DNA from: Salegentibacter lacus
GTDB lineage: Bacteria; Bacteroidota; Bacteroidia; Flavobacteriales; Flavobacteriaceae
Assembly (NCBI RefSeq): GCF_020164555.1
Contig: NZ_JAIQZB010000026.1
Coordinates: forward strand, 1 to 38,969
Direction: 5' to 3'
DNA: 38,969 nt
Positions 1 to 38,969 of the stretch are shown here, piece by piece. The notes beneath the pieces are model-generated. The model worked only from the letters and a program-made list of their open reading frames with translations. It made no database searches and was not told the origin of the DNA. Every line of letters starts with the position of its first letter. The stretch's first letter is position 1. A program made the translations under genes and the position numbers.

Positions 1-2
1 AA

Positions 3-113
3 TTCTGTTTTAGGATCAACCGATCTCAGAGCAAGGCTACAATATTCAATAACCTGATCACAAAAATGGTTCAGGGCAATGTCACCTATCAATCGCAAAT
101 TATAAGTAACTAA
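3..113 (+). CDS. Possible 3' end of a truncated gene entering from the left edge
   Basis: An open frame runs from the window edge to TAA at 111-113, giving about 36 residues that end in QSQIISN. The other two plus frames are closed at 13 and 57. It ends 10 bases before the stop of the minus-strand GLPGLI gene, which suits a convergent gene pair. The residue mix is compatible with coding, but I recognise no family, and 36 residues is too short to exclude chance. Confidence 0.25.
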   Translation, partial: FCFRINRSQSKATIFNNLITKMVQGNVTYQSQIISN

Positions 114-123
114 CTACTGACCT

Positions 124-768
124 CTATTCAGTTTTATTGGTTTCAGCAAATTGGCTAAGGTTAATTTTGTACTTAAGTTTCGGCCTCAATTTTCCAAGAC
201 CATAAAACTCAAATACATAATGCTGCTGTGTATCTTCAAGCTCCAAAATTAATCCAGGTAAGCCGTTAAATTTATAGGGACCATCTGAGATTGGGATTTC
301 AAAAGTAAACCAGGCCACATAATCTCTTCCGCCAAAAGAAGTTTTAGCTTTTTGAACCTTAAAATCCTTGATTTTCTTTATCTCCGGTAGAATCTCCCAT
401 TCAAATTGATCCATTTCCTGGGTATAGTAAAACTGATCACGTGCAATAGTCCTCGTGAAAAACAGCTTATTTTCACTCCTATTCTTCAAAATGATATATT
501 GAAAATCTGTAACCGCTTCTCGAGAGGTATGTGCTGTATTTCCTTTTCTAACAATGGGATTAGTCAGAGTTTTTGCCCGACTGGAAAACTTCGAAAGTTC
601 ATCTCCGGCAAACAAGATCATATATTCGGATTTTGATTCATCCAGATTGGTAGAATCCAATTTATAAGTTAGTTTGTAGGTGACTTTATATTCAAATTTA
701 TCGGTAAGCTTCTGGGCATTACAAATTGTGGAAAATAATATAAGTAAGAGCGAAAAATAGTTGTTCAT
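124..768 (-). CDS. GLPGLI family protein, C-terminally shortened paralogue
   Basis: This 214-residue secreted protein has an N-terminal signal peptide ending around CNAQ (residues 16-19). It carries the family signature FNGLPGLILE preceded by PISDGPYK. GLPGLI proteins are Bacteroidota-specific exported proteins of unknown function. It is the last of three tandem paralogues and begins 10 bases after the previous stop, so it is probably co-transcribed. After the core the protein ends in NKTE, about 55-80 residues sooner than its neighbours, which end in NNPIE followed by two residues. The C-terminal tail has therefore been lost or was never present. The family call is firm; the role is unknown. 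Confidence 0.85.
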   Translation of the reverse strand: MNNYFSLLLILFSTICNAQKLTDKFEYKVTYKLTYKLDSTNLDESKSEYMILFAGDELSKFSSRAKTLTNPIVRKGNTAHTSREAVTDFQYIILKNRSENKLFFTRTIARDQFYYTQEMDQFEWEILPEIKKIKDFKVQKAKTSFGGRDYVAWFTFEIPISDGPYKFNGLPGLILELEDTQQHYVFEFYGLGKLRPKLKYKINLSQFAETNKTE

Positions 769-778
769 AAATAAAATT

Positions 779-1594
779 TTATTGAAGTTCTATAGGGTTG
801 TTTCGACTTTTATAATTTTCCTTTAATTCCTTTTTTGCAGATTTCTCTTCCTGTTCAGACCAGCCAATTGTAATGCCAGCTTTAGATAAGGTCCCCAACG
901 GGTCACGCGTATAACTTTCCTGAGCAGTTAAAAAATCATTCTTGGAAACCTTAGTATATCGATCCTCATCTATGCTGACTGTAGCCTCTGTCTCTATTTC
1001 TTTAAATCCTGATAATTTAAAGTGATAATAATTTTTGGTGTCAGCGATTTCGATAATTAATCCCGGTAAACCACTGAATTTATATGGACCGTCTGAAATT
1101 GGAATTTCAGAAGTAAACCAGGCTATATAGTCTCTACCGGAAAAAGTGGTGGTAGCTTTTTGAACATTATAGCCGGAAATTTCTTTTGTTTCAGGGTGAA
1201 TTTCCCATTCTTGAAGGGGAAGTTGTTCGGTATATTTAAACCTGTCTCTCGCAATCTTCTCAAAAAAATAAAGCCTTCCTTCAGGAAAATTTTTAAATAA
1301 TTTATACTTAAACTTTGTTTGTGGAGGAGCCATAAACCTGCCAGTCTTTTCAAAGTTCTTTTTTCTAAGTTCATTAATGGAATCGTGCTTTAAAAAGTTC
1401 TCACTGGTAAACCTGGAAATATTATCACCCCTATATAGCACCATAGTTTCCTCCTGAATAGATTCCACATTGGTAGAATCTATTTGCCAGGTTAGATCAT
1501 AAGTGGCTTTATATTGAAATTTCTCAGTCAATTCCTGTGCATTAAATATGGGAGAAATTAAAAGAAGTATAAAGGAAAGATAAACGTGTTTCAT
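779..1594 (-). CDS. GLPGLI family protein
   Basis: This 271-residue exported protein starts with a typical signal peptide (MKHVYLSFILL, cleavage near FNAQ). The central core reads FSGRDYIAWF, then PISDGPYKFSGLPGLIIE, and is almost identical to the same stretch in both neighbours. The C-terminus ends NNPIELQ. It is the middle gene of a three-gene tandem family with 10-base spacers. The spacer and the first bases of the downstream genes are also alike (an ATAAA/CTAAATTTTATT pattern), which suggests duplication of the whole unit. No catalytic motif is visible, and the function of the family is unknown. Confidence 0.88.
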   Translation of the reverse strand: MKHVYLSFILLLISPIFNAQELTEKFQYKATYDLTWQIDSTNVESIQEETMVLYRGDNISRFTSENFLKHDSINELRKKNFEKTGRFMAPPQTKFKYKLFKNFPEGRLYFFEKIARDRFKYTEQLPLQEWEIHPETKEISGYNVQKATTTFSGRDYIAWFTSEIPISDGPYKFSGLPGLIIEIADTKNYYHFKLSGFKEIETEATVSIDEDRYTKVSKNDFLTAQESYTRDPLGTLSKAGITIGWSEQEEKSAKKELKENYKSRNNPIELQ

Positions 1595-1604
1595 AAACTA
1601 AATT

Positions 1605-2447
1605 TTATTCCTGTTCTATGGGATTATTCTGCTTCTCCAATTTTTCTTTGTAGTCACGTAAAAGCTTTTCTTTTTGTCCATCTTTAAATCCTATCGTTAC
1701 TTTTCTATCCGGGGTATTATTTCGTTCCAGTACTGCAAAAGGATTTAACTTGTATTCTTTTATACGTTTCAAAACTTCCTCTTTATCACTTTTTATAAAA
1801 TTAGAAGTTTCAAGGGCTACCGGATCGGTATTATTCAGTTTTTCAAAACTTTTCAGTGAATAACGATAATGATTTTCAGTATCGCTTATTTCGAAAATAA
1901 GTCCCGGAAGTCCATTGAACTTGTACGGTCCATCAGAAATTGGAATTTCCGAAGTAAACCAGGCGATATAATCTCTTCCGGAAAAGGTGGTCGCGGCTTT
2001 TTGAACTTTATACCCCTGTATGGTCCTATTTTCAGATAAAATCTCCCAGTCAAATTGGCTTAAATCTTCTTCGTACCGAAGCTGATCTCTTATAATTTTA
2101 TAAGTATAGGAAATCTTTTCTTCGGGGAAACCTTTATAAATTACGCCTTCAAATTCGGTTTTTGTTCTTTTAGCACGCTCTTCAAAATCCATACTCCCAA
2201 TATCTCTTCCTTGTAGATTCATTTTTAATGAATCACTCATCGTACGGCCCATACTTGCAAAAATCGAAACTTTATTGCCAAGGTATAAATTGAAATCTTC
2301 CGACTTCAAGTCCTGAATATTTGTAGAATCAGGGGAGTAGGTTAACTCGTAAGTAGCTTTGTATTTAATTTGATCTTCTATCTTTTGATTTTGTGCAAAA
2401 GCAGATGAAAAAATCAAACTAAGAATAACTAATAGAAAAGTCTGCAT
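1605..2447 (-). CDS. GLPGLI family protein
   Basis: The first gene of the tandem GLPGLI trio encodes about 280 residues. I place the start at the ATG at 2447 because it opens directly on a signal peptide (MQTFLLVILSLIF, cleavage near AFAQ). An upstream in-frame ATG at 2495 would add 16 residues that spoil the signal sequence. The signature FNGLPGLIFE follows PISDGPYK, and the protein ends NNPIEQE. It is divergent from the broken DASS transporter gene. The family is common in Flavobacteriia, sometimes near TonB-dependent receptors, but its role is not established. Confidence 0.88.
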   Translation of the reverse strand: MQTFLLVILSLIFSSAFAQNQKIEDQIKYKATYELTYSPDSTNIQDLKSEDFNLYLGNKVSIFASMGRTMSDSLKMNLQGRDIGSMDFEERAKRTKTEFEGVIYKGFPEEKISYTYKIIRDQLRYEEDLSQFDWEILSENRTIQGYKVQKAATTFSGRDYIAWFTSEIPISDGPYKFNGLPGLIFEISDTENHYRYSLKSFEKLNNTDPVALETSNFIKSDKEEVLKRIKEYKLNPFAVLERNNTPDRKVTIGFKDGQKEKLLRDYKEKLEKQNNPIEQE

Positions 2448-2504
2448 TGTTGATGATTTATAAATGATTGAAGTTAATAATGAATACTTGGCCAAGATGT
2501 AGAT

Positions 2505-2512
2505 TATATTTG
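2505..2512 (+). promoter_or_regulatory. Candidate -7 box (TATATTTG) for the DASS transporter gene
   Basis: TATATTTG matches the Bacteroidota sigma-ABfr -7 consensus TAnnTTTG exactly and lies 142 bases before the transporter ATG. No good -33 TTTG is found at the usual spacing (only CTTG, 14 bases upstream), so this is a weak call. The rest of the 207-base divergent region shows no clear box for the minus-strand GLPGLI genes. Confidence 0.3.
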
Positions 2513-2654
2513 ATAAAACAAAGAAACAAACTAAATTTTTAGTAATTCAACTAAAAAACAAGGAGGTTTAAAGAAGGATAATTTTACAGATTCAGAAAAT
2601 TAAATGCTTCCATAATTTTAATATCTTGGAAAGATTTCAGTTTAAAATTTTAGA

Positions 2655-4118
2655 ATGAATAAACTCATAAGAACTCTAATTTTAATAGCGGGTCCGTTAT
2701 TATTTTTTATCCTTCAAATCATAGGGGCACCGCAATCTATGCCGCCGGCAGCTTTTGATATTCTTTGTATTACCATTTGGATGGCACTCTGGTGGGTTAC
2801 CGAAGTTATCCCAATTTCGGTTACAGCTCTCATTCCCATTGTCATGTTTCCATTAACCGGCGCATTGGATATTGAAACTACCACCGCCGCATTTGGTCAT
2901 AAATATGTGTTTTTATATTTAGGCGGATTTGTTTTAGCGGTAGCCATAGAAAAATGGGATTTGCACCGGAGAATCGCTTTAAATATCATCAACTTGATTG
3001 GGAGTAAAATAAAGTTCATCATTCTGGGTTTTATGATTGCCACCGCCTTCCTCTCTATGTGGATTTCCAATACTGCAACTTCGGTGATGATGTTGCCTAT
3101 TGGAACCGCGATTATAAGTCAGTTAAAAAATAATCCTTTTAGCGATGAAAATGAACCCGCTGTATTTGGTAAAGCCCTGATGTTAGCGATTGCTTATAGT
3201 GCCTCAATTGGCGGAATTGGTACTTTAATTGGAACACCACCAAATCTTGTTTTTGCCGGAATTGTAGAAGAATTATACGGAATAGAAATGAGTTTTTTAA
3301 AATGGGCCCTTTTAGGAATTCCAATATCTGTCTTACTACTTTTTATCTGCTGGAAATACCTTACCGGCATTGCTTTCAATTTTACAAGGCTGAATTTCCC
3401 GGCGGAAAGGCCGAAATCACTACGTTATTAAAATCTCTGGGAAAAATCAGTAAACAGGAAAAAAGGGTACTCGTTATTTTCTGTTGCACCGCTTTTCTTT
3501 GGATTACACAATCTTTTTTAATCCAGCCCTTTCTTCCCTTTATAGATGATACGATTATTGCCATTATAGCGGCTATCGCACTTTTTATTGTTCCCTCCGC
3601 AAGAGAAACAAAACCCTTATTAAACTGGGAAGAAGCGGTAAAAATGTGGGATCATTTTACTTTTTGGTGGTGGTATGGCCCTGGCAAAAGGCTTTAGTGA
3701 AACAGGACTTGCTGTTTGGATTGATGAACAACCTCCTACTTACTACATTTGCCCTTATTCTTATTAGTTCTAATTCTTGTAGCCTCGGTTAATTTTCTTA
3801 CTGAATTTACTTCTCACCTTGCGACAACAGCTATGGTACTTTCTATTCTAGCGCCTATGGGCCCTGGCAATGGAGCTTCATCCTTATTTATTATTGATAA
3901 GCGTTACGCTAGCAGCTTCCTGCGCATTTATGCTTCCTGTTGCCACGCCGCCAAACGCAGTGGTTTTTGGTTCAGGTTACCCGAAAATCCCCGATATGAT
4001 AAAATCTGGGCTCTGGATGAATTTGTTTTCTATTTTCCTAATAAGTTTACTGGTGTATTTTCTACTTCCTGTGATTTGGGACTTTAAAGTGAATGAAATT
4101 CCAGGGGTTTTTAAATAA
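2655..4118 (+). pseudogene. SLC13/DASS sodium:anion symporter, disrupted by four frameshifts
   Basis: Read across three frame phases, this is one full-length divalent-anion:Na+ symporter of about 487 residues. It keeps the family marks: WWVTEVIPISVTALIP, SNTATSVMMLP, GTLIGTPPNLVFAGIV, LLFGGGMALAKGFSETGL, SHLATTAM and LPVATPPNAVVFGSG. The frame breaks occur near 3403 (one G missing in CCCGGCGG), near 3654 (one extra base in GATCATTTTA), near 3750 (one T missing in ACATTTGCC) and near 3859 (one extra G in ATGGGCCC). All are single-base, three of them in short homopolymers. It is either a recently decayed transporter or a gene hit by sequencing errors. The inserted or deleted bases are inferred from family motifs. 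Confidence 0.85.
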
Positions 4119-4119
4119 A

Positions 4120-4147
4120 AAAAGAGGGAAAATAAATTCCCTCTTTT
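4120..4147 (-). terminator. Hairpin terminator at the end of the sus operon, possibly bidirectional
   Basis: An 11-base perfect stem (AAAAGAGGGAA and TTCCCTCTTTT) encloses a 6-base loop at 4131-4136. On the minus strand the stem is followed by a run of T's, so it ends the susD transcript 23 bases after its stop codon. On the plus strand only a short T tract follows, so termination of the convergent transporter gene would be weaker. Confidence 0.85.
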
Positions 4148-4169
4148 GCAATTTAATTAAATATTCAGG

Positions 4170-5870
4170 CTAATTCTGTGCCCACCATAATTCGGTTCCC
4201 TGTTCATCTGGTCCCTGTTCCTGGTTGGCTGCTTCAACGTTCGCTCCGTTTGTATTGTATTCCTGGTTACCATATCTCATTCGCTGAGGATACTCTCCAT
4301 TAAGTGTTCCTGCTGCATAAATATCATAATCTGAAACTCCATTTGCCAATTCAGATGGATATCCTGTATCTCTAACTACTGCCCAGGCTTCAAAACCATC
4401 GGTATAAGAAACAATCCATCTTTGGATAGCAATCTTCTCTAAGTTTTCTTCATCAGTTCCGTTTAACAGAGCCATATCTTCATTAGCAATAAAATTCTCA
4501 ATTTCACCTTCATCAACTCTCCACATCTTCATCGCCTGTCTTATTCCTTCCTGATATAGTGCCTCTGCATCTCCAGAACCAAGACCCTTTACAATAGCTT
4601 CAGCTTGCAAGAAGTTTCCTTCTGCTGCGGTAAAAACAACTTCCGGGAAAATTTCCAGACCCTGGTTTTTTGGATTAATTATCCAATCTGCAGGTTCAGA
4701 AAATAAATCGTTTTTAACGTGAGGGTAAATTTCAGGATTTAATCTTGATGGTTGCCCTACATAATAATCCTGATCCTGAGGAACAGAAATTGTAAATTCA
4801 TCACCAGAACCGGTTTTCGTATAAGGTACTCCGGCATTATCAAGTTCACCTAAAACAAAATCTACATGTTTATCAAAAAGTGATGCTGCAGCACCCTCAG
4901 CCGGTTTGGTAAAGATGAAATCTCCTCCAATAATTGGTTTTGCATAACGGGATAATCTTGGATCGTTATTATCTCTAAGATAATCAATTAAGGTTTTCCC
5001 TACATTCCAGTGCGACCCTATTCCCCCAAAGTTATGCCATACATCTCCATAAGCAGCATTTCCAAATTGGTCTATTTCGGTATCTTTTTCCATAAGAGCA
5101 TTGTCCATTGCCGTACTTAAAAGCGGTGCCTGTAGAGCTTCTGAAATAGCGGTTTCGGCAAAATCTGCTCCCGGAGCCCCCTGTGCTCTTAGGGCCATTC
5201 TTAATTTCAAGGTATTAGCCAACTTCTTCCATTGTTGAAGATCACCATTAAAAAACAAATCGTTTTCTGCAAGAAGTTCAATTCCGCTACCGGTTTCTGT
5301 TTGATCTCCAATAATAGCCATCGCTTCATCCAATTCAGCTATTACTCCCTTATATATTGTGGCTTGATTATCTAGCTTAGGAGTAATAATATCTGGATCC
5401 AGAGCTTCAGAATAAGGTACCATTCCAAAAGTATCAGTATACATTTGATAATAAAGTCCTTTCATAACTAAACCAAGAGCGTAAAAATTCTGATTTTCCA
5501 GGTCTCCGCCTTCTCCTACAAAATTCTGGTAAACACTTAAGTTACTTACGTAACCTGCCATCCACCCGTAGGCAGCATCGGTATAACCAGAACTGTAAGC
5601 ATATCCTAACGAACCTGTCCACCAGCAACCGTTATAACCAAACGTAAACTGGCCTGCAAACCTATCGGCGTGAATTAATTGCGCTCTCCAATAAGGAAAA
5701 CGGTTAGGTGCATAAAGTTCTATTTGAATTCCTGTAAGAAAGTATTTTGCACTCACTTCATCAGATCCAAATGCATCGGGTCTTGTATTAATCTCCTCAA
5801 AATCGGAACATCCGGCAAGTAAAAAGACCAACAACAAGGTTGCGCTAATTGTCTTTAAAATTCCTTTCAT
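4170..5870 (-). CDS. SusD/RagB-family glycan-binding lipoprotein
   Basis: This 566-residue outer-membrane lipoprotein partners the SusC porin encoded just upstream (11-base gap) and captures glycan at the cell surface. The signal peptide ends in a lipobox LAGC (Cys21). It is followed by SDFEE, which resembles the SDDFE-type surface-export signal described in Flavobacterium. The N-terminal region is rich in Trp, Tyr and Gly (for example YNGCWWTG near residue 80), and the later part has FPEVVFTAAEGNFLQAEA and a C-terminal WIVSYTDGFEAW segment, typical of the SusD/SusD-like 2 group. It is the last gene of the operon, followed by the hairpin terminator. The ligand cannot be read directly; the neighbouring enzymes suggest mannose-rich or N-glycan substrates. 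Confidence 0.93.
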   Translation of the reverse strand: MKGILKTISATLLLVFLLAGCSDFEEINTRPDAFGSDEVSAKYFLTGIQIELYAPNRFPYWRAQLIHADRFAGQFTFGYNGCWWTGSLGYAYSSGYTDAAYGWMAGYVSNLSVYQNFVGEGGDLENQNFYALGLVMKGLYYQMYTDTFGMVPYSEALDPDIITPKLDNQATIYKGVIAELDEAMAIIGDQTETGSGIELLAENDLFFNGDLQQWKKLANTLKLRMALRAQGAPGADFAETAISEALQAPLLSTAMDNALMEKDTEIDQFGNAAYGDVWHNFGGIGSHWNVGKTLIDYLRDNNDPRLSRYAKPIIGGDFIFTKPAEGAAASLFDKHVDFVLGELDNAGVPYTKTGSGDEFTISVPQDQDYYVGQPSRLNPEIYPHVKNDLFSEPADWIINPKNQGLEIFPEVVFTAAEGNFLQAEAIVKGLGSGDAEALYQEGIRQAMKMWRVDEGEIENFIANEDMALLNGTDEENLEKIAIQRWIVSYTDGFEAWAVVRDTGYPSELANGVSDYDIYAAGTLNGEYPQRMRYGNQEYNTNGANVEAANQEQGPDEQGTELWWAQN

Positions 5871-5881
5871 AATTATTTTTA

Positions 5882-8800
5882 TTAAAATTTAATATTAATA
5901 TTTAAACCAAGACTACGTATAGTTGGTGCATTATTAAGGGAGATACCCTGTCCAGACAAGCCAGTTCCTATAGAGGAATCTGGGTCTATATCATCGGCTT
6001 TTTTGTAGATAAAGAATAGGTTTCTTCCAATTACACCTACTGAAGCGGAGGTTAAGCCAATATTGCTAATACTTTCTCCCGGCAGTCTATAAGTTAAAGC
6101 AAATTCTCTTAATCTCACATTGGTTTGATCATAAATATATTTGGAGTTAATTCCAGAGTAGCTGCTCCAATACTGTTGCGCGGTGATTTGGGTAGTATTC
6201 TGCTCCCCGGTTTCTTCATTAATAGCATCTATAGTAATTCCTCCATCTCTATATTCTAAACTTCTTTCTGAAACCCCTGCGGCATCTAAATAAGAAGAAG
6301 TAGCAGAATAGATTTCTCCTCCAAATCTTCCATCTAATAAGAAGCGTAAATTCCAGTTTTTATAAGTAAAATTATTAGTTAAACCTCCAATAAAATCTGG
6401 TTGAGCGTTTCCTAACTTTTCTTTTTCGCTAGAAGCTACGGGAAAACCTTCTGCATTTACAAGTCTTTCGCCATTTTCGTTTGTTTTCCAGGTAGTACCG
6501 TAGATATCTCCAATACCTCCACCTACTTCAGCTCTAACTGAAAGGTCTCCTAAAGTATTTAAAGTTGTATAATCCAAACCGTCAATTAATTCTACTAACT
6601 TGTTGTTGTTTCTTGACATATTTACAGAAACATCCCATCTAAAGTTTTCATTTTTTACAGGGACACCACCAAGCATAACTTCAAATCCGTTGTTTTTAAC
6701 TTCTCCCACATTCTCTTTGAAAAAGCTAAAACCTGTGGCGAAAGGTACCGGAACATTAAAAATCATATCGTTGGTTACAATTTCATAAATTGAAAAATCA
6801 CCATACAATCTGTTTTTGAACATATTAAATTCTACTCCAAATTCTGTAGATTTAACACTTTCTGGCCTCAAGTCTGGATTCAGTTTCACACTTGGCCCTT
6901 CTAAAACCGTACGTCCTAAATAACCTTGTTGAGGAACACTAAATGTTTGGTATAACTGATATACATCTGTATCATTACCAACTTCTGCCCAACTGGCTCT
7001 TAATTTAAGCATATCTAGAAAGTTCTTATCTGGATCTATAAAACGGTTAACCAGCAAAGAATAACTTACAGATGGGTAAAAGAAAGAACGGTTATCCTCA
7101 CTTAAGGTTGAAGACCAGTCGTTTCTGGCTGTTAAATCTAAATACATAAAATCATCGTAGGAGAAACTAAAAGATCCATATAAAGAATTAATCTTTTTTA
7201 CTCCAAGAGGGGTATGTGTACTGGTTTGCACATTTGTGTTGTTCAAGAATGCTCGAGAAGGCAGTCTAAATTGACTCCCCCTAACACTCATTCCTTCAAA
7301 TGTACGTTTAGACAAACTTCCTCCTACATTAGCTACAAGATTTAATTTTTCAGTAAGGTCTTTATTTGCCGTAAACAAGAAGTCACTATTTATTTCTACG
7401 TTTTTACGGTTTGAAAAATTTAAGCGGCCATCATAGAAGAAGTGATGCCCGTAATCCTGAATGTATTCTGTTCTTACATTGGTAACATCTCCACCAACTC
7501 TTATAAAAGCAGAAAGCCAATCGTTAAACTCATAATTCAACTTGGTAAAGCCTAAAAAACGATCTCTACGTTCATCGTTGGTATCCTGGTTTAACATCCA
7601 GTAAGGGTTACCAAAACTTTTATTTTGTCCTGCGTAACTAACGGCTGCATATTCATCGGGGAACATTTCCGGATTACTCCATAAAGACGGTTTATATTTT
7701 TTTACATCGTCTATGCCTACATTTCTTGGCATTCTATATACATAGGCTAAAACACCCTCTGTACCAACGTTTACTCTATTCTCTAATTCTTGTGTAAAAT
7801 AAGTAGCCTTGCTATCTAGCGTTAGCTTATCACTAAGATCTATAACTCCTCTTAAATTGAAGTTATGACTATGAAGCTCTGAATTTGGTATTACTGAGGT
7901 TGTTTGGTTATTGGTATAAGAGAATCTTACACTATGTTTTTCACCTCCCTGATCCATAGAGATTGTATTAATACTCTTAATACCATTCTCAAAGAAATTC
8001 TCTACATTATCTGGCTGAGCTACATATGCTCTTTCTTCTCCGGTGTAATACAATTGTTGAGAACCATCTAATCTAGCCCCCCATGAGTTCGAGCCGAAAT
8101 TATCTAAATCTGCATAAACAGCACCATTAGTTCCCTGGCCATATTCATTTTGATATTCTGGCAAGAACATTGTTTCTTCTACAGAAATATTCGAGTTTAC
8201 TGAAATTCCAAGACCAGCTCCTCTTGTTCCTTTTTTGGTAGTAATTAAAACAACACCACTTGCCGCACGCGAACCATATAATGCAGCTGCGTTAGGACCT
8301 TTTAATACTGAAATTGATTCAATATCAGCGGGATTAATGTCTGTAATACCTCCCCCGGTTACGGTACTGTTATATATATCTCCACCCGATTCGTTTCCTG
8401 AAGCATCAATTGGAATACCATCTACCACTACCAGGGCCTGGTTATTTCCTGTTAGGGTATTATTACCACGAATAGTAATACGTGATCCTGAACCTACTCC
8501 ACTGGCCTGGTTCACAACTAAACCGGCAACTTTACCTACCAGCGAACTTGCCACGTTATAATCTTTTACGGTATTTACTTCTTCAGAATCCAGCTCGGTT
8601 ACCGCATAACCTAATGATTTTTTCTCCCTGGTAAGCCCAAGAGAAGTCACCACTACTTCATCTAATGCTTCTGTATCTGGAGATAATTCTAGATTAATTG
8701 AATTTTGCCCATTTACCGGAATCTCCTGAGCCAAAAATCCTATCATAGAGAAGACTAAAGTAGCATCCGCTGGCACTTCCAGGGAATAATTTCCGTCAAA

Positions 8801-8971
8801 ATCTGTAGAGGTTCCATTACTGGTTCCCTTTTCCAATACAGTAACTCCTGGTAAAGGTATTCCGTTTTCAGAATCTGTTACTGTTCCGGTTACTGTTTGC
8901 TCCTGCGCAATTAGGTTTTGATTAAATGAAAAAAACATTAAACCAAGCAGGAATAATAATTTTTTACCCAT
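5882..8971 (-). CDS. SusC/RagA-family TonB-dependent glycan transporter
   Basis: This 1029-residue outer-membrane beta-barrel imports SusD-bound oligosaccharides using TonB energy. In order it has a signal peptide (1-22), a carboxypeptidase-regulatory-like domain (about 25-100, with VTDSENGIPLPGVTV), a TonB-box-like segment DEVVVTSLG (104-112), a plug domain, the SusC signature near 221-248 (SVLKGPNAAALYGSRAASG), then the barrel. The C-terminus ends SLGLNINIKF, with the aromatic final residue expected for BAM-dependent insertion. A 194-base gap separates it from the GH92 gene upstream, the largest gap in the operon, so susCD may have its own promoter or an mRNA processing site. Confidence 0.96.
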   Translation of the reverse strand: MGKKLLFLLGLMFFSFNQNLIAQEQTVTGTVTDSENGIPLPGVTVLEKGTSNGTSTDFDGNYSLEVPADATLVFSMIGFLAQEIPVNGQNSINLELSPDTEALDEVVVTSLGLTREKKSLGYAVTELDSEEVNTVKDYNVASSLVGKVAGLVVNQASGVGSGSRITIRGNNTLTGNNQALVVVDGIPIDASGNESGGDIYNSTVTGGGITDINPADIESISVLKGPNAAALYGSRAASGVVLITTKKGTRGAGLGISVNSNISVEETMFLPEYQNEYGQGTNGAVYADLDNFGSNSWGARLDGSQQLYYTGEERAYVAQPDNVENFFENGIKSINTISMDQGGEKHSVRFSYTNNQTTSVIPNSELHSHNFNLRGVIDLSDKLTLDSKATYFTQELENRVNVGTEGVLAYVYRMPRNVGIDDVKKYKPSLWSNPEMFPDEYAAVSYAGQNKSFGNPYWMLNQDTNDERRDRFLGFTKLNYEFNDWLSAFIRVGGDVTNVRTEYIQDYGHHFFYDGRLNFSNRKNVEINSDFLFTANKDLTEKLNLVANVGGSLSKRTFEGMSVRGSQFRLPSRAFLNNTNVQTSTHTPLGVKKINSLYGSFSFSYDDFMYLDLTARNDWSSTLSEDNRSFFYPSVSYSLLVNRFIDPDKNFLDMLKLRASWAEVGNDTDVYQLYQTFSVPQQGYLGRTVLEGPSVKLNPDLRPESVKSTEFGVEFNMFKNRLYGDFSIYEIVTNDMIFNVPVPFATGFSFFKENVGEVKNNGFEVMLGGVPVKNENFRWDVSVNMSRNNNKLVELIDGLDYTTLNTLGDLSVRAEVGGGIGDIYGTTWKTNENGERLVNAEGFPVASSEKEKLGNAQPDFIGGLTNNFTYKNWNLRFLLDGRFGGEIYSATSSYLDAAGVSERSLEYRDGGITIDAINEETGEQNTTQITAQQYWSSYSGINSKYIYDQTNVRLREFALTYRLPGESISNIGLTSASVGVIGRNLFFIYKKADDIDPDSSIGTGLSGQGISLNNAPTIRSLGLNINIKF

Positions 8972-9165
8972 GTGTAATTAGTTTTGGTTAGAATTTCACG
9001 CCTTAATGGCGCATTTCAGTTATAAAATTAGTTAAATGTTAGAAATATGTTAACTATTTTAGAAAGTTTTCGACAGATAACAAATCTCAATAGCTAAACA
9101 ACTAACATAATAATTCCTTTAAGCTAAAATAATAAGAAGTAACTTAACTTAAGTAAATTTTTTAA
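8972..9165 (-). other. AT-rich gap before susC, with a small leader hairpin
   Basis: No gene is visible in these 194 bases. A small inverted repeat (CGCC and GGCG, 8999-9011) would form a hairpin in the leader 28 bases before the susC start codon. I found no exact TAnnTTTG box on the minus strand; the nearest is GAGATTTG at about 9080-9087. The length suggests regulation of susCD separately from the enzymes. Confidence 0.3.
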
Positions 9166-11400
9166 TTAATTATCAACAGTAATTAAATTAATTTCTTTTG
9201 AATTTAGGAAAGTATTATGATCTAAAAAGAATTTTTCTTTTAATAATATAGGAAAATCAGTATTATCAAAGGCTCCAGGAGATGAATCAAAATTAATTAT
9301 AATCGATTCATTTTCATATATTTGAGTATTAAGATTAATTTTAATTTGTTCAAAAACCGGTTCTGTAAAAGTATAAATTGGGTTAGCAGGACTAACGGGA
9401 TAAAATCCCATCATCGAATAAACCACCCACGCGCTCATAGTTCCCGTATCATCGTTTCCAGGTAAACCATTGGGACTGTTTTTATAATAATCTTCTATAA
9501 GTTCGGTGACTTTTGTAGAAGTTTTATATTCACTGTCTTCTATATAATTATATAAGTAAGGGTAAAGAATATCGGGCTCATTAGCCATATCATAGTGTCC
9601 GCCTTCAAAAACCAAATCAAGTTTTCTCTCAAATGCTTCCGATCCTCCCATTAGCCTCATTAGACCTTCAATGTCCTGAGGAACCATAAAGAGGTATTGC
9701 CAGGCATTACCTTCTATATAACCCACATTCTTTTCAAAATTTGCTCCGGCATCTGGGTTAAAAGGTTTGTACCATTCTCCGTTGCTGTATTTGGGTTGAA
9801 GAAATCCCGTTTCGGAATTATAGAGATTCCGATAAGACAAAGAACGATCATAAAATCTTTTGTAATCATCTTCCTTTCCCAATACTTTTGCCAATTGAGC
9901 AATCGCATAATCTGAAATATTGTATTCTAAAGTCGTAGAAACAGGCCCTGCAACACCTCCATCTACGCTTAAATAGCCATTTTCAATATATTCCTCTAAA
10001 CCTGGGCGCAGCGGATTGTTTTCTGTAACTGTCGCACTTTTTATCATCGCTTCGTATGCCTTTTCCACATCAAAGTCAGTTAAGCCTCTTAAATAAGTGT
10101 CAGCGATCACAACCGCTGCAGGATCTCCAACCATGGTAAATGTCTCTGTTGAATTTAATTCCCATTTTGGCAACCAGCCATTTTCATCATACATATCCAA
10201 CATAGAATTTACCATTTCCAATTGTTCTTCCGGATATACCAAACTCATTAACTGATGATAATTGCGATAGGTGTCCCAGAGTGAAAATACGGTATAACGG
10301 GTCCCATCTGTTTTTCCAATTTTCCCGGTGGAAATTTCAGGATATTCACCGTTAAAATCATTTAAAATATTTGGATGAATCTGCGTATGATAAAGTGCAG
10401 TATAGAAAATAGTTTTCTCATCTTCATTCCCTCCTTTAACTTGAATTCTATTCAGTTTTTCACTCCATTTAGAACGGGTTTCTTTATAAACCTCATCAAA
10501 GGATAACTGACCTACTTCTTTTTCTAAATTTTCACGTGCATTTTCAATACTTACATAAGAAATACCAATTTTAACCTCCACTTCTTTTGGTTCATTAAAA
10601 TCGTAAGTCATGTAAGCCCCGATACTATCCCCAATTACTTCCCGGGTAAAACCTTTTTTTATTCGAGTCTTCCCGTTATATGTCATCCATTGCGCTTCTT
10701 CCCCTTCATATTTATAAGGTGTTTTCCAGGCCCCGAACTCATTTGCAGATTCAGAAAATTTTGCCACAAAATAAACCGGATATGCCGCTCCGGGATTGTT
10801 ATAACAGAAGGAACCCACTGTGCGCATTCCCTCAATTTCGTTAGGAGAGACAATTTTTAGCATCCCACCCTGCTCATTGGTTAATCCCAGCCCTAAATTC
10901 AACAGAATATTCGATTTCCCCGCAGGAAAACTATAACGACTCACGCCTACCCTTGTTGTAGCACTCACTTCTGCCCTAATATTGTATTTGGTTAATTCAG
11001 TAGAATAATATCCAGCTTTTGCTGTTTCATTGGAGTAAGTAGAACCATATTCCAGATGGTTTACTTTTAAGTCTCCAGTTGTTGGCATGGTGATTATCAC
11101 TCCAAGGTCCGGGCAGCCAACGCCGCTTAAATTAACGTGGGAGAATCCGGTTAGGAATGCATTTTCATAAACGTAGGGATTAGACAGCCACTGACTATCT
11201 TTTTCTAAGGGATTGAGATCTATTCTTCCCGCAACATTAAAGGGAGAAACGCTTGCCATTCCTCGTGGAGCAATAGCTCCCGGATTAGTAGCGCCGTAAT
11301 TAGAAGAGCCTATAAAAGGATTTACATAATCTACGGGAGATTGCGCAAGGCTTGATTCTATAGTTAAAATAGCCAGGGCTAGAAGAACAACATTTTTCAT
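9166..11400 (-). CDS. GH92 family glycosidase, divergent ANEPDI active-site type
   Basis: This 744-residue secreted enzyme has a signal peptide (1-19, cleavage near LAQ) and the GH92 opening VDYVNPFIG. GH92 enzymes are calcium-dependent, inverting exo-alpha-mannosidases with two domains. The region holding the catalytic acid reads MANEPDILYPYLYNY (Glu608), where the two canonical paralogues have HGNEPSHH. The catalytic-base loop reads GNDDTGTMSAW instead of GNED(C/A)GQMS(S/A)W. The catalytic acid is kept, but the neighbouring His residues thought to shape the +1 subsite are gone, so linkage preference probably differs from the alpha-1,2 type. It lies 9 bases after another GH92 gene. Family call firm; specificity open. 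Confidence 0.92.
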   Translation of the reverse strand: MKNVVLLALAILTIESSLAQSPVDYVNPFIGSSNYGATNPGAIAPRGMASVSPFNVAGRIDLNPLEKDSQWLSNPYVYENAFLTGFSHVNLSGVGCPDLGVIITMPTTGDLKVNHLEYGSTYSNETAKAGYYSTELTKYNIRAEVSATTRVGVSRYSFPAGKSNILLNLGLGLTNEQGGMLKIVSPNEIEGMRTVGSFCYNNPGAAYPVYFVAKFSESANEFGAWKTPYKYEGEEAQWMTYNGKTRIKKGFTREVIGDSIGAYMTYDFNEPKEVEVKIGISYVSIENARENLEKEVGQLSFDEVYKETRSKWSEKLNRIQVKGGNEDEKTIFYTALYHTQIHPNILNDFNGEYPEISTGKIGKTDGTRYTVFSLWDTYRNYHQLMSLVYPEEQLEMVNSMLDMYDENGWLPKWELNSTETFTMVGDPAAVVIADTYLRGLTDFDVEKAYEAMIKSATVTENNPLRPGLEEYIENGYLSVDGGVAGPVSTTLEYNISDYAIAQLAKVLGKEDDYKRFYDRSLSYRNLYNSETGFLQPKYSNGEWYKPFNPDAGANFEKNVGYIEGNAWQYLFMVPQDIEGLMRLMGGSEAFERKLDLVFEGGHYDMANEPDILYPYLYNYIEDSEYKTSTKVTELIEDYYKNSPNGLPGNDDTGTMSAWVVYSMMGFYPVSPANPIYTFTEPVFEQIKINLNTQIYENESIIINFDSSPGAFDNTDFPILLKEKFFLDHNTFLNSKEINLITVDN

Positions 11401-11409
11401 AAGTTGAGG

Positions 11410-13710
11410 TTATTTTTTATGAGAACTCATTGAGAATGGAGCAGCCTCTTTCTCAATTGCTCTTTCTTTATTAGGGCTATTGGTCATCTCGAGTTTAAGT
11501 GTTCCGCCTTGCATAATATCTTCATAATTCAAATAGGTTTTATCCCAGTCAGCTCCATTTAAATTGGCTTTTTTGATATAAAAATTCTCTTCTGAATTAT
11601 TTTTGGCTACAATTTCAAATTCATTTCCATTTTGGAGTCTTAGCGTGGCTTTATCAAATAACGGACTGCCCATTACATATTGATCTGCTCCCGGGGTTAC
11701 GGGATAGAATCCTAATGAGCTAAAGACGTACCAGGCAGAAGTTTGCCCATTATCTTCATCGCCGGGATATCCATCTGGCGTTGGAGCATAAAGTTTTGTG
11801 AGCACCTCCCTGATTCTTTGCTGAGTTTTCCATGGTTCTCCCGCATAATTATATAAATAAATCATATGCTGAATGGGTTGATTTCCGTGGGCATAATTTC
11901 CCATATTTACTATTTGCATTTCCCTTATTTCGTGAATGGTAAAACCATAATAAGAATCATCAAATTCAGGAGGCATTTCAAAAACTTCATCTAATTTTCC
12001 TGTAAATTCCTTTTCGCCGCCCATTAGATCAATAAGTCCTTCAACATCCTGGAACACACTCCAGGTATAATGTAAACTATTACCTTCGGTAAAAGCATCG
12101 CCCCATTTCAATGGATTAAAAGGTTCCTGAAAAGTCCCGTCTTCATTCTTACCTCGCATAAGATTAGTAGAAGGATCAAATAATTTTTTATAATTATAAG
12201 CTTGTCTATAAAAGCGTTCCGCACTTTCTTCTTTCCCCAGGTCTTCTGCCATTTTTGCAATGGTCCAGTCGGCATAAGCGTATTCTAAAGTCCTGGCCGC
12301 GTTTTCATTTATATCTACATTATAAGGAACATAGCCCAACTCATTGTAATAGTTTAATCCTTCTCGCCCTACCGATGCAACCGGTCTTCCTTCTTCAACA
12401 TTGGCATTTTTTAGAACTGCTTCAAAAAGCACCTCAACATCTTCAGGATATACATTGCCTTTTAGGTAAGCGTCGGCAATAATTGGAGCCGAATTAGAAC
12501 CAATCATCACATTCCTGTGCCCGGGACTTGCCCATTCCGGGAGCCAGCCAGATTCTTTATAAGTGTTGGCCAGGCCTGCCATTATTTTTTTATTCAGCTC
12601 GGGATACATCATATTAAAAAATGGAAATACCGCTCTAAAGGTATCCCAGAAACCATTATCGGTAAACATATAACCAGGTAAAACCTTACCATTATAGGGG
12701 CTGTAATGTACGCGCTCACCTTCTTTATTTATTTCATAAAATTTCCGAGGAAATAATAAAACCCGATACAGACTTGAATAAAAAGTTTCAATATGATCTG
12801 AATTTTCTCCCTCTACCCTTATTCTACCAAGCTCCCGGTTCCATACTTTTTTGGCATTAGCCTTTACCTCTTCAAAACCGCTTTCACCAATTTCTGAATC
12901 CAGATTTAGTTGTGCCTGCTCTGCGCTAATAAATGAAGAGGCTACTTTTACATTTACCACCTCTCCTTTTTTGGTCTTAAATCCAATAATAGCTCCTACG
13001 TGATTGGCTTCTGCCCTGGTAGAATTTTGTTGCAATTCCCAATCATCTTTCCAGGTATGGTTAACTTCAAAATCCTTATCAAATTCAGCTACAAAATAGT
13101 TATGAAAATTTTCTGGTACGCCGCCGTGATTATTCCTGGCATAACCAATTACCTTACGTTCTTCAGGTATAATCTTTACCATTGAGCCTTTGTTGAATGC
13201 ATCTAAAACAATATAAGAGCTGTCTGAATCTGGGAAAGTAAATTTAAAATGTGCAGCTCTTTCGGTTGGGGCAACTTCTGCAGTAACATCATAATCGGCT
13301 AAATAAACACCATAATGATGTGGCTTTGCAGTTTCAGCCTTATGCGAAAACCAGGAAGCCCTTTCTTCCTCTTCAAATTTTAGTTTTCCGGTTACTGCCA
13401 TGAGTGAAAAAGAGGCATAATCGTTTAACCAGGGACTTGGCTGATGTGTTTGTTTAATACCACGTATTTTATAATCATCGTATTTATAAGCCCATCCGTC
13501 TCCCATTTCAGCCGTTTGTGGTGTCCAGAAGTTCATGCCCCAGGGCAGTGCAATAGCAGGATAGGTATTCCCATTAGAAAGATTAAATTCAGAATCTGAT
13601 CCCATCAAGGTAGTAACATAATCTACATAAGAGATTTCGTTTTTTTGTGCTGAGATGCTCACTGAGAAAGCAAGCATTAAGAACATACTAAGAAATACAT
13701 TTAATTTCAT
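11410..13710 (-). CDS. GH92 family enzyme with Gln at the catalytic-acid position (possible mannosyl-phosphodiester hydrolase)
   Basis: This 766-residue secreted protein has a signal peptide (cleavage near ISAQ, about residue 22) and GH92 landmarks: VDYVTTLMGSDS, TYPAIALPWGMN, DNGFWDTFRAVFP, and GDEDNGQTSAWY in the base loop. The motif normally HGNEPSHH reads HGNQPIQH. The codon at 11880-11878 is CAA (Gln611), not GAA. In GH92 this Glu is the general acid. A Gln at the same place is known from the GH92 enzyme of Cellulosimicrobium that removes mannose from mannose-1-phospho-6-mannose, where phosphate leaves without protonation. A similar phosphodiester-cleaving role is inferred here; loss of activity is the alternative. 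It sits between GH29 and GH92 genes in the operon. Confidence 0.9.
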   Translation of the reverse strand: MKLNVFLSMFLMLAFSVSISAQKNEISYVDYVTTLMGSDSEFNLSNGNTYPAIALPWGMNFWTPQTAEMGDGWAYKYDDYKIRGIKQTHQPSPWLNDYASFSLMAVTGKLKFEEEERASWFSHKAETAKPHHYGVYLADYDVTAEVAPTERAAHFKFTFPDSDSSYIVLDAFNKGSMVKIIPEERKVIGYARNNHGGVPENFHNYFVAEFDKDFEVNHTWKDDWELQQNSTRAEANHVGAIIGFKTKKGEVVNVKVASSFISAEQAQLNLDSEIGESGFEEVKANAKKVWNRELGRIRVEGENSDHIETFYSSLYRVLLFPRKFYEINKEGERVHYSPYNGKVLPGYMFTDNGFWDTFRAVFPFFNMMYPELNKKIMAGLANTYKESGWLPEWASPGHRNVMIGSNSAPIIADAYLKGNVYPEDVEVLFEAVLKNANVEEGRPVASVGREGLNYYNELGYVPYNVDINENAARTLEYAYADWTIAKMAEDLGKEESAERFYRQAYNYKKLFDPSTNLMRGKNEDGTFQEPFNPLKWGDAFTEGNSLHYTWSVFQDVEGLIDLMGGEKEFTGKLDEVFEMPPEFDDSYYGFTIHEIREMQIVNMGNYAHGNQPIQHMIYLYNYAGEPWKTQQRIREVLTKLYAPTPDGYPGDEDNGQTSAWYVFSSLGFYPVTPGADQYVMGSPLFDKATLRLQNGNEFEIVAKNNSEENFYIKKANLNGADWDKTYLNYEDIMQGGTLKLEMTNSPNKERAIEKEAAPFSMSSHKK

Positions 13711-13720
13711 TTCAATATTT

Positions 13721-15064
13721 TTAATTTAATTCTACGGCATTTCCATGACCACGATACAATTGTAATTCTCCTTCAAGCTCCACTTCTAAAACCGTAATAT
13801 ATCCATTTATACTTGTTTTTGAAGGTAATCCTATTCTTAAAATCCCGGGGATATTATTCCAGGCAGCTCCTCCATTTCTAACGAAATCCAATTGCTCCCC
13901 ACTCCCAAGAACACGAATAGATTTTACCTTATTTTGAATACCCTTTAGGGATATATAATTTTTAGGATCCTGAAGCATAAAAAGATATATCTTCTTGTGA
14001 TCCTTACTTATGGTAGTAGGACCATAAAAATGCCCATAAGGAAGGCCGGCTACCGTACCGTGAACAGCCTGTTTATTTTTAGTTATCCAGTTTCCAAGTT
14101 CTTTGAGTCTTAATTCCTGCTCCCCGGGAATAGTGCCATCTGGTTTAGGACTTATATTTAGCAATAAATTTCCACCAGAACCTATAACTTCGGCAAAAGT
14201 TCTTATTATTTGGGAAGTGGGTTTATAATTAGTATCAGAAGGAAAATAACCCCAATTATCATTCATCGTCATACAAAACTCCCAGGGGCCTTCCGGTCTA
14301 ACCACCGGCACCCCCTGTTCTGGGGTACTATAATCCCCGTGCTGATTTAGCCTTGAATTGACAATTATATTAGGATTTCTACTCAATAAAGAATCTTTGA
14401 GGCTCTTCGTCCTCCATTCTTCAGAACTATGTTCCCAATCTCCATCAAACCAAAAAAGATCAGGATTGTATTTCTCCTGAAGCTCTTTTACCTGGTTTTT
14501 ATAAAAAGAAACAAATCTTTCCCATGCCGGCCAGGTTTTTTGATTCTTTTGCGTGTAGTTTTTTCCGGTATCAGGCCTTGGAAAAACTACTTCATAATCG
14601 GGATGAGACCAATCTGGCAAAGAATAATATAAACCAACTTTTAAATTGTTTTTCCGCGAAGCTTTTACAAATGGATCAACCAGATCTCTGCCTGCGGGCG
14701 TTTTTTCTGCAACATTAAGTTTACTCAAATTAGTATCCCAAAGTGCGACCCCATCGTGATGCTTGGTGGTGAGTACCGCATAATCGGCCCCTACTTCTTT
14801 AAAAAGTTTTGCCCAGGCTTCAGGATTGTAATTGCTGGCTGTGAATTCCTTGCCCTGTTCCATATAATCGGCATAAGAAATTTGTTTATGATATAAAGAC
14901 CAGGATTCTGTAATTCCATTAACGGCGTAATAACCCCAATGCACAAAAATCCCTAATTTGGCATCTTCAAACCACGCCATCCTTTCACTTTTTTCTTGCG
15001 AATCTTGTGCAAATCCAAACTGAGTGCAACAAAGAAAAAGAAGTATTAATTTTTTCATATTCAT
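13721..15064 (-). CDS. GH29 alpha-L-fucosidase
   Basis: This 447-residue secreted enzyme releases alpha-linked fucose by a retaining mechanism. It has a signal peptide (cleavage near FAQ, residue 20), then the family marks GIFVHWGYYAV (38-48), TTKHHDGVALWDT (99-111), and DLFWFDGDW (202-210), where Asp207 is the expected nucleophile. The C-terminal part from about residue 350 looks like the usual beta-sandwich. The ATG at 15064 overlaps the GH20 stop as TAATG, showing tight coupling; a second in-frame ATG two codons later is an alternative start. Together with GH20 it points to fucosylated, N-acetylhexosamine-bearing glycans as the substrate. Confidence 0.93.
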   Translation of the reverse strand: MNMKKLILLFLCCTQFGFAQDSQEKSERMAWFEDAKLGIFVHWGYYAVNGITESWSLYHKQISYADYMEQGKEFTASNYNPEAWAKLFKEVGADYAVLTTKHHDGVALWDTNLSKLNVAEKTPAGRDLVDPFVKASRKNNLKVGLYYSLPDWSHPDYEVVFPRPDTGKNYTQKNQKTWPAWERFVSFYKNQVKELQEKYNPDLFWFDGDWEHSSEEWRTKSLKDSLLSRNPNIIVNSRLNQHGDYSTPEQGVPVVRPEGPWEFCMTMNDNWGYFPSDTNYKPTSQIIRTFAEVIGSGGNLLLNISPKPDGTIPGEQELRLKELGNWITKNKQAVHGTVAGLPYGHFYGPTTISKDHKKIYLFMLQDPKNYISLKGIQNKVKSIRVLGSGEQLDFVRNGGAAWNNIPGILRIGLPSKTSINGYITVLEVELEGELQLYRGHGNAVELN

Positions 15065-17388
15065 TACTCTACAATTATTTCATCGAGAAACAGCCAGGCG
15101 CTCCCTTTGTTCGGCAAACCTTTATAAACATCTATATTTATCTTTAAAAACCTGACCTCCTGTGGTTCTACATCTATTTCAAAATCTTTTAAATCTATCG
15201 TTCCATTAGTTTTAAATTGACGTTTAAGCTCTCCCATTTTATTATAATGCTCTCCATCTTTAGAAACAAAAGCAGAAACCTTTACCGGGAAATATATTCC
15301 AGAGCCCTGATTTTCCATTGTTCCTACTCTAATTTTCTCGATTTCAGTAATTTCATTAAAAGTGATAATAGCTTCTACATCTTCGCCTAACCAGCCAAGC
15401 CATTGCCCATCGTGAAAATTTTTAGTCCCTCTAATTACATTAAGTGTAGTTTTTCTTCCTTCTCCAGTGTAGCTATCATTATACACTGGCTCATAAATAA
15501 CTTCTTCTCCAACTGCCTTATGGAAATGGAAATTTTTAACCAAAGTATCACCCTTTGGTCTTCCATTTTTAAAAACAGCAGCTCTTAAGCGGCTACTTTC
15601 AGCTATATTAAAAGGTTCCTTATATAATTTAGAAGTAGCATTTAAATTTTCATTATTCAACGTATATCGAATTTCTGAGCCCGGAAATTCATTTTTTAAA
15701 GCTATCTTAATCTCAAAGGAAGTAGTATCTATTTGGCTTTCTGCAGTTACAGAGTAAGCACTACCTGCATAATTAATATCCATTACATCAAAACGCTTAA
15801 ACATTTCCTGCATTCTGCCGGAGAAATCTTCCCAATCCAGCTTTTCTTTCGGGCTCCATAAGACTTCAGACAGTGCTACCAATCTCGGAAAGAGCATATA
15901 TTCTGAATGTGAATTGGTAGGAATAAATTCTGACCATAAATTGGCCTGCCCACCAAGCACATGTTCTTTTTGATCTACAGACATAGAATCAACTACGGGA
16001 TCAAATTCATAAACTTTGCTTAGCGGCGTATATCCCCCAAAGGCTAAAGGCTCAGTATCTGGATCGCCCTGATAATGATCAAAATACACGTGACTTCCCG
16101 GAGTCATTACCACATCATGATCTTCTTTTGAAGCTTCCCAGCCGCCTTTAACTCCGCGCCAGCTCATAACTGTAGCTCCGGGAGCAAGACCTCCTTCCAG
16201 TATCTCGTCCCAGCCTATTAAAATACGGTCGTGAGAACTTATAAACCGCTCCATTCTTTTTATAAAGTAACTTTGAAGCTCATCTACATCTTTTAAATTC
16301 TCACTAGCCATTCTTTGCTGGCAATCTGGACATTTTTCCCAGTTTGTTTTTGTCGCTTCATCCCCACCAATATGAATATATTTTGAAGGAAAAAGTTCCA
16401 TTACTTCCAGAAGAACGTTTTCTAAAAATTCGAAAGTAGATTCTTTTCCGGCACAATAAATCTCGGTAATTGGCCAAACCCCTCCCGAAGGAACCATAAT
16501 CTCATTTTCATTACAGGATAATTCAGGATAAGCAGCAATGGCACTCATTACATGAGCTGGCATCTCTATTTCGGGGACTACAGTAATGCCTCTTTTGCTA
16601 GCATAACTAACAATTTCCTTGATTTCTTCCTGGGTATAAAATCCTCCAAAAGTAGCTTCTTCACCTAGTTGCGGAGTTGGCCTGGCATTCCAGGGTTTAT
16701 CTTCGTGATCTACCCGATATCCACCGGTTTCGGTTAGTTTTGGATATTTTTTTATCTCTATTCTCCATCCCTGATCATCTACTAAATGTAGATGTAACGT
16801 GTTCATTTTTAAAAAAGCGAGCCTGTCTATAGTTTTAAAAATATATTCCTTCTCAAAAAAATGTCGGGAAACATCTAACATTAATCCCCGCCATTCAAAA
16901 CGAGGTGCATCAATAATTTCCAGATTCGGGATGTTCCAGGTTTTGTTTTTAACTATAGATTTGCTTTCAATTTCTACGGGAAGTAATTGTCTTAGACTTT
17001 CGAGCCCATAAATAAAACCAGACAAGGAAGAAGCCCCAATTTCTACAGAATTATCTTCTACTAAAAGCCGATAAGCTTCGCTCTCTAAATCTGGATTAGA
17101 AAGGAAAAGTATAAAATTGGTATCCGGCTTTTCTGCCTGAATTTTAAGCTCCCAACCGGCAGCATTTTTAAATTTATCGGTTAATATTTCAGCAATTTCC
17201 TGCTGTTTATTATTCTCTACTACAAAAACCGTATTTTCATTAAACGTAAAACTTCCATTATGCAGTGAAATTTCTTTTGGTTTGGGAATGATATTTATTT
17301 CAGAAACATCAGAATTAATTTTCTCGCTTTCCCCGCACGAAATTGCCATGACAAATATTAATAGCCCTATGAATTTTAATCTTTTCAT
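15064..17388 (-). CDS. GH20 beta-N-acetylhexosaminidase lipoprotein
   Basis: This 774-residue lipoprotein (lipobox AISC, Cys18, followed by the acidic GESE) removes terminal beta-GlcNAc or GalNAc. Domains in order are a GH20 N-terminal domain (about 30-155, with NIIPKPKEI), the TIM barrel from about 165 with HLHLVDDQGWRIEI, the catalytic pair Asp343-Glu344 in HIGGDEATKTNW, and GGQANLWSEF. A C-terminal chitobiase-type domain follows, then a discoidin-like (F5/8 type C) carbohydrate-binding domain over about the last 140 residues. GH20 uses substrate-assisted catalysis through the acetamido group. The gene starts 1 base after the preceding GH92 stop and overlaps the fucosidase start. The acidic residues after the Cys may signal surface display. 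Confidence 0.95.
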   Translation of the reverse strand: MKRLKFIGLLIFVMAISCGESEKINSDVSEINIIPKPKEISLHNGSFTFNENTVFVVENNKQQEIAEILTDKFKNAAGWELKIQAEKPDTNFILFLSNPDLESEAYRLLVEDNSVEIGASSLSGFIYGLESLRQLLPVEIESKSIVKNKTWNIPNLEIIDAPRFEWRGLMLDVSRHFFEKEYIFKTIDRLAFLKMNTLHLHLVDDQGWRIEIKKYPKLTETGGYRVDHEDKPWNARPTPQLGEEATFGGFYTQEEIKEIVSYASKRGITVVPEIEMPAHVMSAIAAYPELSCNENEIMVPSGGVWPITEIYCAGKESTFEFLENVLLEVMELFPSKYIHIGGDEATKTNWEKCPDCQQRMASENLKDVDELQSYFIKRMERFISSHDRILIGWDEILEGGLAPGATVMSWRGVKGGWEASKEDHDVVMTPGSHVYFDHYQGDPDTEPLAFGGYTPLSKVYEFDPVVDSMSVDQKEHVLGGQANLWSEFIPTNSHSEYMLFPRLVALSEVLWSPKEKLDWEDFSGRMQEMFKRFDVMDINYAGSAYSVTAESQIDTTSFEIKIALKNEFPGSEIRYTLNNENLNATSKLYKEPFNIAESSRLRAAVFKNGRPKGDTLVKNFHFHKAVGEEVIYEPVYNDSYTGEGRKTTLNVIRGTKNFHDGQWLGWLGEDVEAIITFNEITEIEKIRVGTMENQGSGIYFPVKVSAFVSKDGEHYNKMGELKRQFKTNGTIDLKDFEIDVEPQEVRFLKINIDVYKGLPNKGSAWLFLDEIIVE

Positions 17389-17389
17389 T

Positions 17390-19606
17390 CTAATAAATTT
17401 TATTAGGTTCCGGTGATTTTAATTTTTTATTCACGGGTTTATCTGTCATTTTAAAAATCAGCTCCCCGCCTGCAACAATCTCCTTATGAGTTATAAAAGA
17501 TCTGTTTAGTTTTACTCCATTAAGGTGGACGCTTTTTACATATATATTCTCACCTGAATATCTTTCTGCTTCAATGCGGAATGTTTTATTCGCGGGTAAT
17601 CTTATTTCTGCAGATTCAAAAAGAGGAACCCCAAGCATATAAGTTCCCTGTGCAGGATTCACGGGATAAAAGCCAAGGGAACTAAAAATGTACCAGGAAG
17701 ACATTTGCCCGCAGTCTTCGTTGCCGCAATGTCCCGCCGGCTCATTTTTATACTGAGTTGTGAGAATCTCCCTAACCAGTTTTTGGGTTTTAGATGGCTT
17801 GTTTACATAATTATACAAATACGCTACATGATGACTAGGCTCATTTCCATGCGCATACTGGCCAATCATTCCTGTACTAAAAATCGGTAATTTATCATCC
17901 TGTGTTGGATGATAGGTAAACATAGAGTCCTGTTTTTGTTGAAATCGCTCTTCACCTCCTGTTGTTTTGATTAACTCCGGGATATTTTGCGGTACAAACC
18001 AGAAATATTGCCAGGCATTGCTTTCACTAAAATATTTTGTGTATTCCTTCGGAATAAAGTTTTTCACGAAGCTTCCATCTTCAGTTTTAGGCCGGAAAAA
18101 GGTGCTTTTTTCATCATATATATTTTTCCAGTTTTGGGAACGTTTCAGGAAATATTTATAATCTTCTGTTTTCCCCAAATCTTTTGCAAACATTGCGACG
18201 CACCAATCGTCATAAGCATATTCAAGGGTTTTTGAAACACTCCAGTCTTCATTCTCTTCACCGGCGGGCACATAACCCAAATCACGATAAACATCAATTT
18301 CCCTGTTATTCGCCATTGCACTGGCTTTACAGGCTTCATAGGCCAATTCAGCATCGAAATCAAAACCTTTGAAATAAGCATCTACCACCACCGGGACCGC
18401 GTGATAACCAAGCATCATATTGGTTTCATTTCCCTGCATAGACCAAACCGGCAGGAGACCTGTTTCTTTATAATGTGCAAGTAGTGATTTAATAAAACCT
18501 GGCACCTTCTCCTGTTGTATAATCGTATAGAGCGGATGCGCAGCACGAAAAGTATCCCAGAGTGAGAAGGTATCATAACGTTCAAAACCTTTTGCTGTCT
18601 CCACCTCTCCATTTGCTCCCTTGTAATTTCCCTGGGAATCACTTAGTAATGTCGGGGCTAACATAGATTGATACATCATAGTATAGAAAACCGATTTCTG
18701 ATCTTTATCCTCAGTTTCTATCCTTATTTTTTGCAGCTCCTTTTCCCATGTTTGCCGCGCTTCATTTTTATACCTGTCGAAATTGAAGTGTGGCGCTTCG
18801 GTTCGCAGAGAACTGTAAGCTCCGTCTATATTCGCGGAAGAAATTCCTGTTTTTAAAATAATTTTTTCTTCTGCTGAAGTTTTAAAATTCAGCTCAATTC
18901 TTGTATCAATTCCTTTTACAGGATTTTCTGCTATAGCATTATCTTCAAAAAGCTCATAAGAATCAAAAGGGCGGGATAATTCAATCACAAAATAAACACG
19001 TTGATCTTCGGCCCAGCCGGTAGATTTCCTGTAGCCTTCAATAGTGGTGTTATTAACAACCCGAATATAAGTAGCTGTAGGACTATCCCAGTTTAAGGAA
19101 TAACCTAAATCAACATGAATTTTAGAACCGTTGTCTTCGGGAAAAGTATAACGATGAATCCCGGTTCTTTTGGTAGCAGTAAGTTCTGCCAGAATACCAT
19201 AATCCAGCAATTCTACTGCATAATATCCCGGGGAAGCTTTTTCCTTTTCGTGATTAAATTCTGAAAATGGCTTGTAATTATTGGCTTCTATTTTCTTTTC
19301 AAACCGACTATTGGTTGGCATTACCAAAATATCATAAAGATCGCCGGCGCCGGTTCCGGAAAGATGCATATGGGAAAAACCGCTAATTATTGAATCCTGA
19401 TAAAAATAGCCTGCAATGCGATCCCAACCGGGAATTCCTATGTCGGGACTTAATTGAACCATCCCGTAAGGAACGGTGGCACCGGGATAAGTATTTCCCG
19501 GGCCATCGGTTCCAATAAAAGGGTTTACATATTCCGTAAGCTTCTGCTTTTGGGCAAAAGCCGAAACTGTAAACAGCATTAACAAAAACAAACCTAAATT
19601 CTTCAT
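17390..19606 (-). CDS. GH92 exo-alpha-mannosidase (canonical HGNEPSHH type)
   Basis: This 738-residue secreted enzyme has a signal peptide (cleavage near AFAQ, residue 19), followed by YVNPFIGTDGPGNTYPGATVPYGM. This is the GH92 N-terminal hallmark. It keeps the canonical acid motif QYAHGNEPSHH (Glu589) and the base loop GNEDCGQMSSWY (628-638). GH92 enzymes of this type commonly cleave alpha-1,2-linked mannose from high-mannose N-glycans or mannan. Its ATG directly follows the stop of the GH10-like gene (TAGATG). It most resembles the GH92 enzyme at the head of the operon, and both probably act early on exposed mannose caps. The exact linkage cannot be fixed from sequence alone. Confidence 0.95.
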   Translation of the reverse strand: MKNLGLFLLMLFTVSAFAQKQKLTEYVNPFIGTDGPGNTYPGATVPYGMVQLSPDIGIPGWDRIAGYFYQDSIISGFSHMHLSGTGAGDLYDILVMPTNSRFEKKIEANNYKPFSEFNHEKEKASPGYYAVELLDYGILAELTATKRTGIHRYTFPEDNGSKIHVDLGYSLNWDSPTATYIRVVNNTTIEGYRKSTGWAEDQRVYFVIELSRPFDSYELFEDNAIAENPVKGIDTRIELNFKTSAEEKIILKTGISSANIDGAYSSLRTEAPHFNFDRYKNEARQTWEKELQKIRIETEDKDQKSVFYTMMYQSMLAPTLLSDSQGNYKGANGEVETAKGFERYDTFSLWDTFRAAHPLYTIIQQEKVPGFIKSLLAHYKETGLLPVWSMQGNETNMMLGYHAVPVVVDAYFKGFDFDAELAYEACKASAMANNREIDVYRDLGYVPAGEENEDWSVSKTLEYAYDDWCVAMFAKDLGKTEDYKYFLKRSQNWKNIYDEKSTFFRPKTEDGSFVKNFIPKEYTKYFSESNAWQYFWFVPQNIPELIKTTGGEERFQQKQDSMFTYHPTQDDKLPIFSTGMIGQYAHGNEPSHHVAYLYNYVNKPSKTQKLVREILTTQYKNEPAGHCGNEDCGQMSSWYIFSSLGFYPVNPAQGTYMLGVPLFESAEIRLPANKTFRIEAERYSGENIYVKSVHLNGVKLNRSFITHKEIVAGGELIFKMTDKPVNKKLKSPEPNKIY

Positions 19607-20713
19607 CTATTTACTGGCTTCTTTTATTACTTCCAGTTGTGCCGGCGTAAGGGCATTCCCATCAAAAAAAGCAACCCCTTTGGCTCCATTTTCTTTTGCA
19701 AGTTTAATAGCTTCAGAAACCTCCTGTGCACTCATAGGCGGTAGAAAAATACCTGTGTGTAAATCGGTATTTCTACCTTTTAGATCCTTCACACCCTGTT
19801 TTGTAGCATAACCAATCCAGTCTACCTCTTCGTTATAAAAATTATGATAAATCATAGGTAAAACTGCGTCAATTTTCCATTTATCCCAACGCTGACGAAC
19901 CATATGCCCGGCCATTTCGGGGTAAGGAAAAACAGCGGCGGTTAAATCTTTATTATTATTGTGCGCAATCTCATAGGCATCATCTACCACGGCTTTGATT
20001 TTGTTTAAACGAAATTGTTTCCATTCCATATCTATCGCCGGATTTTCAAAGTCCCGGGGATTTTTATGATGAATCTCTTCAAATTCTGCTATACAAACAT
20101 CGCAGTAACAAAAATCAAATTCGGGGAGTTCTTCCTCCTGTTCTAAATCATATTTCGGCAATAAACCTATAGGTAGAAAAATATCAGAAAACCTTATATA
20201 ATCGAGATGAACACTGGCAACACCTTCAACCTTAGCCAGGCCCTCCACTAAACCTAAGACATGGTTTCTGGATTCTTCACGAGTAGGACACAACCACTGG
20301 TAGTAATCTACATAAGGTCTGGTATCGTGAGTAGAATTACCATCCCTGCTTACTGTATACCATTCAGGATTTTGCAGCGCTATACTGTCTCCCGGGCGGT
20401 TCATGGCCATAATCCAGGCGTGAACTTCCAGCCCTTCTTTTTTGGCCAGCGGAGTTAAACGGGATAGCAATTCAGGATCTGTATTTGTATTTATCAATAC
20501 CGCTTCAATGCCATTTTCACTGTATTTTTTAAATTCTGAAGTGTATGAGGAATCTGCTCTTTTCGCATCGGCAGTAGTCCATACCCAGAATTTAAAATCG
20601 TCCTGTTTTTCTTCAGCATTGTTTTGCTGATTTTTTTTAGCAGCCCCAACATTATCAAGGCAGGAAGTGAACCCGAAGGCTAACAAGGCAATTAATAAAA
20701 GTTTAGTTTTCAT
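19607..20713 (-). CDS. GH10-like TIM-barrel putative glycosidase lipoprotein
   Basis: This 368-residue protein has a short signal peptide with a plausible lipobox FTSC (Cys18), a polar linker (20-38), then a TIM-barrel-like domain. Visible marks are FKFWVWTTADAKR (40-52), VHAWIMAMNRPGD (97-109), VHLDYIRFSD (168-177, Asp171 a likely active-site residue) and a cysteine cluster CYCDVC (202-207). These resemble the broad putative glycosyl hydrolase group related to GHL10/DUF187 rather than a characterised CAZy family. It lies between the CBM9-like and GH92 genes with gaps of 5 and 0 bases. It may supply the endo-acting step otherwise absent from this locus, but that is inference from context. Confidence 0.7.
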   Translation of the reverse strand: MKTKLLLIALLAFGFTSCLDNVGAAKKNQQNNAEEKQDDFKFWVWTTADAKRADSSYTSEFKKYSENGIEAVLINTNTDPELLSRLTPLAKKEGLEVHAWIMAMNRPGDSIALQNPEWYTVSRDGNSTHDTRPYVDYYQWLCPTREESRNHVLGLVEGLAKVEGVASVHLDYIRFSDIFLPIGLLPKYDLEQEEELPEFDFCYCDVCIAEFEEIHHKNPRDFENPAIDMEWKQFRLNKIKAVVDDAYEIAHNNNKDLTAAVFPYPEMAGHMVRQRWDKWKIDAVLPMIYHNFYNEEVDWIGYATKQGVKDLKGRNTDLHTGIFLPPMSAQEVSEAIKLAKENGAKGVAFFDGNALTPAQLEVIKEASK

Positions 20714-20718
20714 ATAAT

Positions 20719-21780
20719 TTAGATTTTGGAGTTTAAAAATTTGCCATCTTCTGTAATGATATAGCGTTTTCCGGTAAATGGACTTTCCACAGAAATATTC
20801 CAGCCGGTTAGATGATTTTCCAGTTGAGGTTTTAAAAGCTGACCATCGATTTTTAAGGGTTCTTTCTGAATGTTTTTAAGCTTAGATGCCCATTTTCCCT
20901 GTTTATTATAATATGATTTTTGAGCCCTGTACAAACTATACAAAGCCCATCTTATTTCTTCGTCCTGCGGAATAGTGAAATCATCTAATTCGCCTACCTG
21001 TTTCGATGAAAAATAAACATACCCCCAATGTTCAGGCTCGTGCATATTGATTACTCCCTGAGGTGACCAGACCCAGTTATATTCCGGTAGAAAATCACCA
21101 TTCTCATTCTTTTTTCGAGAATATCGTCCTTCGGTTAAATCGTGATCCCAGTTAACTCTGGAAAAATTAATTCTCCAGAATTCTTCTTCAGGTAAATTTT
21201 TATGCGAATTTGCTTCCTTTAAAACTTCCCACGGTATGGCAACCTCAACGCTCCAGTAATTATCTTCATCAGAAGCATCGTTTAAAGTCCCTTCGATATG
21301 CACGGCCGATTTTAAGCCCTGAATATCCCAGCTATCTATTACAGGTGCAGGTTCACGATATGGTTTTACAATAAAAAGATCCCATATTGTATTTAAGGCA
21401 TTCATTTCAAACTCGTAATAGTTATGCGTATCCCCGGTGGGGTCTATAAAAATCTCAAAATCATTATTATAAAAAATTACGGTATCGCGTTGCTTGAGGG
21501 TTGCCCAAATATGAGGTTCTTCCATTTTAGCATAGAAATATAGATATTCCTCATTATACAACATTTTCATATTGGTTTGATATTTTGGAATTTTCTCTCC
21601 TTCTATATCAATAAAATCTTCACTTCTGGGAGCTTCCTGCCAGGAAGCCTCCGTGGCTTTCCCATCAATCTTAATCTCATCAATAGTTTTATAGGCTATA
21701 TAAGATCTTGGTGGATTCTGGGCACTGGCGAAATTAGCAGCCAGGATTAAGACAAAAATATGTAAACACTTAAATTTCAT
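20719..21780 (-). CDS. CBM9-like carbohydrate-binding protein
   Basis: This 353-residue secreted protein has a signal peptide (cleavage near ASAQ, residue 21). A CBM9-like beta-sandwich covers about residues 30-235, with IDGKATEASWQEA, YLYFYAKMEEPHIWA, NNDFEIFIDPTGD and WSVEVAIPWEVL. Such proteins are common in Bacteroidota glycan loci and in most cases lack a proven activity. The remaining C-terminal part contains an HEPEHWGYVYFS segment and a final ITEDGKFLNSKI. It lies 2 bases after the GH130 gene and 5 before the GH10-like gene, so it is co-expressed with the enzymes. It probably binds sugar in the periplasm or at the surface; a hydrolytic role is not supported. Confidence 0.8.
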   Translation of the reverse strand: MKFKCLHIFVLILAANFASAQNPPRSYIAYKTIDEIKIDGKATEASWQEAPRSEDFIDIEGEKIPKYQTNMKMLYNEEYLYFYAKMEEPHIWATLKQRDTVIFYNNDFEIFIDPTGDTHNYYEFEMNALNTIWDLFIVKPYREPAPVIDSWDIQGLKSAVHIEGTLNDASDEDNYWSVEVAIPWEVLKEANSHKNLPEEEFWRINFSRVNWDHDLTEGRYSRKKNENGDFLPEYNWVWSPQGVINMHEPEHWGYVYFSSKQVGELDDFTIPQDEEIRWALYSLYRAQKSYYNKQGKWASKLKNIQKEPLKIDGQLLKPQLENHLTGWNISVESPFTGKRYIITEDGKFLNSKI

Positions 21781-21782
21781 AA

Positions 21783-22760
21783 TTAAAGGCTGTTATTTTT
21801 TACAAATTCTATAATCTCACTAAGGCGGCCATAAGCGACCGAAGTCACTGTATCTGCCGCCCCGTAGTATAGCGCCAGTTTATCTTCTTTTTCTGAATGC
21901 AGAGCGGCACAGGGAAAAAGAACATTGGGAACATCGCCGGTAAGTTCATAAAGTTCAGCCGGGGCGAGTAAGTAAGGTTGTGAACGGTATTTTACTTTAT
22001 CGGGATTATTTTCATCTAAAATTGCTGCACCTATAGAGTATCTAAATCCATTACAGGTATTTATCACCCCATGATAAAAAAGCAACCAACCTTCATCGGT
22101 TAAAATAGGTACTGGCCCCGCGCCAATCTTAGTGCATTGCCAGGCACTTTTTTCAAAAGGAGCTACCTTCATCACACAACGGTGTTCTCCCCAATATTTC
22201 ATATCGGGACTATAACTTATATAAATATCGCCAAAGGGAGTGTGACCGTTGTCGCTGGGACGGCTCAACATTGCATACTTTCCGTTTATTTTCTTTGGAA
22301 ATAGGACTCCGTTGCGGTTAAAAGGCAAAAAAGCATTTTCACACTGATAAAATTTCTTAAAGTCGAAGGTATATCCTATCCCAATTGTTGGACCGTGATA
22401 GCCGTTGCACCAGGTAATCCAATAACGGTCTTCAATAAAAGTAACTCTTGGATCGTATTTGTAATCTGAATCGATCATTTCAGTATTTCCGGGATTGAAA
22501 TTAATAGGTTTATGCTCTATTTCCCAATCTAACCCATTGTTGCTAAACCCTGCAAAAATATTCATTTGCACCGCTTTATTATCACACCTAAAAACACCGG
22601 CAAAACCATTTTTAAAAGGAACAACAGCCGAGTTAAAAATACTGTTTGAGGTAGGTATTGCATAACGATCTATAATAGGGTTTTCATTATAACGCCACAT
22701 TATATCTGAAGAACCAGCCGGTTTTTCCTGCCAGGGAATTTCTTGCATCTTAGTTTGCAT
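21783..22760 (-). CDS. GH130 beta-mannoside phosphorylase
   Basis: This 325-residue enzyme has no signal peptide, so it is cytoplasmic. GH130 enzymes phosphorolyse beta-mannosides to alpha-mannose-1-phosphate. Family marks are [71 protein letters not shown] and YYGAADT. These fit the group that includes the mannosyl-1,4-N-acetylglucosamine phosphorylases of N-glycan catabolism. The start overlaps the symporter stop by 11 bases; an ATG at 22748 would instead leave a 1-base gap and cost four residues. Pairing with a symporter gene suggests it handles the imported disaccharide. The preference for Man-GlcNAc over Man-Man or Man-Glc is inferred from GH92, GH20 and GH29 in the same operon. Confidence 0.9.
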
Positions 22761-24627
22761 ATTTTTTAATTTTATCTAACCAGGTAAATTTTAAAATAAG
22801 TGAGCACAAAAGGAAAATTAATATAGTTAACCCCGATTTAGAATAATCCCGTACCACAAAAAATATAGGCAAAAGAATCATACTGGATTGCCATATTATC
22901 CCAACCAGGCAGTTTAACATATCCCATCCAAAATCTTTATTTCTCTGTATTTCGCCATTTTCAGTTTGCAACTCCTTTAAAACGGGTTTCCACCATCCCC
23001 AGGGCCTAACATTTAAATAAAAACTTTTAAGCGTAGCCATATTAGTTGGAGGTGTAAAATAAGTGCCCAAAAAAGATCCTAACAATGAAAAAGCAAAAAT
23101 AACCGGAAAAAGGTATATGGCCGGGATATGCGCTGTTTCATATAAAAAGGAATCTGGCACAAAATTGCCTTTATTTTGGTCCATAAAGAATTGAATTGTA
23201 GCGATAATAAGGCCAGAAAGCATTCCCCAAAAATACCCCCAACCATTAAATCGCCACCAAATCCATTTTAAGAAATTCGCAGCCACATAACCTCCGTATA
23301 GAGCACTGGTAATCCAAAGCGTAATTGAATTAATAGAATCGGCAAAAAAGCCCATTATTACTCCAAATAAAACTACTAAAAATGAGGTGATATGACTTGC
23401 TTTCACGTAATGCTTATCTGTAGCCTTAGGTTTATAATATTTCTTATAAATATCATTCACAATATACGCCGGCCCGGCATTTACAAATGCTGAAAAAGTA
23501 GACATAAATGCTGCTAATAAGCCTGCTAGTAAAAGCCCCTTTATTCCTACCGGAACATGGTTATTAATTACTTTTGGTAAGATTACTTCCAGATCATTCC
23601 CACTTAAATTTCCTGAAGCAAGCATCTCGGGAGCTACGAAGATCAACCCGATAATTACCACTGCTGCTATTAGTAGATAACGCGGAATAAATAATACCAA
23701 ATTGGTAAAACCACTCATATACGCAGCTTCTTTTACAGTTCGTGTAGATAGAATTCTTTGCATATCATAACTGGGAGTAGGCCCCGCAACACTTGCAAAA
23801 AAACCCTTAAACAGCGTCATCCCGATAAAGGCACCAAACATTTTATATCCCTGTGTATCTATGAGTGCGTTAAAAGGTTCTTTTTTACCTTGCCAAAAAC
23901 CATTAAGCTGACTCCCAAAGGAAAGGCTTTTCCAGGCTTCAGGAATAAGCTTGTTAATTTCTGCATCACTAAAACTCACAAAAGTATATCCTGCTACCAA
24001 AATTCCCGCCAGCACCATAATCCCATACTGCAAGACTTCAGTAGTCACTACAGAGAACATTCCGCCTTTAATCGTATAAATCGTGGTAAAGAAAATAATT
24101 AGTAGCGCATAGGATTGTTCAGAATTCAGCAAGTTCAATTCTGCAAAATTAAGCGAGAGATCCCAGGGAAGAATCACAGTCATAAACTTACCAACACCTT
24201 CAAAAAAATAGGCTATAAAACCTATGGATGCAATTACTGCGAAAATAGCCACAATAAGATGCGAAGCCCTACCTGCTTTATCGTCACCAAACCTTGTAAG
24301 AATCCATTCAGATCCTGTCATCACGCCAGATCTTCTAATCCATACAGCCAGGAACATCATCACAAAGATCTGGTTCCAAATGGGCCACATCCACATAAAC
24401 ATAAAACTCTTCACCCCATACAAAAAAAGAATTCCTACCATCCAGGCGGTGCCTGAAACATCAAACATACCCGAACCGTTGCTAAGACCTAAGTAATACC
24501 ATTTGATGCTTTTACCCCCCAGAAAGTAAGAATCTAAACCTTTAGAAGCCTTCTTTGAAACCCAAATTCCAATAGAAACCGTAAGGAAGAGGTATAGCGC
24601 AATAATTAGAACATCTATTAGTTCCAT
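22750..24627 (-). CDS. Sodium:solute symporter (SSS/SLC5 family)
   Basis: This roughly 625-residue inner-membrane protein has some 13-14 hydrophobic segments. I choose the ATG at 24627 because its A is shared with the TAA of the upstream GH92 gene (TAATG) and it opens on the first membrane segment, [14 protein letters not shown]. An ATG at 24654 would add nine polar residues. Family features include the region [32 protein letters not shown] in the first helices (Na+-site helix 1) and [23 protein letters not shown] in the later helix that forms the Na2 site. It probably imports the end products of periplasmic trimming, such as Man-GlcNAc, for the adjacent GH130. The exact sugar is inferred. 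Confidence 0.9.
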
Positions 24628-26894
24628 TAATTTGTATTTGTGGTTACACCCCATTTTTTATTAGGCGCACTGCCCATCTCAAATACTAACTCTCCACCCG
24701 CTAAAAGTTGTTTATGGGAAATAGATGTGCTGTTGAAATTTTTACCATTTAAAGTAGCGGACTGGATATAGATATTTTCTTCGGAAACATTATTAGCTAT
24801 AATTTTAAAATGCTTGCCGTTTCCTAAGTTAATAGTAGATTTCTCGAATATAGGGCTGCCAATTTCGTATTCAGCTGAAGCTGGATTAAAAGGGTATAAA
24901 CCCATAGAGCTAAACACATACCAGGCAGACATTTGCCCGGCATCTTCATTACCACTCAAACCATCTGGTTGTGTACTGTATTGCGTTTTTAAAATTTCCC
25001 TCACCCAAAATTGGGTTCTCCATGGCTTTCCGGCCTTATTAAATAAATAAGCGATATGATGGCTGGGCTCATTCCCGTGAGCATATTGCCCAATTAAACC
25101 TGAGATATCGGCCGATACATTTTCCCCTGTTATTTCTGAACTTTCAGTAAACAGCTGCTCTAATTTTTGGGTGAATTTTTCTGAACCGCCGTGAAGATTT
25201 ATAAAATTCTCCGGCTCATGCAAAACAAACCAGCTATGTTGCCAGGCATTGCCTTCGGTATAATCGGTATTTTCACGATGATTGGAAAATTTAGGATCAA
25301 AAGGACTATTCCAGGTTTCTCCGTCTTTAGACTTTCCGCGCATAAAGCCAGTTTCAACATCAAAGAGTTTTTTATAGGCTTTGGCTCTTGCAGAAAAATA
25401 TTCGTAATCTTTATCTTTCCCTAAAGCTTTAGCCATTTGTGCAACGCACCAATCATTATAGGCATATTCCAGGGTAATTGTAACCGACTCGTCTAAAAGT
25501 TCGAAGGGTATATACCCGTACTCTTTATAATATTCTAAACCCCGCTCGTCTTGCATCATCGTATTTTTCATTGCGGCGTAGGCTTCTTCCACATCAAAAC
25601 CTCGAATTCCTTTAAGATAAGCTTCAGTAATAACAGGAATAGAATGGTAACCGGTCATAGTGTTTGTCTCATTTCCGTAGAGCGTCCAAACCGGGAGAAT
25701 CTTATTGGTTTTATAATATTCCAACATAGAATTTATAATATCTGAAACCCTATCAGGATGTGTTATGGTAAGTAGTGGTTGCTGAGCTCTAAAGGTATCC
25801 CAAAGGGATAAGGTAGAATACGCGGTATAATCTTCTGCGGTAATCAGGCTATCATTTTCCTTACGGAATTCTCCATTCTTGTCGCTAAAAGTAACCGGGG
25901 CGAGCTGGGTGTGATATAGCGCTGTGTAAAATATGGTTTTTAAAGAATCTACCGGAGTCTGAATCGTGATGTTTTCTAAAGAATTTTCCCAAACTGAATT
26001 TCCTTCTTCCTTTACTTCTTTAAATTGAAATTTTTGCTTATCGAGATTTTCCTTTGCATTCTTTATACTTACTGAAGATAAGGCTAATTTAACCTGGACT
26101 TCCCTGCCGGTAGCTTCATCAAAAAAGAACTGAGCAGAAGTTTTAGTCCCTTCAGCTGTTTTTCCTTCTATCTTTTTGCCTTCTGTAAATAAACTGTGGG
26201 AAATTATAGGTTTTGAAAATTCAGCAGTAAAAAACACTTTTTGGTTCTTAGCCCAACCTTTACTATGCCTGTAACCACTAATAGTTTTCCCATTCTCTAT
26301 AACGATTTTTGTTTCAGTAGGGCTATCCCAGTTAATTGCGAAGCCCAGATCTAGCACTACAGATTGTGTATCAGCTTCAGTAAAAGTGTATTTTGAATAA
26401 CCGGTGCGCAGGGAACTGGTAAGCTCTACATTTATCTGATGATCATCAAGAAAAACCTGGTAATAGCCGGGCTTTGATTCTTCATTTTCGTGGCTAAATT
26501 TAGATTTATACGGAATATCTTCCCTGCTTCTAACCTCAGTGGTTAAATCTATTTCACGGTTTACCGGCATAAAAAGTAAATCGGCTAAATCTCCGATTCC
26601 CGTTCCGCTTAGATGAAGATGCGAAAACCCGGCAATGATGTTATCAGAAATATGATAGCCAGAACACCAGTCCCAATCGCTAATTCCATTATCAGGGCTA
26701 AGTTGAATCATTCCAAATGGCACGGTTGCCCCTGGATAGGTATGCCCGTGGCCTCCTGTTCCAATAAACGGATCTACGTAAGAAGTCAATTCTCTATTTG
26801 AATCCTGATCGTTGATTTCTTTCTTATTCCGCTCTTTACAGGCGGCAATAGTTATCACAAGAACAAATAGTAGAATGGGGTATTTTCTAAACAT
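24627..26894 (-). CDS. GH92 exo-alpha-mannosidase lipoprotein, first gene of the locus
   Basis: I place the start at 26894, giving about 755 residues that open on a lipoprotein signal (MFRKYPILLFVLV, lipobox IAAC, Cys19). An ATG at 26945 would put 17 residues in front of it. The enzyme has YVDPFIGTGGHGHTYPGATVPFGM, the acid motif QYAHGNEPSHH (Glu609 in this numbering) and the base loop GNEDAGQMSAWY. These mark a canonical GH92 alpha-mannosidase. The lipid anchor sets it apart from the three GH92 proteins with ordinary signal peptides and suggests membrane or surface attachment. It is the promoter-proximal gene, divergent from the sensor kinase, and its stop overlaps the symporter start. Confidence 0.94.
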   Translation of the reverse strand: MFRKYPILLFVLVITIAACKERNKKEINDQDSNRELTSYVDPFIGTGGHGHTYPGATVPFGMIQLSPDNGISDWDWCSGYHISDNIIAGFSHLHLSGTGIGDLADLLFMPVNREIDLTTEVRSREDIPYKSKFSHENEESKPGYYQVFLDDHQINVELTSSLRTGYSKYTFTEADTQSVVLDLGFAINWDSPTETKIVIENGKTISGYRHSKGWAKNQKVFFTAEFSKPIISHSLFTEGKKIEGKTAEGTKTSAQFFFDEATGREVQVKLALSSVSIKNAKENLDKQKFQFKEVKEEGNSVWENSLENITIQTPVDSLKTIFYTALYHTQLAPVTFSDKNGEFRKENDSLITAEDYTAYSTLSLWDTFRAQQPLLTITHPDRVSDIINSMLEYYKTNKILPVWTLYGNETNTMTGYHSIPVITEAYLKGIRGFDVEEAYAAMKNTMMQDERGLEYYKEYGYIPFELLDESVTITLEYAYNDWCVAQMAKALGKDKDYEYFSARAKAYKKLFDVETGFMRGKSKDGETWNSPFDPKFSNHRENTDYTEGNAWQHSWFVLHEPENFINLHGGSEKFTQKLEQLFTESSEITGENVSADISGLIGQYAHGNEPSHHIAYLFNKAGKPWRTQFWVREILKTQYSTQPDGLSGNEDAGQMSAWYVFSSMGLYPFNPASAEYEIGSPIFEKSTINLGNGKHFKIIANNVSEENIYIQSATLNGKNFNSTSISHKQLLAGGELVFEMGSAPNKKWGVTTNTN

Positions 26895-27037
26895 GCTTCT
26901 TTCAATTTTTTTAGGCATAAAAAATAATACCTGTAGATATTTCATAAATATTTATATATTCAGCAACGCAAAAAATAATATTAGACAAACAACATTTAAG
27001 AAAAGCCGAATAGCTAAAATCTATCTTTTTCCTTCCA
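26895..27037. promoter_or_regulatory. Divergent control region between the glycan operon and the sensor kinase
   Basis: This 143-base AT-rich stretch should contain the operon promoter (minus strand), the kinase promoter (plus strand) and any LytTR operator. No exact TAnnTTTG box is present on either strand; TATTTTTTG (minus, one base too long, about 26970-26978) and TATCTTTT (plus, about 27022-27029) are the nearest. A direct-repeat operator was not obvious by eye. Confidence 0.35.
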
Positions 27038-28141
27038 ATGTCACTACGAAAACGTTTTAAACGAAGCTTTTTTTTAAATGAAAGATGGGGTTATCAAATA
27101 TCCAGTTTACATCATGTGATTTTCTGGACTGTTTATTTCATTTTTAACACTCTAAGGTGGGGTAGTTATTATGGAGATTATCTCTATTCTCTAAAGGCAA
27201 ATTTATTGGGTTTCCCAATACATATGGCCTTGTGCTATTTTACAATTTACCTGCTTATCCCAAGGTTTATCTACAAAAGGAAATTCTTTTGGTTTATTTT
27301 CTGTTTAATAGCTGCTATCTTCTTAATGGTAATTCTTAAATACGAACTTACTTATCTTTTAATAAGTAATAATGTATGGCCAGAAGGACCGGAAGAAACC
27401 TCAAATCTTAGCTTTAATTATATAATGGTAATGATGCTGGGGGAGCTCTATGTTATCTCGTTTGTTACTGCTATTAAAATCACCATAGACTGGATGAGCG
27501 AGAATAAAAGAGCTGCAAAACTTGAAAAAACCCAGCTTGAAACTGAATTAAGGTTTTTGCGCTCACAAATATCTCCACACTTCTTCTTCAATACTTTAAA
27601 TAATATTTATTCGCTTAGCCTCAGCAAATCGAATAAAACCCCAGAAACCATATTAAAACTTTCTGAGTTAATGCGGTATTTGCTGTATGAAACCAAACCG
27701 AATCTGCAAAGCTTAAAAAAAGAGATAAAATGTATTAAAAACTATTTGGATCTAGAAAGAATTAGATATGGTGAAAATTTAAGTATACAACTAAAGGTTG
27801 AAGGTTCTACAAAAAACAAGAAGTTACCTCCAATGTTACTAATTCCTTTTGTGGAGAATGCATTTAAACATGGAGCTAACAAAAGCAATAAAGAAATCGT
27901 TATCCAGATAGATCTTATTATTGAAGATGATATTTTGTACTTTCGAACCTGTAATAGTCTTCCCAATCCCGAAGAAATAACATCTATCTCTCCAAAAGAT
28001 TTAGAGCTACAAGCGGGAGGTATTGGAATTGCAAACGTAAAAAAGCGCCTAAGATTAGGTTATAATAAGGATGACTATAACCTGAAAATTATCAGGAAAG
28101 AAACTGAGTTTTTGGTTGACCTAAAGTTAAAATTGAAATGA
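27038..28141 (+). CDS. LytS/YehU-type sensor histidine kinase
   Basis: This 367-residue membrane kinase has four hydrophobic segments within residues 22-150. The His_kinase domain follows, with phosphoacceptor His181 in QISPHFFFNTLNN, and an HATPase region with N-box FVENAFKHGANKS (Asn274) and G-box GGIGIANVKKRL (327-338). It has no large periplasmic sensor domain, so the signal is sensed within or near the membrane. Its stop overlaps the next ATG (ATGA), pairing it with the LytTR regulator. It is divergent from the glycan operon and is the best candidate controller. Bacteroidota glycan loci more often use hybrid two-component systems, SusR or ECF sigma/anti-sigma pairs. Confidence 0.93.
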   Translation: MSLRKRFKRSFFLNERWGYQISSLHHVIFWTVYFIFNTLRWGSYYGDYLYSLKANLLGFPIHMALCYFTIYLLIPRFIYKRKFFWFIFCLIAAIFLMVILKYELTYLLISNNVWPEGPEETSNLSFNYIMVMMLGELYVISFVTAIKITIDWMSENKRAAKLEKTQLETELRFLRSQISPHFFFNTLNNIYSLSLSKSNKTPETILKLSELMRYLLYETKPNLQSLKKEIKCIKNYLDLERIRYGENLSIQLKVEGSTKNKKLPPMLLIPFVENAFKHGANKSNKEIVIQIDLIIEDDILYFRTCNSLPNPEEITSISPKDLELQAGGIGIANVKKRLRLGYNKDDYNLKIIRKETEFLVDLKLKLK

Positions 28142-28839
28142 TGCTGAAATGTGTAATTATAGATGATGAGCCCTTAGCGGTAGATGTAATTAAAAACTAT
28201 ATCTCCCAAATTAAAGGCCTGGAAATAATGGCAAGTTTTAATAGCGCTTTAGACAGCCTGGAATTTCTGCAGGAAAATGAGGTAGACCTTATGTTTTTAG
28301 ACATAAACATGCCTGTTCTAGACGGTTACAGTTTCCTAAAAAGTTTAAGCAATAAGCCCCAGGTAATTATTACCACGGCGCACGAAGAATACGCCGTTAA
28401 AGGCTATGAACTTGAAATCCTGGATTATCTTGTAAAACCCATCCCCTTTCCCCGGTTTCTAAAAGCAGTTAATAAAGCTATAAAAAATTGCGAAGAAAAT
28501 AAAGGCGAAAACGATGACTGGAAAGGCAAACATCTTTTTTTAAAAATCAACAAAAAAAAGATGAAAAAGGTTTACTTAAATGATATTCTGTTAGTGGAAA
28601 GTCTAAAAGATTATATCAAGGTAATTACGCCTAACAAGAATTATATTATTCATCAAACCTTAAGCAGTTTCACCGAAAGTTTGCCCTCCAATAGATTTAT
28701 AAGGATACATAGATCTTATACCGTTTCTCTCGATAAAATTGAAGCCCTAGAAGGCAACAGCCTGGAAATTAACGGTAAAAGATATGTTATTGGCCGTAGT
28801 TATTTATCACAAGTAAAAGATATTATCCTAGAAGACTAG
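28138..28839 (+). CDS. LytTR-family response regulator
   Basis: This 233-residue DNA-binding regulator has a receiver domain (about 4-118) with the acidic pocket at Asp9, Asp10 and Glu11 and phosphoacceptor Asp55 in MFLDINMPVLDG. A LytTR DNA-binding domain covers about 137-233, with FLKINKKKMKKVYLNDILLVES and RFIRIHRSYTVSLDKI. It starts inside the kinase stop, so it is the cognate partner. Two ATG codons in a row (MM) allow either start. Its TAG lies within a CTAG that also gives the stop of the converging AraC gene. It probably activates the divergent glycan operon when phosphorylated. Confidence 0.94.
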   Translation: MMLKCVIIDDEPLAVDVIKNYISQIKGLEIMASFNSALDSLEFLQENEVDLMFLDINMPVLDGYSFLKSLSNKPQVIITTAHEEYAVKGYELEILDYLVKPIPFPRFLKAVNKAIKNCEENKGENDDWKGKHLFLKINKKKMKKVYLNDILLVESLKDYIKVITPNKNYIIHQTLSSFTESLPSNRFIRIHRSYTVSLDKIEALEGNSLEINGKRYVIGRSYLSQVKDIILED

Positions 28840-29858
28840 TCGTCTTGCATTTTTCGTGTTTTCAGGAAATACTTAGGATTAACACCATATTTCTCTTTAA
28901 AGATCTTTGAGAAATAACTACGGTTATTCAAACCTATTGAAGTAACAATTTCAGAAATATTCTTTTCGGTGGTCATTAGCATTTCTTTGGCGGCCTCCAG
29001 CTTTTTATGCTGCATATATTTATTCACGGTAAGATCGTAAACATACTTAAAGCCTTCCTGAAGTTTATTCACGTTAGTACCGGCTTCTTTTGCCAAAGCT
29101 TCTACCGTTAAGTTACTTCCTAAATCTCCCTGAATGCGTTTTACTACATAATCTACCTTTTCAATATCAGACTGTCTAAGTATCTGCGGAAGTTTATCGC
29201 CGTCCTCATCATCTTCATATTGGGAAATTTGAATTACAAGCATTTGAAAAGTTTTAGCTTCCAGATATAACGAACGTAAAAACCCGGAAAATTCCTTAGT
29301 ATTAATCTCGTTCATAATATCGGCTGCTTTGATGCTATAATTTCCCTGGTAAAAAAACTGCCTCTCTGCCACCGCATCTTGAAATAACTCTTTTAAGGTA
29401 GGTTCAAGGTCCTGAAAATCGTAGTTACGCCTATGAGCAAAAATCGACCTAATAATTTCTAAACTGGAAACGTGAGTAGCTTCATTGGCTTTAAAATAAA
29501 GTACGTGGCCATTATACCCACTACTGGATACAATTATATTTTGGTAAGCTTTTATTTCATTTACTTTCTCAGAATCCTGAAAAGAATGTCCGGTAGTCCC
29601 GGCTGAGCAAAAAATAAATTTTAGCGGATGTACGGTATTAAGTGCGAAATGAATTTCTACATCCTCATAAAACTTGCAGTTGTAAGTGATAAATCCCATG
29701 CCAGAATCAAAGCTGATTCCCCTAATATACCCTTCCCCAATATGTTCCGGCAGCTCTATAGTATGCTCTCCACTTCCGTTTTGAATCGGGGCATCTAGAC
29801 TTTCAGAAATATCTTGAATAATTTCCTCTACCGGTAAAGTTTTTACATCTATCCTCAT
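28836..29858 (-). CDS. AraC-family transcriptional regulator
   Basis: This 340-residue protein has a C-terminal AraC/XylS DNA-binding domain of about 100 residues. It shows LGSNLTVEALAKEAGTNVNKLQEGFK (first helix-turn-helix), then NISEIVTSIGLNNRSYFSKIFKEKYGVNPKYF (second). The N-terminal 220 residues are not a clear cupin and resemble the effector region of Bacteroidota stand-alone AraC regulators whose ligands are unknown. It reads away from the arsenosugar-type genes across a 619-base gap and converges on the response regulator with a 4-base overlap. It could regulate the locus to its right or be independent; the sequence does not decide. Confidence 0.9.
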   Translation of the reverse strand: MRIDVKTLPVEEIIQDISESLDAPIQNGSGEHTIELPEHIGEGYIRGISFDSGMGFITYNCKFYEDVEIHFALNTVHPLKFIFCSAGTTGHSFQDSEKVNEIKAYQNIIVSSSGYNGHVLYFKANEATHVSSLEIIRSIFAHRRNYDFQDLEPTLKELFQDAVAERQFFYQGNYSIKAADIMNEINTKEFSGFLRSLYLEAKTFQMLVIQISQYEDDEDGDKLPQILRQSDIEKVDYVVKRIQGDLGSNLTVEALAKEAGTNVNKLQEGFKYVYDLTVNKYMQHKKLEAAKEMLMTTEKNISEIVTSIGLNNRSYFSKIFKEKYGVNPKYFLKTRKMQDD

Positions 29859-29977
29859 AAACCTAATTCTTAGGGAAGCCCCTGTAAATCATTTTCTTAT
29901 TCTTTAGCATTCTTGTTAATTCCGTGATTATCAGCAAAATTAACGTGTAATCATTAATGTAAAGATAAAACACTTAG

Positions 29978-29985
29978 CAAACATA
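29978..29985 (-). promoter_or_regulatory. Candidate -7 box (TATGTTTG) for the AraC regulator gene
   Basis: On the minus strand, TATGTTTG fits the Bacteroidota TAnnTTTG box exactly, 119 bases before the regulator ATG. No matching -33 TTTG is seen at normal spacing, so confidence is low. Confidence 0.3.
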
Positions 29986-30215
29986 CAATTAAAAGTCATT
30001 ATCATTTTCATTTTAGATCCACGTTAAGATGATATATATCACACATTCAGTACATATTATAAAGAGCTTAAAATAAGCAATTGCAACCAAAAGCAAATTA
30101 TATGCAGTAACTTTTATTTGAATAGCGGCAAGTAAAACAAATTAAGAATCAGATATTTACATCTTAATAATCACGCCCTTGCCTATCTTGGCCAGGTCCT
30201 AAATACCAACCAACT

Positions 30216-30317
30216 ATGGATCTCATTTATATATTTTTGGGCTTAGAAATTCTGGCTATTCTTGCAGTTTCCGTGTTTTTTGTAAAAAAATTTATTAAAA
30301 CCCTTAGGAGAAAGTAA
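30216..30317 (+). CDS. Possible 33-residue single-span membrane peptide
   Basis: ATG at 30216 opens 33 codons ending in TAA. The product has an N-terminal hydrophobic helix (IYIFLGLEILAILAVSVFFV, residues 4-23) followed by a strongly basic tail (KKFIKTLRRK). This is the classic layout of a small inner-membrane protein with its tail in the cytoplasm. No Shine-Dalgarno site is present, as is usual in this phylum. It lies 160 bases before the peroxidase-like gene on the same strand and could be the first member of that operon. I recognise no family. A chance open frame this short is possible, but the ordered hydrophobic/basic pattern argues for a real gene. Confidence 0.5.
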   Translation: MDLIYIFLGLEILAILAVSVFFVKKFIKTLRRK

Positions 30318-30477
30318 TTTCTATTTCCACCATTTTACCATTCTCTATTTCTAGAAATTTTCAGCTTTAGAATTCTCAAAGCGAAATTTAATACCTGCCA
30401 TTTCCCTTAAAATTGATTGGTCGCGTAAGTATTAATAGATATTTTAGACCAAAATAACTAAAAACCTATCAACTGCT

Positions 30478-30813
30478 ATGGCTAAGACCTATTACAATCC
30501 CGATGATCTAAGAAAATTTGGCAAAATAACCGAGTGGAGCGAAGAATTAGGAAATAAATTTTTTGATTACTACGGAAAAGTTTTCGAAGAAGGCGCACTT
30601 TCTGCCCGGGAAAAATCGCTTATAGCGCTTGCCGTATCCCACGTTGTTAAATGCCCCTATTGCATTGATGCTTATACTAAAGACGGTTTGCAAAGAGGAA
30701 TTACCAAAGAAGAAATGATGGAAGCCGTTCACGCCGGTGCCGCTATTGAAAGTGGAGCAACTCTTGTTCACGGGGTACAAATGATGAATAAATATGATAA
30801 ATTGAGTATGTAA
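30478..30813 (+). CDS. Arsenosugar biosynthesis-associated peroxidase-like protein (AhpD/CMD fold)
   Basis: This 111-residue cytoplasmic protein is of the carboxymuconolactone decarboxylase/AhpD-like type. The active-site region reads LIALAVSHVVKCPYCIDAYT, with the redox pair Cys59 and Cys62 and His55 near it. The family regularly accompanies ArsS in arsenosugar loci and has selenocysteine in some organisms; here both positions are ordinary Cys codons. It probably handles a peroxide, thiol or arsenic redox step, but its reaction is not established. It is the first sizeable gene of the plus-strand series, 67 bases before arsS. The family call is firm because of length, motif and neighbour. Confidence 0.92.
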   Translation: MAKTYYNPDDLRKFGKITEWSEELGNKFFDYYGKVFEEGALSAREKSLIALAVSHVVKCPYCIDAYTKDGLQRGITKEEMMEAVHAGAAIESGATLVHGVQMMNKYDKLSM

Positions 30814-30880
30814 GGTTTCATCTAACTATCTTAACCCTACAAATCATTTTCCCTGAAACAGCACAAAAAGTAATTTTTGC

Positions 30881-31939
30881 ATGGCTTTATTAAAATCTTT
30901 ATCGGCTAGAAAAAACGATCTTTCAAAACCCGAAAACCAACTTGCCTTTTTAAGCAACGGAATTTTTAGAGAGGGAGAACTTCCTCTTTTTAAAGATAAA
31001 ATTGCCGAAACCGGTAATTATCCGTTAAAACCTAAAACACTGGAAATCCTTCAGCTTAATTTAGGATATATGTGCAATCAGGTTTGCTCTCACTGCCACG
31101 TAGACGCCGGGCCAGATCGTAAAGAGATTATGACCAAAGAGACCATGCAACAATGCCTGGAAGTGATTAAAACTACAAAAGCCCACACCTTAGACCTCAC
31201 TGGTGGCGCACCAGAAATGAATCCCAATTTTAGATGGTTTGTAGAAGAAGCATCAAAAGCAGGAATCAAAGATTTTATTGTTCGCTCTAACCTCACCATT
31301 ATTCTGGCTAATAAAAAGTATCACGACCTTCCGGAATTTTTCAAAAAATACAACGTACATATCATTTCCTCCCTTCCGTTTTACAAGAGGGAAAAAACCG
31401 ATAAACAACGTGGCAGCGGAGTTTTTGATAAATCTATAAAAGCTTTGCAAATGCTAAATAAAGTAGGGTACGCGCAGCCAGGAACGAATTTAAAACTGGA
31501 TTTAGCCTATAATCCTGCCGGCGCATTTCTTCCCACCAATCAGGAAGCTATGGAGCACGACTTTAAAACAGCATTAAAAGAAGATTTTGACATAGATTTT
31601 GATCATCTTTTCGCAATTACCAATTTACCAATTAGTCGGTTTCTCGAGTATTTAATCGCTTCAGAAAATTATGAAGATTATATGTACGAACTGGTAAATG
31701 CCTACAATCCCGCTGCGGTTAAAAACGTGATGTGTACCAATACTATTTCGATAAGTTGGGACGGCTGGCTTTATGATTGTGATTTTAACCAGATGCTGGA
31801 TTTAAAAGTAGCCTCGACGGTAAAGCATATTAGCGATTATAACGAAGACCTTTTAAACAATCGTAACATTCTTATTTCCCAACACTGCTATGGCTGCACC
31901 GCAGGGGCCGGAAGTAGTTGCCAGGGCTCTGTCGCTTAA
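30881..31939 (+). CDS. arsS: Radical SAM enzyme ArsS of arsenosugar biosynthesis
   Basis: This 352-residue radical SAM protein has its [4Fe-4S] motif CNQVCSHC (Cys65, Cys69, Cys72) followed by HVDAGPDRK. The Cys-rich C-terminal domain has MCTNTISISWDGWLYDCDFNQ and a final CYGCTAGAGSSC (Cys336, Cys339, Cys347), probably for auxiliary cluster or arsenic binding. ArsS in cyanobacteria joins dimethylated arsenic to the 5'-deoxyadenosyl group of SAM, giving a dimethylarsinoyl-deoxyadenosine, the committed intermediate of arsenosugars. Some homologues are selenoproteins; this one uses Cys throughout. The peroxidase-like gene before it and the CofC-like glycosyltransferase 24 bases after it match the usual set. 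No ArsM gene is next to it. Confidence 0.93.
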   Translation: MALLKSLSARKNDLSKPENQLAFLSNGIFREGELPLFKDKIAETGNYPLKPKTLEILQLNLGYMCNQVCSHCHVDAGPDRKEIMTKETMQQCLEVIKTTKAHTLDLTGGAPEMNPNFRWFVEEASKAGIKDFIVRSNLTIILANKKYHDLPEFFKKYNVHIISSLPFYKREKTDKQRGSGVFDKSIKALQMLNKVGYAQPGTNLKLDLAYNPAGAFLPTNQEAMEHDFKTALKEDFDIDFDHLFAITNLPISRFLEYLIASENYEDYMYELVNAYNPAAVKNVMCTNTISISWDGWLYDCDFNQMLDLKVASTVKHISDYNEDLLNNRNILISQHCYGCTAGAGSSCQGSVA

Positions 31940-31963
31940 TTTTTTAACTAAGAATTTTCAGTT

Positions 31964-32602
31964 TTGAAACCTACTGATACTTTATTAATGATTTTTACCA
32001 AAAATCCTGAATTAGGGAAGGTAAAAACCCGTTTGGCAAAATCTATCGGAGATAAAGCCGCGCTTAATATTTATAAGTTCCTGCTTTCTCATACGGTTTC
32101 GGTCACTAAAAACCTTAAGGTAGAAAAAAGAGTGTATTATTCTGATAAGATTCCGGAAAACGACCTTTGGCCTTCTGAAGCATTCAGTAAAAAACTACAG
32201 TTTGGCGGAAACTTAGGTGAAAAGATGAAAAATGCATTTTCCGAAGCTTTCCAAAGCGATTATAAGCGGGTAATTATTATTGGTAGTGATTTGCTGGATT
32301 TGTCACAACAAGATCTGGAAAATGCCTTTTTAGAGTTAGAAAAGAATGATGTAGTAATAGGCCCGGCAGAAGATGGCGGTTATTATTTATTAGGAATGAA
32401 ATCCTTAAATTCGGAAGTATTTAAAAATAAAGCCTGGAGCACAAGTTCTGTGCTATCGCACACTCTAAAAGATTTAGAAGGCAAAAAAATAAAAATCCTG
32501 GAAACTCGAAACGATATAGATGAAATTCAGGATATTGAAGAAAACAGCATTTTAAAAAAATTCATAGAATCAAGAACCCTGGGGCAATCCCACGAGAGGT
32601 GA
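31964..32602 (+). CDS. CofC-like (DUF2064/TIGR04282-type) arsenosugar glycosyltransferase
   Basis: This 212-residue soluble GT-A-fold protein has the nucleotide-sugar-like opening LLMIFTKNPELGKVKTRLA, the central VIIIGSDLLDLS and a VIGPAEDGGYYLLGM loop. These mark the DUF2064 group named for its presence beside ArsS. It probably transfers or activates the ribosyl or glyceryl part of an arsenosugar, but this is not proved. I use the TTG start at 31964, which keeps the residues ahead of the beta-strand; an ATG at 31988 would begin inside it. The last ten residues (RTLGQSHER) run into repeat-like DNA and may be an acquired tail. Confidence 0.88.
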   Translation: MKPTDTLLMIFTKNPELGKVKTRLAKSIGDKAALNIYKFLLSHTVSVTKNLKVEKRVYYSDKIPENDLWPSEAFSKKLQFGGNLGEKMKNAFSEAFQSDYKRVIIIGSDLLDLSQQDLENAFLELEKNDVVIGPAEDGGYYLLGMKSLNSEVFKNKAWSTSSVLSHTLKDLEGKKIKILETRNDIDEIQDIEENSILKKFIESRTLGQSHER

Positions 32603-32661
32603 ACGGGAAAACTATTCTATAATTTCGAGGCAAGCCCACCTGAATGATTCGGACAGGCCTC
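32581..32661. repeat. Possible REP-like remnant between the glycosyltransferase and phosphorylase genes
   Basis: GGGGCAATCCCAC (32581-32593) and GAGGCAAGCCCAC (32627-32639) match at 11 of 13 bases, and GCCTC (32657-32661) can pair with GAGGC (32627-32631). The first copy overlaps the end of the glycosyltransferase gene. This resembles decayed REP-type elements of Flavobacteriia; whether it is repeated elsewhere cannot be told from this window. Confidence 0.4.
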
Positions 32662-32694
32662 AGACAAAATAAACCCTCAAAGTGGAATAAAATT

Positions 32695-33507
32695 ATGATA
32701 AAAAAATTAAACGAAACTACAGATTACCTTATTTCCAAAGGTTTCGATACACCTGAAATAGGAATTATTCTGGGCACCGGATTAGGCAATCTGGTAGATG
32801 ACATAAAGATTGAAGCTGAAGTTAGTTACAATCATATCCCTCATTTTCCCACGGCAACGGTAGAATTTCATAAGGGGAAACTCATTTTTGGAACTTTGGA
32901 AGAAAAAAAAGTGATGGTCATGCAGGGACGTTTTCATTTTTACGAAGGTTACAGCCTTAGTGAAGTGACTTATCCAGTTCGGGTTATGGAAAAACTGGGC
33001 GTAAAAAAATTACTGGTAAGCAATGCTTCGGGATCCATCAACCTCGATTATAAAAAAGGAGAATTAATGCTTATCGACGATCATATTAATCTGTTGGGAG
33101 ACTCCCCGCTCGCATTCGCTGGTGTCGAAAAATTAGGCGAACGCTTTGTAGATATGAGCCGGCCCTACGATACGGAAATCAATGAAATCCTCCAGGAGTC
33201 AGCCAAAAAAAATAATATTATCTTACATAAAGGTGTCTACGCTTCAGTACTGGGACCTCAACTGGAAACCCGTGCAGAATACAGAATGTTAAAGATTTTT
33301 GGTGCCGATGCGGTGGGAATGAGCACTGTACCGGAGGTGATTGTAGCCAATCAGTTAGGGCTCCCGGTTTCGGCCATATCTGTGATTACAGATGAAGGTG
33401 ACCCCGATAATCTGAAACCTGTAGATATCAGTGAAATTATCGCGATGGCCGCAAAAGCAGAACCAAATATGATTAAGCTTTTCAAGGAAGTTGTAAAGTC
33501 TATTTAA
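32695..33507 (+). CDS. Purine nucleoside phosphorylase (trimeric PNP-I type)
   Basis: This 270-residue enzyme splits purine nucleosides with phosphate to free base and ribose-1-phosphate. I start at ATG 32695 (MIKKLNETTDYL); an ATG at 32644 would add 17 residues encoded by repeat-like DNA. Family marks are GIILGTGLGNL (23-33), VMQGRFHFYEGY (75-86), NASGSIN (110-116), YASVLGPQLETRAEYR (182-197, Glu191 a purine-contact residue) and GADAVGMSTVPE (203-214). The base-selecting position, Asn243 in human PNP, appears to be Asp233 here (VITDEG), which in human PNP favours 6-aminopurines. In this operon it may remove adenine from the ArsS product. It could alternatively be ordinary purine salvage carried along. 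Confidence 0.93.
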   Translation: MIKKLNETTDYLISKGFDTPEIGIILGTGLGNLVDDIKIEAEVSYNHIPHFPTATVEFHKGKLIFGTLEEKKVMVMQGRFHFYEGYSLSEVTYPVRVMEKLGVKKLLVSNASGSINLDYKKGELMLIDDHINLLGDSPLAFAGVEKLGERFVDMSRPYDTEINEILQESAKKNNIILHKGVYASVLGPQLETRAEYRMLKIFGADAVGMSTVPEVIVANQLGLPVSAISVITDEGDPDNLKPVDISEIIAMAAKAEPNMIKLFKEVVKSI

Positions 33508-33513
33508 GCAGAT

Positions 33514-34800
33514 ATGGAACACATCACTATCATAGGTAATGGAATTGCTGGAATTACCTGTGCGCGGCATATCAGGAAGAATTCCGACGCAAAAATTACT
33601 GTGATTTCTGCCGAAAGCGAGTATTTCTTTTCCCGCACTGCCCTAATGTATGTGTATATGGGCCATATGAAATGGAACCATTTAAAACCTTACGAAGACT
33701 GGTTTTGGGAAAAAAACCGCATTAAACTAAAAAAAGCCTGGGTTGATAAAATAGATTTTAAAGAAAAAACACTTCATTTCTCTTCCGAAGAAACTATGGA
33801 TTACGATAAACTGGTATTGGCAACAGGTTCGGTTTATAATAAATTCGGTTGGGAAGGCCAGGATTTAAAAGGCGTACAGGGACTGGTTTCTAAACAAGAT
33901 TTGGAACTGCTGGAAGAAAACACCCAAAACTGTAAAAGAGCCGTAATTATTGGCGGTGGACTAATAGGTGTGGAACTCGCCGAAATGCTTAAAACCCGAA
34001 ATATCGATGTCACTTTTCTAATTCGTGAAGAAGCTTTCTGGCACAATATGTTACCGCTGCAGGATGCCAAAATGATTTCGGAACATATCAAATCTCACGG
34101 CGTAGACCTTCGGCACGAGACAGAACTCGATAAAATTATTGGCGATGAAAATAGGAGGGTAAAATCTGTTATCACAAATTCCGGAGAAAAAATCGAATGC
34201 CAGCTGGTGGGGCTTTGCACCGGCGTTAGACCTAATATAGACTTTCTAAAAAATTCTGAATTAGAAACCGATAAAGGAATTTTAGTAGACGAATTTCTGC
34301 AAACCAACATAGAAGATGTTTACGCGATTGGCGATTGCGCACAACTGAAGCAACCTCCGGCACATCGAAGACCTATTGAAGCAGTTTGGTATGCAGGCAG
34401 GATGATGGGCGAAACCCTTGCCCAAACCTTAACCGGAAATGCGATGAAATACAAACCGGGCAACTGGTTTAATTCGGCTAAATTCTTTGATATTGAATAC
34501 CAGACTTACGGGCAGGTTTCAGCAAAACCAGGTGAGAATGAAATGCATTTTCACTGGCAGCACCAAGACAATTCAAAAGCCATCACCATCGCTTTTGAAC
34601 CAAATTCCAATAAGTTCCTAGGAATAAACACTTTAGGAATTAGGATGCGCCACCCGGTTTTTGATCATTGGCTTAATGAAGACCGAAAAATAGATCACGT
34701 GCTTGCCAATCTCAAACAAGCCAATTTTGACCCAGAGTTTTACACTCACTACGAAAAGGAGATTTTTAAAAGTTTTAAAGAGAATTTACAGAAGTTTTGA
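33514..34800 (+). CDS. FAD/NAD(P)-dependent pyridine nucleotide-disulfide-type oxidoreductase
   Basis: This 428-residue flavoprotein has two dinucleotide folds: an FAD fold at the N-terminus (IIGNGIAGITCARH, 6-19) and an NAD(P) fold (AVIIGGGLIGVELAEML, 143-159). A second FAD-contact motif reads DVYAIGDCAQL (268-278). The layout matches rubredoxin- or ferredoxin-reductase-like and NirB-like reductases without a redox-active CxxC pair. It begins 6 bases after the phosphorylase stop and precedes the membrane iron-sulfur protein, so the pair probably forms an electron-transfer unit, perhaps supplying reducing power to ArsS or handling arsenic redox. The partner and substrate are inferred from position only. 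Confidence 0.88.
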   Translation: MEHITIIGNGIAGITCARHIRKNSDAKITVISAESEYFFSRTALMYVYMGHMKWNHLKPYEDWFWEKNRIKLKKAWVDKIDFKEKTLHFSSEETMDYDKLVLATGSVYNKFGWEGQDLKGVQGLVSKQDLELLEENTQNCKRAVIIGGGLIGVELAEMLKTRNIDVTFLIREEAFWHNMLPLQDAKMISEHIKSHGVDLRHETELDKIIGDENRRVKSVITNSGEKIECQLVGLCTGVRPNIDFLKNSELETDKGILVDEFLQTNIEDVYAIGDCAQLKQPPAHRRPIEAVWYAGRMMGETLAQTLTGNAMKYKPGNWFNSAKFFDIEYQTYGQVSAKPGENEMHFHWQHQDNSKAITIAFEPNSNKFLGINTLGIRMRHPVFDHWLNEDRKIDHVLANLKQANFDPEFYTHYEKEIFKSFKENLQKF

Positions 34801-34843
34801 TTGAATATGCAGTTTTAAAAATTTAGAATTACTTGAAAAATAT

Positions 34844-34912
34844 ACCTACAAGGTCGCAAAGACCTTGCAGGAAAGCAAGGAGCTCCTGCAAGGTTTTCAA
34901 AACCTTGTAGGT
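34844..34912. repeat. Nested palindromic REP-like repeat
   Basis: The outer arms ACCTACAAGGT (34844-34854) and ACCTTGTAGGT (34902-34912) are exact inverted repeats of 11 bases. The inner arms ACCTTGCAGG (34862-34871) and CCTGCAAGGT (34885-34894) are exact over 10 bases. The four units are variants of one another. The element can fold as two side-by-side or one long hairpin between two genes of the operon, as in REP/BIME elements, and could modulate readthrough. Confidence 0.85.
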
Positions 34913-34928
34913 GTGAAAATCAAAATAT

Positions 34929-36512
34929 ATGAGCAAACTAGAACACAATATGTCCCTCACGGGAGAGGCACCGGCAAAACTTTCTACCACGCAAAAACTT
35001 GCCAGCGGTATCGGCTTACTTGGTTTATTTATTCTGGTACTTGCCCTGGCGAATGTAAATTTCCCGAATAAAACCTTGTTTTTAAGTCTGTCTTTAGGCT
35101 TAATCGCGATGGGAACAGTGATTTTTGCAAACGATCTCTATTTAGGGAAACACGAAGGAATAAAAAATGATGGGGTTTGGTTTAAATCGCTTACCGGCCG
35201 CGGATTTTGGGCCTGGATTCTGGGAATTACCCTAACGCTTTTTTATATAGTCTTATATTGGTATCCGCAATATTTAGGCTTGAATGCCGATGGCGCCAAT
35301 ACAGGAATCGTCTCTTTATTCGATCCTTTAAGCCACCTTATTAGCGGAAATCCAGCCAGCCAGTGGTTTGTTTACGGAACGCTTTACACTTTGGCCATTC
35401 TTATTTTTGGCTATAAATTTATCCTGAAATATCGGAATAATCGTTACGAGATAATTCGTACATTTTCGGTTATGTTCTTTCAATTGGGTTTCGCATTTCT
35501 AATCCCGGAAATTTTAATTCGGCTTAACCAACCATATTACAATCCTGCCAATATCTGGCCGCTTAACTACGATCTGTTTACCGATTATAAGATAAACGAA
35601 TTCCTTTCTGCAGGGAATATTGGGGTAATTATGCTGGCTTTTGGATTGATTTCGATTTTTGTGATCACCCCCATATTAACTTATAAATACGGAAAACGCT
35701 GGTATTGCAGCTGGGTTTGTGGCTGCGGCGGACTCGCAGAAACCGCCGGAGATCCTTACCGACATCTTTCGAATAAATCACAATATGCCTGGAAGATTGA
35801 GCGCTGGGTAATTCACAGCGTCTTGGTCTTTGTTACGGTAATGACGATCGCGGTTTTATATTCCTTTTTAGGCGATAGTGCTAATGATTTCTGGCTAACC
35901 AAAGATCTGTTTCTCTGGGGAACTGCCGGTTTTCTCACTTTGCTTTTCGCCGTAATTATGATTTTTAAACGCAAAGAATTGGCTAAAGATGCTAAATATG
36001 GTGCCATTGGTTATTTGGTGATAATTTTGACTATCATTGGTATTAATTATTTAAGCGGAAACGGGAATATTTTCTTCTTTGCCGGTTACCAACTGCGGGA
36101 ATGGTATGGCTTTTTGATTGGTGCTGTATTTTCCGGGGTAATTGGAGTTGGATTTTACCCGATTTTTGGTAGCAGGGTTTGGTGCCGATACGGTTGCCCT
36201 ATGGCGGCAGTTTTAGGAATGCAGCAACGACTTTTTTCAAAGTTTAGAATTACTACTAACGGCGGACAATGTATCTCTTGCGGAAATTGCTCTACGTATT
36301 GCGAAATGGGTATCGATGTTCGCGCCTATGCCCAAAGAGGTGAAAACATTGTTCGTTCCAGTTGTGTTGGCTGCGGAATCTGCTCGGCTGTCTGTCCTCG
36401 TGGCGTACTAAAACTTGAAAATGATAATTTAGGCGGAAGAATAAATTCTGAAGAAGTTCTTTTAGGAAATGATGTTGATTTAATGGATTTGGTAAACCAG
36501 AAATCGAAGTAA
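34929..36512 (+). CDS. Membrane-bound 4Fe-4S electron-transfer protein (NapH/CcoG-like)
   Basis: This 527-residue polytopic membrane protein has about ten hydrophobic segments. Cytoplasmic-side cysteine motifs are WYCSWVCGCGG (Cys260, Cys264, Cys266) and WCRYGCP (Cys419, Cys423), as in NapH- and NosR-like proteins. It ends in a two-cluster ferredoxin domain: CISCGNCSTYC (Cys448, 451, 454, 458) and CVGCGICSAVC (Cys479, 482, 485, 489). Such proteins pass electrons between the quinone pool and soluble partners. Placed after the FAD reductase, it probably couples that enzyme to the membrane. It is separated from it by the palindromic repeat and ends in a TAATG overlap with the next gene. Its role in arsenic chemistry is inferred. 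Confidence 0.9.
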   Translation: MSKLEHNMSLTGEAPAKLSTTQKLASGIGLLGLFILVLALANVNFPNKTLFLSLSLGLIAMGTVIFANDLYLGKHEGIKNDGVWFKSLTGRGFWAWILGITLTLFYIVLYWYPQYLGLNADGANTGIVSLFDPLSHLISGNPASQWFVYGTLYTLAILIFGYKFILKYRNNRYEIIRTFSVMFFQLGFAFLIPEILIRLNQPYYNPANIWPLNYDLFTDYKINEFLSAGNIGVIMLAFGLISIFVITPILTYKYGKRWYCSWVCGCGGLAETAGDPYRHLSNKSQYAWKIERWVIHSVLVFVTVMTIAVLYSFLGDSANDFWLTKDLFLWGTAGFLTLLFAVIMIFKRKELAKDAKYGAIGYLVIILTIIGINYLSGNGNIFFFAGYQLREWYGFLIGAVFSGVIGVGFYPIFGSRVWCRYGCPMAAVLGMQQRLFSKFRITTNGGQCISCGNCSTYCEMGIDVRAYAQRGENIVRSSCVGCGICSAVCPRGVLKLENDNLGGRINSEEVLLGNDVDLMDLVNQKSK

Positions 36513-37285
36513 TGCCGCAAAAAAATCACGAAACTCAGGGAAAAACTACGAAAGATGAGTCAGAAATTTACTCCCTAAATGAGTCTAAGCTTGACGGAAT
36601 TAAGGTAAAAGTTATTATTCCGGCTTATAACGAAGAAGAATCCATTGCCAAAGTGATTGCTGAAATTCCTAAGATTGTTCAGGAAATAATAGTGGTAAGC
36701 AACAATTCTACCGATGCTACTGAAGAAAACGCTCTAAATGCCGGTGCAACCGTGCTTCAGGAAAATCAAAAAGGTTATGGTTATGCCTGTTTAAAGGGTA
36801 TAGACTATATCTCAAAACAATCAACAACACCCGACATTATTGTCTTTCTCGATGGCGATTACAGCGATTTTCCTTCTGAATTAACCAAAATTATTGCGCC
36901 AATTATTGAAGAAAACAAAGACCTGGTGATTGGTACCCGGGTAAAAAAATGGCGTGAAAAAGGCTCAATGACTTTTCCGCAGATATTTGGGAATTGGCTG
37001 GCAACTTCTCTTATGAAATTATTCTTTAACGCCCGCTTTACCGATCTCGGTCCGTTTAGGGCGATTAAATACAATAAGTTGCTGGAACTTGAAATGCAGG
37101 ACAAAACCTACGGCTGGACGATAGAAATGCAATTAAAAGTCTTAAAAAAAGGGTTTTCTTACACCGAGGTTCCCGTACATTATAAGAACAGGATTGGCAC
37201 TTCAAAAGTTTCGGGCACGGTGAAAGGTGCTATCTTTGCAGGAATCAAAATCCTTGGATGGATTTTTAAATACAGTTTTAAGTAA
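36512..37285 (+). CDS. Family 2 glycosyltransferase, DPM1/polyprenyl-phosphate type
   Basis: This 257-residue GT-A enzyme has VKVIIPAYNEEESI (32-45), NNSTDAT (64-70) and the metal-binding DGD (114-116) in VFLDGDYSDFP. The C-terminal section YGWTIEMQLKVLKKGF with VPVHYKNRIGTSKVSGT matches dolichyl/undecaprenyl-phosphate sugar transferases. It has a short hydrophobic C-terminus (ILGWIFKYSFK) rather than long membrane segments, so it probably works at the inner face of the membrane, attaching a sugar to a polyprenyl carrier or lipid. Both ends overlap neighbours by TAATG, so it is translationally coupled to the iron-sulfur protein and to the next glycosyltransferase. The acceptor is unknown. Confidence 0.9.
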   Translation: MPQKNHETQGKTTKDESEIYSLNESKLDGIKVKVIIPAYNEEESIAKVIAEIPKIVQEIIVVSNNSTDATEENALNAGATVLQENQKGYGYACLKGIDYISKQSTTPDIIVFLDGDYSDFPSELTKIIAPIIEENKDLVIGTRVKKWREKGSMTFPQIFGNWLATSLMKLFFNARFTDLGPFRAIKYNKLLELEMQDKTYGWTIEMQLKVLKKGFSYTEVPVHYKNRIGTSKVSGTVKGAIFAGIKILGWIFKYSFK

Positions 37286-38751
37286 TGGATTTCGCCATTA
37301 TCATCATATATACGCTTGCCCTGCTGCTCATTTTCTTTTATAGTATTTCGCAGCTTCAGTTGTTATTGAATTATCTCAAGGCAAAAAAAGAGGTGGATAT
37401 CTCGGAAAAATTTAATCTAGATAATATATCTGAAATTCCTTTTGTAACCATCCAACTTCCACTTTACAACGAACTTTATGTGGTGGAACGTCTGCTGAAA
37501 AACATTGCAAAAATTGATTATCCCGGGGAAAAACTGGAAATACAAGTTCTGGATGATTCTACCGATGAATCAGTTGAAAAAATTGAAATATTAGTAGCTC
37601 AACTCCAAAAAAACGGACTTGATATAAAGCACATTACCCGCAAAGATCGTAGCGGCTTTAAGGCAGGTGCTTTAAAAGAAGGTTTAAAAATCGCTAAAGG
37701 GGAGTTAATAGCGATTTTTGATTCCGATTTTTTACCCAAGCAAGACTGGCTACTGCAAACTGTTCCCTACTTCAAGGATCCTGAAATAGGCGTGGTGCAA
37801 ACCCGCTGGGGACATATAAACCGAAATTATTCCCTGCTTACCAAAATTCAGGCATTCGCTTTGGACTTTCATTTTATCCTGGAACAGACCGGCCGTAATT
37901 TTGGACGGCATTTTATCAACTTTAATGGTACAGCCGGAATATGGAGAAAGGAATGCATTTTGGATTCAGGAAATTGGAGCGGAGACACCTTAACCGAAGA
38001 TCTGGACCTAAGTTACCGAGCGCAACTCAAAAAATGGAAGTTTAAATACCTGGAAGATGTAGAAACCCCGGCCGAATTACCGGTGGCGATAAGTGCAGCC
38101 CGCTCCCAGCAATTTCGATGGAATAAAGGCGCTGCAGAGAATTTCAGAAAGAATTTCAAAAAGCTCGTTAAAGATAAATCGGTTTCTCTTAGCACTAAAT
38201 TTCACGCGTTTTTTCATCTTTTAAATTCCAGTATGTTTTTGGTGATCTTGGTTTTGGCGGTGCTAAGTATTCCTGTGTTGTTTATTAAAAATAATAATCC
38301 ACAGTTTAATTGGTATTTTAACCTGGTGGCTTTCTTTTTGGTAAGCACGGTTATTTTTCTTTTCTGCTATTACGCTGCTTATGCAAAGATTCATGGGAAA
38401 AGCTTTAAAAGTTTCCTGAACTTTATCGGGATGTTTTTTACGTTTTTTTCGGTAGCTATGGGATTTTCGGTTCATAATTCCCTGGCGGTTTTGGAAGGGC
38501 ATTTCGGGAAAAAATCGGCGTTTATAAGAACGCCGAAATTCAATGTGGATTCCCTAAAAGATTCCTGGAAAAATAATATTTATATTCAGCAGAAATTTTC
38601 ATTAAGCATTGGGGTTGAATTCGCTTTGTGGCTGTATTTTGGTTTCGGCCTCTATAGCGCTTTTATGCTGAATGATTTTAGTCTTGCCATTTTTCATCTG
38701 ATGCTTTTTATAGGCTTTGGGTTTGTGGTTTTTAGGTCGGTTAGAATTTAA
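37285..38751 (+). CDS. Cellulose-synthase-like family 2 membrane glycosyltransferase
   Basis: This 488-residue membrane glycosyltransferase begins with one membrane segment (2-20). The GT-A domain has VTIQLPLYNE, VLDDSTDES (Asp90, Asp91), FDSDF (145-149), TEDLDL (237-242, catalytic base region) and the QQFRW motif (275-279) of the CESA/CslA group. Four or more C-terminal membrane segments follow from about 310. Such enzymes extend or transfer beta-linked sugars across or at the membrane. With the DPM-like gene before it, it suggests a glycolipid or exported glycan as the end product of the operon. Its ATG overlaps the preceding stop as TAATG. The sugar donor cannot be read from sequence. Confidence 0.9.
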   Translation: MDFAIIIIYTLALLLIFFYSISQLQLLLNYLKAKKEVDISEKFNLDNISEIPFVTIQLPLYNELYVVERLLKNIAKIDYPGEKLEIQVLDDSTDESVEKIEILVAQLQKNGLDIKHITRKDRSGFKAGALKEGLKIAKGELIAIFDSDFLPKQDWLLQTVPYFKDPEIGVVQTRWGHINRNYSLLTKIQAFALDFHFILEQTGRNFGRHFINFNGTAGIWRKECILDSGNWSGDTLTEDLDLSYRAQLKKWKFKYLEDVETPAELPVAISAARSQQFRWNKGAAENFRKNFKKLVKDKSVSLSTKFHAFFHLLNSSMFLVILVLAVLSIPVLFIKNNNPQFNWYFNLVAFFLVSTVIFLFCYYAAYAKIHGKSFKSFLNFIGMFFTFFSVAMGFSVHNSLAVLEGHFGKKSAFIRTPKFNVDSLKDSWKNNIYIQQKFSLSIGVEFALWLYFGFGLYSAFMLNDFSLAIFHLMLFIGFGFVVFRSVRI

Positions 38752-38969
38752 AAGGCTAAATAGATTAAATTCAAAATTGTTGTCATCGTCATCCTGAACT
38801 CGTTTCAGGATCTAACAAGATTTGAATATCCACATCATAGATCCTGAAATAAATTACCATTGACGTATTTTTCAAGTTGCTGTTTTATAGCTGATTACCA
38901 TGTTCATTTCTTTTGCCATTTTGAATAAGCTTTTTTGTTTATTAAGTAGTATTTTTTCTTGGTAAGCTT
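38752..38969. other. Noncoding right edge
   Basis: No open frame of note lies after the last glycosyltransferase. The stretch holds the palindromic repeat at 38791-38849 and is otherwise AT-rich. No classical terminator with a T-run is visible, so the operon could continue beyond the edge. Confidence 0.5.
38791..38849. repeat. Palindromic ATCCTGAA repeat
   Basis: ATCCTGAA (38791-38798) and TTCAGGAT (38804-38811) form an 8-base stem with a 5-base loop. TTTCAGGATCT (38803-38813) also has a perfect inverted copy, AGATCCTGAAA, at 38839-38849. Such ATCCTGAAnnnnTTCAGGAT elements are widely scattered in intergenic DNA of Bacteroidota, so this is probably a REP-type element. It lies 40 bases after the last gene and could act in mRNA 3'-end protection or termination. 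Confidence 0.75.

Follow-up and report, generated by a model that had tools for sequence, protein, structure and literature searches.

The window analysed here is an entire contig of 38,969 bases and holds, on the plus strand between 30478 and 38751, eight genes which annotation and profile searches place in the order TIGR04169, ArsS, TIGR04282, phosphorylase, flavoprotein, membrane Fe-S protein and two GT2 glycosyltransferases. The first-pass annotation had described this stretch as an operon of arsenosugar type, and both the families and the coordinates agree with it. The leading gene (30478..30813) encodes Prx, an AhpD-like, arsenosugar-associated peroxidase-like protein (TIGR04169, 198.8 bits against a cut-off of 120), followed by ArsS (30881..31939), a radical SAM enzyme with a C-terminal DUF3641 domain (TIGR04167, 439 bits, cut-off 300; radical SAM core plus DUF3641, E 5.8e-55), which has the CxxxCxxC cluster motif and the conserved C-terminal cysteines. 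Then come the TIGR04282 protein, with a CofC-like nucleotidyltransferase fold (31964..32602; 215.5 bits, cut-off 134), and a purine nucleoside phosphorylase, PNP (32644..33507), which scores 348 bits with NF006054 (cut-off 218) and 299.8 with TIGR01700 (cut-off 293.35). After a junction of only 6 bp (33508..33513) lies FADox (33514..34800), an FAD/NAD(P)H oxidoreductase (Pyr_redox_2, Pfam E 4.6e-57) that stays under the cut-off for every one of the 25 NCBIfam families among the matches listed. An imperfect inverted repeat (34844..34912; 29-nt arms, 83% complementary) separates it from FeS (34929..36512), a NapH-like 4Fe-4S membrane polyferredoxin with several Fer4 domains (TIGR02163, 49.8 bits, below the cut-off of 213). 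The last two genes encode GT_A (36512..37285; Glycos_transf_2), a GT2 of polyprenyl-phosphate/AglJ-like kind, and GT_C (37285..38751; PF13641, PF00535), a membrane GT2 of CelA/PgaC kind.

Many overlapping stops and starts had also been claimed; overlaps do occur at FeS/GT_A (36512) and GT_A/GT_C (37285), of one base each, but these are two of seven junctions, and at the other five the annotation leaves 6 to 128 bp between the genes. Beyond GT_C, the contig end (38752..38969) cuts off the next gene, of MptB/GT87-like kind. Such a gene comes next in all eight congeners with the glycosyltransferase pair at the ArsS locus (GT87 above cut-off; NF038066 34.8-35.6 bits, below its cut-off of 40). Since the contig stops at 38969, this third glycosyltransferase is to be taken as cut off, its absence not being established. 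On the other side, a divergent AraC-type gene on the minus strand (28836..29858, HTH_18 match) is the probable candidate for regulator of the operon. An AraC gene also stands divergently beside ArsS in the 13 other ArsS loci of the genus, in G100 and G266, and in Christiangramia and Zunongwangia.

Absence of ArsM from the operon

The methyltransferase ArsM had been noted as missing from the locus, and a search of the genome assembly (99.99% complete, 128 contigs) with two NCBIfam models, NF008823 and NF038099, recognises none elsewhere. The best NF008823 match (46 bits) was rejected as ArsM, the protein being MenG/UbiE (259 bits, cut-off 158), and NF038099 gives at best 29.5 bits and nothing at 1e-40. 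An unrecognised methyltransferase encoded elsewhere might still supply dimethylarsenic, leaving the pathway complete with ArsM replaced; indeed, an unlinked general ArsM occurs in the congeners G300 and G302 (NF008823, 368 and 373 bits) and in 16 genomes of the family that have ArsS without NF038099. However, the low scores in the window genome argue against this replacement, as does the single-contig congener G305, where all NF038099 matches are at or below 32 bits, and we consider it improbable.

The 6-bp junction between PNP and FADox was compared with G310, G100, G266 and Christiangramia gaetbulicola, relatives in which ArsM (NF038099), DUF547, TIGR04283 and a GH113 gene lie at this place. 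The ArsS of G310 is 97% identical to that of the window, and the stretch from phosphorylase to flavoprotein, only 6 bp long in the window, holds ArsM, DUF547 and TIGR04283 in G310. Because G310, G100 and G266 carry the ArsM block there, the absence of ArsM is, judging from gene order, a secondary deletion and not the original design. The same deletion took out TIGR04283, the glycosyltransferase assigned by NCBIfam to arsenosugar synthesis, whose best match in the window genome is 63.8 bits against a cut-off of 182, and which is above cut-off in only 2 of 15 genomes of the genus.

The NF038099 operons of C. gaetbulicola DSM 23082 (L206), G310 (L101) and G100 (L102) have the core AraC-TIGR04169-ArsS-TIGR04282-PNP...FADox in common with the window, and L206 and L102 also carry FeS, GT_A and GT_C beyond FADox. 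They differ in keeping ArsM, DUF547, TIGR04283 and the GH113 gene between PNP and FADox, and L206 also in a rhodanese gene after ArsS. In turn, Salinimicrobium xinjiangense DSM 19287 (L214), G007 and G241 present the ArsM-less order Prx-ArsS-TIGR04282-PNP-FADox-FeS-GT_A-GT_C-MptB, as in the window, but in the loci compared none of the three has an AraC gene adjoining ArsS, and the genomes of G007 and G241 each carry a general ArsM at another site. Within the window's genus, no ArsM was detected in 9 of the 14 ArsS-bearing species. The PNP-FADox gaps differ among the ArsM-less loci (81-100, 6-7 and 1 bp), which would fit repeated losses with the core retained each time, although one junction may reflect later trimming.

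Conservation of ArsS after the loss

The window ArsS keeps 146 of the 147 columns that are invariant in 73 sampled ArsM-bearing relatives. Cysteines 65, 69, 72, 285, 300, 336, 339 and 347 are kept in 105/105 sequences, 32 of them from ArsM-less genomes. In this ArsM-less set, 120 of the 147 columns are conserved at 97% or more and five fall below 90% (28/32), and no alignment column among the 105 sequences separates both groups well. The median dN/dS of ArsS is 0.030 (25 computable of 36 pairs, nine ArsM-less species) and that of rpoB in the same comparison 0.027 (36 pairs), with a high dS (median 1.4). Thus, ArsS in ArsM-less species appears to be as constrained as RpoB, and part of this constraint may predate the loss.

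These values bear on whether the operon is a decaying relic, retained for its phosphorylase or redox genes after ArsM and TIGR04283 were lost. The locus has indeed been stripped of ArsM, DUF547, TIGR04283 and GH113, the scarcity of TIGR04283 in the genus points the same way, TIGR04282 evolves faster (dN/dS 0.144), and the phosphorylase may serve purine salvage. But ArsS and Prx are intact in nine ArsM-less species of the genus, ArsS is constrained, and the differing junctions are consistent with several losses that each spared the core; decay is, in our opinion, improbable.

Phosphorylase and TIGR04282 protein

The annotated start of PNP (32644) is probably too early, with the true start near 32695, because the match begins at window residue 15-18 in 12 of 13 congeners. 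In the window PNP, the base and 5' positions are occupied by Asp250 and Ile262; the corresponding residues of the PNP 8swu are Asn and His, which we take to read the 6-oxo group of the base and the 5'-OH. All 156 operon phosphorylases have Asp and Ile/Val/Leu at these positions, and this replacement therefore fits a 5'-modified adenosine as substrate. However, the Asp/Leu signature is also found in the solved PNPs 4lna and 4m1e, which are not known as ArsS-linked, and the 14 genus genomes that have this phosphorylase each show a single match at E <= 1e-10, so that it may serve general purine salvage. The AlphaFold model of the TIGR04282 protein (pLDDT 89) matches 3cgx, 2i5e (a probable nucleotidyltransferase) and 7p97 (3-phosphoglycerate guanylyltransferase), and the predicted fold is that of a nucleotidyltransferase. 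It stays below the cut-off for CofC guanylyltransferase (TIGR03552, 43 bits, cut-off 105), the fold being common to both.

Glycosyltransferases and their linkage to ArsS

Neither glycosyltransferase reaches the cut-off of a specific enzyme: GT_A falls short of AglJ (TIGR04182, 119 bits, cut-off 325), and GT_C of cellulose synthase (TIGR03030, 114.6/699 bits) and of PNAG synthase (TIGR03937, 113.9/422). The proposed tie to ArsS is borne out by the distribution of GT_C (E <= 1e-60), present in 213/216 ArsS genomes of the family against 30/83 without ArsS. An occurrence of the glycosyltransferases mostly away from arsS had been named beforehand as a result that would refute the proposal. This is not what is seen: among 110 genomes listed with both positions, 83 of which have both on one contig, GT_C is less than or equal to 30 kb from ArsS in 65. 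In contrast, the suggestion that these genes are an extension accompanying the loss of ArsM has to be abandoned, as ArsM-bearing G100, G266 and C. gaetbulicola have them too.

There is nevertheless a substantial chance, somewhat short of even, that the glycosyltransferases form an independent surface-glycan unit merely adjoining the ArsS operon, which would be compatible with our preferred reading of the earlier genes. Besides the 30 genomes having GT_C without ArsS, the unit lies away from ArsS in G144 and G087, and the glycosyltransferases are absent from the stretch read in 19 of 20 ArsM-less loci with a symporter (see below). The distribution of GT_C and its nearness to ArsS weigh against such independence, as do the one-base overlaps coupling FeS, GT_A and GT_C and the compact operons, found in several genera, in which GT_A and GT_C come after the phosphorylase region. 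An arsenolipid may be the product, as a candidate only.

Distribution in Flavobacteriaceae and import modules

ArsS is present in 216 of 299 Flavobacteriaceae genomes, of which 168 have NF038099, 16 only the general ArsM and 32 neither. The operon type is not new, because it is common in the family and its core is already named by NCBIfam. In this sense, the first-pass description of the pathway as uncharacterised in the phylum stands for its biochemistry, none being found for Bacteroidota among the literature matches listed, but not for the operon itself. All 168 genomes with NF038099 have ArsS, and therefore the family seems tied to methylated arsenic.

A module of SusC, SusD, Na+ symporter (SSS) and phosphoesterase stands at the arsS locus in 20 of the 32 ArsM-less ArsS genomes, while symporter and ArsM are both present in 19 of 184 ArsS genomes with ArsM; in one more ArsM-less genome (G063), a TonB-dependent receptor and an ABC importer occupy the same slot. 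Over 8 independent, well-supported pairs the symporter-ArsM link is weaker than in the raw counts, an average of 5.0 agreeing with expectation, 0.2 opposing it and 2.7 showing no difference (median p 0.06). Altogether, loss of ArsM recurs in relatives, often with an added uptake system, which suggests that the starting material comes from the surroundings. No such symporter was found in the window genome, nor did any of the 14 ArsS loci of its genus show an import module, so for this genus an outside supply is an analogy drawn from other genera.

The same data can be read differently, with ArsM-less ArsS acting on another arsenical, or on an arsenic-free compound that accepts the adenosyl radical, to give a different 5'-modified riboside or lipid. 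ArsS is retained and constrained without ArsM in 9/14 genus members and in 32/216 family genomes, the SusCD-SSS or TonB-dependent receptor/ABC systems beside it suggest that some imported compound matters, and the ligands of SusCD transporters are usually larger than dimethylarsinate. Yet ArsM-less ArsS proteins keep most core columns and all the cysteines, with no well-separating column, NF038099 is found only in ArsS genomes, and 16 of the genomes without it have a general ArsM elsewhere. For these reasons, a changed substrate seems to us rather unlikely.

Proposed pathway and comparison with known systems

We favour an operon of arsenosugar type that still functions in reduced form, has had its own methylation step deleted and would be fed by external methylated arsenic, a tentative reading with a probability of roughly 0.45. 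The cell would take up a methylated arsenic compound instead of making one, and ArsS would join the 5'-deoxyadenosyl group to it. PNP would then release adenine from the 5'-modified adenosine, leaving a 5-modified ribose-1-phosphate, which the TIGR04282 protein might activate as a nucleotide sugar. Transfer of this sugar to a polyprenyl or lipid acceptor would fall to GT_A, GT_C and the MptB-like enzyme expected past the contig end, and FADox and the membrane Fe-S protein may provide the electrons that arsenic reduction or ArsS requires. The loss of TIGR04283 from the window genome counts against this explanation. It is possible, if doubtful, that many Flavobacteriaceae are arsenic scavengers, which no longer make methylated arsenic but turn an imported organoarsenical into a sugar lipid containing arsenic. 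For most ArsM-less cases the route of entry would be SusC-SusD and the Na+ symporter at arsS, and for one a TonB-dependent receptor with an ABC importer; the genus of the window would do the same with no dedicated importer at the locus.

The known pathway begins with ArsM making dimethylarsenic, and a constrained ArsS without ArsM departs from that: either heterotrophic marine bacteria salvage methylated arsenic released by others, or the ArsS family acts on some other compound. Either outcome would alter the interpretation of arsenosugar genes in genomes, as well as the view of organic arsenic cycling. Also, the import module points to an organoarsenical uptake system of a kind not found among the literature matches listed. 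The existence of close relatives with and without ArsM leaves the question open to direct test.

In Synechocystis sp. PCC 6803, SsArsS is described as acting together with SsArsM at the start of arsenosugar synthesis (PMC8552651). The window likewise has the ArsS radical SAM enzyme, but neither ArsM nor TIGR04283 is recognisable in its genome, and its operon unites phosphorylase, flavoprotein, Fe-S protein and lipid-type glycosyltransferases. In the arsinothricin cluster arsQML, a radical SAM enzyme and ArsM form C-As bonds (PMC8552651; PMC12159101), the former transferring a 3-amino-3-carboxypropyl group (PMC12159101). The window operon has neither that radical SAM enzyme nor ArsM. A possible parallel is the adenosyl-hopane pathway, where the radical SAM enzyme HpnH adds the 5'-deoxyadenosyl group and the nucleoside phosphorylase HpnG then removes adenine. 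Acceptor and families are different there, and the window ArsS matches HpnH weakly (34.5 bits, far under the cut-off of 225).

The arsS operon at the right end of the window

At its right end, where window and contig end together, the window carries eight genes on the plus strand (30478-38751), in the order TIGR04169, ArsS, TIGR04282, purine nucleoside phosphorylase (PNP), FAD oxidoreductase (FADox), NapH-like membrane Fe-S protein (FeS) and the two GT2 glycosyltransferases GT_A and GT_C, with a divergent AraC regulator upstream. Adjacent genes overlap at two of the seven junctions, by one base each. Curated cut-offs are exceeded by ArsS, TIGR04169, TIGR04282 and PNP; among the families listed, no NCBIfam cut-off is reached by GT_A, GT_C, FADox or FeS. 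The structure model of FeS was set aside (pLDDT 51). The FADox/FeS spacer contains an imperfect 29-nt inverted repeat (34844-34912).

The first-pass annotation had described this stretch as an arsenosugar-type operon without the methyltransferase ArsM, extended by lipid-type glycosyltransferases. The eight genes and the missing ArsM are as it described them, and its interpretation stands in outline, but three changes are needed, concerning the loss of ArsM, the status of the glycosyltransferases and the main question, which is the source of the ArsS substrate.

Recurrent loss of ArsM

ArsM could have been overlooked through a poor model. NF008823, which describes the general or canonical arsenite methyltransferase, scores operon-type ArsM at about 120 bits, under its cut-off, while NF038099, built for the arsenosugar-operon ArsM, scores two copies from the operons of relatives at 567 and 570 bits. 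When the search was redone with NF038099 the absence from the window genome stood, the best match being 29.5 bits; the best NF008823 match, of 46 bits, is MenG/UbiE. A gene hidden in an assembly gap was also rejected, as a single-contig congener (G305) shows no ArsM either. TIGR04283 is likewise missing from the window genome (best match 63.8 bits vs a cut-off of 182).

Within the genus, ArsS was found in 14 of 15 genomes, the exception being 61% complete. NF038099 is above cut-off in three (G031, G301 and G310) and a general ArsM is encoded by G300 and G302 (368 and 373 bits). Neither type was found in nine (the window genome G000, G257, G299 and G303-G308), the NF008823 search covering G000, G031 and G257 and general ArsM being excluded in the other congeners, including the remaining seven of these nine, through the NF038099 search alone, in which the two existing general ArsM reach about 100 bits, compared with about 30 bits for MenG-like proteins.

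The order PNP, ArsM, DUF547, TIGR04283, GH113 (on the opposite strand) and FADox is shared by G310 and by three genomes of other genera, G100, G266 and Christiangramia gaetbulicola; in these three FeS, GT_A and GT_C follow, and in G310 the contig ends after FADox. In the window, 6 bp separate the PNP stop from the FADox start. This gap measures 6-7 bp in the window, G306 and G307, 1 bp in G308 and 81-100 bp in G257, G299 and G302-G305. The absence of ArsM is a recurrent secondary loss, which in the window took TIGR04283 along. In an unrooted tree built from the rpoB genes of 15 genomes, G310 is placed among the ArsM-less species, with moderate support (0.67-0.95 nearby), so that the block was either lost several times or regained by G310. 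The window sequences of ArsS (97%), TIGR04282 (85%) and PNP (89%) have their closest relatives in G310 (30881-33507 vs its locus L101), whereas the AraC gene, at 89% to G310 and up to 95% to G304, is nearer other congeners. Relative to these congeners, the three operon genes are much nearer G310 than the AraC gene is, a hint, at the level of sequence identity, of possible recombination within the operon. G310 also carries three TIGR04283 genes above cut-off (L301, L101), two of them outside the ArsS operon.

ArsS remains strongly constrained where ArsM is missing. Its median dN/dS among the nine ArsM-less species is 0.030 (25 of 36 pairs computable, with a high dS of median 1.4) and 0.027 in the six pairs with dS <1, alike to the median of 0.027 for rpoB (36 pairs, same nine species); TIGR04282 is less constrained, with 0.144 (32 pairs). 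The window has retained 146 of the 147 ArsS columns that do not vary among 73 sampled ArsM+ relatives, and 120 of the 147 are kept at >=97% in the 32 ArsM-less ArsS sequences of the family survey described below. The eight invariant cysteines are retained in 105/105 sequences. Such constraint in the absence of ArsM argues against decay of the operon. No ArsS residue convincingly distinguished ArsM+ from ArsM-less sequences.

Glycosyltransferases and the predicted pathway

We surveyed 299 Flavobacteriaceae genomes, drawn evenly from the family of the window. ArsS is present in 216, and NF038099 in 168, all of them with ArsS; of the other ArsS genomes, 16 have a general ArsM only and 32 have no ArsM that was found. 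G121 (L060) was scored ArsM+ though its general ArsM match has an internal stop; it carries the symporter discussed below. We read the loci of 105 ArsS genomes (of 216), namely 32/32 ArsM-less, 15/16 with general ArsM only (G147 left out) and 58/168 with NF038099. Some loci lie on short contigs (L147, L151, L164), and two without ArsS (L107, L108) were dropped.

At E <= 1e-60, GT_C occurs in 213/216 ArsS genomes and in 30/83 genomes without ArsS; among the 110 genomes with both positions listed, 65 have it no more than 30 kb from ArsS (median 16 kb). Compact operons leading from PNP to GT_A, GT_C and a third, MptB-like glycosyltransferase are found in the window genus, in G007/G241 and in Salinimicrobium xinjiangense, and others, in which a small CC-motif membrane protein replaces FADox-FeS, in G046/G268, G065/G281 and G098. 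The glycosyltransferases, regarded at first as an extension, are thus real ArsS neighbours of long standing and no addition, yet without strict dependence on ArsS. In 19 of 20 ArsM-less loci with the symporter, GT_A and GT_C are absent from the stretch read.

The CC-motif protein (141-151 aa; for example L111:10281-10703 and L129:4997-5449) stands directly before GT_A in the ArsM-less operons of these five genomes. It is absent from the 58 NF038099 loci read in the survey, but two named MAG loci (L260 and L279) have it together with ArsM. A MerT-like identity was discarded, no family being over its cut-off (NMN_transporter 20.3 bits, cut-off 27.3).

In Synechocystis, the first steps are catalysed by ArsS with ArsM, according to PMC8552651, and PMC12159101 states a radical SAM adenosylation of arsenic. 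From the protein families, the ArsS product would be a 5'-modified adenosine, which would undergo phosphorolysis; TIGR04282 would then activate the resulting sugar, and the glycosyltransferases would transfer it. The TIGR04282 model (pLDDT 89) matches 3cgx, 2i5e, the 3-phosphoglycerate guanylyltransferase 7p97 and Rv2983, the last a CofC/FbiD-type enzyme. The window PNP has Asp250 and Ile262 at the positions of Asn and His in 8swu, and all 156 operon PNPs have this Asp together with Ile, Val or Leu, regardless of ArsM state. This signature fits a putative use of 5'-modified adenosines. As proof of an arsenosugar-specific enzyme it was rejected, since 4lna and 4m1e carry Asp/Leu; the Asp/Leu type is common to PNPs without known ArsS link. 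In the congeners, the operon PNP is the only such phosphorylase found.

Import genes beside arsS

In 20 of the 32 ArsM-less genomes the arsS locus holds genes for SusC, SusD, a 444-aa Na+ symporter and a phosphoesterase, 13 times downstream and 7 times upstream of ArsS. The module is located within the arsS operon or immediately ahead of it (L079, L104, L112-L114, L117-L121, L124, L125, L146, L150, L152, L153, L155-L158). Winogradskyella vidalii (L246) is a named species that carries it. A 275-322 aa gene of these SusCD-type operons was considered as a substitute methyltransferase and rejected, the tested copy (L114) being a calcineurin-like phosphoesterase. The symporter forms a tight family, present in 40/299 genomes with a gap in E-values from 1e-168 to the 1e-60 limit, and 39 of the 40 carry ArsS. 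The symporter and ArsS are no more than 10 kb apart in each of the 30 genomes with a known ArsS position; of the 9 remaining ArsS genomes, 8 have the symporter within 8 kb of ArsM, and in G087 it is 178 kb from ArsM.

The symporter is found in 20/32 ArsM-less vs 19/184 ArsM+ ArsS genomes (Fisher p 5.8e-10, n=216). The link persists after removing 24 genomes taken as <90% complete (1.3e-10, n=192) and with about one genome per genus (14/23 vs 17/154, 4.2e-7, n=177), this thinning being the only account these tests take of relatedness. The ArsS tree (105 sequences) shows at least 14 symporter changes and at least 16 ArsM changes; among its 8 independent supported pairs, about 5 run in the expected direction and 0.2 in the opposite one (median p 0.06, not significant), so that, with relatedness taken out, the association falls short of proof.

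A different set of transport genes fills the slot between ArsS and TIGR04282 in the ArsM-less G063 (L148:7191-14727): a TonB-dependent receptor (Plug and barrel over cut-off), a second radical SAM protein and the parts of an ABC importer, namely a substrate-binding protein (NF008633, 385 bits), two permeases and an ATPase. On the simplest interpretation, ArsM can be replaced by uptake of a methylated arsenical. Against this interpretation count the non-significant pairs test, the 19 ArsM+ genomes with the symporter, the distance between symporter and ArsM in G087, G242, which has the symporter without ArsS, and the window genome itself, from which the symporter is absent, as is ArsM. Among the literature matches listed, with subscription papers mostly outside their scope, there was none on Flavobacteriaceae ArsS operons, ArsM-less ArsS or SusCD uptake of organoarsenicals.

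Other features of the window

On the minus strand, a polysaccharide utilisation locus (4170-26945) encodes SusC, SusD, four GH92 mannosidases, GH20, a fucosidase, GH130 and a sodium:solute symporter, and looks suited to mannose-rich glycans. A LytS/LytTR pair adjoins it. Beside this locus, also on the minus strand (124-2495), lie three tandem Porph_ging (PF09697) proteins, two of which match the PNGase F-II N-terminal domain, one just at the cut-off.
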